In this document: positions 1 to 60,229 of the stretch, in pieces
Position numbering within the stretch: the first letter of the stretch is position 1
Layout of the letters: each line of letters begins with the position of its first letter
Assembly: GCA_026709505.1 (NCBI GenBank)
Contig: JAPOSW010000067.1
Coordinates: 1 to 60,229 of the forward strand
From: Gammaproteobacteria bacterium
GTDB taxonomy: Bacteria > Pseudomonadota > Gammaproteobacteria > Arenicellales > Poriferihabitantaceae
Direction of reading: 5' to 3'
Length of the DNA: 60,229 bases
Made by a program: the position numbers and the translations under genes
Notes under the pieces: generated by a model
What the model saw: the letters and a program-made list of their open reading frames with translations, nothing else
Database searches by the model: none
What the model was told of the DNA's origin: nothing

Positions 1-264
1 GCGGCTTCCGGGCCGCCCTTTCCCGCATCAGACCCTGCAGTTTTCAGACTGATCCACTGCCGTATGGTGGCATTTTGTCCCGGTGCCGATATTTTGTCAT
101 GAAAGAAGTGTCTGGGACTAGAAAGGCGGGCAGAAGCAAGATCAATTCACAGCATCCAGACATACGAAGCCATGAATGAGCTGAGCCTGATCAATCAGGA
201 CTTGGGTCAAGTATATTGAAGTGACTGTATTCACGCGCATGAGGTGACACGCAACGAATCTGAC

Positions 265-1071
265 TTACCGGATACCATAAAGGTCAAAGTCAAAATACCG
301 GGCGTTAATGCTGGCATAGGTGCCATCTTCAAGAATGGCTTGAATCGCCCCATTCAACAGGAGACGTAGGTCTTCGTCTTCCTTTCGAAGTGCTATGCCT
401 ATTCCTTCATCAAGATAATACTCATCTCCCACAAACTCAAATTCCCCTGCGTTGACTTCAAGCCATTTTTCAAATCCAATCGCATCGCCAAATAACGCAT
501 CCACTTGCCCCGATCCAATCGCATCAAACAGTTCCTGGCTATTCGAAAACAGCTGAATGGCAGATGCATTCTCCAGGTTTTCCTCCAGCCAGTCAGAGGC
601 AACGGTAGCCTGCATGGCCCCGATTGTTCGATTAGCAGGGTTTTCAGGATCGAAGCCGGAACCCTTTCTCGATACATAGCGCACCGCAGTTCGGTAGTAC
701 CGGTTTGTGAAGGCGACCAGTTGACGACGCTTCGCCGTGATCGACATGCTGGAGATGATCGCGTCAAACCTGCCGCCCCGCAAAGCCGGGATCAGTCCCT
801 CCCAGTCCTGCTGGACAAACGTGCACTGCTTCCCGATCTCGTGACACAATGCCTTTGCGATATCAATGTCAAACCCCTGCAATTGTCCGGCATCACCAAG
901 ACTGCTGAAGGGGGGATAGGTTGGATCAACGCCAATCCGAATCCGGTCTGATGCCTGTTGGCCGCTGGCCATCGAGGTCATGGAGAACAGGTACAGAGCC
1001 ATACCCGCTATGAGGGTTATCGAAAATTTTAGCCAGGCTGGCATCACTTGCCTGTAGATTGAGTTATTCAT
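265..1071 (-). CDS. periplasmic amino-acid-type solute-binding protein (SBP family 3)
   Basis: Periplasmic receptor of a polar amino acid ABC importer, or a free-standing sensor of that fold. The first ~36 residues are a signal peptide: a charged start, a hydrophobic stretch and an ASG cleavage-like site. The mature part opens with IRIGVDPTYPPFSS and continues with GFDIDIAKAL, the usual start of lysine/arginine/ornithine- and glutamine-binding proteins. A CHEIGKQC pair could form the small conserved disulfide of this family. Length (268 aa) is normal and the C-terminus (NARYFDFDLYG) is complete. No permease or ATPase gene lies beside it, so its transporter must be encoded elsewhere. The ligand cannot be read from sequence alone. 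Confidence 0.88.
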   Translation of the reverse strand: MNNSIYRQVMPAWLKFSITLIAGMALYLFSMTSMASGQQASDRIRIGVDPTYPPFSSLGDAGQLQGFDIDIAKALCHEIGKQCTFVQQDWEGLIPALRGGRFDAIISSMSITAKRRQLVAFTNRYYRTAVRYVSRKGSGFDPENPANRTIGAMQATVASDWLEENLENASAIQLFSNSQELFDAIGSGQVDALFGDAIGFEKWLEVNAGEFEFVGDEYYLDEGIGIALRKEDEDLRLLLNGAIQAILEDGTYASINARYFDFDLYGIR

Positions 1072-1124
1072 ATGTTTACCATCGTTTGATTTTATCTTGA
1101 TTCAAGTGGGCACGAATCCTCGAT

Positions 1125-1976
1125 TCAGCACAGGATGCTTCTACCGCCATCTACATTGATGATCTGGCCGGTAATGTAATCGGCCGAACTGATCAGAAAC
1201 AGCACGGCTTTGGCAATGTCTTCGGGACTGCCAACCTGCCTGAGAGCGGTTTTGGCAATGATGCGCTGCTGGGCAACTTCGTCGCTGTCATGTTCGGGCC
1301 AGAGAATCGCCCCGGGGGCGACCCCGTTAACCCTGATTTCAGGGCCAAGCTCCAGGGCCAGCGAGCGGGTCAGGGACATCAGTGCCGCCTTGGATGCGCT
1401 GTAGACAGAATAGCCGGGCAAGGGGCGATCAGCATAAATATCGGTGATGTTGATAATTGAACCCCGGTTTTTTCTGAGATGGGGTGCCGCTGCCTGACTC
1501 AGGAAATAAGGTGCCATGAGATTTGTGGTGATGAGATCATCCCACTGATCATCGCCGGTTGAAGAAATGGGAGTCGGATAAAATCTCGAGGCATTGTTGA
1601 TCAGGCAGTCAAGTCCACCAAGTTCATGGATCGCATGACGCAAATTGATCTTGAGTTCGTTGATCTCCCGGAAACTCCCCTGAATAACCTCCATAGAGCC
1701 TGGACGCGCGTCGTTTAATTCTTCCTTTAGCGCAAGGGCTTCACTGTGACTGGCATCATAATGAACAAGCAAACGTGCGCCTTGCACATGCAGATGCCGG
1801 GTGATTGCCTCGCCGATACGACGGGCCCCACCCGTGACAAGCACAACCTTGCCGGCAAGCGTCGGGTCTGCTGATGATTCAGGCGCAGATTCAGGTTTGA
1901 TTATGTGCAAGGGTTGCTTGGGGGTCTTTGACACGTTGGAATCGCCCTCCTTTTTCAGGCTCATTTCGTTGGACAA
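1125..1976 (-). CDS. pteridine reductase-like SDR oxidoreductase
   Basis: NADPH-dependent short-chain dehydrogenase, most likely reducing dihydrobiopterin, dihydromonapterin or dihydrofolate (FolM/PTR1 group). The cofactor loop is TGGARRIGEAI (about 48-58); the RR pair is typical of pteridine reductases. NNAS follows at 127-130. The catalytic set is Asp179, Tyr192 and Lys196, with Asp thirteen residues before Tyr as in PTR1; the usual SDR serine is replaced. The end is GQIINVDGGRSI. About 40 polar residues precede the Rossmann fold and may reflect an upstream start choice, but the ATG used here is the first good one. It sits near midA-like and uppP genes on the other strand, a neighbourhood I recall from other gammaproteobacteria. 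A generic 3-oxoacyl reductase is less likely. Confidence 0.85.
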   Translation of the reverse strand: MSNEMSLKKEGDSNVSKTPKQPLHIIKPESAPESSADPTLAGKVVLVTGGARRIGEAITRHLHVQGARLLVHYDASHSEALALKEELNDARPGSMEVIQGSFREINELKINLRHAIHELGGLDCLINNASRFYPTPISSTGDDQWDDLITTNLMAPYFLSQAAAPHLRKNRGSIINITDIYADRPLPGYSVYSASKAALMSLTRSLALELGPEIRVNGVAPGAILWPEHDSDEVAQQRIIAKTALRQVGSPEDIAKAVLFLISSADYITGQIINVDGGRSILC

Positions 1977-2062
1977 GAGTTGACCTTGTATATTTACATA
2001 TTCTGAATTACAATGAAATCCAATGAAAGGGGCATATACGTTTTTATTAGAAGACGTCTCGA

Positions 2063-2594
2063 ATGAAACAGGCTCTATACAATGATGTCTGGCAGCAGTT
2101 GCTTGATGCGGAAAGGTGCTACCGTTATCACAGCGAACTGGCAGACCGCTATCGAAAATATCAAAAGATCCCGCGTTGGATTATGGCTGCTTCTTCTGTA
2201 GTAGGGGGCAATTTCGATCCTTGCTAAGGATTGGATCGGGTTTGCTGACTTACTATATGTACCGGCAGCCTTGTTAATGCTTTCAGCTGTAGTATGGAAT
2301 CTTATACATGATCATGGGGAAAAGGCGGCAGTTCTAAATTCCATCAGTGTCGAATGTGCAGAACTAGAAACAGAATTAAAGGATTTATGGCGCTCAGTCT
2401 ATACGGAATCGCCCATAGATGAGGTTCAGGTCAACTCACGATTAAAGGAAATTGAAAGCAAGCTGGGTCGTGTGTCTAGCCGGTCTGCTTCGTCTGGTAT
2501 TCGGGTAGATGAAAAATTGAACGAAAAAAGCCAGAAAGAGGGGTTTAAAGTAATCTCCGATCGATACGTAAGTAGCGAAATTCAAACTACTTAG
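2063..2594 (+). pseudogene. frameshifted two-helix membrane protein (SLATT-like)
   Basis: Two reading frames join into one protein. Frame 1 starts at ATG 2063 (MKQALYNDVWQQLLDAER) and reaches IMAASSVVG at about 2207, then hits TAA after a run of five G. Removing one G joins it to AISILAKDWIGFADLLYVP, which runs on to the stop at 2594. The repaired protein is about 175 aa: an N-terminal amphipathic segment, two membrane helices (IMAASSVVGAISIL and VPAALLMLSAVVWNLI) and a charged coiled-coil tail with repeated ELETEL-type heptads. That is the outline of SLATT-type proteins, thought to act as membrane effectors in nucleotide-signal defence systems. Family assignment is inferred. The G run could be a sequencing error, a phase-variable tract or real decay. 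Confidence 0.55.
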
Positions 2595-2602
2595 CAAAAA
2601 TT

Positions 2603-2719
2603 ATGCGCAAGTCAAAGTCATCGTCATCACCGCCACCGAAACTTATTCGCGAGGGCAGTTATCCTCCCCGATCACCAAATATACTGCCGCCACCACCTCC
2701 GCGCCCGCCAAAACGTTAG
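2603..2719 (+). CDS. 38-residue proline-rich basic peptide
   Basis: A tiny ORF starting 8 nt after the stop of the SLATT-like gene. It encodes MRKSKSSSSPPPK, a short middle part (LIREGSYPPRSPN) and an ILPPPPPRPPKR tail: 13 of 38 residues are proline and basic residues sit at both ends. Five consecutive prolines are unusual for a bacterial protein and would probably need EF-P for translation. The close spacing and shared direction suggest co-translation with the upstream membrane protein. I do not recognise a named family. It may be an SH3-like ligand or a flexible accessory peptide. It is short enough that chance cannot be excluded, but the composition looks selected. Confidence 0.45.
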   Translation: MRKSKSSSSPPPKLIREGSYPPRSPNILPPPPPRPPKR

Positions 2720-3306
2720 CAACTTTCAATCAGTAACCGATACGGACTAATGAGTACGTAGGTAGTTGTACAGAATCGGATGCCTCCTAACGCCTTGCTA
2801 CTCATTCATGCGCTGGATCTGATCTCAATCGTTAGGCGGCGAACCCACTATGATTTATAGTACGCCATCGCTTCACGTCAGCACTGATTGAAATCTTCGT
2901 CCAAGTCCGACCTATTCAGGCACAGTGCGCCGGTACTCCGGTTGGGATAGCATGGAAACTTTCCAAGAGCGAGGACGCTATTACTGCCAAAAAGCTTGGC
3001 AGCAATCTGAAAACGATACCGTGACCAGTGCAAAGGAACTGGAAAAATCCCAATTCTTGATAACATGTCCCAGACATTCTGTCATAACAAGAAGTTGCCT
3101 GTTTCCGAGAATATCGCATACAGAGTCGATTCATCTACAATCCATATTCACTGATTCAGATCCAATATTGCAAATCTAACAACAGAATTCCTTGCCCTGG
3201 TTGGCAGGTTGGCTGCCAATATTATATGGATTGTGATTGGCTAAACCTTTAGTGGCGACCACTCGAAATTCATCTTTACTGAGTCCAATTCCCGGTTTTC
3301 ATTCCA
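2720..3306. other. 587-bp stretch without a convincing gene
   Basis: Only short ORFs lie here; the best is 84 codons at 2925-3179 and matches nothing I recognise. An inverted repeat at 2782-2792 / 2830-2840 (GCCTCCTAACG with CGTTAGGCGGC) brackets 37 bp and resembles the outer arms of an integron attC site. The last ~60 bp before 3307 should hold the promoter of the methyltransferase gene. Confidence 0.4.
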
Positions 3307-4494
3307 GTGCACGCTAGCAGCATACCATTGACGCAAGTTAGCCAGGCGAGAGCAGGGCGTGATACCCATTCATCACGGGTTGTTCAGAGGATTCATGCTC
3401 TTATCCATGAGTGCGGAGGATGGATCGGTTTTGATCAATACATGCATGAAGCGCTGCATTCCCCGGGTTACGGGTATTACAGCACCGGTACAGTAAAGCT
3501 TGGCGCCGATGGCGACTACATCACTGCCCCGATGCTCGGCAATGCTTTCGCAGGATGCCTTGCCAGGCAATACCAGCAAATCCGGGAAAACCTGACCTAT
3601 CCGGAATCAGCAATCATCCTTGAGTTCGGTGCAGGCACTGGTCAGCTGGCACTCGATATGCTCGCTTATCTGGCTCACGAATCCGCTCTGCCAAAACGAT
3701 ACATGATCCTTGAGACCAGTGGTGATTTGGTCGAGCGACAGCGAGCGCTGCTTGAAAAATCGGCTCCTGAATTCCTTTCAATAGTCGAGTGGGTTCATGA
3801 CATTCCGGATAATATAATCGGCATGGTGATTGCCAATGAAGTGCTTGATGCAATGCCGGTCAAGCGGTTTCGGGTCAGGGATTCAGATCGCATTGTCGAA
3901 CTTGGGGTGGGTCTTGATCAGGGACTGCTGGGCTGGAAGGAAGGTGCACCGCTTGAGGGCAAAATGCTCGCACGACTGAGGGAATGGGATTTGCCCGCTG
4001 CATATCAGGGCGAACTGGGACTTCAGACAGAGTATTGGACAGCCAGTCTTGTACAAGCCCTTGAAGAGGGGGTGGTCATCATTGTCGATTACGGATTTGC
4101 AAGGCACGAATACTTTCATCCGGACCGAACAGATGGCACGATCATGTGCCACTATCGACATGAGTCCAATATGGATCCTTTCTTGCGTCCCGGATTGCAG
4201 GATATTACGGCACATGTCGATTTCACGGCGATTGCCGAGGCGGGCAGGCAGGCCGGTGCCGATATTGCGGGTTTTTCCAGCCAGGCCTGTTTCCTGATTG
4301 CCAATGGCATACTTGATCTGGCGCCATCCGAGTTTGAAGCACCATCGAAGCAGATGCTTGAAATCACCCAGCAGATCAAGAAGCTGACTCTTCCTCACGA
4401 AATGGGAGAATTATTCAAGGTACTGGCATTGTCTAAGAACTATCCTTGCAGACTTGCCGGTTTTTCATTCAAGGATATTCGGGATTGCCTGTGA
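3307..4494 (+). CDS. class I SAM-dependent methyltransferase, MidA/NDUFAF7 family
   Basis: Member of the family whose mitochondrial relative NDUFAF7 dimethylates an arginine of complex I; the bacterial substrate is not established. Visible motifs are IGFDQYMHEALHSPGYGYYS (41-59), the SAM-binding EFGAGTG (106-112) and NEVLDAMPV (177-185), all typical of COG1565 proteins. Length (395 aa) is normal. The GTG at 3307 gives about 25 poorly conserved residues before RVVQRIHALI, so a later start is possible. The stop overlaps the uppP start in TGATG, so the two genes are translationally coupled. Confidence 0.88.
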   Translation: MHASSIPLTQVSQARAGRDTHSSRVVQRIHALIHECGGWIGFDQYMHEALHSPGYGYYSTGTVKLGADGDYITAPMLGNAFAGCLARQYQQIRENLTYPESAIILEFGAGTGQLALDMLAYLAHESALPKRYMILETSGDLVERQRALLEKSAPEFLSIVEWVHDIPDNIIGMVIANEVLDAMPVKRFRVRDSDRIVELGVGLDQGLLGWKEGAPLEGKMLARLREWDLPAAYQGELGLQTEYWTASLVQALEEGVVIIVDYGFARHEYFHPDRTDGTIMCHYRHESNMDPFLRPGLQDITAHVDFTAIAEAGRQAGADIAGFSSQACFLIANGILDLAPSEFEAPSKQMLEITQQIKKLTLPHEMGELFKVLALSKNYPCRLAGFSFKDIRDCL

Positions 4495-5291
4495 TGGACT
4501 GGTCTCAGGTAGTCTGGCTGTCGATTCTGCAGGGCCTCACCGAATTTCTACCGGTTTCCAGTTCCGGACATCTGGCTTTAGCGCCCTCCATGCTGGGCTG
4601 GTCTGATCAGGGACTTGCTTTTGACACTGCTGTCCATGTTGGGACCCTGATAGCGGTGCTTGGCTATTTCCATGAAGATTTCCGGCTCCTCATTCGTGAA
4701 TGGATTCGATCGATCAGCACGAGGCAGGCCACTTTTCACAGCAACATGGCCTGGTGCATTCTTTTCGCCACGGTGCTTATCGGGTTGGCTGGCTTTCTGG
4801 TTGAAGGGATGGTGAGTACGCTTGCACGCAACCCCATCTCCATTGCCATGGCGACCATCGGATTTGGGCTTTTACTGGGCGTTGCGGAATTATGGGGGCG
4901 GCGCAAACGTGAATTCAGGGAAATTCGTACCCTGGACATGCTTCTGATCGGCTTGATTCAGGTGCTGGCCCTGATTCCCGGCACCTCCCGATCTGGTGTG
5001 ACCCTGACTGCCGGAATGGCCATGGGCTTGACCCGAAGGGCCGCGGCAAGATTTTCATTCCTGATGGCTGCTCCGGTGATTCTGATCGCCGGCGGCTGGG
5101 AAGGATATCAGTTGATATCCGACCCCAATCCAGCAGACTGGCCGAAACTGCTTGTCGCGATAGGACTCTCCGCATCGGTAGCGTTCTTGTGCATTCGGTA
5201 TTTTCTTCGCTACCTCGAGCGCTTCAGTCTCATGCCGTTTGTCTGGTATCGGCTGATTCTCGGTATCATCATTCTTTACCTGTTCATGTAG
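4494..5291 (+). CDS. uppP: undecaprenyl-diphosphatase UppP (BacA)
   Basis: Integral membrane phosphatase that converts undecaprenyl pyrophosphate to the monophosphate and so recycles the lipid carrier for peptidoglycan and O-antigen synthesis; overexpression gives bacitracin resistance. The signature QGLTEFLPVSSSGH lies at residues 13-26 and PGTSRSG at 162-168, both catalytic motifs of the BacA family. Several hydrophobic helices follow. Length from ATG 4494 is 265 aa, as usual. The longer frame opening at 4446 only adds residues inside the upstream gene. The start overlaps the methyltransferase stop by one base (TGATG). Confidence 0.97.
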   Translation: MDWSQVVWLSILQGLTEFLPVSSSGHLALAPSMLGWSDQGLAFDTAVHVGTLIAVLGYFHEDFRLLIREWIRSISTRQATFHSNMAWCILFATVLIGLAGFLVEGMVSTLARNPISIAMATIGFGLLLGVAELWGRRKREFREIRTLDMLLIGLIQVLALIPGTSRSGVTLTAGMAMGLTRRAAARFSFLMAAPVILIAGGWEGYQLISDPNPADWPKLLVAIGLSASVAFLCIRYFLRYLERFSLMPFVWYRLILGIIILYLFM

Positions 5292-5316
5292 AATCCCTCT
5301 GTCCAAACTGGGATAT

Positions 5317-6168
5317 ATGCCCATGAAGATGACCGCCAAGCAATTTATGGAAGCACCAAGCAAAGTCATTACTTTGCTTGGCATGTCCGGCGTGGGGAAA
5401 ACAGCTTTTTCACTGAAACTGCCCCGCAATTCATGGTTTCATTATTCGGGTGACTACCGCATTGCTACCCGGTATCTTGATGAGCCCATTCTTGACGAGG
5501 TGAAGCGGGTGACTATGCAAAACCCGTATCTCAGGCACCTGTTGCAGACAGACTCGATCTATATCCGGAATAATTTCACCTTTGAGCATCAGTTTTCCGT
5601 GTCCAGTTTTCTGGGCATGGTGGGTGACCCTGCAAGGGGAGGACTGAGCATTGACGAATTCAAGCGTCGTCAGGCGATTTTCCGGGATGCAGAAAATCAC
5701 GCCATGCGTGATGTTGAGGTTTTCATGCAGAAATCGAGGGATATCTACGGGTACCCCCATTTCATCAATGATGCTGGCGGCAGTGTGTGTTCTCTGACCG
5801 ACGCCGAATGCTGGGAACGCCTGTCGGCAATCAGTGTTGTCGTCTATCTTCATGCAGATGAATCCCTGGAGCATGTGTTGATGGATCGGGCAATCAGCAA
5901 GCCAAAACCACTGTGTTACGAAGATGATTTTCTGGAACGGCATCTTGCCCGGTATCTCGAGGAGCACTCGATGCAGTCTGCCGATCAAGTTGATCCTGAA
6001 GAATTCGTGCGCTGGGTGTTTCCCCTGTTGATCGATTACCGAAGGCCCCAGTATGAACGAATTGCCGAGAAATACGGATACACCATTGAAGCCGAGAAAA
6101 TATGGGGACTGAATGATGAAGCCGACATTATGGATCTCCTTTGTCAAGCACTTGATGGCCTGTCCTGA
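5317..6168 (+). CDS. P-loop ATPase of unknown function
   Basis: A 283-residue protein with a Walker A motif GMSGVGKT at 22-29, preceded by a strand SKVITLL. No textbook Walker B or sensor motif is obvious; VVVYLHAD may be the second core strand. The sequence is otherwise acidic and soluble (many Asp/Glu, HLARYLEE, YRRPQYERIAEKYGY), suggesting a small kinase or GTPase-like fold rather than AAA+. The PKPLCYEDDFLE segment looks conserved-type but I cannot name it. It follows uppP by 25 nt and precedes metA on the same strand, so it is probably expressed with them. I recall similar proteins annotated only as 'ATPase'. Confidence 0.7.
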   Translation: MPMKMTAKQFMEAPSKVITLLGMSGVGKTAFSLKLPRNSWFHYSGDYRIATRYLDEPILDEVKRVTMQNPYLRHLLQTDSIYIRNNFTFEHQFSVSSFLGMVGDPARGGLSIDEFKRRQAIFRDAENHAMRDVEVFMQKSRDIYGYPHFINDAGGSVCSLTDAECWERLSAISVVVYLHADESLEHVLMDRAISKPKPLCYEDDFLERHLARYLEEHSMQSADQVDPEEFVRWVFPLLIDYRRPQYERIAEKYGYTIEAEKIWGLNDEADIMDLLCQALDGLS

Positions 6169-6252
6169 ATGAGGCACCGGGTTGGCATGACCAAAAAACT
6201 CGTGCTTTGATTGTCACTCGATAGATTCATTCTCAGCTTCCCCGATCGAACT

Positions 6253-7335
6253 ATGCCTCTGGTTGAAACAAGTTCACTGCCGAGTTTTCAGCGACTGCGT
6301 GATGAAGGACAGGAGATTCTTACCCGGAATCGTGCTACTTCCCAGGATATTCGAGAGCTTCATATCGGCTTGTTGAACATGATGCCTGATGCAGCGCTGT
6401 CAGCTACCGAGCGACAGTTCATGAGGCTGGTTGGCTCATGCAATCGCATTGCCCAGTTCATTATCCACCCGTTTACCTTCCCTGAGATTCCAAGAGCGGG
6501 TGCTGCAGCAGAGCATGTGAATCAATACTACGCTTCCTTTGAAGAGATTCGCGAACAAGGCCTTGATGCGCTGATTCTGTCGGGAGCAAATCCGGCATTA
6601 GAGGATATTACGGACGAACCTTTCTGGGACCCGCTTGAAGAGGTTGTCCACTGGGCAAAAGACAATGTCTGCTCGGTCATGTGCTCATGTCTGGCAACCC
6701 ACGCAATTGTCCGGATGCTCTATGGGATGGAACGATACCCGCTTTCCGAAAAACGCTGGGGAGTCTACTCCCATTGTCTGACTGGCAGAATACATCCGAT
6801 AACCAGCAATATCGACAGCCGGTTCGATGCTCCTCATTCGCATGTTTACGAGGTCAGTTCCGGCCAGTTTGAAGAGGCAGGTCTGGTAGTCTTGGCTGAA
6901 GGAGAGGTCTCCAACCTGCATCTTGGGGTCAGTGCAGACGGGTTGCGATTCGTGTTTTTTCAGGGCCATCCGGAGTATGACAAGATCAGCCTGCTAAAGG
7001 AATACAAGCGTGAAGTAGATCGCTATATCGAGGGCATACGGGCTGATTATCCGCCACTGCCTGAGAACTACTTCAAGGGCCAGGCCAAAGAGCATGCCGA
7101 AGCATTCAGGGCCGAGGTGAATGCCTGCCGGAGTGACTACAAGAACTTGCGACCGTTTCCGGACCAGAAGCTTGAAGCCATGGTGGATATCACTTGGTCA
7201 GACACCGGCAAGGCCATGATCAACAACTGGCTGGGACTGGTTTATCAGGTTGCACATCCTGATCGGGGCAAGGTTTACATGGATGGGATTGATCCATCTG
7301 ACCCTATCGGGTTAAGAAGAAGAGGGAACTGGTGA
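6253..7335 (+). CDS. metA: homoserine O-succinyltransferase (MetA family)
   Basis: First committed step of methionine synthesis: acylation of homoserine by an acyl-CoA. LHIGLLNMMPDAALSATERQF (about 36-56) and the cysteine nucleophile in SCLATHA (Cys146) identify the family; FFQGHPEYD carries the catalytic histidine and a glutamate lies nearby. Start chosen at ATG 6253 (MPLVETSSLPSFQRLR), where homologues begin; the frame could extend to TTG 6211, but those residues do not look conserved. The 360-aa length is longer than E. coli MetA because of a C-terminal extension with YKNLRPFPDQK. Whether it uses succinyl- or acetyl-CoA cannot be told from the name; the family contains both. Confidence 0.93.
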   Translation: MPLVETSSLPSFQRLRDEGQEILTRNRATSQDIRELHIGLLNMMPDAALSATERQFMRLVGSCNRIAQFIIHPFTFPEIPRAGAAAEHVNQYYASFEEIREQGLDALILSGANPALEDITDEPFWDPLEEVVHWAKDNVCSVMCSCLATHAIVRMLYGMERYPLSEKRWGVYSHCLTGRIHPITSNIDSRFDAPHSHVYEVSSGQFEEAGLVVLAEGEVSNLHLGVSADGLRFVFFQGHPEYDKISLLKEYKREVDRYIEGIRADYPPLPENYFKGQAKEHAEAFRAEVNACRSDYKNLRPFPDQKLEAMVDITWSDTGKAMINNWLGLVYQVAHPDRGKVYMDGIDPSDPIGLRRRGNW

Positions 7336-7342
7336 TACTGGT

Positions 7343-8569
7343 TCAACCGGTTTGAGCAGAGAGCTTCCTTGACTGCCTGACGGCGAGACAGTACGCGCCC
7401 AAAGACAGGATGCTGCACGCCAGGGCACCGGCCGCAAGCGGATACAGGGTGGTTTTGAACGCCTGGGCGATTGCGATGCCGATAACCAGGGAACCCAGAG
7501 TGATCAGGGTGTTGATGACAGTGCTCGCCATTCCGGCAATCCTGCCATGCGGCTCAATCGCCAGTGTGTTCATGTTGATGAATAGCATCCCTATCGGCAG
7601 GAAGTACGCAAACAAAAATCCAAGGGCAATTTCAAACGGCGGCTTGCCCCCATGCAGGATGGTCAGAATCAAGAAAATCACGGCAATGACCATCAAGGCT
7701 ATCAATCCGGCCAAGCTGAGCCTGTGCATGCCATAACGGGAAATCAGAAGAGAGTTTGCGAACATGGCAATGCCAATGGAGAGGGCAAGGATTGCAAAGT
7801 ACAGCGCAAATTGGTCCCCCGTTGCATAAAATTCCTGAAACAATTGTTGTGAAAACGACAGATAGCCGACAAAAAACCCGAACACAAAGACCGCACACAA
7901 GGTGTAGAGGCTTGTAGCATGATGCCTGCTAACTGCCAGGAAGGCACCGCTCACTGTCCTGAATGTGAAAGGCGACCGTTTATCCATGCCCAGGGTTTCC
8001 GGCTGCCTCAGAAAAAACCAGACCTGCATGACCAATCCGTAAATCAGAATTGCAACGAAAATCATTCTCCAGGTGCTTGTCCAGAGAATGGCCTGGCCTA
8101 TTGCTGGCGCCAGCATCGGAATCAGGATAAACACCGACATGATTACCGAGAGCACCCGAGCCATCTGCTCTCCTGAAAACCGGTCTCGGATCATGGCCAT
8201 GGTCACTACCCTTGCGGACGCTGCGCCGAGACCCTGGCAAAACCTCCCCAATAACATGACCTCCATGTTCTGGGACAGGATGCTGATCAGGCAGCCTGCC
8301 ATGAATACTGCAGAACCGGAATGGATGGCAACTCTTCGCCCAAAGCTGTCGGAAAGCGGCCCCCAGAGCATCTGCCCGCAGGCCATGCCAAAGAACAGTA
8401 TGACAATGATCATCTGTCGATCGTTGGGGTGGGACGTCGGCAAATCCTGATGGATATGCCCAAGTGCCGGAAGCATGATGTCGGTGGACATTGCGGCCAG
8501 AGCCATCATGAACGCCATCACGGTCACGAATTCAGCATGCGAAGTGGCTTGGGTTGGTGCGCGGAACAC
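7343..8569 (-). CDS. Bcr/CflA-type MFS drug exporter
   Basis: Twelve-helix major facilitator of the DHA1 group, likely exporting drugs or metabolites by proton antiport. The first helix carries MALAAMSTDIMLPALGHIHQDL, the Bcr/CflA signature with a membrane acidic residue, and MLWGPLSDSFGRRVAI is the loop 2-3 motif A. LGAASARVVTMAMIRDRF is the usual motif of helices 4-5. Length (408 aa) is normal. Translation would start with GTG at 8569, 3 nt after the zapE stop on the same strand, so the two genes form an operon. It converges with metA, 7 nt apart. Confidence 0.9.
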   Translation of the reverse strand: MFRAPTQATSHAEFVTVMAFMMALAAMSTDIMLPALGHIHQDLPTSHPNDRQMIIVILFFGMACGQMLWGPLSDSFGRRVAIHSGSAVFMAGCLISILSQNMEVMLLGRFCQGLGAASARVVTMAMIRDRFSGEQMARVLSVIMSVFILIPMLAPAIGQAILWTSTWRMIFVAILIYGLVMQVWFFLRQPETLGMDKRSPFTFRTVSGAFLAVSRHHATSLYTLCAVFVFGFFVGYLSFSQQLFQEFYATGDQFALYFAILALSIGIAMFANSLLISRYGMHRLSLAGLIALMVIAVIFLILTILHGGKPPFEIALGFLFAYFLPIGMLFINMNTLAIEPHGRIAGMASTVINTLITLGSLVIGIAIAQAFKTTLYPLAAGALACSILSLGAYCLAVRQSRKLSAQTG

Positions 8570-8571
8570 GA

Positions 8572-9687
8572 TCAGGATGATTTATGCGGTGATGAAAGGT
8601 ATTCTGCGGATGACATTTCAATCAGGCGACTCGCAGTTCGTTGAAATGCCTTGATGAGCCGCTTGCCATGATAGATGTCTTTCGGGGGGTGCTCCGATGA
8701 AGCCAGCAAATTCACGCAGCGGTCATACAGTTCATCAACCAGTTCTATGAACCGTCGGGCGGAATCATCCATGTTCGGCCCAAGCCTTGGTATATCGCTG
8801 ACGATCACGGTATGGAACTGCTGGGCGATTTCGATGTAATCCGAATTCGACCTGTGAGTCTGGCAAATTGCCGTGAAGGCAAACCAGACGGTGTCGGAAC
8901 CCAGAGCTTCGACCTCAAGGAGGCGACCGTTGATTTCCAGTTCGGTCTTGAAGACAGGGTTGGGCCCTGCCAAGTGAAGAAAGGCGGACTTGAGGTGTAC
9001 CTCAGTCTTGTTCGTTGGTGGAACCATAAAAGTATCGGTTCCGCTCAGGTATTCCAGACGGTAATCGCTGCCATTGTCAACTTCAATGCTGATTGTGCGT
9101 GCCTTGATCAATTCGATGGCCGGCAAAAACCGGTCTCGCTGAAGCCCACCCCAATAAAGCTTGTCCGGCGGGGTATTCGAAGTGGTTATCAGAGTTGTCC
9201 CTCGCTTCAACAGGTGGCCGAGCAGGGTTGACATGATCATGGCATCGGCGATGTCAGAGACCGTGAATTCATCCAGGCATAGCACGCGACAATGTCCAAG
9301 CAGATCTTTTGCTACCCTCTTCAAGGGGTCAGTTTCCTCCCTGATCAGATTTTTTTCATGATGGACCGAGCGCATGAAGCGGTGAAAATGGGTGCGATAC
9401 ACGATTGCCGGTGGCAGGCTGGAGGCGAACAGATCCATGAGCAGGGTTTTTCCGGTTCCAACATTGCCCCACAGGTAACACCCCTGCGGCTGTCTCCTTC
9501 CTTTACCCGTGAGCAGTGTTTTCAGTTTATCTGATAAGCGCATGCGGGTACCCCTCATCAATTCATGATGCAGACGGTCGAGTTGCCGGAGAGCCCGGTC
9601 TTGCGATGGATCTGCGTTGATGGCGCCGTCATCCAATAATTGCTGATACAGTCTTGACGGCGGGCTTTGGCTGGTTGAAGAAGTCAT
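8572..9687 (-). CDS. zapE: cell-division ATPase ZapE (AFG1 family)
   Basis: AAA-type ATPase that associates with the Z ring in gammaproteobacteria; its mitochondrial relative is AFG1/LACE1. Visible motifs are CYLWGNVGTGKTLLMDLF (Walker A), VLCLDEFTVSDIADAMI (Walker B with sensor region), TTSNTPPDKLY, and DRFLPAIELIKARTISIEVDNG. Start set at the ATG at 9687 (MTSSTSQSPPSRLYQQLL); a frame upstream to 9789 adds non-conserved residues. Length (371 aa) is typical. Followed at once by the MFS exporter. Next to zapE in E. coli one finds rplM/rpsI and yhcB; that order is not conserved here. Confidence 0.94.
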   Translation of the reverse strand: MTSSTSQSPPSRLYQQLLDDGAINADPSQDRALRQLDRLHHELMRGTRMRLSDKLKTLLTGKGRRQPQGCYLWGNVGTGKTLLMDLFASSLPPAIVYRTHFHRFMRSVHHEKNLIREETDPLKRVAKDLLGHCRVLCLDEFTVSDIADAMIMSTLLGHLLKRGTTLITTSNTPPDKLYWGGLQRDRFLPAIELIKARTISIEVDNGSDYRLEYLSGTDTFMVPPTNKTEVHLKSAFLHLAGPNPVFKTELEINGRLLEVEALGSDTVWFAFTAICQTHRSNSDYIEIAQQFHTVIVSDIPRLGPNMDDSARRFIELVDELYDRCVNLLASSEHPPKDIYHGKRLIKAFQRTASRLIEMSSAEYLSSPHKSS

Positions 9688-9857
9688 ATTGGTGAATTTG
9701 GCAAATCGTAACAAGAAGGATATTCGGGTCGGGCTGTTATAGTCATGATAAACTGAAATCGCAATAGGCAGCCTGCCAAGATACGGCAATCAGGCATGGC
9801 TGTTCCGGGCTGCGACAGAGATTGTCTCGTGTGGCTTCAGGAAAATTCAAGACCTCA

Positions 9858-10682
9858 ATGATTATGAATGCAAAGAGAAAGGTTGATCGTCGTCTTCTGG
9901 ATCAGGTTGTGTCCATCGCTGTTTCAGCAGGCCGGGAAATTCTGGATGTCTATGACAACTCTGATTTGACCGTTAACTACAAGCAAGACGGTTCACCGCT
10001 GACCCTCGCTGATCTTCGCTCTCATGAGTTTATTCAGGTCTCGCTAGAGAAAATGACGCCTGATATCCCGATATTGTCGGAAGAATCTTCGCCTGAAATC
10101 CACAGAAAGCGACACGACTGGTCAACATTTTGGCTGGTGGATCCGCTTGATGGAACCAAGGGTTTTGTGAGGGGCAATGGAGAGTTTACGGTCAATATTG
10201 CCTTGATTCAGGAATCCAGGCCGGTTCTTGGGGTGGTGTACACCCCGGTTCGTGACCTGCTGCACTTTGCCGCCCATGGGGTCGGGGCATTCTCCGCCAA
10301 GGCAGGCCAGAAAGCCCGATCGATTCAAACCCGGAAATTGCCTGAAAGGCAGTTGATCATGGTATCCAGCCGCTCGCACAAACATGCTGGCCTGGATCGC
10401 TTCATGGAAAGAATAGAGTTGCTTGATTACAGGGTTGAGACGTATCCTATGGGCAGTTCTCTGAAACTCTGCCTGCTTTCGGAAGGGCTCGCTGATGTCT
10501 ATCCCAGATTCGGGCCAACCAGCGAATGGGATACAGCTGCGGCACACTGTGTGCTTGAAGTAGCGGGTGGACAAATCCAGGACGTTGAAGGAAATTCGCT
10601 GGAGTATAATAAGCCCGATATTTTGAACCCTGCATTCATTGCAAGCGGCAGTTCAGAGGTAGATTGGACTAGTTTATTATAG
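9858..10682 (+). CDS. cysQ: 3'(2'),5'-bisphosphate nucleotidase CysQ
   Basis: Magnesium-dependent, lithium-sensitive phosphatase that hydrolyses 3'-phosphoadenosine 5'-phosphate left by sulfate assimilation and acyl-carrier-protein charging. ILSEES, WLVDPLDGTKGF (metal site) and SEWDTAAAHCVLEVAGG are the family motifs. Two in-frame ATGs at 9858 and 9864 precede NAKRKVDRR; the frame opens further at TTG 9822 but that part looks non-coding. Length (274 aa) is normal for CysQ. It is transcribed divergently from zapE. Confidence 0.93.
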   Translation: MIMNAKRKVDRRLLDQVVSIAVSAGREILDVYDNSDLTVNYKQDGSPLTLADLRSHEFIQVSLEKMTPDIPILSEESSPEIHRKRHDWSTFWLVDPLDGTKGFVRGNGEFTVNIALIQESRPVLGVVYTPVRDLLHFAAHGVGAFSAKAGQKARSIQTRKLPERQLIMVSSRSHKHAGLDRFMERIELLDYRVETYPMGSSLKLCLLSEGLADVYPRFGPTSEWDTAAAHCVLEVAGGQIQDVEGNSLEYNKPDILNPAFIASGSSEVDWTSLL

Positions 10683-10793
10683 AATCAGCCGTTGCCTGTT
10701 TTTCAAGCTGGCATGGACAAATGCCTTGTCGGAATGGACGGCATTGAGAAGGCTCAAAACTTGCCAGAAAGACAATAATTCAAATTACAAGCG

Positions 10794-11858
10794 ATGCGTA
10801 TTGCACTATTAGGCGGACCGGGATCGGGTAAGGGAACCCAGGCCAAAATGCTGTCGGAGGTCTACCGCATCCCGCAGATTTCGACTGGAGACCTGCTTCG
10901 GGAAGCCGTTGCCCTGGGGTCTCCGGTTGGTCTGCGTGCAAAAGAGACCATGGATGCAGGCAATCTTGTCGATGACGAGATTGTCCTGGAAATGCTCGAA
11001 GAGCGGTTTCGAAAGCGCGACATCAAGCGCGGCTTCATTATTGATGGATATCCCCGAAGTATTCCACAAGCTCAGTCCCTGGACAATCTGCTCGGTCTTC
11101 TGGGCCGGCCAATCCAGATCGCGGTCAATATCGATGTTGATAGTGAAGTGCTGATCAAGCGGATTTCGGGACGTTTCAGCTGTCAGGATTGCGGGCGAAT
11201 CTACAATCGGCATTTTGATCCGCCAACAGTTGAGGGGGTATGCGATTCATGCGGTTCGACACACTTTCTTTCCAGGGCAGACGACAACTTGAAGTCGGTC
11301 AAGATCCGGCTTGAGGTCTATGAGAAGGAAACGTCACCATTGATTACGTATTTTCGGGCCCAGCACAAGCTTCGCAACGTTAATGGCGAAGGTGACAAGG
11401 ACCAGATTCATCAAGTCATTCGCGACCTGCTGGATATCGAAATTCGTCCTCTGGAAATTCACACGCTTGAGACCGCTTCCGAGGTCGTGCAGGAAGTCGA
11501 TCATACGGTGATTGCTGGCGGCGAGATCAATCGTGTTGATCCACCCAGGAAGAAGGCCAGAAAGCCCAGCCAGACATCCGCAGGGAAACCTGCTCATATA
11601 ACAGGGAAGACGGCCATCGCCAAAACCTCGAAGACCAAAAAGCCTGTCGCCGCAAAAAAAGCTTCAACGACCACAAAAAAGGCCCCTTCAGCAAAAGCAG
11701 GGGCAACAGTGCGCAAGGCAAAAAGCACCTCCAAGACCCCGTCCAGGCGTAACGCCAAATCCAGTGCCGCAGCCGCAAAATCCAGGACTCGTGCAACAGC
11801 GACCAAGTCGAAGGTTCGTTCCACGGCTGCAAAAACCAAATCAACTGCTTCCACATAA
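10794..11858 (+). CDS. adk: adenylate kinase with histone-H1-like C-terminal tail
   Basis: Catalyses AMP + ATP = 2 ADP. The core is complete: P-loop GGPGSGKGT (7-15), STGDLLR (30-36), DGYPRSIPQA (84-93), a long LID with four cysteines (Cys130, 133, 150, 153) that should bind zinc, and RADDN (161-165). The core ends near 218. About 100 further residues (from 250) are almost only Lys, Ala, Thr, Ser and Arg, with KKP, AAKK and TKSK repeats like histone H1 or AlgP-type tails. Such tails bind DNA or polyphosphate. The frame is open throughout with no stop or shift, so this is one polypeptide as read. The tail is unusual for Adk; its role is unknown. Confidence 0.93.
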   Translation: MRIALLGGPGSGKGTQAKMLSEVYRIPQISTGDLLREAVALGSPVGLRAKETMDAGNLVDDEIVLEMLEERFRKRDIKRGFIIDGYPRSIPQAQSLDNLLGLLGRPIQIAVNIDVDSEVLIKRISGRFSCQDCGRIYNRHFDPPTVEGVCDSCGSTHFLSRADDNLKSVKIRLEVYEKETSPLITYFRAQHKLRNVNGEGDKDQIHQVIRDLLDIEIRPLEIHTLETASEVVQEVDHTVIAGGEINRVDPPRKKARKPSQTSAGKPAHITGKTAIAKTSKTKKPVAAKKASTTTKKAPSAKAGATVRKAKSTSKTPSRRNAKSSAAAAKSRTRATATKSKVRSTAAKTKSTAST

Positions 11859-11918
11859 TTTCGGAAATCCAAGTGATTCAGATATCAACTAGGCACCGGG
11901 ATACTGGCGGTATTGGCG

Positions 11919-12929
11919 ATGGTTGAGCATCTGGAATCGGGGCGCTATCCATTTACCCGCTTGCGCCGGATGCGGACGGATTCATTCAGCCGCGCCCTGA
12001 TGCGTGAATCAACCCTGAGCGTGGACGACCTGATTCAGCCATTGTTTGTTCGCGAAGGAAACAGAACGGCGGAGCCCGTTCAATCCATGCCCGGGATTGA
12101 ACGATTGTCGGTTGATCGAATCGTCAGCAAATGCCGGGACTTGCACAATCTCGGAATACAGTCCGTAGTGTTGTTTCCAGTGACTCCGCCGGCCGTCAAG
12201 TCCGATGATGCCAGAGAAGCATGGAATCCTGATGGCCTGGTGCAAAGAACAATCTCTGCCATCAAGGACAAGGTGCCCGAACTAGGAGTAATGACTGATG
12301 TTGCCCTTGATCCTTACACATTGAATGGTCAGGATGGACTGGTTGACGAGTCCGGATATGTGATGAATGATGTCACTGTTGAGGCCTTGATCCGTCAATC
12401 CCTGTCGCATGCTCGAGCGGGAGCCGATGTGGTGGCGCCTTCCGACATGATGGATGGAAGAATTTGCGGCATTCGCAAGGCTCTTGAGGATGAGGGCTTC
12501 TGCAACCTCAGGATTCTCTCCTACGCCGCAAAGTACGCATCAAGTTTCTACGGTCCGTTTCGGGATGCGGTCGGCTCGGCGGTCAATCTGGGTGAATCGA
12601 ACAAGTACAGCTATCAGATGGACCCGGCCAATGCAGAAGAGGCATTGCGCGAGACTGCTCTCGATATTCAGGAAGGGGCGGATATGGTTATGATCAAGCC
12701 CGGCACCCCCTATCTGGATGTCATCTGGCGAATTCGCGAGGCATTTGGGATGCCGACCTTCGCCTATCAGGTCAGTGGCGAATATGCAATGTTCAAGGCA
12801 GCTGCCCAAAACGGCTGGATTGATGAGCAGGCACTGGTTCTTGAAACCATGCTTGGTTTCAAGAGGGCCGGGTGTCATGGTACAGTGACCTACTATGCAG
12901 AGCAGGTCGCTCGCTGGCTCAATCCCTGA
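11919..12929 (+). CDS. hemB: porphobilinogen synthase HemB
   Basis: Joins two 5-aminolevulinate molecules in haem and sirohaem synthesis. RLRRMRTDSFSRALMRES at the N-terminus, KYASSFYGPFRDAVGSA (first Schiff-base lysine) and DMVMIKPGTPYLDV (second lysine) are diagnostic. In the metal-binding region the sequence is DVALDPYTLNGQDGLVD, with aspartates where zinc enzymes have cysteines, so this is the magnesium-type enzyme found in Pseudomonas and other proteobacteria. Start set at ATG 11919; a TTG at 11913 is also in frame. Length (336 aa) is normal. Confidence 0.97.
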   Translation: MVEHLESGRYPFTRLRRMRTDSFSRALMRESTLSVDDLIQPLFVREGNRTAEPVQSMPGIERLSVDRIVSKCRDLHNLGIQSVVLFPVTPPAVKSDDAREAWNPDGLVQRTISAIKDKVPELGVMTDVALDPYTLNGQDGLVDESGYVMNDVTVEALIRQSLSHARAGADVVAPSDMMDGRICGIRKALEDEGFCNLRILSYAAKYASSFYGPFRDAVGSAVNLGESNKYSYQMDPANAEEALRETALDIQEGADMVMIKPGTPYLDVIWRIREAFGMPTFAYQVSGEYAMFKAAAQNGWIDEQALVLETMLGFKRAGCHGTVTYYAEQVARWLNP

Positions 12930-12972
12930 ATGTCATCTACGGGTTAATTTGCCAGAACAGGGGAATCCTTGT

Positions 12973-14157
12973 CTATTCCGTAACGGTCACAAAGGCATCG
13001 ACGAAGCGGTCCATCTCCTCTTCATCGCGTAATCCGGCAATATTGATTCTGCCACCGGCTACCACGTAGATTGCGTATTCATCACGCAATCGGTTCACTT
13101 TTTCTTCGTCAAGAACAAGCAGGGAGAACATGCCGCGATGATCGGCAATGAAGTTCCAGCGGTCATGTCCGGTTCTGGCGCGAAGCTTTTTACTCATCTG
13201 GCCTCTCAATTTGAGGACCCGTCCCCGCATTCCGGCAAGTTCCTGTTCCCAGGCTTGGCGTAATTCCCGATCGCCCAGAATCATTCCGACAATCGCCGCA
13301 CCGTGATCGGGTGGCATCGAATAGGAACTGCGCGCCGTACTCAGTAACTGGGCACAGGCGAGGTCTGCCGATTCGGAAGTCTCGCCCATAATCATGGCAC
13401 ATCCGACGCGATCCCTGTAGAGACCGAAATTTTTGGAACAGGAACTGGCCACAACAAGAGATTCCACCGCCTTTGCCATAGTCCGGATGCTGTAGACGTC
13501 CTGCTCAAGAGAATCGCCAAAACCCTGATACGCCAAATCAAAAAACGGGAAAAATCCGGTTTTGGCAGCCAATCCGGCAATTTCATCCCAGTGTTCAGGC
13601 TGAAGCTCGGCCCCGGATGGGTTATGGCAGCAGCCGTGGAATACGACAATGTCTTTCGGGCCTCGCCTTGACAGGGCATCCAGCAGTTCGTCCACGGCAA
13701 CCGTCTTGGTTGCCCGGTTTAGATAGGGATAGGTTGCGGTTTCAAATCCGCTTCCCTGAAAAATCGGATAGTGATTGCCCCAGGTTGGATCGGTCAGCCA
13801 GACCTTGCTGTCGGAAGAGACCTTGGAGAGCATTTCCGACAAGACACGAAGCGCTCCACAGCCTCCCGGTGCCTGGACAGAGCGAATGCGGCTGATATCG
13901 GCATTTCCAAACACCATGCGGGCGATGTGCTGATTGAATGATTCATCACCGGATAGGCCGACATAAGTCTTGGTAGTTTGCTGGTCATGAAGTCTCTGCT
14001 CGGCTTCCTTGACTGCCGCCATTATTGGGGTATTGCCATTGCTGTCGCGAAATACGCCTACGCCCATGTCGATTTTGCTGTCGCGATTGTCGGCTTTGAA
14101 GAGGCCAATCAGGCGTATGATCGGGTCAAGTGGTGTGGGTTCTACTTTTTGAAACAT
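12973..14157 (-). CDS. aromatic/aspartate aminotransferase (class I, AspC/TyrB group)
   Basis: PLP-dependent transaminase that exchanges amino groups between aspartate or aromatic amino acids and 2-oxoglutarate. It opens with MFQKVEPTPLDPIIRL and shows KIDMGVGVFRDSNGNTPIM, HGCCHNPSG (the usual CHNPTG region), FDLAYQGFG, and the PLP lysine in SCSKNFGLYRDRVG. The C-terminus RINIAGL carries the arginine that binds the substrate carboxylate. Length (394 aa) is normal. A diverged copy of its first codons and 5' flank recurs 2478 bp to the right, at 16628-16734. It converges with hemB. Confidence 0.93.
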   Translation of the reverse strand: MFQKVEPTPLDPIIRLIGLFKADNRDSKIDMGVGVFRDSNGNTPIMAAVKEAEQRLHDQQTTKTYVGLSGDESFNQHIARMVFGNADISRIRSVQAPGGCGALRVLSEMLSKVSSDSKVWLTDPTWGNHYPIFQGSGFETATYPYLNRATKTVAVDELLDALSRRGPKDIVVFHGCCHNPSGAELQPEHWDEIAGLAAKTGFFPFFDLAYQGFGDSLEQDVYSIRTMAKAVESLVVASSCSKNFGLYRDRVGCAMIMGETSESADLACAQLLSTARSSYSMPPDHGAAIVGMILGDRELRQAWEQELAGMRGRVLKLRGQMSKKLRARTGHDRWNFIADHRGMFSLLVLDEEKVNRLRDEYAIYVVAGGRINIAGLRDEEEMDRFVDAFVTVTE

Positions 14158-14256
14158 GATTCAAGGACTGCTCGGGCTGGGATGGAAAATCGGAATATGA
14201 AAAGCGAATTATAGGGGGATTGGGGAAGCAGGACAATCCGGAGTGCGAGATCTCGC
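14150..14256. repeat. 107-nt direct repeat, copy A1
   Basis: Covers the first codons and 5' flank of the aminotransferase gene. It aligns without gaps to 16628-16734; I count 83 of 107 identical positions. Shared blocks include GCGAATTATAG/GCGGATTATAG and AGGACAATC. Confidence 0.85.
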
Positions 14257-14341
14257 TATGTCCAGGGGTAGAATTGGGACTATGCTTGAATTAAAATTGT
14301 GTTAGTTATAAGCGAGTAGTCGAGTAGATGCCTAGAACGCC

Positions 14342-15198
14342 GTGCCAAAGAAAGTCAAGAAAACTCCAATTGTCGTATCAATTATTAACTTGAAGGGTGG
14401 TGTCGGCAAGACAACCATTGCCGCATTGCTGGCTAGAGACGCTGCCAGCAAGGGTCTGAAGGTACTGGCTGTAGATATAGATCCTCAGTCCAATTTGAGC
14501 CAATCTCTATTGACCGAGAACGAATATAAAGAATTCATGGAACAAGATGGACTCTCCATAGTAGAGTTGCTGAACGGCTACAAACCACCGTCACAACAAC
14601 ATTTAGCGCCTACTAAAATAGATGAGAACCAATGTGCTACAACAAGTTGGTTCTAACGAAAACTTTCATCTTGTTCTTTCAAGGCTTGACTTCTCGGAGA
14701 ATCCGATAGAGTCCGTAAAGCCTGATGCCCGAGCGTTGGCAAGATTCATTTCCGGGAAAATGACAAGGAAAGATCTCGTCCTTATCGGATTGTGCGCCCA
14801 CGGAATCTATTATTACGAGAACTGCCTATCATGCTTCTCGCTACACTCTTGTTCCAGTTCGCACAGAGTTCTTCTCCACTATCGGATTTCCGCTTCTAAA
14901 ACAATCTCTGGATCAATTCAGGTCCAAAAATCCAACCCAACAAATTGATGTATGCGGAGTACTGATTAACAATAGCGAATCAACACACTCAAGTCGAGGA
15001 CCACATAATCGGAATGCTTTGAATGAGATTCGCGAACAAGCCGGCAAATACAATTGGCCCATCATGGAGAACGAAATGAATCTCTCCCGCGGATATCCAA
15101 AGTTGATGAGGGAGTTATACCCTTCCTACACTGGAAATGCCCAACCGGAGTTCCGAAAAATATCGGAGGAATTTTTGACAAACATGGGTCTCAAATAA
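14342..15198 (+). pseudogene. ParA-family ATPase broken by two frameshifts
   Basis: Starts at GTG 14342 and reads VVSIINLKGGVGKTTIAALLA, the deviant Walker A of ParA/MinD ATPases, then VLAVDIDPQSNLSQSL. The frame breaks near 14620-14660; it resumes in the next frame with HLVLSRLDFSENPIESVKP and KDLVLI. A second shift near 14787 moves to a third frame reading DCAPTESIITRTAYHASRY, LVPVRTEFFSTIGFPLL and finally FRKISEEFLTNMGLK with TAA at 15196. Repaired, it is a ~285-aa plasmid/ICE-type ParA with a complete deviant Walker set. As it stands no full protein can be made, unless both shifts are sequencing errors. Codon use is AT-richer than the neighbours, suggesting transfer. Confidence 0.85.
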
Positions 15199-15211
15199 CG
15201 AGGAATATCTT

Positions 15212-15695
15212 ATGCAAGAAGGCACTTTGCAAACAATTCTGTCGGCTCTTGTCAGTGATTTTGGATATCAAAAAGTTCGTAAATCTTTGGATTGTTTTTC
15301 TGGATCTGAAGCCAGAATTGACAAATCAAGGGAGTCTTCGTCCAAGAGCTGCAATAAATCCAGAGTCAGAAAAAGTGCTGTTTCTTTCGTGGATACTCTG
15401 GGAGTTGAAGATGAGGAAAAGAGAGAAATTCTTCTGGTTCTTGCTCGAGAGTTTGAAGGAAAGCAGTTTATTCCAAACGTCAATAGTGCACGAGCATTTC
15501 TTGAACAACAAGGAAAGAATTCATCTCGCATTAAATCCAGGCAGCAAGCCTCATCCACCATATTCAAATGTCTTGCAAACTTGGAAACGCACATCCTTTG
15601 TGAAATGCATAACAAAAGGATTATTCGGCGGTCCAAAGTCGCTGGGTGTAATTGCTGAATCTATTGAAAGAGCAGGACAACGAGGTCGTCTTTGA
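15212..15695 (+). pseudogene. frameshifted partner gene of the ParA cassette
   Basis: ATG 15212, 13 nt after the ParA stop, begins MQEGTLQTILSALVSDFGY. The middle is charged and low-complexity (KSRESSSKSCNKSRVRKS) and the second half is helical (KREILLVLAREFEGKQFIP). The annotated frame ends at 15658, but the sequence clearly continues in another frame as GLFGGPKSLGVIAESIERAG to 15695, so one shift lies near 15615. Repaired length is ~160 aa. The layout (small gene right after an orphan ParA) resembles accessory proteins of integrative elements. No named function. Confidence 0.6.
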
Positions 15696-15819
15696 TGATT
15701 TCGCATCTGGGTTAGGTCAATCCTGCCACTTTGCTCGTTTGTTATTGAGTAAGAGGGGGCAACTTTCTGGCAAGGACCCATGTTGGGAGTTTGTCGCAAT
15801 CAAACCAGAGGCAAAATAA
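15694..15819 (+). pseudogene. third, decayed ORF of the ParA cassette
   Basis: An ATG at 15694 overlaps the preceding stop (TGATG) but hits TAG after six codons. A shifted frame is open from TTG 15652 to the TAA at 15817-15819 and reads DDFASGLGQSCHFARLLLSK, then RGQLSGKDPCWEFVAIKPEAK. The overlap suggests a former translationally coupled gene of about 45 codons. I do not recognise it. Confidence 0.35.
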
Positions 15820-16627
15820 CCAGTCAAAACTGGGATATCCAGATGAAGTCTTGGCAACGAAAGTGGAAGGAAATCCTTAATCCCCGATATTTATCTCAGC
15901 AACTCATCCGTCATCCTGGAAGTGGCCTCACTTACGTTATTGAGACCTGTATCTAGGTGTGTCATTAGTCCCTTACCCATAATTTATGTTATCGGAACGT
16001 TCCCATAACATAAGAAGCTGTGCAGAGAGCACGGAATATTCGGCACTGGTTATTTCGATGCATGACAGCATAATGCAGGGAAGAGCTGGTCATGGCAAAC
16101 TTTGGTTATAGCTATGCCAGGCGGGACTATCTGCTACGATGAAGCACTGCCCCGTCAAATTGAAGTTGGCTTGCAAAGAGACTCTAGGGTGGTCGAAAGC
16201 AGTGTCCCAGGGTGTACCAAGGGCCCTAGCCTAATTTAATTTCCATCTTTTCGAAGGCAAACAATCCCGTTGCTATCCTGCTGCCTCGCCTGTGCTCGCC
16301 AAGACAGGCCTGCATCTCTTGACAGTTACCGCTCCCGGTTCGAGACTGCGTTCATCAGGATTTGCAACATAGCCCCAATCAGGTGGCAGATTAATTCTGG
16401 CCAGACTGCCAAACTTATCAAGAATGCCAGTGGAATGCGAGGGAAATAAGGACGCTCCCCCGATGTTTGTGTTGGGGGAAATGTTATGCCTGACAGCTAA
16501 AACCGATAAGTCCAATGCCATCATCTAAATCAAGAACCATAACAAATTTCAAAGGATATTTGACTTGTTTTATCGAGCGTGAATTTGAGCAAAAAACCAT
16601 TATGGTTGTCAGGCCTATCATTCCTGT
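15820..16627. other. gene-poor stretch with a strong palindrome
   Basis: No intact gene. ORFs of 76-83 codons on the minus strand (16273-16524, 16484-16714) have no recognisable motif. A short block at 16608-16621 matches the aminotransferase coding strand (14108-14121) at 11 of 14 positions, so part of this may be a decayed second aminotransferase start. The palindrome at 15984-16013 is listed separately. Confidence 0.4.
15984..16013. promoter_or_regulatory. 30-nt near-perfect palindrome
   Basis: The core is GGAACGTTCC (15994-16003), flanked by TATGTTAT and ATAACATA. Fourteen of fifteen base pairs match around the centre 15998/15999. It stands in a gene-poor region downstream of the ParA cassette. 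It could be an operator for a dimeric regulator, a partition-type site or a recombination core. Confidence 0.55.
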
Positions 16628-16734
16628 TGAAACTTGATTCAGAGACTGCTTGGACTGTGAAAGAAAACCAGAATATTGAAAGCGGATTATAGAGGGATTA
16701 TGAAAACAGGACAATCAGAGGCGCGAAATCTCAC
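16628..16734. repeat. 107-nt direct repeat, copy A2
   Basis: Same length as copy A1 at 14150-14256, with no gaps and about 78% identity by eye. The aminotransferase start codon in A1 is lost here. The two copies bracket the ParA cassette. Confidence 0.85.
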
Positions 16735-16783
16735 AAAAAAATACTCTTAATAGCAGATTGCCCCACAACTATTAAATTATTAA

Positions 16784-16827
16784 TTCACTTATTGAGATAA
16801 TTTACTCAATATAATAATATACATTGC
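16784..16827 (+). promoter_or_regulatory. AT-rich promoter with inverted repeat, probably leaderless
   Basis: TATTGAG at 16790-16796 and CTCAATA at 16805-16811 form a perfect 7-bp inverted repeat with an 8-nt spacer. TATAAT at 16810-16815 lies 12 nt before the ATG at 16828 and there is no Shine-Dalgarno sequence, so transcription may begin only a few bases before the start codon. The repeat overlaps the promoter, as expected for repression or autoregulation. Confidence 0.5.
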
Positions 16828-18084
16828 ATGAGCGGATATCAGCGTCAACAAGTTAGCATTCTTCTATCCCGTCTTGAAGAACGGCCGGAACGGATGATTG
16901 TAGTTTCAGGTCCTCGTCAAACCGGTAAAACTACACTAGTCAGGCAGGCTTTGAGTCGAACAGCGCTTGAATACTCTTATCTTGCCATTGATGACAACGA
17001 GCAGGAGTTGTTCGAGATACCTCATGAGTATTCTGATTATCCTGTCGGACAAATGGATGCGCGAGATAGTAAATGGCTGGTTCGAGAATGGAGAAAGGCC
17101 CGTAATTCCGCAAGAAATTCCGAACGGGGTTTCGTTTTGGTGTTAGACGAGATTCAGAAGATTTCGCAGTGGTCGGAGACGGTCAAGGGGCTCTGGGATG
17201 CTGACCGAATGACCGGGATCGATATGCACGTCATCATTCTCGGATCCGCTCCGCTACGGATGCAGCAGGGTCTTACGGAAAGTCTCGCGGGGCGATTTGA
17301 ATTGATTCGGGTAAACCACTGGTCATTCAAGGAGATGGTCGATGCCTTCAACTATGACTTGGAAAGCTATGTCTACTTTGGAGGCTACCCCGGTGGAGCA
17401 CAACAGATTCACGATGAACCACGCTGGCGTGAATATGTTCGCGCATCACTGGTAGAGCCAGTTTTTGACAGGGATATTCTTGCCTTGACTCGCGTCGACA
17501 AACCCGCATTGATGAGAAACCTGTTTGAACTCGGTTGTGCCTATTCTGGTCAGATTCTTTCCTACAACAAGATGTTGGGATCGCTTCAGGGTGCCGGGAA
17601 TACAACAACTCTTGCCCACTATCTGAACCTTCTGACGAATGCCGGACTGATTGCCGGTTTGGAAAAGTATGCCGTCCAGCCCTTTCGAAGACGGGCATCA
17701 ATCCCCAAGCTGAATGTCCTCAATACCGCTTTCGCATCGGCCTATTCTGGATATTCTACGTTCGAGAAAGCTTTGGCTGACAGGACTTTCTGGGGGCGGA
17801 TGATTGAGAGCGCTGTTGGTGCTCACCTGTACAATACGGGAATACCTGATATCAAACTGCATTATTGGCGAAAAAGCCCTCATGAAGTGGATTTTGTTCT
17901 GGTCAAGGACCGAAGACTGATTGGAATTGAGGTCAAGAGTTCGTCTTACCATGGCAGTCATGGCGGCCTGTCGGCATTTGAAAAAGAGTTTTCTCCAGAA
18001 AAAATACTTCTGGTTGGCGATCCGGGCATTTCGCTTGTGGAGTTTCTGATTGAACCTGCAAACCACTGGTTTGAGACGAGCTGA
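16828..18084 (+). CDS. AAA_14/DUF4143 ATPase, first gene of a two-gene operon
   Basis: P-loop ATPase of the large bacterial and archaeal family with an AAA_14 core and DUF4143 tail. Walker A is GPRQTGKT (28-35), Walker B is LVLDEIQ (104-110), and IILGSAPLRMQQGLTESLAGRF is the typical sensor/'SLAGR' region. The C-terminus has HEVDFVLVKDRRLIGIEVK, the D...ExK pattern of a restriction-endonuclease-like fold. Length (418 aa) is normal. The stop overlaps the start of the NACHT-like gene in TGATG, so the two are translationally coupled. Family members are often lone genes with no defined function; the tight pairing here is the notable point. It may license or restrain the larger partner, which is inference. 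Confidence 0.85.
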   Translation: MSGYQRQQVSILLSRLEERPERMIVVSGPRQTGKTTLVRQALSRTALEYSYLAIDDNEQELFEIPHEYSDYPVGQMDARDSKWLVREWRKARNSARNSERGFVLVLDEIQKISQWSETVKGLWDADRMTGIDMHVIILGSAPLRMQQGLTESLAGRFELIRVNHWSFKEMVDAFNYDLESYVYFGGYPGGAQQIHDEPRWREYVRASLVEPVFDRDILALTRVDKPALMRNLFELGCAYSGQILSYNKMLGSLQGAGNTTTLAHYLNLLTNAGLIAGLEKYAVQPFRRRASIPKLNVLNTAFASAYSGYSTFEKALADRTFWGRMIESAVGAHLYNTGIPDIKLHYWRKSPHEVDFVLVKDRRLIGIEVKSSSYHGSHGGLSAFEKEFSPEKILLVGDPGISLVEFLIEPANHWFETS

Positions 18085-21000
18085 TGCCAATTGTCGATAG
18101 AACCTGCACTGTCGAAAACAATTTGGCTGGACAGGGCAAGCAGGAGGAATCGAAACCGCTTGGCGAATATAAAAACACGCCTGCTTACGTCCTACTCGGC
18201 GACCCGGGCTCGGGAAAGTCAACCGCTTTCCGTCAGGAGTCTGATGAATCGCAGGACGCTATGTATATCCCGGCTAGGGACATTATCACATTTGATGCAA
18301 GCAATCATCCAGAATGGCAAAACAAGACGCTTTTTATTGACGGACTTGACGAAATACGAGCTGGTTCATGTGATTTTCGTACACCCTTCGATCGCATTCG
18401 AGCCACACTCGACAAATTAGGTTGCCCATGCTTTCGCATATCTTGCCGAGAAGCGGACTGGCTTGGTGCTCTCGATAAGGAATATCTTCAAATAGTCTCG
18501 CCCGATAGAAAAGTCCTGATCCTCCACCTCGATCCTATCACCGAAGAAGACATCAAACATATCTTATCGGGCAGGCTCAATGAAACGGATATCGATTCTT
18601 TCATTGAGAAAGTGAAAAATCACGGGCTTGATCAACTTTTGCTTAATCCATTAACACTTGATTTACTGGTAAAAGCCATTGACGATGGCGAATGGCCAAC
18701 CACCCGGAAGGATGTGTTTGAACGGGCTTGCCGAATCCTGTCCGAAGAGCACAATAATGACCATAGAGTGGGGGCTAGGACGCAGTTTTCGAATCCAGAT
18801 CAATTGCTGGATACAGCAGGGTATCTTTGCGTGATACAGTTGATAACGGGCAACGCTGGCTATGCGCTGAGCATTGCGGCCAAGGTTCCCGAATTCCCAT
18901 TCATTGAGGAAATTGACGACAACTGTATTTCATCTCGAAAGAACACGTTGCAAAAAAGGTTATTCAAGAGTTGCGGTGAAGGGCGTATTGAGCCGATACA
19001 CCGCCACGTTGCCGAATTTCTGGCGGCTAGGCACCTCGCGCGCCGGATAGATCAGGAAGGATTACCATTAAGGCGGATTCTTGCCCTCATAACCGGAGAG
19101 GACGGCATCGTGATTTCTGGCTTGCGAGGCCTTTCTGCATGGCTGGCCGTCTTCTGCATGGATCATCGGAGAGCAATTGTCGATCGCGACCCTCTAGGAG
19201 TTGTGCTGTACGGCGATGTGCGCCAATTCAGCCGTAATGACAAACTCTACCTGCTTGATACCCTGCATGAAGAAGCCAGGAAATATCCGTGGTTTCGTAT
19301 ATCCCATTGGAAATGCTCTCCCTTTGGAGGCATCGCCACGCCCGACATGGAAAGCGAATTCAGGCGCATCCTGACCTCTTCGGATCGAAACCCTGCCTAT
19401 CAGGAGTTCGTGCTGTGTGCACTTGATGCCATGCTCCATGGAGACAGAATGTCAGTGCTTGATGAAGTCCTGATGGATATTGTTCGTACTGTCGATTGGG
19501 GACCGGAGGTACGCCATCGTGCGCTTGAGGTAATCTGCCGCTTTGCCAAAACCGATCATGAGAATATATCAAGGATGAAGTCGCTGCTTGATGAAATCAA
19601 TTGTGGTGCCTTCTATGATCCCTACGAGAGGCTTAGTGGACTGCTGTTATTGAAACTCTACCCCCAAACCGTTACGGCCGAAACCGTGTTCGACTATCTT
19701 AAAGCCCCGGATGATCCTGGCTTTATCGGGACCTATACTTTCTTTTGGAAACAGATCCTGCTTGAAAAGTCTTCCGACAACGAAATCAAGATATTGCTTG
19801 ACCAGATTGCATCAAGGCCCGATATCACAAATCCAATTCTTGGGCATCTTCCATGGTTCAAGAAATGTATTTCACGTTTGCTTGAAAGGGGAGTAAATGA
19901 ATACGGAACTTCTATTGAGACGAACCGGTTACATGAATGGCTCGGCATTGGCATTGACAACCGCTGGCATAGACTGGACCCGATGCGAAACTGGCTTGGG
20001 AATCACCCTGAAATTCAGAAGAAACTGATAACCTTATGGGAACAGAATTGCCGTGAAAACGGACATTTCAATCTCTGCATGACCAAGATGAAAGAGCGTC
20101 TTTACTTTGCAAAACCACCCGACGACTATGGCTTATGGTGTCTTGGTCATCTATCTGCATCATCCAACGATGATATAGCCAGATATTGGCTAAAGCAATC
20201 AGTAAATGCCATCAGCAACCAGCAAGGCAACGCAGGACTGTCGCTAGAGGAAATTGAGCAAGCCGTTGAAAACAACCAGCGACACCAGGTTCTTATCAAA
20301 GAAATGCTATCCTGCCCGGTCAATGGTGAAGAGCGGGCATTTCGTCTGAGTCGAGACTGGCAAGAACAAAAAAAACAGGAAAAAAGAGAGAAGTGGCTGA
20401 AATACGTCAAGTCCCAGATGCATGCCTTGAAGAAAGGAACCGCCCATCCCCGACTGCTATACGATCTGGCCAGCGCATATTTCGGTTTCTATCCCGACTT
20501 TGAAGGAGCAACATCTTCTGAACAGCTTTTGAATTTATTAGGTTGCGATGAAAGCCTAGTTGAATGCGCCCTTGAGGGTTTTCGAGGATCCATTTACCGA
20601 GACGATGTTCCAGAAGTCGAGGAAATTTTCCTTCTCGCTACAGGCAGTGAAGAGCATTTGCTTGGTCGGGCATGGCTTGCCGGGATGGTCGAGAATACTC
20701 ATATAGATCCATATTTTGCACTTGGAATGAGCGATGGACCGCTCCGAAAAGCGCTTGCGTTTTACCTGACCAAAAGCATTGAGGGTGACGACGACGAAGC
20801 TTGGTTCGATCGGTCGCTTGAATCCCGGCCGGAAGTGCTTGCTGAAACCCTGATCCACTATGTGCGCAGAATGTTGCACCGAAAAGCCAGGAACCTTTCT
20901 GGCATGCGGCACCTGCTGTCTAAGCTGGCTTTTGACTCCAAATACAGCCAGATTGCCAGACAGGCCATGCCAGCAATGTTGAAATCGTTCCCGGCACGTT

Positions 21001-22163
21001 GCAGTAACGAGCAACTTGAATTATTGCATGCGATGTTGATATCAGCCATGGATTGCCTCGATAGAGATGCATTGCGGGTGCAGATTGAAGACAAGCTGAA
21101 CCTGTCCAGCATGAACGAGTCTCAGCGCGTATGTTGGCTGGTCGCCGGCTTGGTCACCGCCCCCAATTTTTTTGAGAAGAGGCTGTCAGAATTCATGGAA
21201 GGAAATGAGAGTCGCGCCCGACATCTCGCTAAATTTCTTTCATTTGGCCTACAAGACTGGTTGCTTCAGAAAGATCTGCCGGTGTCGGCAGTTCGTCTTC
21301 TTGTCGAAATTCTGGGCCGCTACTTTGCGCCATATTCCTCTAAAGGTTGCGTCAGGAAAACATCGACAATGTTTGCGGCAGGCATAATCGAGAGAATGAT
21401 CAATTTCCTTGCTTCAGATGCTAGTTCGGAATCTACCGAAACTCTTGTTTCCCTATCTAAAAACCAGCATCTGGAAAATTGGCGAGTGCGCGTTCTGGAT
21501 GCCCGGTTCAATCAACGTACTGTTCGCAGGGAGGCGTGGTTCCAGCATGCGAATATCGGTCAGATCGTTTCCACACTGGAAAACAGTCATCCTGCCAACG
21601 CCGGTGATCTTGCCGCACTGACTATCGATATTCTTGATGACATGGCTCGGCGTATAAGAGATGGCAATACCGACGACTACAATCAATTTTGGAACGAGGC
21701 AAAGGATGGCCGGCCTGCAACACCGAAACATGAAGATCTTTGCAGGGATGCATTGCTGTCCGACCTGCAACGGCAGCTTGCTCCATATCAGGTTGATGCA
21801 CAGCCTGAAGGCCATTACGTCGGAGACAAACGTGCCGACATCCGTATTTCCTTTGGAGGGTTAGATGGCCCGGCAATACCGGTGGAAATCAAGAAGAATT
21901 CTCATAATGACTTGTGGAAAGCCATTCACAATCAACTCATAGATCGTTATACCAGAGATGATCGCTCGGGCGGATACGGTATCTATTTGGTGTTTTGGTT
22001 CGGTTCCGAAAACGACATGCCGCTGTCACAGCAAGGCAGACGACCAAGCACTCCGAAGGAACTGGCCAATGGGCTGTTGGAAAACTTGACCGATGAGGAG
22101 AAAAGGAAGATATCAGTCTGTGTCATTGATGTGACGTTGCTACGCGCCCCGAAAACAGAATAA
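18084..22163 (+). CDS. 1359-residue NACHT/STAND-like ATPase with C-terminal nuclease-like domain
   Basis: Large intracellular NTPase, probably an anti-phage sensor-effector. Walker A is GDPGSGKST (39-47) and Walker B is LFIDGLDEI (83-91), the doubled-acid pattern of NACHT proteins; ISCREADW follows as the sensor-1 region, then a winged-helix-like part with LLLNPLTLDLLVKAI and VFERACRILSEEH. The long middle (about 300-1200) is made of helical pairs such as QEFVLCALDAML and VRHRALEVICRFA, suggesting HEAT/ARM-like ligand-sensing repeats. The last ~110 residues contain ADIRISF, PVEIKK and a following QLIDRYTR: a PD-(D/E)XK arrangement. Sensor-effector order is reversed relative to Avs proteins, whose nuclease is N-terminal. 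Coupled to the upstream ATPase. Exact family not recognised. Confidence 0.82.
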   Translation: MPIVDRTCTVENNLAGQGKQEESKPLGEYKNTPAYVLLGDPGSGKSTAFRQESDESQDAMYIPARDIITFDASNHPEWQNKTLFIDGLDEIRAGSCDFRTPFDRIRATLDKLGCPCFRISCREADWLGALDKEYLQIVSPDRKVLILHLDPITEEDIKHILSGRLNETDIDSFIEKVKNHGLDQLLLNPLTLDLLVKAIDDGEWPTTRKDVFERACRILSEEHNNDHRVGARTQFSNPDQLLDTAGYLCVIQLITGNAGYALSIAAKVPEFPFIEEIDDNCISSRKNTLQKRLFKSCGEGRIEPIHRHVAEFLAARHLARRIDQEGLPLRRILALITGEDGIVISGLRGLSAWLAVFCMDHRRAIVDRDPLGVVLYGDVRQFSRNDKLYLLDTLHEEARKYPWFRISHWKCSPFGGIATPDMESEFRRILTSSDRNPAYQEFVLCALDAMLHGDRMSVLDEVLMDIVRTVDWGPEVRHRALEVICRFAKTDHENISRMKSLLDEINCGAFYDPYERLSGLLLLKLYPQTVTAETVFDYLKAPDDPGFIGTYTFFWKQILLEKSSDNEIKILLDQIASRPDITNPILGHLPWFKKCISRLLERGVNEYGTSIETNRLHEWLGIGIDNRWHRLDPMRNWLGNHPEIQKKLITLWEQNCRENGHFNLCMTKMKERLYFAKPPDDYGLWCLGHLSASSNDDIARYWLKQSVNAISNQQGNAGLSLEEIEQAVENNQRHQVLIKEMLSCPVNGEERAFRLSRDWQEQKKQEKREKWLKYVKSQMHALKKGTAHPRLLYDLASAYFGFYPDFEGATSSEQLLNLLGCDESLVECALEGFRGSIYRDDVPEVEEIFLLATGSEEHLLGRAWLAGMVENTHIDPYFALGMSDGPLRKALAFYLTKSIEGDDDEAWFDRSLESRPEVLAETLIHYVRRMLHRKARNLSGMRHLLSKLAFDSKYSQIARQAMPAMLKSFPARCSNEQLELLHAMLISAMDCLDRDALRVQIEDKLNLSSMNESQRVCWLVAGLVTAPNFFEKRLSEFMEGNESRARHLAKFLSFGLQDWLLQKDLPVSAVRLLVEILGRYFAPYSSKGCVRKTSTMFAAGIIERMINFLASDASSESTETLVSLSKNQHLENWRVRVLDARFNQRTVRREAWFQHANIGQIVSTLENSHPANAGDLAALTIDILDDMARRIRDGNTDDYNQFWNEAKDGRPATPKHEDLCRDALLSDLQRQLAPYQVDAQPEGHYVGDKRADIRISFGGLDGPAIPVEIKKNSHNDLWKAIHNQLIDRYTRDDRSGGYGIYLVFWFGSENDMPLSQQGRRPSTPKELANGLLENLTDEEKRKISVCVIDVTLLRAPKTE

Positions 22164-22482
22164 TACCAGTTGTATTCTGACAAATAGGGATTGCTGCCTG
22201 TCGGTATATCTGCTTGACTTTTATTGTCGAAACAGTCGGCTCCGCAGTTCCTGTCAGGTCCATGTCTTGATCTATGAAACTGGGTTTAATAGTGTCTGCT
22301 TTAGAGGTGTCTTGCAGTAAAGTCAATCACATAGCTCCTGCAAAGATACCGAATAGTAGAAGTCGGGTTAAGCCTGAAAACTTGATGGGTCTTGGGTAAT
22401 GAGTATGAATATCTTATTGACTGCTTGCAAAGTTTAATTTATGATAAATAGAATATAAACTTCTATATATCATAAATAATAC
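22164..22482. other. 319-bp intergenic stretch
   Basis: No ORF with coding character. The last 50 bp are very AT-rich and hold the inverted repeat and presumed promoter of the next ATPase gene. Confidence 0.6.
22438..22482 (+). promoter_or_regulatory. AT-rich inverted repeat before the second AAA_14 gene
   Basis: TTTATGATA (22438-22446) and TATCATAAA (22468-22476) are perfect 9-bp inverted arms 21 nt apart. The right arm ends 6 nt before ATG 22483. No Shine-Dalgarno sequence is visible, again suggesting a leaderless or very short leader. The sequence differs from the repeat before the 16828 gene, but the arrangement is the same. Confidence 0.5.
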
Positions 22483-23640
22483 ATGAGAGTTCAAAGAGGA
22501 AGATACATCGATCAACTCCAATACCTAGTTGAGAATTCTCCAGTAACAGCGTTGCTAGGACCCAGACAGTGCGGCAAAACTACCCTTGCAAAAGAATTTG
22601 GAAAAATTCACAAGTCCCATTATTTCGATCTTGAATCAAGTGCTGATTCAACTGTATTGCAGAATCCGGAAACTGTGCTGTCTGAATTGGAGGGCCTGGT
22701 TATTCTTGATGAAATCCAACTGATGCCGAACTTGTTCAATGCGCTGCGCGTTTTGATTGATAGGTTTGAGAGGAAATGCAGATTCTTGATTCTCGGCAGC
22801 GCCAACCCGAGCTTGATGAAAAATATTTCTCAATCACTTGCGGGTCGCGTTGACTTCCTTGATATGGGAGGGTTCGATGTTTCAGAAGTCGGCATCGATC
22901 ATTATTCAAGGCTTTGGCTGAGGGGTAGCTACCCCGATAGCTATCTGGCCAATAGTGAAAGCTTGAGTATTCGCCGCAGGAATGCATTGATTCGGACACA
23001 TGTGGAGAGAGACTTGCCGATGCTGGGGTTTTCAATTCCAGCTGCAAGAATACGCCAGTTCTGGAACATGTTGGCACATTCACATGGGCAAATATGGAAT
23101 GCGTCAAGGATTGCCAGGTCTATGGGGATTTCCTATCATACGGTACAAAACTATCTGGACATACTTACCGGAACGTATATTGTTCGCCAGCTTCAGCCCT
23201 GGCACGAGAATTTTGGCAAGAGGCAGGTCAAGGCCCCGAAAGTCTATTTGCAAGATTGCGGCTTGCTACACGCAATGTTGAACATTCATGATCGAAGGAC
23301 GCTGTATTCCCACCCTGGGAGCGGGGCATCCTGGGAAGGGTTCGTTATCGAACAGGTTCTGAGGGAATTGCAAGTCGAAACAGCATGGTATTGGGCAGCA
23401 CATTCCGGGGGAGAGCTGGATCTGTTCACTGAGTTTGAAGGATTGAGAATCGGAATTGAAATCAAATTAAGCGAGGCCCCAAAGCCCTCGTCAAGCACTT
23501 ACCGACTCTGCAATTTATTGAAACTGCATCATTTATTTGTGATATCAAGAACACCTCGATCATTTCAGGTGTCCGATCAAGTCAGATTTCTATCGATACA
23601 GGATTTGACCAGTCTTCGTCAATTGATTAGACAGGAATAA
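22483..23640 (+). CDS. AAA_14/DUF4143 ATPase (lone)
   Basis: Second member of the family seen at 16828. Walker A is GPRQCGKT (26-33), Walker B VILDEIQLMP, sensor region FLILGSANPSLM with SLAGRVDFLDM, and the C-terminal ELDLFTEFEGLRIGIEIK forms the D...ExK pattern. DUF4143 features such as RTHVERDLPMLGF and SYHTVQNYLDILTGTYIV (winged-helix-like) lie between. Length (385 aa) is complete. It has no coupled partner: the next gene starts 178 nt on. Sequence differs clearly from the first copy, so they are separate acquisitions rather than a recent duplication. Confidence 0.88.
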   Translation: MRVQRGRYIDQLQYLVENSPVTALLGPRQCGKTTLAKEFGKIHKSHYFDLESSADSTVLQNPETVLSELEGLVILDEIQLMPNLFNALRVLIDRFERKCRFLILGSANPSLMKNISQSLAGRVDFLDMGGFDVSEVGIDHYSRLWLRGSYPDSYLANSESLSIRRRNALIRTHVERDLPMLGFSIPAARIRQFWNMLAHSHGQIWNASRIARSMGISYHTVQNYLDILTGTYIVRQLQPWHENFGKRQVKAPKVYLQDCGLLHAMLNIHDRRTLYSHPGSGASWEGFVIEQVLRELQVETAWYWAAHSGGELDLFTEFEGLRIGIEIKLSEAPKPSSSTYRLCNLLKLHHLFVISRTPRSFQVSDQVRFLSIQDLTSLRQLIRQE

Positions 23641-23818
23641 TGACAATCGAATTCGATAGCACATGACTGCATCAGGTGGAATTTTATGACTGCCAGAAAG
23701 TGCTAAACTAATCACGGAGATAAACGGTTCCTACATCGAAAGCTAACTGTTGCGAAATCTCCAGTTCTATATACCTGAAGCCCATTGCTTAATGCGCAAC
23801 TACTGTTTTGACCCTTCC

Positions 23819-25091
23819 ATGAATCACGATCCCTTTCCCAAACCACAGCCTGCCGATCCATTGCCTTTGAAGGCATGGCTGAAGCTCACTGACCGCGCTG
23901 AAGTCGGCAGGGAACCCTTTTTTCGAGGGCGCGATTCGGAATACAAGGTTTTCCGCGATGCTGTATCAAGCCTTGAGGAAGGGCATATTGGTGGCGGCAC
24001 AATGATTTTCAAGGGTGCACCGGGTGCAGGAAAGACAGCCCTAATGGCGGAGTGCATGGAGGCGGTTCGTCTTCATTCAACGCCGGGTGATCCATGGGTG
24101 GCAGTTGATATCAACCCAGAGAACCTGGAGTCTTCTGTTGAAGTTGTGAAGTTGATTGTTGAAGCGGTGAATGCGGAAGGCCAACGGCTGTCGGAGACAG
24201 CGCCCGGTAGTGGCGCGAAAAAGCTGGAAGGCATTCTGGAAATAGGTCAAAAAATGCAGCCGGAACTATCAGAGAGAGGTATTGGTGTTGCAGCTATTTC
24301 TATCGGAGGTAAGCCGAAGCATGATGAGGAAATGAATGTTTACCCACAACGTGTTTTTCAAGGTGCAGCAGAACTATTGAAAAACTACCGCATTGTAGTA
24401 TTTGTTGATGAAGCGCCGACCATTCCGGTTTCAAACAAGACCAAAGGTGTAGTGCGTTGCTTGAGCAAACCCCCAGCACGCATCCCTCTGGTGGCCGCCT
24501 TCTTCGGTTTAAGTAATACCGAAAAGGTATTGGATGATTGCGGTTTGTCGCGACCTCGCAGAGGACGCGTAGTAGCTTTGGGTACTTTTTCAGATGAGGA
24601 CACAGCATGTGCAATCCAAAGCATATTCGACACCTATCGATTCACGGGCGATGCTCAGGCAGCATGGGTTAATGCCCTTGCAGAACTTTCACAGGGCTGG
24701 CCTCAGCATATCAACAGTGTATCAGTAGCTGCTGGGCAGATAATTCACGATAATGGTGGAAGCATCACTAAAAATTTGCTGCGGCAGGCAATGACACTTG
24801 GCCAGAAACTGAAAGAACTTCTATGCCCGCAGGCTTCGTGCCTGCTCTCAGGATCCCGTCCTCTACAGACAGCTGGCGTTAGCCGAGAATGAAGCCCCGG
24901 ATGAAATCTTTTCCCTTCCTGCACTACGCGAACTGACTGCACCAATGTTGGCGGATTCAACAACATTTGACGACTTTCTGGATAATGCCTTGCATGCTGG
25001 CATTTTGATGGAGATCGAAAATCCTCCCAAATACTATCGGATACCCATTCCGTCTTTTGGCGATTACTTAAGGTCATTGCCAGAAAGATAG
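23819..25091 (+). pseudogene. AAA ATPase interrupted by one frameshift
   Basis: Start set at ATG 23819 (MNHDPFPKPQ); the frame opens earlier at TTG 23750. FFRGRDSEYKVFRDAV is the 'F-GR-E' entry of ORC/Cdc6-like AAA proteins; Walker A is GAPGAGKT (66-73) and Walker B is VVFVDEAP. The frame runs into out-of-phase sequence after LGQKLKE near 24815 and stops at 24892. In the neighbouring frame it resumes as FYARRLRACSQDPVLYRQ, continues with AENEAPDEIF and a winged-helix-like end, and stops at 25091. One base insertion near 24820 explains this. Related in layout to the ATPase at 45458-46714. Repaired length ~423 aa. Sequencing error is possible. Confidence 0.75.
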
Positions 25092-25230
25092 CCGGACGAC
25101 AGAAAATAAAACACGGATGGTGTCCCGTTTGATGGACAGTCATGTTGCCGTGAAAAGATTTGCCTGGCTGATTCGGCTAGCTGCATCTAGGCGGGGCCTG
25201 CCATCGAGATTGACAAGGAATATTGGATAA

Positions 25231-26358
25231 ATGAACTTCGACTCACCAAGAAAAAGAATGCGCTCCTACATACAGCGCATTGCAACCGGCCCTGAACTCA
25301 GCAAGCCGCTAACGCGAGAACAGGCCAGAGACGGCTTTCAAATCATTCTCAATCATCAAGTTGATCCTGTTCAGACGGCGATTTTCCTGATTGCGCTTCG
25401 CATGAAACGGGAAACCGATGACGAGAATCTGGGCGTTCTGGATGCCCTGAAAGAGCGTTGCCGGCATGCGAATATCAAGGCCGATGAATTGCTGTCCATT
25501 TCCGATCCATTCAATGGATTTGTCCGAGGATTGCCGGCCACTCCCTTTTTGCCGGCAGTACTCGCGGCTTGCGGACTGCCGGCATATCTTCATGGGGTGC
25601 ACCAGATGGGTCCAAAATACGGGATAACCGGACATCAGGTACTTGAAGCAGCTGGATATTCAGTCGATTTATCGCCCGGGAATGCGGCCAGACAGCTGGA
25701 AGATCCAAAAGCCGGATGGGCTTATCTTGATCAGCAGCAGTACCTGCCGGAGCTGCATGAACTTTGCGGGCTGCGTGACAAAATGGTCAAGCGATCACTG
25801 ATTTCGACTCTGGAAGTTGCCATAAAACCAGTATCCGGCAAATCCAGAACCCATCTCTATACTGGTTATGTGCACAAGGCCTATCCTCCGGTTTATGAAG
25901 CGATAGCGAGACATGCTGGATTTCAGTCAATGATCCTGGTTAAAGGGGTTGAAGGCGGGTGCATTCCTTCCCTGAGCCAGGTTTCAAGATATTTCGGATA
26001 TGTTGATGACTCCCCTCTTGTCATGCACAAGCTGTCTCCATTTGAAGTGGGGATCGAACGGGAAAAACGCATGGTTCCTGTGGATGAAGAGCATGCTGAG
26101 GCTTTCGAAAATAGCAGCTTCCACAATATCAAGGCACTGGCCCCGGTTGTTTCAGCCACCCTTGAATTAGGGCGGGAGGCACTGGCTGGTGCACGCGGAC
26201 CCATGTATGACAGTCTAGTTTACGGTGCCGCAATAGCACTTATGCATACCGGCAAGGCCGGATCCTGGCAGGAAGCGGGAGAGATTTCTCGTCATGCGTT
26301 AATGAGCGGCGAAGCCAGGGCCCGGTTCGATGCCGGCTGTGCATGCAACAAGGGTTGA
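25231..26358 (+). CDS. TrpD2/YbiB-like glycosyltransferase-family-3 protein
   Basis: Anthranilate-phosphoribosyltransferase fold, but of the divergent TrpD2 group (E. coli YbiB), whose members bind nucleic acids and have lost anthranilate activity. The N-terminal helical domain has PLTREQARDGFQIIL and QTAIFLIALRMKRET. In the catalytic domain the usual KHGN is replaced by LHGVHQMGPKYGIT, and GYSVDL, RTHLYTGYVHKAY and ILVKGVEGG follow. Length (375 aa) is normal. It stands alone, away from other trp genes, which also argues against tryptophan synthesis. Confidence 0.78.
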   Translation: MNFDSPRKRMRSYIQRIATGPELSKPLTREQARDGFQIILNHQVDPVQTAIFLIALRMKRETDDENLGVLDALKERCRHANIKADELLSISDPFNGFVRGLPATPFLPAVLAACGLPAYLHGVHQMGPKYGITGHQVLEAAGYSVDLSPGNAARQLEDPKAGWAYLDQQQYLPELHELCGLRDKMVKRSLISTLEVAIKPVSGKSRTHLYTGYVHKAYPPVYEAIARHAGFQSMILVKGVEGGCIPSLSQVSRYFGYVDDSPLVMHKLSPFEVGIEREKRMVPVDEEHAEAFENSSFHNIKALAPVVSATLELGREALAGARGPMYDSLVYGAAIALMHTGKAGSWQEAGEISRHALMSGEARARFDAGCACNKG

Positions 26359-26370
26359 GAGAGCACGAAG

Positions 26371-27879
26371 CTAAAGTTGTTGTGCACTCGTAAAGAGCAC
26401 GCTGACCAGGCGCTCGACCGGGGCGTAATCATCAGTTAGAGTGATTGCGTCATGCTTCGCGGTTTGCTCTTCAATAAAATCGGTGATGTTGTACCAGACC
26501 CTGAAAATCCCGCGTTGTGATTCGATCTCGGCAAACTCAAACGGCTGGTTGGAAGCTGACAGGATGAAGGTCAGACGATTCTGGGTGCTGGATGGGCGCT
26601 CAATCCAGACTTCAACGTGCTCGAAACTTTCTTTCAGGGTTTTGAGCAAAGTACGAATCAAAATGCTGTTTGGAAACTGATCGATTGCATTGATCAAGAA
26701 CAAGCCGTTTTCAGAAAGTCGATTCTTGACCAGATTGTTGAATTCCCGGGTCGCCAGGTGATGCGGGAATCCGACATCATGGAATGCATCGAGTACCAGC
26801 ACATCAAAACGGTTCGCGCCATAGCGTCCCAGTATGTAGCGTGATTCATCATGATGGATAGTCATCTCCGAGATGTCCAGGTCAAGCTCGGACTGCGCGA
26901 TTTTCGTGACTGCGGGATCAATCTCGCTGACCACAATTTCATTCTCCCCGCGTCGGGCAGCCAAGGCTCTAGGGTAGGTGTATGCGCCGCCGCCCGCAAA
27001 GAAATATCGCAAAGAGGTATCCCGGGAAAATCGAGACTCAATCAGCGTATCCATGCCGTGAATATACGGGGCTAACAGAGATTCTGAATCGTCAAGATCG
27101 TTAGTGCCGTGGATTAAGTGGTCTATCGCCAGCGAACGGCTGTTAACGGTGCTCGGCTGGTCATAGTTGTCAATCACCCGAAGACAGTAATACTGGCTTT
27201 CAATATCGCATGGCGCAGCAAATCCATTCACACGGTCCGTGATCGCGACCACGCCAAACCCTGCAGCCATCAGTGACATTAAAACGGGGGTTCGATGTTG
27301 GCCACGGATCAGCCAGGGCAGAGCCAGCAATGCCAAGACAATTGACACCATGATGATGGTCCAGCGCGTGCCGATCCACTGGATGAACACAAAACCGGCA
27401 GCGAACGTGCCAAAGATGCTGCCGGTAGCACCCAGTGCATGCAGCAATCCGACCGCGCGGCCGATGCTTTCGTCGATTTTGAGATAGAGCGTGGTGACCA
27501 GCGGTGAAATAATTCCGAGCAAGATCGCTGGCACCAGAAACAGCCCAAAAACCAGTAGAAGGCTGGTCCATGCCAAACTGAGCAATTGATCCCGAATCAA
27601 GGTGCCGTAAGCGGGAAGCAGGGCCAGCACCATGAGCGAGGCAAGTGCGCCAATGCCGAGAGCAATTCCGAGAGTGCGATGTCCATGATTGCGATCGGCA
27701 AGCCATCCGCCAAGCCAGTTGCCAAATGAGAGTCCAGCCAGAACCACTCCGATGACCGAGGTCCAGCTATACAGGGAATTGCCGACATAAGGCGCAATGA
27801 TGCGCCCTGCCGTAATTTCAAGAACCATGAGCATTGCCGATGAAAGAAACACCGTGGCTCCATACGTGAATTTCAGCAT
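26371..27879 (-). CDS. membrane-fused spermidine synthase-like protein
   Basis: N-terminal half: seven or so hydrophobic helices in an MFS-like arrangement, beginning MLKFTYGATVFLSSAMLMVLE and including GNWLGGWLADR. C-terminal half: a spermidine-synthase Rossmann domain with FAGGGAYTYPRALA, VVSEIDPAV, DESRYILGR and DVLVLDAFHD. Fusions of this kind are common in proteobacteria and are usually annotated only as fused MFS/spermidine synthase; the product is unproven. Length (502 aa) fits. It converges with the TrpD2-like gene 12 nt away and is divergent from pntA. Confidence 0.87.
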   Translation of the reverse strand: MLKFTYGATVFLSSAMLMVLEITAGRIIAPYVGNSLYSWTSVIGVVLAGLSFGNWLGGWLADRNHGHRTLGIALGIGALASLMVLALLPAYGTLIRDQLLSLAWTSLLLVFGLFLVPAILLGIISPLVTTLYLKIDESIGRAVGLLHALGATGSIFGTFAAGFVFIQWIGTRWTIIMVSIVLALLALPWLIRGQHRTPVLMSLMAAGFGVVAITDRVNGFAAPCDIESQYYCLRVIDNYDQPSTVNSRSLAIDHLIHGTNDLDDSESLLAPYIHGMDTLIESRFSRDTSLRYFFAGGGAYTYPRALAARRGENEIVVSEIDPAVTKIAQSELDLDISEMTIHHDESRYILGRYGANRFDVLVLDAFHDVGFPHHLATREFNNLVKNRLSENGLFLINAIDQFPNSILIRTLLKTLKESFEHVEVWIERPSSTQNRLTFILSASNQPFEFAEIESQRGIFRVWYNITDFIEEQTAKHDAITLTDDYAPVERLVSVLFTSAQQL

Positions 27880-28059
27880 ATCTTGGGATTTGTCTGGGGT
27901 GCGATTTAGATTTCGGCTTAGGGCATAGCACCTGCTTGTCGATGTACCGCAACGAGTTTACTGGGCGCAAATCCGATTATGCAATAAAGAGGTAGCTGTT
28001 GTTACAATATGCGCCTTGATTTAATTTCTGAACTTTGCAAATTTTATGGTGAACCATTC

Positions 28060-29622
28060 GTGATTGTAGGCATTCCAAAAGAAATCGCGGCGAACGAAAA
28101 ACGAGTGTCATGCACGCCTAATGAGGTCAATCGGATTATGGGCTTGGGCTATGGCGTTCTTGTAGAAGCTGGAGCGGGTGTATCCGCAGGCTTTGCCGAC
28201 CAGGAATATGCTGATGCCGGTGCCGAGGTTGGCCTTGATGCAGCTTCGCTCTGGGATCATTCCGATATCGTATGCAAGATACGGCCACCCGAACCGCACC
28301 CGGAAATGGGCTGTCACGAGTCGACCCTGATTCGAGACTCCAGGATGCTGATATCAGTATATGAGCCGGCACTCCGCGAGCAGATGACCACGCAGATTGC
28401 CGAGGCGGGCGGCACGGTTCTGGCTCTTGATGCCATACCGCGAATCTCGCGTGCCCAGAAGATGGATGTGCTGTCATCAATGGCCAATATTGCCGGTTAC
28501 CGGGCGGTGCTTGAGGCCGGCAATCATTTTAGACGGTTCTTCATGGGCCAGATCACTGCCGCCGGCAAGATTGCACCGGCCAAGGTGCTGGTCATTGGCG
28601 CCGGGGTGGCCGGACTCTCCGCGATCGGTACAGCGGTCAGTCTTGGCGCCATTGTCAGGGCCTTTGATACACGCCCTGAAGTCAAGGATCAAATCGAGAG
28701 CATGAATGCGGAATTTCTGGATCTTGATTTTGAGGAAGAAGGAGAAGGTGCCGGCGGATACGCCAGGGTGATGAGTGAAGCCTTCATTGAGGCGGAAATG
28801 GCGCTGTTTGCCGAACAGGCCAAGGATGTCGATATCATCATCACCACCGCCTTGATCCCGGGCAGACCCGCCCCCAAGCTGATTACCACTGAAATGGTGC
28901 GCTCGATGCGCCCGGGCAGCGTGATTGTCGATCTGGCGGCAGAGCAGGGCGGGAACTGCGAACTCACGGCGCCGAACGAGGCGGTAGACGATCATGGCGT
29001 GACCATAATCGGCTACACCGACTTGACGTCACGCATGGCGCATCAGGCGAGTGTGCTGTTTGCGGCAAATATTTTCCACTTGATTAGCGATCTGACTCCC
29101 GAGAAAGATGGCAATCTGGCTCTGGACATTGAGGACGATATCGTTCGGGGGAGCACTGTCGTCAGACAGGGCGAAGTACTCTGGCCTCCACCGCCGGTCC
29201 AGCCTTCAGTGGCTCCCCCAAAAAGCATTCCTGAATCAACTGCGAGTGAGCCCGTCGCAGAGGCTGCTCCAAGGAATAGAGCCGTATCCACGCTCATCGG
29301 GATGGGGGTCGCGGGTATTCTGCTGATTGCCATGGGTTCGGTTGCACCGGCTTCATTCATGATGCATTTCACGGTTTTCGTACTGGCCTGTTTCGTCGGG
29401 TGGCAAGTGATCTGGAATGTTACCCCTGCACTGCATACGCCGTTGATGAGCGTGACCAATGCGATCAGCGGCATTATCCTGATCGGAGCGATGCTGCAGA
29501 TCGATGCATCCAGCCAGCTGGCAGTCTGGCTTGCGATCATCGCTGTGACCATTGCATCCATAAATGTTGCTGGCGGGTTTCTTGTTACCCAGCGCATGCT
29601 CAAGATGTTCAGGAAGGAATAG
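28060..29622 (+). CDS. pntA: NAD(P) transhydrogenase subunit alpha PntA
   Basis: Proton-pumping transhydrogenase subunit with the NAD(H)-binding domain I and part of the membrane domain. [21 protein letters not shown] opens the protein; [17 protein letters not shown] is the nucleotide loop and [16 protein letters not shown] the family motif. A proline-rich linker ([16 protein letters not shown]) leads to four hydrophobic helices near the C-terminus, so this is the undivided E. coli-like form. Start placed at GTG 28060 because homologues begin at this point and GGTGA precedes it; an in-frame ATG at 28009 would add 17 residues. pntB follows 2 nt after the stop. Confidence 0.94.
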
Positions 29623-29624
29623 CC

Positions 29625-31031
29625 ATGGAGATCTCAGCGTATCAGGGCGCCATAACTGGCGCATACATCATCGCCAGCATCCTGTTTATTCTCAGCCTTG
29701 GCGGACTCAGTCATCAGGAAAGCGCACGAAGGGGAAACATCTTCGGCATGGCGGGCATGGCAATCGCCATTGTGGCGACCGCCTTCCATGAAAGCATTGA
29801 AAGTTATGTCTATATCCTGATACCCATGCTGCTGGGGGGTGCCGTGGGTGCCTGGCGGGCAAGTCGGGTCCAGATGACGCAAATGCCTGAGCTGGTGGCC
29901 CTCCTGCATAGTTTTGTCGGACTGGCCGCCGTGCTGGTCGGGTTTTCAAGCTACCTTGGCAGTGAAGGCTTGTACAGCGGTGCCGAGAAGGTTGTGCATG
30001 AGGCTGAGATTTATCTGGGCATCTTGATCGGAGCGGTGACTTTCACCGGATCGGTAATCGCATTTGGCAAGCTGAACGGCTTCATTACCAGCAAGCCGAT
30101 GATTTTTCCGGGCAGGCACCTTGTCAATCTGGCTGGTCTTCTAATCTGTATCTGGTATGGCTATGACTTCATTCAGGCCGCAGATATCCCCCATGGCATG
30201 ATTGCACTGACAGTCATGACGGTAATTGCCCTGCTGTTTGGCGTGCACATGGTGATGGCAATCGGCGGCGCTGACATGCCGGTGGTGATTTCCATGCTCA
30301 ACAGCTATTCCGGATGGGCGGCGGCGGCGACTGGCTTCATGCTCTCCAACGACCTGCTGATCGTGACCGGGGCACTGGTCGGATCAAGCGGTGCAATCCT
30401 GAGTTATATCATGTGTCGGGCCATGAACCGGAAATTTGTCAGCGTCATCATGGGCGGCTTTGGCGGCCAGAGCAGAAGTTCAGGAGCTGGCCAGACGGAA
30501 CAGGGCACTGCTGTCGAAATCTCCCAGGATGAATGCGGTGCTGTCCTGAACAATATCGGTTCACTGGTTATTGTCCCGGGTTATGGCATGGCAGTTGCAC
30601 ATGCCCAGCATGCGGTTTATGAGCTGACGCGAAAACTGCGCGAGAAAGGGGTCAATGTCCGCTTTGCGATCCATCCGGTAGCCGGCAGGATGCCGGGGCA
30701 TATGAATGTATTGCTTGCCGAGGCTCGAGTCCCTTATGACATTGTTCTGGAGATGGACGAAATTCAGGAAGACCTGTCCGATACGGACATGGTCATGGTG
30801 ATTGGCGCCAATGATATAGTGAACCCTTCTGCTATCGATGACCCGGAAGGGCCCATTGCCGGAATGCCGGTCATTGAAGCCTGGAATGCGCGTGAAGTGA
30901 TTGTTCTGAAGCGCAGCATGGCGAGTGGATACGCCGGCATTGAAAACCCGCTTTTCTTCAAGCCCAACACGAAAATGCTGTTCGGTGATGCTAGAGACAG
31001 TATCGAGGGATTAATTGCTCACCTGATCTGA
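29625..31031 (+). CDS. pntB: NAD(P) transhydrogenase subunit beta PntB
   Basis: Carries most of the proton channel and the NADP(H)-binding domain III. Start at ATG 29625, 2 nt after pntA; the longer open frame overlapping pntA is a shadow. Nine or so membrane helices are followed by [15 protein letters not shown] (NADP loop), [35 protein letters not shown] and [18 protein letters not shown], all standard. Length (468 aa) is normal. With PntA it makes a complete energy-linked transhydrogenase supplying NADPH. Confidence 0.96.
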
Positions 31032-31058
31032 CCGGACTTCCTTGAATCGAGCAATTCG

Positions 31059-31970
31059 ATGGGTGAACAGCGAATATTGAAAAATCGATTCACTGATTGG
31101 GTCGCGTCATTGCCGTCATGCCCAGGCAAGAGGCATTCTGATGATTGCTTCCGGTCTTCATCTGGGTCTGTCGGAGTAGCTCAGCAGCTGGCCCTGGTTT
31201 TTAAGACTGTGCTGTTATGCATCTTTATTACAACAGTGCCCGCATTAGGTGATGATGTGCCCGACTATGACCGAGAAGCGCGCATCAATGAACAGGTCGA
31301 ACCTTATCTTTTCGATGGCGATGCGGTATGGCTTTCCGATGGCGAGCGGGAATTTCTGAGCGTGCATATTGAGGCCGAGGATTCAAGGGGTGCGGTGATT
31401 CTGCTGCATGGACGGGATGTTCATCTTGATGAAGAGGAGCTGATCGGGCCGCTTCGAGTCGGCTTGTCCGAGCATGGCTGGGATACTCTCTCGGTTCAGA
31501 TGCCGGTGCTGGGGAAAGGCAAAACCTATTTTGATTATTTGCCGATTCTCAAATACGCGCATCCTCGCATTGAAGCAGCAGCCCGTTATCTTGAAGAACA
31601 GGGTGCGGCAAGGATCGTGCTCGCGGCCCACAGCTGCGGCGTGCATATGGCCAATGACTGGATGAACCGCATCCCTGATCCGCCGATTGACGGGTACATT
31701 GCGATGGGACTTGGGACGACCGACATCGGTCAGGATTTGCAGACTCCTTTCCCGATCGGAGATCTTGCTATTCCGGTGCTGGATATTTATGGCACCAGAG
31801 AATATCCGCGTCCTTTGGAGATGGTCCCCTATCGACAGGAATTACTGAAGCAGAACGGCAATCCCCTGTCGATGCAGATCCCGGTTGACGGTGCGACCCA
31901 TTTCTTTCATGGTTATGGGGAAGTAATGGTCGGAAAGCTTGCCGAATGGCTTGACGGGTTTGGTCAATAG
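31059..31970 (+). CDS. DUF3530-family alpha/beta-hydrolase-like exported protein
   Basis: Predicted exported protein of the DUF3530 family. AVILLHGRDVHLDEEEL resembles the oxyanion strand, LAAHSCGVHMANDWM the nucleophile elbow (A-H-S-C-G), and VDGATHFFHGY would hold the catalytic histidine, so an alpha/beta-hydrolase fold is likely. About 45 residues precede the hydrophobic segment FKTVLLCIFITTVPALGDD; this is long for a signal peptide, and no nearer ATG exists. Substrate unknown. It follows pntB by 27 nt and may be read through from it. Confidence 0.75.
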   Translation: MGEQRILKNRFTDWVASLPSCPGKRHSDDCFRSSSGSVGVAQQLALVFKTVLLCIFITTVPALGDDVPDYDREARINEQVEPYLFDGDAVWLSDGEREFLSVHIEAEDSRGAVILLHGRDVHLDEEELIGPLRVGLSEHGWDTLSVQMPVLGKGKTYFDYLPILKYAHPRIEAAARYLEEQGAARIVLAAHSCGVHMANDWMNRIPDPPIDGYIAMGLGTTDIGQDLQTPFPIGDLAIPVLDIYGTREYPRPLEMVPYRQELLKQNGNPLSMQIPVDGATHFFHGYGEVMVGKLAEWLDGFGQ

Positions 31971-32156
31971 CTAATCCGTTTATTGATTCAGCACAGTGCT
32001 CTACCCTTGCCATGCAATTCTGATGATTTTTTGGATATTCTAAAACTATATAACAACTTTCTTGATTTGATTTGATTTATATATCCATTTTCCAATAATC
32101 TTACCCTGGATTTATCTGCCCACCCCCGTTGATTGAACTTCAGAGGCCACGAACTC

Positions 32157-33602
32157 ATGAAATCCAAAACGCATGCATATCCGAGTGTCCAGCTGTTCAT
32201 TGGCGGGGAATGGGTGAATTCGAAAGAGCATCTCGAAATAGTCAATCCATCCGATGAAAACCAGATTGGACTGCTGCCTGTGGTCAATAAGGAGCAACTG
32301 GACAGTGCGCTAAGCGCTGCACAAGAGGGATTCGCAATTTGGAGCAGGACTGCACCGCTTGAGCGTAGCCGTGTAATCCTGGATGCTTCACGGCTCATGC
32401 GGGAGCGCTGTGAGGAAATCGCGCAATCGATAAGCCTGGAATTGGGCAAGCCTATTCGGCAGTCGCGTCTTGAAGTCATTCGCGGATGTGAGTTTTTTGA
32501 ATGGGATGCAGCTGAAGGGCAGAGACTGTATGGTCGTGTCATTCCAAGCGCACTGCACATGCGCAATCTTGTTTTGCGTCAGCCAATTGGCTGTGTGGCA
32601 TCGTTCTCGCCATGGAATTTTCCAATGAGTCAACCGGCGCGGAAGATAGCCGGGGCACTGGCTTCGGGCTGTTCAGTCATACTCAAGCCAGCGGAGCAGA
32701 CCCCGGCCGGTTCGATTCATATTGCCCGCGCCTTCGAGGATGCCGGACTTCCCCCGGGAGTGCTGAATCTGGTTTTCGGCCAGCCGGCTGATATCTCGGA
32801 ATACTTGATTCCAAGAGAAGAAATCCGACTGGTCGCATTTACGGGATCAACAGCTGTAGGACGAAGTTTGACGATGCTGGCTTCAGCTAACATGACGCCA
32901 GTGCTTATGGAGTTGGGCGGGCATGCGCCCGTGATTGTTTGCGATGACGTCGATGCAGCGAGTGCCGGGGCAGTATCGGCGATTCGAAAAATGCGCAATG
33001 CGGGTCAGGTGTGTACTTCGCCCACCCGGTTCTACGTGCACGAGAAGTTGTACCCGGACTTTGCCGATAGCTTTATGCAGCAGATCGAAACCATGAAGGT
33101 TGGCGATGGCCTGAGTGAGGATACCGATATGGGGCCGGTCGCACATCTCGGACGAATTGAGGCATTGCAAGGCCTGGTCGATGATGCCACAGAGCGGGGC
33201 GCCAGGCTGTTGACCGGGGGATTGAGGCGTAAAGGCAAAGGATATTTTTTCGAGCCGACGGTATTGTCCGAGGTGCCTGACGATGCGCAGATTATGCAGG
33301 TCGAACCCTTTGGCCCGGTTGCCGTTTTGAATCCGGTCGCCTCTCTGGATAAGGGTATCGAAATGGCGAACAGCGTTCCTTACGGTCTGGCAGCTTACGC
33401 TTTTACCCATTCTGCCGCAAATGTTGATCGACTGATCAACGAGATGGAGGCAGGTAATTTGTCGATCAACACTCTTGAAGCATCATTGCCTGAAACGCCG
33501 TTTGGAGGAGTGAAAGCCAGTGGTTATGGGCGTGAAGGCGGTGATGAAGGCCTCCTGCATTACACAGTCGTGAAAAACGTCATGCACCGCATCGGCATCT
33601 GA
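32157..33602 (+). CDS. NAD(P)-dependent aldehyde dehydrogenase
   Basis: Oxidises an aldehyde to the acid. FSPWNFPMSQPARKIAGALASG (cofactor and substrate channel), FTGSTAVGR (NAD loop), MELGGHAP (general-base Glu) and GQVCTSPTRFYVH (catalytic Cys) are clear; PFGGVKASGYGREGG closes the chain. Length (481 aa) is normal. Start set at ATG 32157 with CAGAGG 10-15 nt upstream; a TTG at 32133 adds eight residues. Resembles succinate-semialdehyde and 2-aminomuconate-semialdehyde dehydrogenases. Its neighbours (3-hydroxyanthranilate dioxygenase, TRAP transporter) make a semialdehyde from aromatic breakdown a possible substrate, which is inference. Confidence 0.88.
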   Translation: MKSKTHAYPSVQLFIGGEWVNSKEHLEIVNPSDENQIGLLPVVNKEQLDSALSAAQEGFAIWSRTAPLERSRVILDASRLMRERCEEIAQSISLELGKPIRQSRLEVIRGCEFFEWDAAEGQRLYGRVIPSALHMRNLVLRQPIGCVASFSPWNFPMSQPARKIAGALASGCSVILKPAEQTPAGSIHIARAFEDAGLPPGVLNLVFGQPADISEYLIPREEIRLVAFTGSTAVGRSLTMLASANMTPVLMELGGHAPVIVCDDVDAASAGAVSAIRKMRNAGQVCTSPTRFYVHEKLYPDFADSFMQQIETMKVGDGLSEDTDMGPVAHLGRIEALQGLVDDATERGARLLTGGLRRKGKGYFFEPTVLSEVPDDAQIMQVEPFGPVAVLNPVASLDKGIEMANSVPYGLAAYAFTHSAANVDRLINEMEAGNLSINTLEASLPETPFGGVKASGYGREGGDEGLLHYTVVKNVMHRIGI

Positions 33603-33665
33603 ATGTGCCAGTTGGAGACTGGTCGGCGCGAACCGCCCCAGTTCCCGGAAACTGCAGCCAAACAC

Positions 33666-34619
33666 TCAGGATTTCAGCCCGCACTGGTTGAACCCTGATT
33701 GGATTATCTCTTTTTCCTGTTCCGTTAATTGCAGCAGCGGCGGGCGTACTGGACCGCCAGCCTGGCCAAGCAGCTCCTGCCAGTATTTCTGCTGTGCCTG
33801 GGGTTTGCCGCCGGGGCGAGTCTCCCGAAGAGCTTTCCGGACCGGCTCAAGGCTGTCACGCACCTGCCTGGCTTCATGGATTTTTCCGGCCAGGGCCAAT
33901 TGGGTATATTCGTGCATGCGCAAGTCATTATGGGTTTGCAGCAGATAGGGCGGCGAGGAACACAGATACAGCTGCCAGCCCAATTCAACCATGTTGTCTA
34001 GCCACTCGTCCTCGGACGCAGTACTCACCAGAATCCGGTCGCCGGCCAGCACGGTGAGCTCACGATACATGTCTCTTGGAACCGAGTATTTAATGGCGAT
34101 AATGTTGGGAAGCTCGGCAATCCGCGCACAGAGTTCGGGGCTCATCAAGTAACCGGAATCAGGATGACTCCACATGGCAATTCCAATATCCACACGCTCG
34201 CAGATTTCCCGGTAGTAGTTGTAGAGCGTGTCGTCCCGATCGTGAATGAAATGCAGCACGGGCGCGTGGACGACAATATAGTCAGCACCAACAGCTTGCG
34301 CATGACCTGCCAGTTCTATGACCGTATCAAAGTTCTGGTCGGAACAGGACATGATGGTGCCGGCTCGGCCATTGCAGGCTTCAACCGCAACCTCGAAATT
34401 ACGCTTGCGCTCATCCAGAGACATGGAAAAGTACTCGCCCTGCTTGCCAGCGATAAATAAGCCCTGGACTTTCAGGTCCTCGATCCAGTGGTTGATGTTG
34501 CTGCGCAGGCCGTCTTCGTCTAGTGAATAATCGGGCTTCATCGGATTGAGGGCGGCCGCCCAGATGCCTTTCATGTGTTCTCGGGAATAGTCCTTGGCCT
34601 GGTTTTTCTTGTATTTCAT
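33666..34619 (-). CDS. dihydrodipicolinate synthase-family aldolase
   Basis: Class I aldolase/lyase of the DapA/NanA fold that forms a Schiff base with pyruvate or a 2-oxoacid. MKGIWAAALNPMKPDYSLD matches the start of the barrel; GLFIAGKQGEYFSMSLDER replaces the common GTTGE phosphate loop with GKQGE; VHAPVLHF and IIAIKYSVPRD (Schiff-base lysine) follow. Length (317 aa) is normal. Start placed at the ATG at 34619. The changed GTTGE motif argues against true dapA, so a catabolic lyase is more likely. Converges with the aldehyde dehydrogenase gene (63 nt apart). Confidence 0.8.
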   Translation of the reverse strand: MKYKKNQAKDYSREHMKGIWAAALNPMKPDYSLDEDGLRSNINHWIEDLKVQGLFIAGKQGEYFSMSLDERKRNFEVAVEACNGRAGTIMSCSDQNFDTVIELAGHAQAVGADYIVVHAPVLHFIHDRDDTLYNYYREICERVDIGIAMWSHPDSGYLMSPELCARIAELPNIIAIKYSVPRDMYRELTVLAGDRILVSTASEDEWLDNMVELGWQLYLCSSPPYLLQTHNDLRMHEYTQLALAGKIHEARQVRDSLEPVRKALRETRPGGKPQAQQKYWQELLGQAGGPVRPPLLQLTEQEKEIIQSGFNQCGLKS

Positions 34620-34864
34620 TTTTCTTGTGGGGCTCGAAGCAGGCAGGGTTCGGATTACTGGTCTTCCCAAAAGCCAATCATGCACTGGAGTTGTTTACAG
34701 GTGATTGTAGTTTGACCGGATTGCTGCCAGAGTTCAATTCGAAATGGCTGAATTGGATATAAGAGAGACGGATAGCCGGTCATATCCGCTTCCGAGGATC
34801 CGGTTCTGAACTTGTGCGATGAATTTTACCCGTGAATCACAAAACGTATAATGGCTATTGGGCT

Positions 34865-35857
34865 TCATGCATTCATCAGAGCCTCTTCATTGGAGTGGCA
34901 TTCCCCAGAGGCCATTTTCAGCATCGCAAGAAACTCGGAGGCAGCCGGTGACAGAATGCCCGCTCTCCGGTAGGAGACTCCGATTGGGCTTTGCGTTATG
35001 TTCAGTCCGCAATTCACAATGGCCAGTTCACCGTTGGATATTTCGCTTTGCACGACATGTACTGGAAACACGCCAATCATGTCTGTAGCGAGCAGCAAGG
35101 AGCGATTGGCCAGAAAGGAGATGCATTCAACCGGGTGTGATGGGGGAGTGAGTCCCTGATCAAAGAAGGCGCTGTCGATTTGCCTGCGCAGCGTAGTCTG
35201 CGTCGGCGGAAGTATCCATTGATGCTGGTTCATCTCGTCAAAGGAGACGGACTCCTTGCTGGACAGCGGATGCGACTTGCGGCACACCACGACAATTCTC
35301 TCGTCACACAGGATTTCCTGGGTAAAATCTTCCCGGTAGCGAAATTCGGTCAAGCGGCCGACAACCATGTCCAGCTCGCCGGAATGCAGAAGGGGCATCA
35401 GGAAATCGTTGGTGCCGTCCCTGACCACGATACTGACTTTAGGGCGTTGTTGGCGTAAAAATACGATAGCGCGTGGCAGAACCTGTGCGGAGGCCGCAAG
35501 TAGCGTGCCGACCACGATTCTTCCTCCAAGGCCCTCGCTCAGATCATCGATATCCTGGGCCGCAGCCGATATCTGTGCAAGGATGAGTTTGCCATGCTTA
35601 ATCAGTGCTTCTCCGAATTGAGTTGGAATCACCCCCCGATTGGTGCGCTCGAATAACAAAACATTGAAGTCCGACTCAAGGTCCTTCAGCAGCTTGGTAG
35701 CAGCGGGTTGGGAAATGCTGATTTCCTCCGCGGCATGGAGAATGCTACTGTGCCTGGAAATGGCCACCAAAAGGCGCAATTGCTTTAGCTTGAGGCGTGT
35801 TAAAATCCGTTGAGTGATCTTGGCGTGACGATCAATTGCATTCGCTTTGATATTCAT
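34865..35857 (-). CDS. LysR-family transcriptional regulator
   Basis: Helix-turn-helix LKQLRLLVAISRHSSILHAAE and ISQPAATKLLKDLES lie near the N-terminus and are followed by a periplasmic-binding-protein-like effector domain (VVGTLLAASAQVLPRAI, VVGRLTEFRY, RIVVVCRKSHPL). It resembles GbpR/CbbR-like regulators with a leading KQLRLL. Start set at ATG 35857; an in-frame ATG at 35884 adds nine residues. It is divergent from the 3-hydroxyanthranilate dioxygenase gene, so it most likely controls that operon and perhaps the lyase. Confidence 0.9.
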   Translation of the reverse strand: MNIKANAIDRHAKITQRILTRLKLKQLRLLVAISRHSSILHAAEEISISQPAATKLLKDLESDFNVLLFERTNRGVIPTQFGEALIKHGKLILAQISAAAQDIDDLSEGLGGRIVVGTLLAASAQVLPRAIVFLRQQRPKVSIVVRDGTNDFLMPLLHSGELDMVVGRLTEFRYREDFTQEILCDERIVVVCRKSHPLSSKESVSFDEMNQHQWILPPTQTTLRRQIDSAFFDQGLTPPSHPVECISFLANRSLLLATDMIGVFPVHVVQSEISNGELAIVNCGLNITQSPIGVSYRRAGILSPAASEFLAMLKMASGECHSNEEALMNA

Positions 35858-35862
35858 ATAAA

Positions 35863-35903
35863 GTATATCAAATTCACCAATCATGACTTGTATTGTATAT
35901 CAA
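35863..35903. promoter_or_regulatory. direct repeat GTATATCAA in the LysR / dioxygenase intergenic region
   Basis: GTATATCAA occurs at 35863-35871 and again at 35895-35903, starts 32 bp apart (three helical turns), in the AT-rich spacer between the divergent regulator and dioxygenase genes. The placement suits a LysR-type binding region. That they are operator half-sites is inference. Confidence 0.4.
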
Positions 35904-35959
35904 GTTGTAAAGATAATTTACCCTGTGCATAACCCGATCTTCACTGGAACCCGGCCGTC

Positions 35960-36514
35960 ATGAACTGCAATCCCAGGTATCAGCCCTTCAATTTTGAACA
36001 ATGGATTGAAGATAACCGGGATTTTCTGAAACCGCCTGTGGCCAACAAGCAGTTGTTTGACGAAAAGACTGGCATGGTGATCATGATCGTTGGCGGTCCG
36101 AATACACGGGTTGATTTTCATGACGACCCGGTGGAGGAATTCTTCTATCAACTGCAGGGCGACATGGTGCTCAAGATTGCCGAGGGCGGCGAGATTTTTG
36201 ACGTGCCGATACGGGAAGGAGAGGTTTTTCTGTTGCCGCCGCACGTGCGCCATTCACCACAGCGTCCGGTTGCTGGTTCGATCGGTTTGGTCGTTGAGGG
36301 ACAGCGCAGAAAAGGAGATGTTGACGGGTTCGAGTGGTTCTGTTTCGCGTGCGGTGAAAAGGTGCATCGCGTGGAACTGGAGATTGTCGATATCGTACAG
36401 GACCTGCCGCCTCTTTTTGATGCGTTCTACCGCAGTGCAAAAGATCGAACCTGTGGCAAGTGCCTTGAAATACATCCCGGCAAGGAACCGCCGAGAGACT
36501 GGGTAAAACTCTAG
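35960..36514 (+). CDS. nbaC: 3-hydroxyanthranilate 3,4-dioxygenase
   Basis: Non-haem iron cupin enzyme that cleaves the ring of 3-hydroxyanthranilate to 2-amino-3-carboxymuconate semialdehyde. Iron ligands His54, Glu60 and His98 sit in RVDFHDDPVEEFFYQLQGD and PPHVRHSPQRP; substrate-binding Arg50 and Arg102 are present. The C-terminal rubredoxin-like site has Cys128, Cys131, Cys165 and Cys168, as in bacterial and fungal enzymes. Length (184 aa) is normal. Followed 27 nt later by a TRAP transporter on the same strand. No kynureninase, kynurenine monooxygenase or ACMS decarboxylase is in the window. Confidence 0.95.
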   Translation: MNCNPRYQPFNFEQWIEDNRDFLKPPVANKQLFDEKTGMVIMIVGGPNTRVDFHDDPVEEFFYQLQGDMVLKIAEGGEIFDVPIREGEVFLLPPHVRHSPQRPVAGSIGLVVEGQRRKGDVDGFEWFCFACGEKVHRVELEIVDIVQDLPPLFDAFYRSAKDRTCGKCLEIHPGKEPPRDWVKL

Positions 36515-36526
36515 AAAACATACTGA

Positions 36527-37546
<1,020 letters not shown>

Positions 37547-37608
37547 AATCCTTGGCATTTCGGGCCTGGAACCAGTCCTTCGACCCGGCCCATCTTGCAG
37601 CAAATTCC

Positions 37609-37649
37609 GCAACAGTCCTGCTGAAGAAGGCAGGGCTGTTGCGTTTTTC
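37609..37649 (+). terminator. intrinsic terminator/attenuator between dctP and dctQ
   Basis: A 13-bp stem with one mismatch (GCAACAGTCCTGC, 37609-37621, with GCAGGGCTGTTGC, 37630-37642), an 8-nt loop and then GTTTTTC. Partial termination here would give more binding protein than permease, as expected for such operons. Confidence 0.75.
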
Positions 37650-37663
37650 ATAGGTAAATTCGC

Positions 37664-38221
37664 TTGTCATTCCTCAGAAGGGCATCGGCAGCATGGGCAA
37701 GGATTGAGATTGTACTTGCAACGTCTTTTGCTGGGGCAATAACCGCGCTAATACTGCTGAATGTCGTAACGCGCGCCCTGGATCGATCAATCTACTGGGT
37801 TGACGAAGCAGCAATCTATGCCATGGCCTGGATGACGTTCCTGGCGGCATCGTCGAGCGTTCATTATGGTCACTCTGTAGCGGTTTCGCTGCTGGTTGAT
37901 TTCACGCCTGAAAGAATAGGTAAAATCGTCGCGAGGTGCGCCGACTTTTGCGTTTTCCTGTTTGCGGCTGCCATGGTAGCTTTCTGCTGGCGCTGGTATC
38001 GCCCTGATGCGTTGATTGCGGCCGGGTTCGATGTGGGCGCATTTCAAGGCAGCACTTTCAATTTCATCTATGCAGAACCAACCACGCTCCGAATAAACAA
38101 GGCATGGATATGGTCGGTGATGTGGCTCTTCTCATTCGGGATGATATTGCATTCGGCGGCAAACCTGACTTTGAAATTCGACTCCCATAGAAACACAAAA
38201 TCATTGGATCCTGTACAGTGA
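37664..38221 (+). CDS. dctQ: TRAP transporter small permease (DctQ)
   Basis: Four-helix membrane subunit. TTG 37664 is the best start (LSFLRRASAAWARIEIVLAT), with AGGT just upstream; homologues begin similarly. ALILLNVVTRALDRSIYWVDEAAIYAMAW is the usual DctQ core with its conserved R and E. Its end overlaps the DctM start by 4 nt. Length (185 aa) is normal. Confidence 0.88.
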   Translation: MSFLRRASAAWARIEIVLATSFAGAITALILLNVVTRALDRSIYWVDEAAIYAMAWMTFLAASSSVHYGHSVAVSLLVDFTPERIGKIVARCADFCVFLFAAAMVAFCWRWYRPDALIAAGFDVGAFQGSTFNFIYAEPTTLRINKAWIWSVMWLFSFGMILHSAANLTLKFDSHRNTKSLDPVQ

Positions 38222-39477
38222 CTCCATTGATTTTTTGTCTGTTGCTATTCGGCACCGTTCCCATTGCGATTGTGCTTGCCTTGTCTGCGATTGTATACAT
38301 TGCTGAGAGCGGCAATTTGATCCTGTTCGACAGCTTTGCGCAACAGATGTTTTCCGGGCTTGAGAATTACGGACTGCTGGCTATACCCCTGTTCATGCTT
38401 ACCGGCGAGCTGATGAATGCGGGCGGGATTACTGAAAGACTGATCAGGGTAGCACGAGTGTTCGTTGGTGGTTTTCGCGGTGGACTGGCATGGATCAATA
38501 TCGTCTCGAACATGTTTATGGCGGCAATCATTGGCTCGGCCGTATCCCAGATTGCAATCATGTCCCGCGCAATGGTTCCTGCCATGGCTGAGGAAGGGTA
38601 CGATCCAGGCTTCGCGGCGGCTACGACCGCTGCCGGAGGCTTGCTTGCTCCCGTTATACCGCCTTCCATGCTATTTATCATCTATGGTGTACTGGCGCAG
38701 ATACCCATAGGTGACATGTTTCTGGCCGGCATTATTCCCGGGGTGATGATGTTTCTGGGGTTTGCGGCGGTAATCACAATACTGGGATGGACATCACCGT
38801 TTCCGCGCAAAGACTGGATGTCGGCGCGGGAATCAGTAAAGGCATTGATTGAATCCCTGCCAGCCGCATTGATCCCGGCCTCCATCATAGTGGCAATTTT
38901 GTTTGGTGTTGCTACCCCCACTGAATCAGCGGCCATAGCTTCAGTGATCGCGTTTTTGCTGGGCAAGTTTGTCTACCGGCATCTCAAGGCGTCGGATTTG
39001 AGAACAGTCTTCGTTCGCACTGCGCGGAATTCGGCTCTGGTGATTTTCATGATTGCGACGGCCAATGTTTTTGGCTGGGTCATCATTTATGAGGCCATAC
39101 CGCAGAAACTTGCAGCACTAATAACTGTCATAACCGCTGATCCATTCATGTTCTTGCTGATCGTGAATGGAGTGCTGCTTTTGGTGGGCATGCTGATTGA
39201 CGGCATTGCAGCAATCATACTGGTGACTCCCATTCTGCTGCCGATCGCCATGGGTTCCTATGGAATAAGCCCATATCAATTTGGCGTAGTCATCAGCATC
39301 AACCTGATTCTCGGGCTTTTGACGCCGCCGGTTGGCGTCGGCCTGTATATTGCATCGGCCATGTCAGAGGTAAAGCCTGTCCAGATTTTCAGGGCATTAT
39401 GGCCGTTTTTGCTGGCTACCCTGATTGTTCTACTGCTATTGAGCCGGTTTCCCGGTCTTTCCACATCTCTGATCTGA
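38218..39477 (+). CDS. dctM: TRAP transporter large permease (DctM)
   Basis: Transport subunit with about twelve helices. Starts at GTG 38218, overlapping the DctQ stop (GTGA). Motifs include LLAIPLFMLTGELMNAGGIT, GSAVSQIAIMSRAMVPAM, PPSMLFIIYGVL and LLTPPVGVGLYI, all standard for DctM (DedA-like) proteins. Length (419 aa) is normal. With DctP and DctQ it makes a complete sodium- or proton-driven importer. Confidence 0.95.
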   Translation: MTPLIFCLLLFGTVPIAIVLALSAIVYIAESGNLILFDSFAQQMFSGLENYGLLAIPLFMLTGELMNAGGITERLIRVARVFVGGFRGGLAWINIVSNMFMAAIIGSAVSQIAIMSRAMVPAMAEEGYDPGFAAATTAAGGLLAPVIPPSMLFIIYGVLAQIPIGDMFLAGIIPGVMMFLGFAAVITILGWTSPFPRKDWMSARESVKALIESLPAALIPASIIVAILFGVATPTESAAIASVIAFLLGKFVYRHLKASDLRTVFVRTARNSALVIFMIATANVFGWVIIYEAIPQKLAALITVITADPFMFLLIVNGVLLLVGMLIDGIAAIILVTPILLPIAMGSYGISPYQFGVVISINLILGLLTPPVGVGLYIASAMSEVKPVQIFRALWPFLLATLIVLLLLSRFPGLSTSLI

Positions 39478-40120
39478 TGAATCCAGCCCGAAATCGTCAA
39501 TTCGTTACCGGCAGACTGAGCGTTAGCTTGGCGAGTGTGGCTGTTTCCATGCCCAAGTTCCCCCCATCGGAATGACGAACCGTGTTGATATGTGCCTAGA
39601 CTGGCCTGCTCTGGCTCGGTTTCCCGGTCCCATCGACCGTCTCCAGTTCGCCGGATAGATCGTTCGCACCATTGCTTTCAGCTGATGTTTCAGGACTTTT
39701 GAAATCGTCCATGGAAGTTTCAGAAACAGACGATGCTCAAACTGTATCGCCATCGCACTCAGTCGCAGAGTGAATATGGTCAATGACCGGATGAACAACA
39801 TTTGTTATCTCCCGATCAACGGATATAACTGTGATGGGGATTAGGACCGCCGGTATCGGAGGGGAATATTATGGACAACGAAAAGTGAACTGTTTGGTTC
39901 ATGACTACCTCAAAAGCAATGCTAGTTTGAGTAAGGATCATGCAGGTGAGGGTGTTACCACGCCTCATCTCTCGCAGACGTGTAATTCAGAAAACAATAA
40001 TCCGGTATTACACATGTGTTGTCAAAATAAAACCATGCAAATTTGTCTTTGCCTTCATTTTTTGTTTCCTTTTTTGTATACGTGAGTGTTTACTTCTGTG
40101 TTGCATATAAACTACAATAT
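39478..40120. other. 643-bp stretch without a supported gene
   Basis: A 92-codon minus-strand ORF (39523-39801) and an 84-codon plus-strand ORF (39834-40085) show no known motif. The palindrome ACACATGTGT at 40010-40019 lies about 100 bp before the toxin gene and could be its operator; TATAAA at 40106-40111 is a possible -10 element. Confidence 0.45.
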
Positions 40121-40420
40121 ATGGTCGAATTGAAGCAGACAGCAACCTTTCGAAAATGGTTGAACAAGCTACGCGACAAGAAGGCGGTCGGCCTGGTCGC
40201 GTCCCGGTTGAGTCGTCTGGCATATGGCCATACAGGGGATGTCAAGTCGGTGGGAGGGGGAGTGAGCGAACTTCGCATTCACTACAGCCCAGGTTACCGG
40301 ATTTACTTCCAGAGGCGGGACAATGCAATTATCGTCCTGCCCTGTGGGGGTAACAAAGACTCTCAGGCTCATGATATCAAGACCGCAAGGAAGCTGGCCA
40401 GCAACTGTGAGGAACCATGA
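40121..40420 (+). CDS. RelE/HigB-type toxin of a type II toxin-antitoxin pair
   Basis: 99-residue 'addiction module killer' protein: VELKQTATFRKWLNKLRDKKA, RIHYSPGYRIYFQRRD and VLPCGGNKDSQAHDIKTARKLA are characteristic, including the final basic helix. Predicted ribosome-dependent mRNA nuclease or gyrase poison. ATG 40121 is chosen over the longer frame from 40043. It overlaps the antitoxin start by 4 nt (ATGA). Toxin-first order is the HigBA arrangement. Confidence 0.9.
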   Translation: MVELKQTATFRKWLNKLRDKKAVGLVASRLSRLAYGHTGDVKSVGGGVSELRIHYSPGYRIYFQRRDNAIIVLPCGGNKDSQAHDIKTARKLASNCEEP

Positions 40421-40710
40421 CTGAAAAACTGACAACATTCGACCCGGCCGAGCATCTGGACTCGAGCCTTTCCATTGCCGCCTTCATGGAAGATGCCTTC
40501 GAATCGGGCGATCCGGCCTATGTCAACCATGCCCTGGGTGTTGTCGCACGGGCCAGGGGAATGACGGAGATCGCCAGACAGACCGGCCTGTCCCGTGAAC
40601 AACTTTACCGTTCGTTCAGCAGAGAGGGCAATCCGACATTGAGATCGACGCTTGCCGTGATGAAGGCACTCGGAATCAGGATCTCTGCCAAGCCGGCAAT
40701 GGGGGAGTAA
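40417..40710 (+). CDS. HTH antitoxin of the HigBA-like pair
   Basis: 97-residue DNA-binding protein: LGVVARARGMTEIARQTGLSREQLYRSFS is a helix-turn-helix and GNPTLRSTLAVMKALGIRIS the conserved tail of 'putative addiction module antidote' proteins. Binds the toxin and represses the pair. Its ATG lies inside the toxin stop codon context (ATGA). Confidence 0.92.
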   Translation: MTEKLTTFDPAEHLDSSLSIAAFMEDAFESGDPAYVNHALGVVARARGMTEIARQTGLSREQLYRSFSREGNPTLRSTLAVMKALGIRISAKPAMGE

Positions 40711-40810
40711 TAACAAGGGGAATAGGTCAGGAAGCCAGATCAATCCGACTCAATTCATTCCGGGATAACTCCAGACATGCCGTGGAAGACAGGGTACGGT
40801 CAGAATCTTC

Positions 40811-41011
40811 ATGATGCCTGTGCGGGCATCAGCACCTTTGCACGATTTCCTCAATCTTCTGGCCAACCGCATGGCGCGCATTGCCTGGGCGGTACTGACC
40901 AGGAATCAGGTCAGTTTGCCATCGAATCCCGATCAGGTCTTCATCCTGCTTGCCAAGCCTGCCCCGTTGCAAGCCCGGGCATTCGAATTGCTCGAAATCG
41001 ATCTGCCATAA
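40811..41011 (+). pseudogene. fragment of an IS110/IS1111-type transposase
   Basis: ANRMARIAWAVLTRNQ matches the C-terminal 'ALANKMARTAWA' motif of IS110-family transposases. Only this end is left; the catalytic DEDD domain and IS ends are absent. The frame runs to a TAA at 41011 but the last ~30 residues are not convincing. Confidence 0.4.
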
Positions 41012-41575
41012 ACGTTGCCATATAAAAGCCAGGCTGAACCCCGCGAATTTCGGATGAAAGCCTTATGCTGTATGGACTCGTGCACTTCACCTCCCAATGA
41101 AGTTCCGTCTAAGCGACTTGATTTCCGGGCATACGCTCACAACACGGTGTTGTCCAATGGGAAATGTGAGCCTGAACAAGGAGGGGTATTCCATTATTCC
41201 AGGATTGGAAAACGCTCACTCACAATTAGAATAAATAAAATCCAACATCTACCTCAGCCCCTGTCGGTCGAGTAGTGGTGATTCTGGTGAATATTGTCTG
41301 GAATTTCCGGGCAATTCCAGCACCTGGCCTAGGTCGAGTCGAATTACGGTGAGTAGCCTGATGCCCTTTTTTGGATTGGAAATGGCTGGAGATACGACAG
41401 TAAGCTTGGCCCCGACACTACAGGGTCTCCAGCCATCTGCAGAACCTGGGCATGCTCGGATATAATCCCCTGACTGCTATATGGGTCATTCTCAAGGGCA
41501 ATGCGGCTGAAATCCTCAGGAAAAACGCGTAAAACAACTCACGACATCTCCTCATATATGGGGTGAGCAATTACG
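41012..41575. other. 564-bp stretch without a supported gene
   Basis: Short ORFs only. No terminator, repeat or RNA gene stands out. It separates the toxin-antitoxin/IS remnant from the convergent dsbD gene. Confidence 0.5.
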
Positions 41576-43837
41576 CTATAGATTGATGCGTTTCAAGTGC
41601 TCCAGGAAATCCTGCGGATTCTTGTATCCATAGAAGTTGAAGTCGCCCAGAACCGAACCATTCTGATCCAGAAATATCATTGCCGGAGGGCCGAATACAC
41701 TGAAGCGTTTTTTGAGGGCATTTGCATTGGCGTTATTTGGATCCGTGACATCCACCTGCAATGCGATAAAGCGGCTTTCAACTTCCGTGGCAACCAGACT
41801 GTCCTGGAATGTGGATTCTTCCATCCTCAGGCAGTCAACACACCAGTCAGCGTAATAATCCACAATGATTCCTCGACCGCTTGAAGCTGCCTGCATGAGA
41901 GACTGTTCAAGGTCGCTCTCGTCTGCAATACGGTCAAACAGGTGCACACTGGACACTTCTGATGTATTGCCTGAGCCACCCGTGAAGAGGTTTTCCGGAA
42001 TTGGACGCAGCAAATCCCGTTGTCCCATGAATCCGCCGATCAGTGCACAGGTTCCCCACACCAGAAGTACCACTCCCAGGCCCTTGAGGACGATTTTGAA
42101 CTGGTGCCTGGCCGTTCCCGTTTCCGAATGCATTTGCATCAAGGCATAGCCGACAATGATCAGGTAGGCACCCCAGATTAGCAGGATCGGGATTTGCGGC
42201 AATGTCTGCAGGAGGTAGATTGCCACGGCGATCAGCAGAATGCCAAACAGGGATTTTATCGATTCCATCCAGGCACCGGCCTTGGGAAGCAGATACCCGG
42301 CCCCGAGCCCAATGGCGATGAGTGGCAAGCCCATGCCGAGAGCCAGGACGGCCATGGTTTGCGCACCGAGCATAGGATCGCCTGAAGCGACTGCTATTCC
42401 CAATACCGAGATCAATACCGGCGAGACGCAAGCACCAATGATCAGTGCAGAGACGAGTCCCAACAGGAACACCAACGGGATGGAGCCGGTCAAACTACCT
42501 GATTTTTTCTGGATTCTGGACTGCAGTCCACTCGGTACCTGTAACTCATACAGGCCAAACATGGATAGCGCCATCAATACCAGAAGGCCCGAGAGGGTTC
42601 CGATCGCCCAAATATTCTGAAAATAGGCTTGGAGCTGGCCCCCGGTTGCCCCTGCGAGTACCCCCATCCCAGTATAGGTCACCATGGTTCCCAGTACATA
42701 GGACAACGAGAGCGAACCTGCCCGTAAGCGGGTGATTTTCTCGCCTTGACCGGCAATCACGCTCGAGAGAATCGGGATCATTGGCAGCACGCAAGGCGTG
42801 AAGGTCAGCAGGATACCGGCAATGAAGGCGCCAGAGAGTATCGCAATCAAGGAATGGTCTTCTGTTGATTTTCCAGTTGAAGAGGGAGTTGCAGTATCGG
42901 CAGCCATGGCTGGTGCGATGAGGCTGAATTCACGGGTGACAGGTGGATAGCAGATCGCACCTTCCGCACAACCCTGATAGGCCAGGGTGACTAGAACCTC
43001 TCCGCCCGGACTGTCAACCGGCCGGTTTGCCGAGAAGGAGAAATCGGTTCGATAGACATCGGTGCTTCCAAACGTGGGATCCTCGTATTTTTCGGGGGTT
43101 TGAGGTATCGATACTGCAAGCGGCTTGTCGCCGAGCATCACTCCGATTTTGTCCCTGTACAAATAGTATCCCGGTTCAACCACAAAGTTGCCGGATACAG
43201 TCTGTGCATCGATGGACAGGTTTTCGATCTTGAAAGCGTCCTCAACCCTGAGAAATTCCGGTTGAGAGAACGACTTGGCAAGCAGGTCACGCAATAGGTT
43301 TACATCCCCGGTTTTCGCTTGTTGGGCCTGAGCAGGCGGGCTTGCAGCCGTGGTTCCGGGTGTCGTTTCGCCTGCGACGAGCCGGATTGCTTGACCTGTC
43401 TTGATGAAGCGGGTGTTGTTGGTGATCGGTGCATAACAGACGCCAACTGGCTCATTGCAGCCTTGGCCCTCTGCGATCAGGGTGAATTCACCATCGTTGC
43501 CCGTAACGTCAATAAGCACCGAGAACTCATCTTCATAAACTTCCGTTACCCCGAACAGCGGATCATCCTTGCTGGTGCCCTGCGGATATTGCTGGATCAC
43601 GAGGGAATAGCCGGCATCATCGACTGCAAACTTGAACTTGTCCCGGTACATGTAGTAATTCCCGGCGATCGTCCATGTCGCCTGAATTGCGGATGGATCA
43701 ACTGGCATAAGCTCGAATTGAAAGGCCTCGTCTTCAGGCAGCAATTCGGAGTCATCAAGTCCCTGTGCTGAAATCACCCCGGACAGCAAGTGCAGAAGCA
43801 GCAGTGCCAGATAGAGATGTCGGAGTTTTTCGAGCAT
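41576..43837 (-). CDS. dsbD: protein-disulfide reductase DsbD with duplicated alpha domain
   Basis: Moves electrons from thioredoxin across the inner membrane to periplasmic disulfide isomerases and cytochrome c maturation proteins. Start at ATG 43837 (MLEKLRHLYLALLLLHLL, a signal peptide); the frame continues upstream inside the next gene. Two periplasmic DsbD-alpha domains follow in tandem: the first with Cys127 and Cys134 (GCNEPVGVC), the second with Cys290 and Cys296 (GCAEGAIC). The beta domain has eight helices with FTPCVLPMIPI and IGACVSPVLI; the gamma thioredoxin domain has WCVDC (Cys666, Cys669). At 753 aa it is almost 200 longer than E. coli DsbD because of the extra alpha domain. 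It follows a hypothetical gene by 4 nt. Confidence 0.95.
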   Translation of the reverse strand: MLEKLRHLYLALLLLHLLSGVISAQGLDDSELLPEDEAFQFELMPVDPSAIQATWTIAGNYYMYRDKFKFAVDDAGYSLVIQQYPQGTSKDDPLFGVTEVYEDEFSVLIDVTGNDGEFTLIAEGQGCNEPVGVCYAPITNNTRFIKTGQAIRLVAGETTPGTTAASPPAQAQQAKTGDVNLLRDLLAKSFSQPEFLRVEDAFKIENLSIDAQTVSGNFVVEPGYYLYRDKIGVMLGDKPLAVSIPQTPEKYEDPTFGSTDVYRTDFSFSANRPVDSPGGEVLVTLAYQGCAEGAICYPPVTREFSLIAPAMAADTATPSSTGKSTEDHSLIAILSGAFIAGILLTFTPCVLPMIPILSSVIAGQGEKITRLRAGSLSLSYVLGTMVTYTGMGVLAGATGGQLQAYFQNIWAIGTLSGLLVLMALSMFGLYELQVPSGLQSRIQKKSGSLTGSIPLVFLLGLVSALIIGACVSPVLISVLGIAVASGDPMLGAQTMAVLALGMGLPLIAIGLGAGYLLPKAGAWMESIKSLFGILLIAVAIYLLQTLPQIPILLIWGAYLIIVGYALMQMHSETGTARHQFKIVLKGLGVVLLVWGTCALIGGFMGQRDLLRPIPENLFTGGSGNTSEVSSVHLFDRIADESDLEQSLMQAASSGRGIIVDYYADWCVDCLRMEESTFQDSLVATEVESRFIALQVDVTDPNNANANALKKRFSVFGPPAMIFLDQNGSVLGDFNFYGYKNPQDFLEHLKRINL

Positions 43838-43841
43838 GCGT

Positions 43842-44414
43842 TTAGTATCCGGAGTTCCTAACCAGCTTGCTGCAGGACTTGTAGAACAGGTCAAAAATTT
43901 CCGGACCATCGATTTCCATGATCTGGTCAATGACCCATTTATTGGTTTGGTCTTCGCCGAGAATATCGCGGATACGGGACCCGAGCAGACGATACATTTC
44001 ATAGCCAGGCTGCTGGTCGACATACTTGAAGCCGGCCAGAGAATTTGTGGCATGGTTCAGGGCATTTACGGTCTCTTCCATGTCGGGTTGCCTGTCGAGC
44101 AGCTCTACTGTGTTTTCTGCATAGTGTCTCAGGCAGTTCAGGGAGAGCGAGTTGATGAACTCATTTCGGTCGTCTTCAGGGAATTTCTCGTGGACAAGCC
44201 GGTCCGACAGGTGAATCTGGAAGAATAAGTATTCCCGGATGACAGCCAGGCGCTGTTCATCGTTGACATAGACGAAATCCTGCTGATGGAGGTTTTTGGC
44301 GGCGGACAGCGCAATGCGCCAGCAGATGGCTGAGAATGCATTCGCTAGTTCACTTATTGAAACTGTCCGGTCGTGCGTTTTCCAGGCAGTGCGAATTCGC
44401 GCTTTTTGTAGCAT
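43842..44414 (-). CDS. conserved hypothetical protein upstream of dsbD
   Basis: 190-residue soluble, mostly helical protein with no signal peptide. Segments such as RLAVIREYLFFQIHLSDRLVH and NEFINSLSLNCLRHYAENTVELL are amphipathic. No catalytic motif is visible. The stop lies 4 nt before the dsbD ATG on the same strand, so the two are co-expressed. I recall similar proteins beside redox genes but no assigned role. Confidence 0.65.
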   Translation of the reverse strand: MLQKARIRTAWKTHDRTVSISELANAFSAICWRIALSAAKNLHQQDFVYVNDEQRLAVIREYLFFQIHLSDRLVHEKFPEDDRNEFINSLSLNCLRHYAENTVELLDRQPDMEETVNALNHATNSLAGFKYVDQQPGYEMYRLLGSRIRDILGEDQTNKWVIDQIMEIDGPEIFDLFYKSCSKLVRNSGY

Positions 44415-44557
44415 ATTGTGACTTGAACTGGTCTTGTGGAAATTCTAACTGATATCTTTGAAGCCAGATACAGCCATTCAGTTGCCTGATTTCAATCTAC
44501 TTCAATCGCTAGCACGAAGCATGGCGCAGCCTGCAATGATTCGCCGTGTCGAGAATT

Positions 44558-45265
44558 CTAATCAATGTACCTATTTGAAGAAGCGCTTGCGGTGTTGACC
44601 GCATTCAGACTTTTATGAGGAAGGAAAATCCCACAGCCAAGCAGGCCATTTGTACCGAGACCATTTTCCTGAATGCGGAGCGATTCATCGGGCTCAAGAT
44701 CGGCAAGCAGCACACTTCTGGCCAGGATATTTTGATCCCTGAGTGAAATTTCATGGGCAAGACCGCATAGTAATTTTTTCGGTACTACCCCAATTCTGGA
44801 AAGCAGGCGGATCACGTTTTCCTCGAAGGCCAGTTCATCTTCTACCTGATGGGCATCCATTGAACGCGTGAATACGGTGCTTGAAGGAAACAGGCTATGT
44901 TGCACAATTTCTCTGACAAGGATTGAACAGCCTGCAACCATGAGTTCTTTTCCCACTAAAGCCCGGGCATCATCAACACGGTGGATGGGTAATCTGATAT
45001 ATAGTCGGGTACGATGAGAGAGCTGTATCATGTCACCCGAATCAAGAGAGGGGCGAATCCATCCGTTCGCTGAAGAGGCCGAATGAATTGAGTGGATAGC
45101 AGCCTGCGGCTCATCGATTATCCAAGGCAGAAAATTCAGAATCTGCTCGCGAAGCTCCCAAGCATGGTCAATGGGTATTTCGCGACAAGCGATCCGAAAA
45201 GCACAATCCTGTACCTGCTCACGAGTCCGGAGGGATTGATCCTGTGTATCTTCTTGCCAAAGCAT
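44558..45265 (-). CDS. cas6: orphan Cas6-like (Cmx6-type) RAMP protein
   Basis: 235 residues resembling the type I-MYXAN Cas6/Cmx6 family, which in CRISPR systems cuts the precursor crRNA. DCAFRIACREIPIDHAWELREQI is a typical first strand-helix, SHRTRLYIRLPIHRVDDARAL and LVGKELMVAGCSILV are the middle, and GLGTNGLLGCGIFLPHK is the C-terminal glycine-rich loop of Cas6 RAMP proteins. No repeat array, no other cas gene and no Cas1/2 is in the window. Flanks are a thiol-redox operon and a lone ATPase. Either a stray relic or a processing enzyme for another RNA. Family call is from memory of motifs, so moderate. Confidence 0.6.
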   Translation of the reverse strand: MLWQEDTQDQSLRTREQVQDCAFRIACREIPIDHAWELREQILNFLPWIIDEPQAAIHSIHSASSANGWIRPSLDSGDMIQLSHRTRLYIRLPIHRVDDARALVGKELMVAGCSILVREIVQHSLFPSSTVFTRSMDAHQVEDELAFEENVIRLLSRIGVVPKKLLCGLAHEISLRDQNILARSVLLADLEPDESLRIQENGLGTNGLLGCGIFLPHKSLNAVNTASASSNRYID

Positions 45266-45457
45266 GTGGAGTTATGCATTATTTATAACATCAAGTGAAT
45301 TACTGTCAACTGGATGAACATATTTGACATTGATGCGATCTAAACTGCGAAATCTGAGATGCAAAAAGCGACCATCCAAACTAGATAGTCAGGCAGCACG
45401 TGCAGCATGATTGCATTTCATAATTGATCTGGGGTCTACATTTTTCATCATCCTGCT

Positions 45458-46714
45458 TTAATTCATCGTGCTGTTCTGATACCTTTCCAAAATGACCGCC
45501 ATTTCCGCCTTCGGTCGCCTTTGCCTTCTGATAAATTCCATCAGGCTCGGAATCCCCGGTTCATAACAGAGTAATGGAACTTCTTCTTCTGTTTTGTCGG
45601 TAACAGAAATTTTCCAGATATAGCCGATATGCAGCAATTTCTGCATGGTCACCTGAATCGTGTCATGGGTAGCTGATTCCTCCTGTTTCTGCAAAAATAC
45701 CCTGACTTTATCCGCTAATTCATGGACCTGAATGGGCTGATTGTCGTTTTCTGCAAAAGCATCACCGATATCCGCAGCCAATGGCACTAGCCCCATCTTA
45801 TCCAATTCATTGTGGCGAAGAATGTATATGTTCGAACAATCAGCAATCACTTCATCTTTAACCGTCGAGAGGGTTTCCATGGTTACTCTCCGTGAACCCG
45901 TCATCGCCAGTTGACCGGCAATGCAATTCCCCCATATCTGGATAAAGTAAGGGTAGCAGTGAGCACGGTCAATGACTTCCACAAGGGCTTCTTCAACGCA
46001 AGCCACCTGACAAGATTCCAGAGGTTTGGACAGTGCTTTGTGGGCATCATCCACCGAAAGGCGGCCCAGAGGAAATATTTTGCTTTTATCCCAAAAGGAA
46101 GCACTAGCTTGACTCAATGCAGTTTCAAGATTTGGAGTGCCTGCTAGCACGAGAAAAAATGGGAAATTCTCTGCTCGGACATTTTGGCTCGCATTCAGAA
46201 GAACGTATCCGATATCAGGAGGTAGCATGTGTGCCTCATCGATGATCAAGATAAAGGGTTTTTTTTGGGATTTTTCCGATAATAAATTTTGGAGTGCAAG
46301 CATCTCTGTAGTGTGGCTCAAGCTCGTACTTACAGAAGCCATGCCGATATTGGCTGATGCAGTAACATCATCAAATAGCTTCAGGGCTTTCCTGAAAAGG
46401 CCTTGATCATTGCCCACGATCAGTCCAGCCAGTTGCGCTAGATCCTTGAATTGTGAGGGCGTGACCCACAAAATATCCAGTTTGTCTCCAACCGCTTTCA
46501 GAGTTGCTTCCTGCAAATACCGTAACAATGCGGTTTTACCATTGCCGCGCGGGCCATAGATAATCATATTCTGATCCGAAGGGTATTTTCGTATCAAGAG
46601 GTCGACACTGTCCTGAAAATATTTCTCTTCTTGCTCCCGCCCAGCGAGATATGGCGGGATTCTTCCATCACCCGCATGAAATAGAAATTTCAGTTTTGCG
46701 TCAGATTCGAGCAT
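45458..46714 (-). CDS. AAA ATPase (ORC/Cdc6-like, lone)
   Basis: 418 residues. PPYLAGREQEEKYFQDSVDLL is the entry box, Walker A is GPRGNGKT (54-61), Walker B is FILIIDEAHMLP, and FFLVLAGTPNLETAL is the sensor-1 strand. A winged-helix-like region follows (VTMQKLLHIGYIWKI). The outline matches the frameshifted ATPase at 23819-25091, but sequence differs. No partner gene on the same strand within 500 bp. Such ATPases are common in defence islands and on plasmids; function not known. Confidence 0.82.
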   Translation of the reverse strand: MLESDAKLKFLFHAGDGRIPPYLAGREQEEKYFQDSVDLLIRKYPSDQNMIIYGPRGNGKTALLRYLQEATLKAVGDKLDILWVTPSQFKDLAQLAGLIVGNDQGLFRKALKLFDDVTASANIGMASVSTSLSHTTEMLALQNLLSEKSQKKPFILIIDEAHMLPPDIGYVLLNASQNVRAENFPFFLVLAGTPNLETALSQASASFWDKSKIFPLGRLSVDDAHKALSKPLESCQVACVEEALVEVIDRAHCYPYFIQIWGNCIAGQLAMTGSRRVTMETLSTVKDEVIADCSNIYILRHNELDKMGLVPLAADIGDAFAENDNQPIQVHELADKVRVFLQKQEESATHDTIQVTMQKLLHIGYIWKISVTDKTEEEVPLLCYEPGIPSLMEFIRRQRRPKAEMAVILERYQNSTMN

Positions 46715-47267
46715 CGTAATCCTGGATATTTATTTGTTCAGTTTTTCTATTTTTCTTTCTAAAAATATCCTTATAAAGCAAGCATGATCACTACAGGTAC
46801 TTGAAATTGTTCTGGACATATCCGAGTATAACAGAACAATAAATTACTGCCGCTTTAGAAGGGTTTTGCGTTATCTGAAAGTGTTTGACATGGCGGCCAT
46901 TTTCAAGCCCTGGAAATTCCCCTTGCCCCAGAATAAGACTCGATAAAGTCGGTTCCTGCTGCTTTTTGGGCATTTTCGAGCGTTATCGCAAGTTCTTTAC
47001 CCCAATTTAAAAAAGATCCAAAAAAAAGCACCGAAAACTGTGATTAACCCCATGTTTATATTTGATAATTCATGAATTGAATCCTTGCATCCTCATCTTG
47101 CAACTCCATTAGCTGCAATTTTGTCGCAAGATGAATATTGCAATCAAATCCAGTCAGCAGCTCTGATATCAGCCCTGACATCGCGGAAATTTGCTCCAAT
47201 GCGAAACCCTCCTTTAGTAGATGCAGGTCCCGTAGATATAGGTCCCGCCATTCCCATCTACGGCAGA
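46715..47267. other. 553-bp stretch, inverted repeat near the ATPase promoter
   Basis: GGATATTT (46724-46731) and AAATATCC (46763-46770) form perfect 8-bp arms 31 nt apart, just upstream of the minus-strand ATPase start. A 60-codon ORF (46791-46973) has no motif. Poly-A and poly-T runs near 47010-47030 make the region AT-rich; nothing else is seen. Confidence 0.45.
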
Positions 47268-48167
47268 TTAGAACATGCCGATTCGCTCGTTAAAGCGAAT
47301 GCGATAAAGGAGTCGTTTCACTTTTTTTGATTCCGAATCGGTATAGGCATGTCTGCAATGCACAATGTTATTACACAAAATACCTTCGCCTTTAGCCAGG
47401 AGTATTGTCATCTTCCCGAGAAGAGGACCCGATAGTAACGCGTTAAGAGTCTCAATTGCTTGGGAAACTTTTGGGTCTTGCTTCCAAATAATATGATGTT
47501 TACGCTGGGTAAAGCGCATATAGAGGTGGTCATTTTCATCCAATGAATAAACGGGTCCTTCAAAGGCATCACGAAGAGTTTGTCCTTGGTCAATATTCTC
47601 TGGGATTTTTAACGTATCAGGCAGGCTTAAACACGCGATGAGATCGGGTGCTTGTTCCTGCATTTGAATATACAGCATCTCATGATCGATCAAACTGTTT
47701 TCACCTCCAGATTCTGCCGGATTCACGCAATGCATAACAAAACTTCGAACCTTACGGTTCTCGGGGTAGTAATATCCATCGGTATGCCAGTTCAAGGGTT
47801 TTGTTGTATAAGGAATATAGCGGCTGAAATTTTCCGGATCTTGTGTTCGGTCAGTAATGCAGGAGATATGATTCTTTCCAGATTCAGGATTCCCGATTGT
47901 CGACACCAAGCCTAACTGTCGGCACAGGGCCATGATTGCTTGCGGTGATTCGGAATATTCCGGGTTCAGTCGATACAACACGAAGTTTCGCCTCTGAACC
48001 TGCTCGACCAAGTGGTTATATTCATCTTCCCTGATCCTGAATGGATCGGCTATGTTTACTGGTGTATTCGTGTATTCGGCCCCATATCCATTCAGCTTTT
48101 GTTTTTTCCAGGACAGAAATTGCCGGTTGTTTGAGAATGCCCCCGAAGCGGCTGGTGAAGAATCCAT
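47268..48167 (-). CDS. TauD/TfdA-family Fe(II)/2-oxoglutarate dioxygenase
   Basis: Non-haem iron oxygenase. LNWHTDGYYYPENRKVRSFVMH holds the HxD metal ligands, and NNIVHCRHAYTD plus RLLYRIRFN carry the distal histidine and the 2-oxoglutarate arginine. Length (299 aa from ATG 48167) is normal; a TTG at 48194 would abut the rhodanese stop. Resembles clavaminate-synthase-like hydroxylases. Likely co-transcribed with the upstream rhodanese gene, 27 nt away. Substrate unknown. Confidence 0.85.
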   Translation of the reverse strand: MDSSPAASGAFSNNRQFLSWKKQKLNGYGAEYTNTPVNIADPFRIREDEYNHLVEQVQRRNFVLYRLNPEYSESPQAIMALCRQLGLVSTIGNPESGKNHISCITDRTQDPENFSRYIPYTTKPLNWHTDGYYYPENRKVRSFVMHCVNPAESGGENSLIDHEMLYIQMQEQAPDLIACLSLPDTLKIPENIDQGQTLRDAFEGPVYSLDENDHLYMRFTQRKHHIIWKQDPKVSQAIETLNALLSGPLLGKMTILLAKGEGILCNNIVHCRHAYTDSESKKVKRLLYRIRFNERIGMF

Positions 48168-48194
48168 CGGCGTGTCCCCGTGTGCCGGGCGCAA

Positions 48195-48899
48195 TTAAGG
48201 CTTGTAACTTCTCAACTCGCGTCGTTCGATCATGCGCCCCCACCATAAATTGTAAGGGTGGACCAGGTCGGTGGACGAGCTGCCATTGACCAGCTCTCTT
48301 TTCTGATTGTGCCAGCCAAACAAGCCATAACGAAGATTCAGGACATCATCAGGAGAATGTGACGAAGACTGATTGAGGACAATTTCTGCCATGTTTGAAG
48401 ATCGATATCCCACAGAGCAGTAAAAGACCACTTTGCGGCTGCGGATGCTGTCGCCATATCGGCTCAGAAATTCCTGTCCCGACATTTTCGGGTCAATCCG
48501 GACTGCCCCTTCAATGCGGCTGACCTTGAACTCGGATTCTTCGCGCACATCAAACAGCGAGACTTGCTCCCTTGAATTGTTGAGCATGCCCTCAAGTTGA
48601 TCGGCACTGATATGGACTACATCGGGATACTGTTGGCGAATTTTTTCCTGCTCCCTGACCAGATCGGCCTTGACCGGCAGGTGAAGCAAGCCAAATACGA
48701 TCACGCAGAACACCAGCGTGAATTTCCATTTGCAGGATCGGGGTTCAGCAATGCTGCTGACAGGACTTTGGATTCTATTCATTGTGATTGAGGAATTATC
48801 GGCAACGTGCACGCTCATTGCCGCAATTGCACACATGATCGTCTCAGCCGCCAGTTTGGTTTGCAGCTTGCTCGCCTGACTCGCACCATTAAATCTCAA
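48195..48899 (-). CDS. membrane-anchored rhodanese-domain protein
   Basis: About 75 N-terminal residues include a hydrophobic anchor (FTLVFCVIVFGLLHLPVKA); the rest is a single rhodanese domain: SLFDVREESEFKVSRIEGAVRI and VVFYCSVGYRSS, with the active-site cysteine. The mature domain would face the periplasm. Usual role is persulfide or thiosulfate sulfur transfer. The long N-terminus may start too early; an ATG at 48782 (MNRIQSP) is a plausible alternative. Followed by the TauD-type gene. Confidence 0.8.
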   Translation of the reverse strand: MRFNGASQASKLQTKLAAETIMCAIAAMSVHVADNSSITMNRIQSPVSSIAEPRSCKWKFTLVFCVIVFGLLHLPVKADLVREQEKIRQQYPDVVHISADQLEGMLNNSREQVSLFDVREESEFKVSRIEGAVRIDPKMSGQEFLSRYGDSIRSRKVVFYCSVGYRSSNMAEIVLNQSSSHSPDDVLNLRYGLFGWHNQKRELVNGSSSTDLVHPYNLWWGRMIERRELRSYKP

Positions 48900-49145
48900 A
48901 ACCAGGGTTTGTGTCTATCAAGCGGATACAGCCGCACCATCTCGGCTATCAATTACTTTGTCCCGATTCTTGCGTTTCGAGATTGAAACCCGATGACGCA
49001 AAAGACAGAAACAATTGCACAGGAATCATTCGCTGATAATCGGGCATTGCCCCTGATTCACTGGAACCGAAGCTAGGCGGTATTGTGCCATACACCGGCA
49101 TCAGTCAATCCTCTCGCCGCGCGGCCGTCAAATCCAGGCCGCAGA

Positions 49146-49430
49146 TCAGGCTTTGCTGTCCTCCTGTTGTTGGCTCCAGGCCTCGGGTAATTCAATGCCA
49201 TCACCGAATAGATAGGATTCCATTTGCTGGATGAGGTATCTTTTGTGTTCCCGGTCCCGGGGATTCAACTTGTATTCGTTGATCAAGATGGTTTGCTTGC
49301 CAAGCCAGTCCTGCCAGGCCTCAGAGGAAATTTCTTCAAAGATGCGTTGTCCCAACTCGCCCGGCCAGGTTGGCTTTTCAAGCCCTTCAGCCATTTTTCC
49401 CAGTTTTCTACAGTTCACCATTCGAGTCAT
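49146..49430 (-). CDS. yggX: Fe(2+)-trafficking/oxidative damage protein YggX
   Basis: Small gamma/betaproteobacterial protein that protects iron-sulfur clusters from oxidation. TRMVNCRKLGKMAEGLEKPTWPGELGQRIF and LINEYKLNPRDREHKRYL are diagnostic. Start at ATG 49430; the frame extends five codons further. 94 residues, normal length. Usually beside mutY, which is not here. Confidence 0.95.
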   Translation of the reverse strand: MTRMVNCRKLGKMAEGLEKPTWPGELGQRIFEEISSEAWQDWLGKQTILINEYKLNPRDREHKRYLIQQMESYLFGDGIELPEAWSQQQEDSKA

Positions 49431-49611
49431 TTTGCTATCCATCACTCGTTATTCTTCAGTATATTATGGCATGATTCGCGATTTGAAGATAAGCATTGCA
49501 TTGATCAGGATGAGTCATGGTTCTGATCCGAATCCTCAAAGTGAACTGACAAATCGGTTCCACAATTCCCAAAAAAGAAAAAAATTCCCGGTAACTCAAT
49601 CTGGATTGTAG

Positions 49612-50991
<1,380 letters not shown>

Positions 50992-51086
50992 TACCTTTAT
51001 CCATGGATTGATTTGTGGACATACAATCTTCTAAAGAGTGATATTACTATTTCTAACCGAGCGGAATTCAGTAGCAGACATTAAAG

Positions 51087-52478
51087 ATGAAAATCGAGAT
51101 AAAACAGCTTGGGGTAATTGGAAAGGCCGAATTTACGCTGGCTGATCTAACTATTATTTGTGGTGAAAACAATACTGGAAAAACATATGCAACATATGCC
51201 TTGTATGGTTTTCTGGATTCCTGGAATAGGTATTTTTCAATCAAGATATCAGACCGGGAATTTGATGGCCTTTTGAATGAGGGAAGTATTCAATTAGATC
51301 TCCAAAGCTATATCAGTGACGCAAGAAAGATCGTGAAATCAGGCTGCAGGAGATATTCCGAGCGTCTTCCCCATGTTTTTGCATCGTCCGAAAAGCGCTT
51401 CAAAGACAGTCAATTTCTAGTACATCTGGATTTCAAGACAATTCAGCCAACTTCTAGATATACCCGCTTAATGGGGGCGGCGAAGACAGACTTATTTTCG
51501 ATCAATAAGCATTCCGATTCATCTTTCGTCACCATATCACTTCTTGTTGAAAAGAAGAAATTGAAAATTCCCGAAGAACTGTTACGCGAAGTCATCAGCA
51601 CTGCCATCAAGGATATCATTTTCGGCCATTATTTCCCACAGCCTTTCATAGCAAGTGCGGAAAGAACAGGCGCCGCAATATTTCGCAACGAGCTCAATTT
51701 TGCGCGCAATAGGCTTCTCGAAGAAATGAATTCGAAAGAAAAAGAGCTTAATCCTTTCAAGTTGCTCTCCAAGATGTATTCTGATTATGCTCTTCCTGTG
51801 AAATCGAATGTTGAATTCACTCGTCAACTTGAAGATATTTCAAAAAAGGACAGCTTTATATCCGACCATTATCCAGAGCTTCTTGACGATTTTGCCGATA
51901 TTATTGGTGGGGAATATGTGGTCAAAAAAGATGAACTGTATTTTGTCCCCAAGAAGAAAGCCCGAGTAAATCTGACAATGGATGAGAGTTCAAGTGCGGT
52001 TAGATCTTTGCTTGATATTGGTTTCTATATTCGTCACAAGGCAGCCGAGGGAGACCTGCTCATGGTTGATGAACCTGAATTAAATCTACATCCGGAAAAT
52101 CAGAGACGGGTAGCTCGGCTATTTGCCAGGCTTGTAAATCTTGGGATAAAGGTGTTTGTCACCACGCATAGCGATTACATCATCAAGGAACTGAACACCC
52201 TTATCATGCTCAATCAGGGTCAAAAGAGACTTTTTGACCTCGCTGAGAGGGAAGGGTACATGAGGTCTGAGTTTTTAGACCCGGAAAAGGTTAGGGTGTA
52301 TATTGCTGAAGAAGGTTTGGTCGCACTGGACGGAGCACGGAAAAGAGTAAGACGCATAACCTTCAATCAGGCAGATATTAATGAAAATGGGATAGAGGCA
52401 CGAAGTTTTGATACTACAATTCAAGAGATGAACCGAATCCAGGAAGATATCGTTTGGGGAGGGAGTGGTGACGACTGA
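51087..52478 (+). CDS. AAA15/OLD-like ABC ATPase, first gene of a putative defence module
   Basis: 463-residue ATPase of the SMC/ABC-like group. Walker A is GENNTGKT with the strand LTIICG before it; ESSSAVRSLLDIGFYI replaces the signature helix, LLMVDEPELNLHPENQRR is the Walker B with D-loop, and VFVTTHSDYIIKELN the H-loop. Such ATPases power Gabija-, Septu- and PARIS-type anti-phage systems. It is followed 1 nt later by a PD-(D/E)XK-like gene, so the pair resembles an ATPase-plus-nuclease system. No TOPRIM domain is visible, so it is not an OLD nuclease itself. Codon use is AT-richer than murA. Confidence 0.82.
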   Translation: MKIEIKQLGVIGKAEFTLADLTIICGENNTGKTYATYALYGFLDSWNRYFSIKISDREFDGLLNEGSIQLDLQSYISDARKIVKSGCRRYSERLPHVFASSEKRFKDSQFLVHLDFKTIQPTSRYTRLMGAAKTDLFSINKHSDSSFVTISLLVEKKKLKIPEELLREVISTAIKDIIFGHYFPQPFIASAERTGAAIFRNELNFARNRLLEEMNSKEKELNPFKLLSKMYSDYALPVKSNVEFTRQLEDISKKDSFISDHYPELLDDFADIIGGEYVVKKDELYFVPKKKARVNLTMDESSSAVRSLLDIGFYIRHKAAEGDLLMVDEPELNLHPENQRRVARLFARLVNLGIKVFVTTHSDYIIKELNTLIMLNQGQKRLFDLAEREGYMRSEFLDPEKVRVYIAEEGLVALDGARKRVRRITFNQADINENGIEARSFDTTIQEMNRIQEDIVWGGSGDD

Positions 52479-52479
52479 C

Positions 52480-53013
52480 ATGGAAGTTCTATCAGAGATG
52501 CTCAATGAATCTGTTTTGGCAAATCAAAGATATCGCAATAATGAACCTATGATTGAACTTACAGAATTCGTTGGAACAAAATACACTGTAAGCATTAAGA
52601 ATCCGCCAAGTGATGCGCTTGTCATAAAGGCTGATTCCTTCCCAGCCGTTGATAGGTTTTTCAAATGTAAAAATGATGAATGCAAAAGAGCTGACTTCGT
52701 CATTATCAGCGCAATGAAGAAGAAAATAGTTTATATCGAATTGAAGCGCGGAAAAGACAAATGGAACAAGATTGTTAACCAGCTAAGAGGTGCACATTGC
52801 CTAATCCAATATTGTCAAAGTATTGGAATGGAATTTTGGGGCAAGTCAGATTTTCTAGTCGGCTATGGCAATCGCTACATCAGTATTAGGCATATCAGCA
52901 TCCCAAAGAGAACGACTCGAATAACGAAAGGCTTTAAGTCGAATGATTCACCCGAGAAGGCGACGAAGATTGATTGGCCAGGGGTTATTCAATTTGATCA
53001 AATTGCAGAATAA
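52480..53013 (+). CDS. PD-(D/E)XK-like nuclease partner of the ATPase
   Basis: 177-residue protein with a nuclease-like core: RADFVIIS (Asp72), IVYIELKRGK (Glu87, Lys89) and IVNQLRGAHCLIQY (Gln101). Start ATG 52480 follows the ATPase stop by 1 nt; GTG codons at 52465 and 52468 with GGAGG upstream could also serve. The last ~35 codons and the 3' flank recur in diverged form at 58088-58220, where no upstream part is left. Family name not recognised; nuclease role is inferred from motifs and context. Confidence 0.65.
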   Translation: MEVLSEMLNESVLANQRYRNNEPMIELTEFVGTKYTVSIKNPPSDALVIKADSFPAVDRFFKCKNDECKRADFVIISAMKKKIVYIELKRGKDKWNKIVNQLRGAHCLIQYCQSIGMEFWGKSDFLVGYGNRYISIRHISIPKRTTRITKGFKSNDSPEKATKIDWPGVIQFDQIAE

Positions 53014-53500
53014 ACCAAGGTATATTTTCCGTCTTTTTTGAAAAAGGGCGCTCGAATAAGCAACCCCGGTCCCCGTTATTTATTCTTCAGCATCATGTGC
53101 AATAACAAAACGAAATTTCTATTGGTTCATGCAAAGCAACAACTAGCACTGTTGCTGTGTTAAAGCAGCGTGCGTTAAGCAGTATTCAGAGTAAATTAAC
53201 GTCCAAACAATCTGGAAGATCTGACCGCAAACAAGCACATGATGACATCTTGAGGTAGGCAATTGCCTGCCTAGGTTGTGAGTGAAGTCATGCGGGTCCA
53301 CTCTAATTGGCGTGAGAAGGATGAGGGCATTAGTACCTATCGTTCGGTTTGTCAAACCGCTTCACGGATAACCAAAGCAGGCTCCAAAAGCATCTCTTGA
53401 AACCCTGAGAATATAGGGGGTATAGGCAATTGGTACAATTCTCAATTCTTCATGATATTTCATTCCATTGTTATGTCCCTGAACCTGCACATTATTTGGA
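52894..53500 (+). repeat. duplicated segment, copy 1 (decayed)
   Basis: Aligns with 58088-58661 over the nuclease tail, the intergenic region, the small ORF and the start of the protease. Long shared blocks include CCCAAAGAGAACGACTCGAA and CCAAACAATCTG/CTAAACAATCTG. The Fic gene lies right at its right edge, which cuts off the protease part. Confidence 0.85.
53199..53400 (+). pseudogene. decayed copy of the 66-residue small gene
   Basis: The start is ACG in place of ATG, an internal stop and indels break the frame, and the stop is TGA at 53398-53400. The intact homologue is at 58363-58563. Segments equal to its ERSHADILREA and YSNWHEKDKG parts are still readable. Confidence 0.75.
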
Positions 53501-55063
53501 AAATCCCCAATTTCGGATCCTTGCGTCTCCAAAGCCTTCGAAGACGCTCTGGACAATGCTTTCCAGTTCTTGCACTTCTCGATCTATAAGGGCAGAGAAA
53601 TCCTTCTCGCGTTTGCGTTTCGAAAGCGTGCCACCATTTTGACGAATGAACAGGATCAGGTTTTGCGCCAGCCGATCCGGCATGTCGATCATCTCCCTGA
53701 TTCTGGCCATGGCCTCATCATGCCTGCGGAGATAATCGATTTCTTCGGGCAGATCATGTTCCACCGTTCGCTCTACACAGGCGTAGAGGAATTCTGCCGC
53801 CGTTGTGCAATCGAAATACCGGTACAAATCGGCGGTATCGTTGAGCACCTCTACATTTTGTCTGGGCGTTGGATGCCATTCGATGAAATCCATTAAAGGT
53901 GCGGAATGGGCCTGCAGTGTTTTGCGATAATCATCGATCCTGTCCAGCATGACCGATGACACTGGAAATACCATGCCTGGCGGCATGTACTTGCGATCCG
54001 CCAGGACATGATGGATTAGGCAACGGTGAACACGACCGTTCCCATCCTGAAACGGATGGACATGAATGAACCCAAAGGCTGTCCCTGCAGCCTGCAGAAC
54101 AGGATCAAGCCCATCGTTTCGCATGCGGTTGTTGGCAGCCAGCATCCCTGTGCATAATGCCTCAAGATCCTTTGGTCGGGCACCGATGAATTCCGGCAAT
54201 GGGTTATTGAGATAATCTCTTTCACCAAGAAAAACGCCATCCGGGCGCAGGCCCGGAAAGACGAAACGCATATCTTTAATCAGCACTCCGTGAAGGCGGA
54301 GAATTTCTTCCATCGTAAGTTCGTTTTTACCGGCATGGAGTACCGCTTTGCCCCACTGTTCCAAGCGGTTGCGAGGAACGCGTTCGCCTTCGATTTCAAA
54401 ACTCGCCTGACTGTCAGACAACAGCAGGAAACTAGCGGCGCGTGTCAGAATATGCCGGCCGGTGCGGCCGGCCATTTCCGCGGCGCGTTCTGCAAGCCCC
54501 ATTGCAGTGAATGATTCAAGCAGTTCTGTCCTACGTATGACAGGACACCAGTCACCCTTGCCGAGCAGGTTGTCCCGAACCCTGTGACGCCTTGAAAGCC
54601 TTGCCTTTCCCGTAAAATAGCTTCTGGCATCCAGGGCGTTGATGGCCGTGACATTGGGTGCATCATCCACATCAATTGTCTGTCCGGTAAGAAGCTCATG
54701 GTAGAACCAGACACGCCTTGTGTGTGTGCCTGTCGGGGCAGACCTGACAAACTTTTCCAGTGCTGTCTTGGGTACCGAAACGCATGCACGCTTCAATATC
54801 AGCAGGTCGATATTTTCATGACGCAGGGCAAAGGTCAGGTGATCGGCGAGGCGGTCTCCGGGCCAGTAGCGCTTGTCGAATATACGAAACCCTCCCTTTT
54901 CACGATGGCCGCCTCCGATGTGCTTTTTCGACACGCAGCTTGGGTGTCTGACCGGTGCATGGATGCCGAGAGACTGGACAAGTGCAGCCCAGCCCGCAAG
55001 TTGGGACCCAGAGGGAACGACCCTGTCTTGAAAATAAGCACCTGTTTCCAAATCTAGGCGCAT
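53492..55063 (-). CDS. Fic-domain AMP-transferase (class II, self-inhibited)
   Basis: 523 residues. The catalytic Fic motif is HPFQDGNGRVHR (336-347). An upstream SFEIEG (221-226) matches the (S/T)xxxE(G/N) inhibitory motif of class II Fic proteins, where a glutamate blocks ATP. The preceding ~200 residues form a separate domain; EFIGARPKDLEALCTGMLA is the usual helix before the Fic core, and a winged-helix-like part follows. Likely AMPylates proteins when relieved of inhibition. Its GC content is higher than its neighbours' and its 3' end coincides with the edge of the duplicated segment, so it was probably inserted there. Confidence 0.88.
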   Translation of the reverse strand: MRLDLETGAYFQDRVVPSGSQLAGWAALVQSLGIHAPVRHPSCVSKKHIGGGHREKGGFRIFDKRYWPGDRLADHLTFALRHENIDLLILKRACVSVPKTALEKFVRSAPTGTHTRRVWFYHELLTGQTIDVDDAPNVTAINALDARSYFTGKARLSRRHRVRDNLLGKGDWCPVIRRTELLESFTAMGLAERAAEMAGRTGRHILTRAASFLLLSDSQASFEIEGERVPRNRLEQWGKAVLHAGKNELTMEEILRLHGVLIKDMRFVFPGLRPDGVFLGERDYLNNPLPEFIGARPKDLEALCTGMLAANNRMRNDGLDPVLQAAGTAFGFIHVHPFQDGNGRVHRCLIHHVLADRKYMPPGMVFPVSSVMLDRIDDYRKTLQAHSAPLMDFIEWHPTPRQNVEVLNDTADLYRYFDCTTAAEFLYACVERTVEHDLPEEIDYLRRHDEAMARIREMIDMPDRLAQNLILFIRQNGGTLSKRKREKDFSALIDREVQELESIVQSVFEGFGDARIRNWGFSK

Positions 55064-55392
55064 GGACTGAAAACCTGTCGCTTAAAGTGAACGGAATTGA
55101 CAATATACAGAAAAAGCCAGAAAACATGCATATTTATCGAAAAGCCCTTATTAAAATCGAAATGTATTTCAATTATAGTATAAAAATCGAAAATAATTTG
55201 TTCCTGCATGTACGAGGTAATGCTCAAGCAAAAGCCTCGTGTTGCGATTTCTGATCAAAATGGGGTTACGGTTAACACCCTTGCCTACACCATATCCGCC
55301 ACAGCCGGCTGTATGACATCAATGTTCCGACCTATATCAGTCCAAACAATAGGGGTCCGGTTATATTCCGGTCGAGAGGTGCAGCGGCCTGT
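55064..55392. other. 329-bp AT-rich stretch upstream of the Fic gene
   Basis: Contains the presumed Fic promoter (AT-rich 55140-55205) and short ORFs without motifs. Confidence 0.5.
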
Positions 55393-55698
55393 ATGGGTAC
55401 TCGACGAGCTGGTTTCGATTGGTTGCATTTAGCACTGGAGCAGGACCGCTCTGCTGGCGGGACGACCGACGCACTGCAGGTCGGGTTCTGTTTTGCCCCG
55501 CCCTGTCATTCCTGGGAGCGAGGCTTGAACGAGACCGCCAAAGGGCTGGTTCACCAGTACTTTCCCGGGGGCACGGAGCTGCGCATGATCCCGGCATAAC
55601 AGGTTCAGGAAGCGGAGGACCGCCTCAACCGCCGCCTTCGCAAGTGCCTGGGCTGCCGAACCCCGCATGCAGTCCTTCACGGGCTGGAAGCCGCCTGA
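55393..55698 (+). pseudogene. IS30-family transposase C-terminal fragment
   Basis: FCFAPPCHSWERGLNETAKG, LVHQYFPGG and, after an in-frame TAA at 55597-55599, QVQEAEDRLNRRLRKCLG match the C-terminal catalytic part of IS30 transposases (the WERG-NEN-NGLIRQYFPKG motif). The N-terminal two-thirds are missing. GC-rich compared with its flanks. Confidence 0.8.
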
Positions 55699-56264
55699 GC
55701 GAAGGCCCGGGACAGGACGTGCACAGAGCCTCCACCGGCTGACTGTGATGGCCTGAAGCCACCGTCATTCGTTGGTCCTCTTTCCCTGGCGGGTTCGCCG
55801 ATTCAAGTCGAAGCGGCTCGCGCCGCGGGTTCCCGTGTTCTGCCACAGGGGCAGAACCGGGCGCTTCGCGCCGGTCGGCCAGGAAGGGACATCTCCCGGG
55901 ACACGGGCTGTCCGGGAGAGTCCCGGCCGCATCGCGCAGCAGCCTTGGATGGCAAATGCACAAACCTGCTCGCAAGGCACTGGCCTGAGCCCGTTTGGAC
56001 GCATGGGAATTCTGCGACTGACGAAAAACCGGAGGTTTCTGGCAGAAGCGACCAGCTAGGTGCCGGAACGGGGGTTACAATGCCCGACAGTCCCGGGTAG
56101 CATTCCAGTCATGGTGAGACTGCAGCCATCACTGGCCAGAATGAGCGCCTGCAGGCGCTCATTCTGCACTCCCGCTCATGCGTTCCGATACCGTCCTGTT
56201 CACGGGCTGGTAATCGGGTGTCAGTGTTGCACTTCGGACTTGAACTGGGGAATGAAATTTGCAC
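55699..56264. other. GC-rich scar of mobile DNA
   Basis: No intact gene. It holds a perfect 30-nt palindrome (56137-56166) and, at 56227-56245, GTTGCACTTCGGACTTGAA, which resembles the ends of IS30-type elements. Composition returns to AT-rich at the start of the next gene. Confidence 0.4.
56137..56166. repeat. perfect 30-nt palindrome
   Basis: Centre CCTGCAGG; arms CAGAATGAGCGCC and GGCGCTCATTCTG with no mismatch. About 100 bp upstream of the next gene and inside the IS30 scar. Confidence 0.8.
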
Positions 56265-57275
56265 ATGAAAGAGGTAAGAGAAAATTACAATATTTGGCAA
56301 ATTGGTAGTGGTACAAGAGGCCGAGACTACTCAAGTACATTCATGGAACACAGTGTTGCTCTGATTGGCCCTGGTTATTCTGGTGAATGGCGTTCTGATG
56401 GGTCTAACGATAGCTTTACTAATAAAAGTGACGCTAATTGTGTTAGAACAATGGCACAGCGTATCAAAAAAGGAGACATTTTAATTCTTCGAAAGGGTCG
56501 GGAAACGATATGTGCAATTGGTTTGATTGTCTCGAAATACGAATATCTAGACCAGTTTGATAATGTCCATGGCTGGGATCTTCAACATGCAAGAAGAGTT
56601 CTTTGGATTCGCAGAGAACACAGCTTTAGCCAATCTGTGTTCGGAGCAGTGCCAAGAAGAGTTGCTTCTGTCAACAAGCCTGAAGTTCGAGAGTATATTG
56701 ATAAATTTGTTAGGCAGACACACTCTGAGTGGCTGAACGGTAAACTACCATGTTTGCCACCAAAAGTACCGGAACTTGAACTTGGGAAAATCCCAGAAGG
56801 GCTTAAAGGAATCATTTGTCGAATTAAACGCACGCGCGATTTTTACTATAAAAATGGTTACCCTACCGAGAGAGAGTTGGTCGCACACTGCGTTGTTCCT
56901 TTTCTTCGTTCACTGGGTTGGTCAGAAGAACAAATTGCATTAGAGTGGAGAGTTGAGCGCAGTAAAGTCGATGTGTGCGTATTCTCAAAATGTCCCAGAA
57001 CCCCAGGGAATTGTCACTTTCTCGTTGAGGCGAAAGAATTAGATACTGGACTTGAGGGCGAGGCGCTAAATCAAGCAGTGAAATATGCCTCCCAAATTGG
57101 TGTTCACCGTGTAGTGATGACAAACGGAATGGAATATTACATGTATCAAACAAGTACTGAAATGGATCCAGAAGAATTTCGTACCGAGCACTTTGAATGT
57201 ATTGGCTCAGCTGACTTGTATTGCTTGAAAGAAGGGGCATTGGATTTGTTCAAGCATATGAGTTGTCCCCAGTAG
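56265..57275 (+). CDS. PUA/EVE-like domain fused to a restriction-endonuclease-like domain
   Basis: 336 residues. N-terminal half: YNIWQIGSGTRGRDYSSTF, IKKGDILILRKGRETICAIG and VIS-type strands fit a PUA/EVE-like barrel of the kind that reads modified bases. C-terminal half: YPTERELVAHCVVPFLRSLGW, KVDVCVF, FLVEAKELDTGLEGEAL and QAVKYASQ give the D...ExK...Q order of HsdR_N-type nuclease domains. Together this suggests a modification-dependent restriction enzyme. ATG 56265 is preferred to TTG 56259. Lone gene. Confidence 0.6.
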   Translation: MKEVRENYNIWQIGSGTRGRDYSSTFMEHSVALIGPGYSGEWRSDGSNDSFTNKSDANCVRTMAQRIKKGDILILRKGRETICAIGLIVSKYEYLDQFDNVHGWDLQHARRVLWIRREHSFSQSVFGAVPRRVASVNKPEVREYIDKFVRQTHSEWLNGKLPCLPPKVPELELGKIPEGLKGIICRIKRTRDFYYKNGYPTERELVAHCVVPFLRSLGWSEEQIALEWRVERSKVDVCVFSKCPRTPGNCHFLVEAKELDTGLEGEALNQAVKYASQIGVHRVVMTNGMEYYMYQTSTEMDPEEFRTEHFECIGSADLYCLKEGALDLFKHMSCPQ

Positions 57276-57351
57276 CAAGAGAACTGATAGGGAATCATGT
57301 CTATACTGGTCCCAAATAGGTAATCATAAGTAGGCGTAACTGAATAAATTG

Positions 57352-57384
57352 CCCCAATTCCACTATTTCATAGTGGAATTGGGG
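57352..57384. other. perfect 15-bp hairpin
   Basis: CCCCAATTCCACTAT, loop TTC, then the exact complement. No T-run follows directly, so it is not a standard terminator, though it lies 77 nt after a stop codon. Confidence 0.7.
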
Positions 57385-57432
57385 ATGTAATGAATAAAAA
57401 ACATTTTGAAATTGTGATTGCTTATATAGCGT

Positions 57433-57840
57433 GTGAATAAACCTGTTTTAGAAGATGTTATAGAAAAAGGCGTAGTTACCTTGTTTTGTGGTTCTGCCGC
57501 GGTCAAAAAATCCGCTCGGTTGGGACAATACTATGCGGGACCCGGTAACCAGTTTTGGCCAATCCTGCACCAATCGTGCTTTACCAAACATCTCCTGACC
57601 CCACAAAAGTATGGTCAAGTCGTAAACTTTCGTATTGGGTTGACCGACTTGGCAAAATTCAAATTTGGAAACGACTATGAAATCCCTTCGCTTGCCTACC
57701 AATCAGACCCGCTCTTGGAAAAAATCCATTACTATCAACCTCGTTTTCTTGCCCTTGTTTCAAAGACAGTTGCAAAGTCCTTCATGAGTGATGTATTCGG
57801 CATCCAAGCGTTGCATACGGAAAGCAGATTAATGATGTGA
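57433..57840 (+). pseudogene. truncated mismatch-specific DNA glycosylase (MUG-like)
   Basis: TLFCGSAAVKKSARLGQYYAGPGNQFWPIL and VVNFRIGLTDLAK are the N-terminal and central motifs of MUG/TDG glycosylases that remove uracil or thymine from mismatches. The frame ends at 135 residues, ~30 short of the family, and lacks the LPSTSG-like end motif. The last 15 residues (FGIQALHTESRLMM) do not fit, so it is probably broken by a shift or deletion. GTG start at 57433. Confidence 0.7.
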
Positions 57841-58087
57841 ATCAAACTCAAATCTAGCTACTTCCTCCTACATCGGCACGAGCGAAAAGATATTGGCAGG
57901 AAAAACCTTGGCATGATCTCGCAAAACATCATAATCAGCACATTGCGAGTCTTGCTACCCCTTGAATGACATACTATCCACAACACAAGCCATGTCCACT
58001 CGGCAAATAATTGAACATGTATATATGACCAAGCAATGAACTCTGCATTACCCAGCTTGCATCGCCTCACTCAAAACTAATTGGGGG
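57841..58087. other. 247-bp stretch before the second duplicated segment
   Basis: No recognisable gene. It does not align by eye with the body of the nuclease gene, so the second copy of the module seems to have lost its 5' part here. Confidence 0.4.
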
Positions 58088-58661
58088 ATCAGTCTCCCAA
58101 AGAGAACGACTCGAATCACAAAGATTTAGAGTCACAAAATTCTCCTGCAAAAGCGATAAAATTTGATTGGCAAGGCGTTATTGAGTTTGATCAAATCGCT
58201 GAAAAAGTACACCCGAATTAATGACTCCAGTCCTCATATATTTGTTATCTTCAGCATGAGGAACAGTAGAAAACAAATTTCCATCGGTTCATACAAGCGA
58301 TAACTAACACTATTATCTTATGGTAAAGTAGCGTATGTTAATGAAATATTCAGGGTGAATTAATGCCTAAACAATCTGAAAAATCTAATCGTGAACGATC
58401 ACATGCAGATATCTTAAGAGAGGCACTTGCACGGCCAGGCGTGAGTGAAGCCATGCGAGTCTACTCTAATTGGCATGAGAAGGATAAAGGCATGGATGCC
58501 TACCGTTCTGTTTGTCAGAATGATTCAGGTACAACCAAAACAAACTCCAAGAGCATTTCTTAAAGTCCTGGGAATATGGGATCATAGAAATGCCGACTTG
58601 GAGCGAGATTCTTCAGGAGCTAAACGTTACTTCTGTGCAGGGACAGCCGGATTTTGACGGA
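58088..58661 (+). repeat. duplicated segment, copy 2
   Basis: Counterpart of 52894-53500. Begins in the nuclease tail (IDW-GVI-FDQIAE still readable as FDWQGVIEFDQIAEKVH), keeps the spacer, the intact small gene and the start of the protease. Confidence 0.85.
58363..58563 (+). CDS. 66-residue hydrophilic small protein
   Basis: MPKQSEKSNRERSHADILREALARPG, then SEAMRVYSNWHEKDKGMDAY and a polar tail. No membrane or zinc motif; probably an alpha-helical hairpin. It ends 26 nt before the protease start, so it is likely co-translated. The diverged, broken copy at 53199-53400 shows the gene was once in both segments. Function unknown; an adaptor or inhibitor of the protease or ATPase is possible. 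Confidence 0.6.
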   Translation: MPKQSEKSNRERSHADILREALARPGVSEAMRVYSNWHEKDKGMDAYRSVCQNDSGTTKTNSKSIS

Positions 58662-59540
58662 GTTCGCAGGAAGTACTTAGTCCAACTTTATCAGTACACT
58701 AAGCGTAATGTAATTCTTTACGCTTCAGGCTGGTTACAAAAGCGTAATGCGCCGCCTGAACTAACATCTATCAACGATGAGGATGTGCAGGCTCTGATGG
58801 AGGTATGCTATGCGTTGGACGGGAATAACCTTGATTTAATTATTCACAGTCCTGGGAGCTCTCCAGAAGCGGCTGAGGCAATCGTCTCTTACTTGAGATC
58901 CCGTTTTTCGGATATTCGAGTGATTGTTCCTCAGCTAGCCATGTCGGCTGCCACAATGATTGCGTGTTCTGGGGATCAGATTATGCTCGGTAAGTACTCA
59001 TCTTTGGGTCCAACTGACCCTCAAATTCTTACTGCTACATCTCTAGGAGTAAGGGCCCTGCCGGCATAAGCCGTTCTTGACCAGTTTGATCGAGCAAAGG
59101 AGGAGTGTAAAGACCCAGTAGCGCTGTCCGCATGGTTACCAATGCTTAGTCAGTATGGGCCCGACCTGCTGGTGCAATGCGAGTCTGCTCTGGCAATGAC
59201 GAAGGAATTGGTTAAAACCTGGCTCGAATCCTACATGTTCAAAAACACTGATGATCGTTCACAGAAAGCAGAGGAGATTTCTGAATGGCTTGCTAGCCAT
59301 GAAAATTTCAAGAGCCATTCTAGACACATTCCTCGAAAAGAAGTTGAAAGCCGAAATCTAAAAATATTAAGATTAGAAGATGATCAAAAGTTCCAAGATC
59401 TGGTTCTTTCCATTTTTCATTCTACAACGCACACATTCAGCGGAACATCAGCCGTGAAAATCGTCGAAAACCATGATGGCAGAGCATTCATCAGAACCCA
59501 TAATCCAAGTTGGAGCCGACCCTCTGAGTCAGGGACATAA
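58590..59540 (+). pseudogene. SDH-family Clp-fold serine protease with an in-frame stop
   Basis: YLVQLYQYTKRNVILYASGWLQ, LDLIIHSPGSSPEAAEAIVSYL, VIVPQLAMSAATMIACSGDQI (nucleophile Ser119) and SSLGPTDPQI are family motifs of SDH (serine dehydrogenase proteinase) proteins, which share the ClpP/SppA fold. TAA at 59067-59069 interrupts the frame after RALPA; the same frame continues as AVLDQFDRAKEECKD to 59540 (total 316 codons). A single CAA-to-TAA change explains it. Catalytic part is complete before the stop, so a shortened product could fold. Sequencing error or readthrough is not excluded. Confidence 0.75.
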
Positions 59541-59891
59541 GCCATAAATGGGCTCTTTCAGGAGCGAGTCATAATTCACCAAATAGCAATCGATGTCCTC
59601 ACAAAACTTCATTAAGAACCCTCGCTCAATAATTTCGTTGGGAGTGCACCAAGATCGATGTTGGTACATTGAGGCATGAAATTCATGTGTTGATTATTTT
59701 CTGCAAGACTGTTGTCCGACTACAAGAGTTGCATGTCGCAACGGACTTCCGTTCCTTGTCAATAATCATGCTGTATCGCCTTACCTAATACCAGAGAAGA
59801 TTTAACCGATTTTTTTATCAAGGGTAATTTTTTTCAATACGCTATCTCAATCAATAATAGCCGTAAAGAAAATATCCACGACTTTCGACAG
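59541..59891. other. 351-bp stretch before hisD
   Basis: No supported ORF. AT-rich with TTTTTTT and TTTTTT runs near 59812-59835. hisG would be expected around here in related genomes but no part of it is readable. Confidence 0.5.
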
Positions 59892-60229
59892 ATGCTAGCG
59901 TATCTCAATTACCACCAGGGCGACTTCTACGCAAATCTGGATCAACTTCTCAAAAGAGGTGACCAGGAAGTCGAAAATGTAGACGAAGTCGTCCGATCCA
60001 TCATCGCTAGGGTTCGTTCTGAAGGCGATCAGGCCTTGCTCGAATTAACCCGAAAACTTGACAGGCGGAAATTGGATATTGAGGATCTGGAGTTATCCGA
60101 TCTTCGGATTCAGGCCATTGCCGATCAAGTCGACCCCGAATTGAAACAGGCACTCCTCATAGCGGCCGAAAGAATACGATGGTTCCACGAGAAGGAACGG
60201 CTCGAATCCTGGAAATGCGTGGATGGGGA
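59892..60229 (+). CDS. hisD: histidinol dehydrogenase HisD (N-terminal part)
   Basis: NAD-dependent enzyme of the last two steps of histidine synthesis; runs off the window. MLAYLNYHQGDFYANLDQLL, VDEVVRSIIARVRSEGDQALLELTRKLD and ALLIAAERIRWFHEKE match the N-terminal helical region. Start ATG 59892. About 112 of ~430 residues are visible. Normally follows hisG. Confidence 0.93.
   Translation, partial: MLAYLNYHQGDFYANLDQLLKRGDQEVENVDEVVRSIIARVRSEGDQALLELTRKLDRRKLDIEDLELSDLRIQAIADQVDPELKQALLIAAERIRWFHEKERLESWKCVDG

Follow-up and report, generated by a model that had tools for sequence, protein, structure and literature searches.

Cas6 is the RNA-processing enzyme of CRISPR systems. In type I-MYXAN systems (Gloeothece, Nostoc and Synechocystis plasmids) the gene for this enzyme, Cas6/Cmx6, adjoins cas3 and cas8/cmx, and in the type I-B CAST system the protein belongs to a Cascade-transposon complex of solved structure (Protein Data Bank codes 8fcj and 8fcu). 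The maturation of crRNA in type II systems proceeds without Cas6. The reverse dissimilatory sulfite reductase (rDsr) cluster of sulfur oxidisers, dsrABEFHCMKLJOPN, is a further system of importance here, and to our knowledge its named genes do not include Cas6. An association of Cas6 with dsr is not described in the literature that we searched, mostly open-access papers; one figure legend lists cas6 among the drawn genes of a dsr cluster, and in the section consulted it is not discussed (PMC10989796).

The window studied here is a whole contig of 60 kb (C13) from the genome of a gammaproteobacterium. It carries a gene for a member of this known protein family, a Cas6 that has the family fold and motif and lacks the CRISPR system on which the usual role of the family depends. 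In Gammaproteobacteria the tie between such Cas6 genes and those of dissimilatory sulfite reductase is near-perfect, and our results suggest that an immune RNA-cutting enzyme has been repurposed for energy metabolism.

The Window Gene Encodes a Cas6

The gene is a single open frame for 235 residues on the minus strand, and the plus strand of the same interval is broken by stops. A sequence-only reading of this DNA had placed a Cas6-like gene at exactly these coordinates, and the profile search that it called for bears this out. The protein matches the Pfam Cas6 profile PF09559 with an E-value of 3.8e-49 and 167.7 bits, where the curated cut-off is 26.7 bits. The NCBIfam model TIGR02807 (Cas6/Cmx6) gives 103.7 bits, above its cut-off of 98.85, and the Cas6 models of PADLOC match as well. 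No other PF09559 gene occurs in the host genome. The glycine-rich C-terminal loop described in the same reading is present, and its glycines Gly-210 and Gly-212 are invariant in an alignment of 58 sequences. The features of the locus are listed in Table 1.

Table 1. Features of the Cas6 locus (positions in the window)
Feature	Coordinates	Strand	Basis or remark
Orphan Cas6 (PF09559/TIGR02807), 235 aa	44558..45265	minus	gene under study
Glycine-rich C-terminal loop GLGTNGLLGCG, residues 202-212	44630..44662	minus	sequence and alignment
Codon of His34, putative catalytic histidine ([DE]H motif)	45164..45166	minus	conservation
p190, all-helical conserved protein, next gene after Cas6	43842..44414	minus	family profile E=1.8e-82
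DsbD thiol:disulfide interchange protein, after p190 in the window's genus	41576..43843	minus	start estimated from relatives of 752-758 aa; longest open frame reaches 44053
AAA/ORC-like ATPase between TauD and Cas6	45458..46714	minus	PF13401 E=2e-9
TauD-type dioxygenase	47268..48194	minus	PF02668; family profile E=1.3e-112
Rhodanese-domain protein, immediately upstream of TauD	48195..48899	minus	PF00581

A model of the protein was predicted with AlphaFold from an input of 58 homologues and has a mean pLDDT of 87.8. The model shows the tandem ferredoxin-like (RAMP) fold of Cas6. Its best match in the Protein Data Bank is the type I-B CAST Cas6 (8fcj_B), with a Z-score of 24.1 and an r.m.s.d. 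of 2.5 over 199 residues, of which 22% are identical. The next-best matches are other Cas6 structures with Z-scores of 14-17, including Pyrococcus furiosus Cas6 at about 15-16. By its sequence profiles and its predicted fold, the gene is a genuine Cas6.

Among 128 distinct relatives, 99% have His-34, and the CRISPR-linked Cmx6 proteins share this histidine. It is a putative catalytic residue, judging by this conservation and by its position at the start of helix 1, which we take to be the site of the histidine in other Cas6 enzymes. In the CAST Cas6 an asparagine replaces the histidine at this position. The ratio dN/dS is 0.11-0.21 for close, non-saturated pairs within the window's genus, and such values show purifying selection.

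CRISPR Loci of the Host Genome

The sequence-only reading had described the gene as an orphan, and the whole contig agrees with this. An array scan of the window and of the surroundings of Cas1 hits found no CRISPR array on the 60-kb contig, and none of the neighbouring proteins was a Cas protein when searched with Pfam and PADLOC. The genes that would mark a type I-MYXAN locus (cas3, cas8/cmx, cas7 and cas5 beside cas6) are thus absent at the window locus, as is the array, and these genes are likewise absent from the dsr-linked neighbourhoods of relatives.

It had also been proposed that the protein might serve a distant array. Arrays do occur elsewhere in the genome, where they were sought around Cas1 hits, and three Cas1-bearing loci with arrays were found on the contigs C102 (L069), C43 (L070) and C3 (L071). 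The first is of type I-D, with Csc2, Cas10d and Cas5d, and has a Cas6d of its own (PADLOC E=1e-36; Pfam Cas_Cas6_C E=2e-7). The locus on C3 is of type I-F and has its own Csy4, and that on C43 is an array locus with a type II Cas1. With a Cas6 encoded at both the I-D and the I-F locus and none used by type II, each array seen has its own processing route, and service to a distant array is disfavored.

Comparison with 60 relatives points the same way. Exactly one PF09559 gene is present in 33 of the 60, and Cas1 occurs in 9 of these 33 and in 6 of the 27 without Cas6 (p=0.77). There are also ten Cas6-positive genomes, each assembled as a single contig, that lack Cas1. This shows that the gene is independent of Cas1.

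Co-occurrence of Cas6 and dsrB

A sample of 370 gammaproteobacterial genomes, evenly drawn and at least 90% complete, contains PF09559 in 128 genomes and dsrB, the dissimilatory sulfite reductase gene, in 125. Both genes are present in 121 genomes, Cas6 alone in 7, dsrB alone in 4 and neither in 238, which gives a Fisher p-value of 5e-83 that ignores the kinship of the genomes and so overstates their independence. Cas6 is thus found in 121 of the 125 dsrB genomes, and its carriers belong to 58 families of the sample. In 85 of the 121 genomes with both genes, Cas6 lies within 10 kb of dsrB.

The exceptions are largely explained away. In all four dsrB-only assemblies (G153, G165, G243 and G297) the contig breaks off close to dsrA or dsrB, at the expected start of the Cas6 operon; the contig of G165 terminates inside the gene for the 235-aa partner protein described below. 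Among the genomes with Cas6 alone, G411 has a true type I-MYXAN-like CRISPR locus, whose frames read as a WYL regulator, Cas6, Cas3, Cas8, Cas7 and Cas5. Another, G118, carries DsrK at 73% identity; DsrK was chosen for seeking dsr remnants because a Fer4_11 search was too unspecific. In several of the remaining five (G139, G169, G320, G336 and G391) the contig ends beside the operon.

In most of the genomes that have both genes, Cas6 sits within or next to the dsr operon. The host genome differs, with its dsr operon on contig C67 (L072) and Cas6 on C13. Three single-contig genomes of 1.2-1.5 Mb have Cas6 about 41, 256 and 519 kb from dsrB, and Cas6 is retained even in genomes where dsr is unlinked, the host genome included. 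Genomes of only 1.0-1.1 Mb (L213-L215) retain the order TauD / 67 aa / Cas6 / DsrC-like / 67 aa beside dsr. The sequence-only reading had asked whether homologues also lack arrays and keep the same neighbors. The neighbors of homologues are mostly dsr genes rather than CRISPR genes and the presence of Cas6 is not associated with that of Cas1, and in the window's own genus Cas6 lies apart from dsr.

An Accessory Operon Divergent from dsrA

The neighborhoods of relatives contain dsrA, dsrB, dsrEFH, dsrC, dsrM and dsrK and no CRISPR genes. The usual order of the Cas6 operon is TauD / 67 aa / 235 aa / Cas6 / DsrC-like / 67 aa, divergent from dsrABEFHCMK. Among 112 mapped neighborhoods, in which some genomes are counted twice (about 110 loci), 90 contain the TauD-like gene and 76 the DsrC-like gene, and dsrAB lies on the opposite strand in 79. 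A median of 3 nucleotides separates the 235-aa partner gene from Cas6, which makes translational coupling of the two probable. In most loci the C-terminal cysteines of true DsrC are missing from the DsrC-like partner, which has KGGY as its last residues; in 63 of the 76 there is no cysteine within the last 15 residues.

In the window's genus, Cas6 is found in a run of rhodanese / TauD / (ATPase) / Cas6 / p190 / DsbD, and several of the operon partners, the DsrC-like gene included, do not adjoin it. The TauD-type gene of the window is orthologous to the first gene of the Cas6 operon that lies next to dsrA in relatives. For p190 there is no Pfam match, and its predicted model (pLDDT 92) has no confident match in the Protein Data Bank. 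The AAA/ORC-like ATPase has a weak match to PADLOC mad8 (E=1e-5). It is missing from the corresponding place in loci of the same genus and is probably an insertion outside the module. Further along the contig, at 40043-40710 on the plus strand, a Gp49/HigB-like toxin gene (a sub-threshold Pfam match) is followed by an HI1420-type antidote gene.

Search for an RNA Substrate

The dsrC-dsrM gaps show strong structure, with a mean z of -3.3 and 69% of them below -2. Compact hairpins occur in the dsrC-dsrM and dsrA-dsrB gaps of relatives (for example L145, L179, L117 and L119); that of the dsrA-dsrB gap is present in a subset, about 20 nucleotides past the dsrA stop, and some of those between dsrC and dsrM look like terminators. 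As candidate Cas6 sites these hairpins were rejected, being strong in many genomes and absent in some that keep Cas6. The gap between Cas6 and the DsrC-like gene has no structure (mean z -0.24). Around the window Cas6, no conserved structured RNA was found in its genus, and Rfam gave one sub-threshold match only. The suggestion that a stand-alone Cas6 may process another RNA is compatible with the data and is the reading that we prefer; no substrate was found among the dsr hairpins or around the gene.

Distribution Outside the Class and Lineage History

Across 299 genomes sampled from the whole phylum, Cas6 accompanies dsrB in all four gammaproteobacterial genomes that have dsrB and in none of the 32 from other classes. 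Five loci of other classes that contain a complete dsrEFH-type operon were inspected (L224-L228). Four have a divergent TauD / 67 aa pair, which in three of the five loci is followed by a siroheme synthase-like gene, not Cas6; a search for a divergent Cas6 in this equivalent, alphaproteobacterial-type operon found none in the five. Other dsrB loci from outside the class resemble reductive Dsr and have no dsrEFH in the stretch read. Absence from the dsrB genomes of other classes indicates that rDsr chemistry in itself does not depend on Cas6. By these gene orders, the accessory operon is the older element, and Cas6 was added to it in Gammaproteobacteria.

In a tree built from 42 dsr-associated and 9 CRISPR-linked sequences, the latter a small and mostly cyanobacterial set, the dsr lineage separates from the CRISPR-linked Cmx6 with support of 99/90. 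Both sets have an early [DE]H motif and a glycine-rich C terminus. The dsr lineage has conserved residues of its own, Trp-3, Trp-48, His-58/His-61 and the motif N67-G68-W69-x-R71-P72, and of these the two tryptophans and the NGWxRP motif are missing from the CRISPR-linked relatives. Such lineage-specific residues point to a new partner or substrate.

One genome scan gave at least 528 stretches that match the lineage, and Lamprocystis purpurea DSM 4197 (L161) is one of the carriers of the gene. Viruses and plasmids were also considered as carriers; no relative was found in viral contigs, and no plasmid matched the window protein. A Gloeobacter plasmid (L190:3971-4762) has a Cas6/Cmx6 gene near a PAPS-reductase family gene and a cupin, with no other cas gene annotated nearby.

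Discussion

The window Cas6 lineage almost certainly belongs to the rDsr module. Our favored explanation, held with some confidence, is that the lineage parted from CRISPR and now serves, in Gammaproteobacteria, as an accessory to the rDsr module of sulfur oxidation, most likely controlling its genes through RNA. The protein would still bind, and probably cut, an RNA, and would most likely exert post-transcriptional control of sulfur-oxidation genes by cutting or binding a structured transcript of the host. It may work with the other products of the operon, the TauD-type dioxygenase, the small proteins and the DsrC paralogue. That the protein acts on RNA is probable, and that it does so by cleavage is somewhat favored. 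A more specific form of the proposal, a single exaptation of a CRISPR RNA endonuclease within Gammaproteobacteria that produced a sequence- or structure-specific endoribonuclease for the control of rDsr transcripts, since inherited as a fixed component of the energy metabolism, is tentative, with a chance a little short of even. Transcripts of dsr genes are reported to change unequally, with dsrC changing least (PMC11267869). The most likely role is that of an endoribonuclease or an RNA-binding regulator.

Since no dsr-operon hairpin is universal and no conserved RNA was found around the gene in its genus, a non-catalytic regulator is a serious rival. Here Cas6 would still be part of the rDsr module and would bind RNA or protein, as a regulator or a scaffold, perhaps together with the DsrC paralogue or the 235-aa protein. 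The residues peculiar to the lineage (Trp-3, Trp-48 and NGWxRP) would suit such a role, no cleavage-site hairpin common to all genomes came to light, and the asparagine of CAST Cas6 shows that the histidine position can change within the family. However, the near-universal His-34 would be difficult to account for if the residue had no role, and we consider a non-cutting protein rather unlikely. The presence of three CRISPR loci on other contigs and a score above the TIGR02807 cut-off might also suggest an ordinary Cas6 that processes, in trans, the crRNAs of arrays elsewhere in the genome. With processing routes at hand for all three loci, no association with Cas1 among the 60 relatives, ten single-contig carriers without Cas1 and a nearly complete overlap with dsrB, this is very improbable.

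Least probable of all is a non-functional or neutral CRISPR remnant that is carried along by linkage to dsr. Most copies are indeed physically linked to dsr, and dsr genes outside the class occur without Cas6. A hitchhiker, however, would hardly be kept in genomes of 1.0-1.1 Mb or after separation from dsr, nor would it be expected across 58 families with the low dN/dS of close pairs.

On the preferred reading of an RNA-acting accessory of rDsr, the lineage as a whole seems to have a part in the core energy metabolism of sulfur oxidisers, those with genomes of 1.0-1.1 Mb included, and it is a candidate for the control of dsr genes. There is a consequence for annotation too. The TIGR02807 model would label genes of the dsr lineage as CRISPR Cas6/Cmx6, and automatic labels of this kind in these sulfur-oxidiser genomes should not be taken to indicate CRISPR.

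The dsr lineage shares its family, fold, DH motif and glycine-rich C terminus with the type I-MYXAN Cas6/Cmx6. In contrast to the latter, with its adjoining cas3 and cas8/cmx, it adjoins dsr or dsr-operon genes, has invariant tryptophan and NGWxRP residues of its own and forms a separate branch. The closest solved structure to the window Cas6 is that of the type I-B CAST Cas6, a component of a different assembly that has asparagine where the window protein has His-34. With respect to the rDsr cluster, most relatives have the Cas6 operon and dsrA in divergent orientation, whereas the host carries dsr on another contig, and Cas6 sets the gammaproteobacterial clusters apart from those of the other classes sampled.
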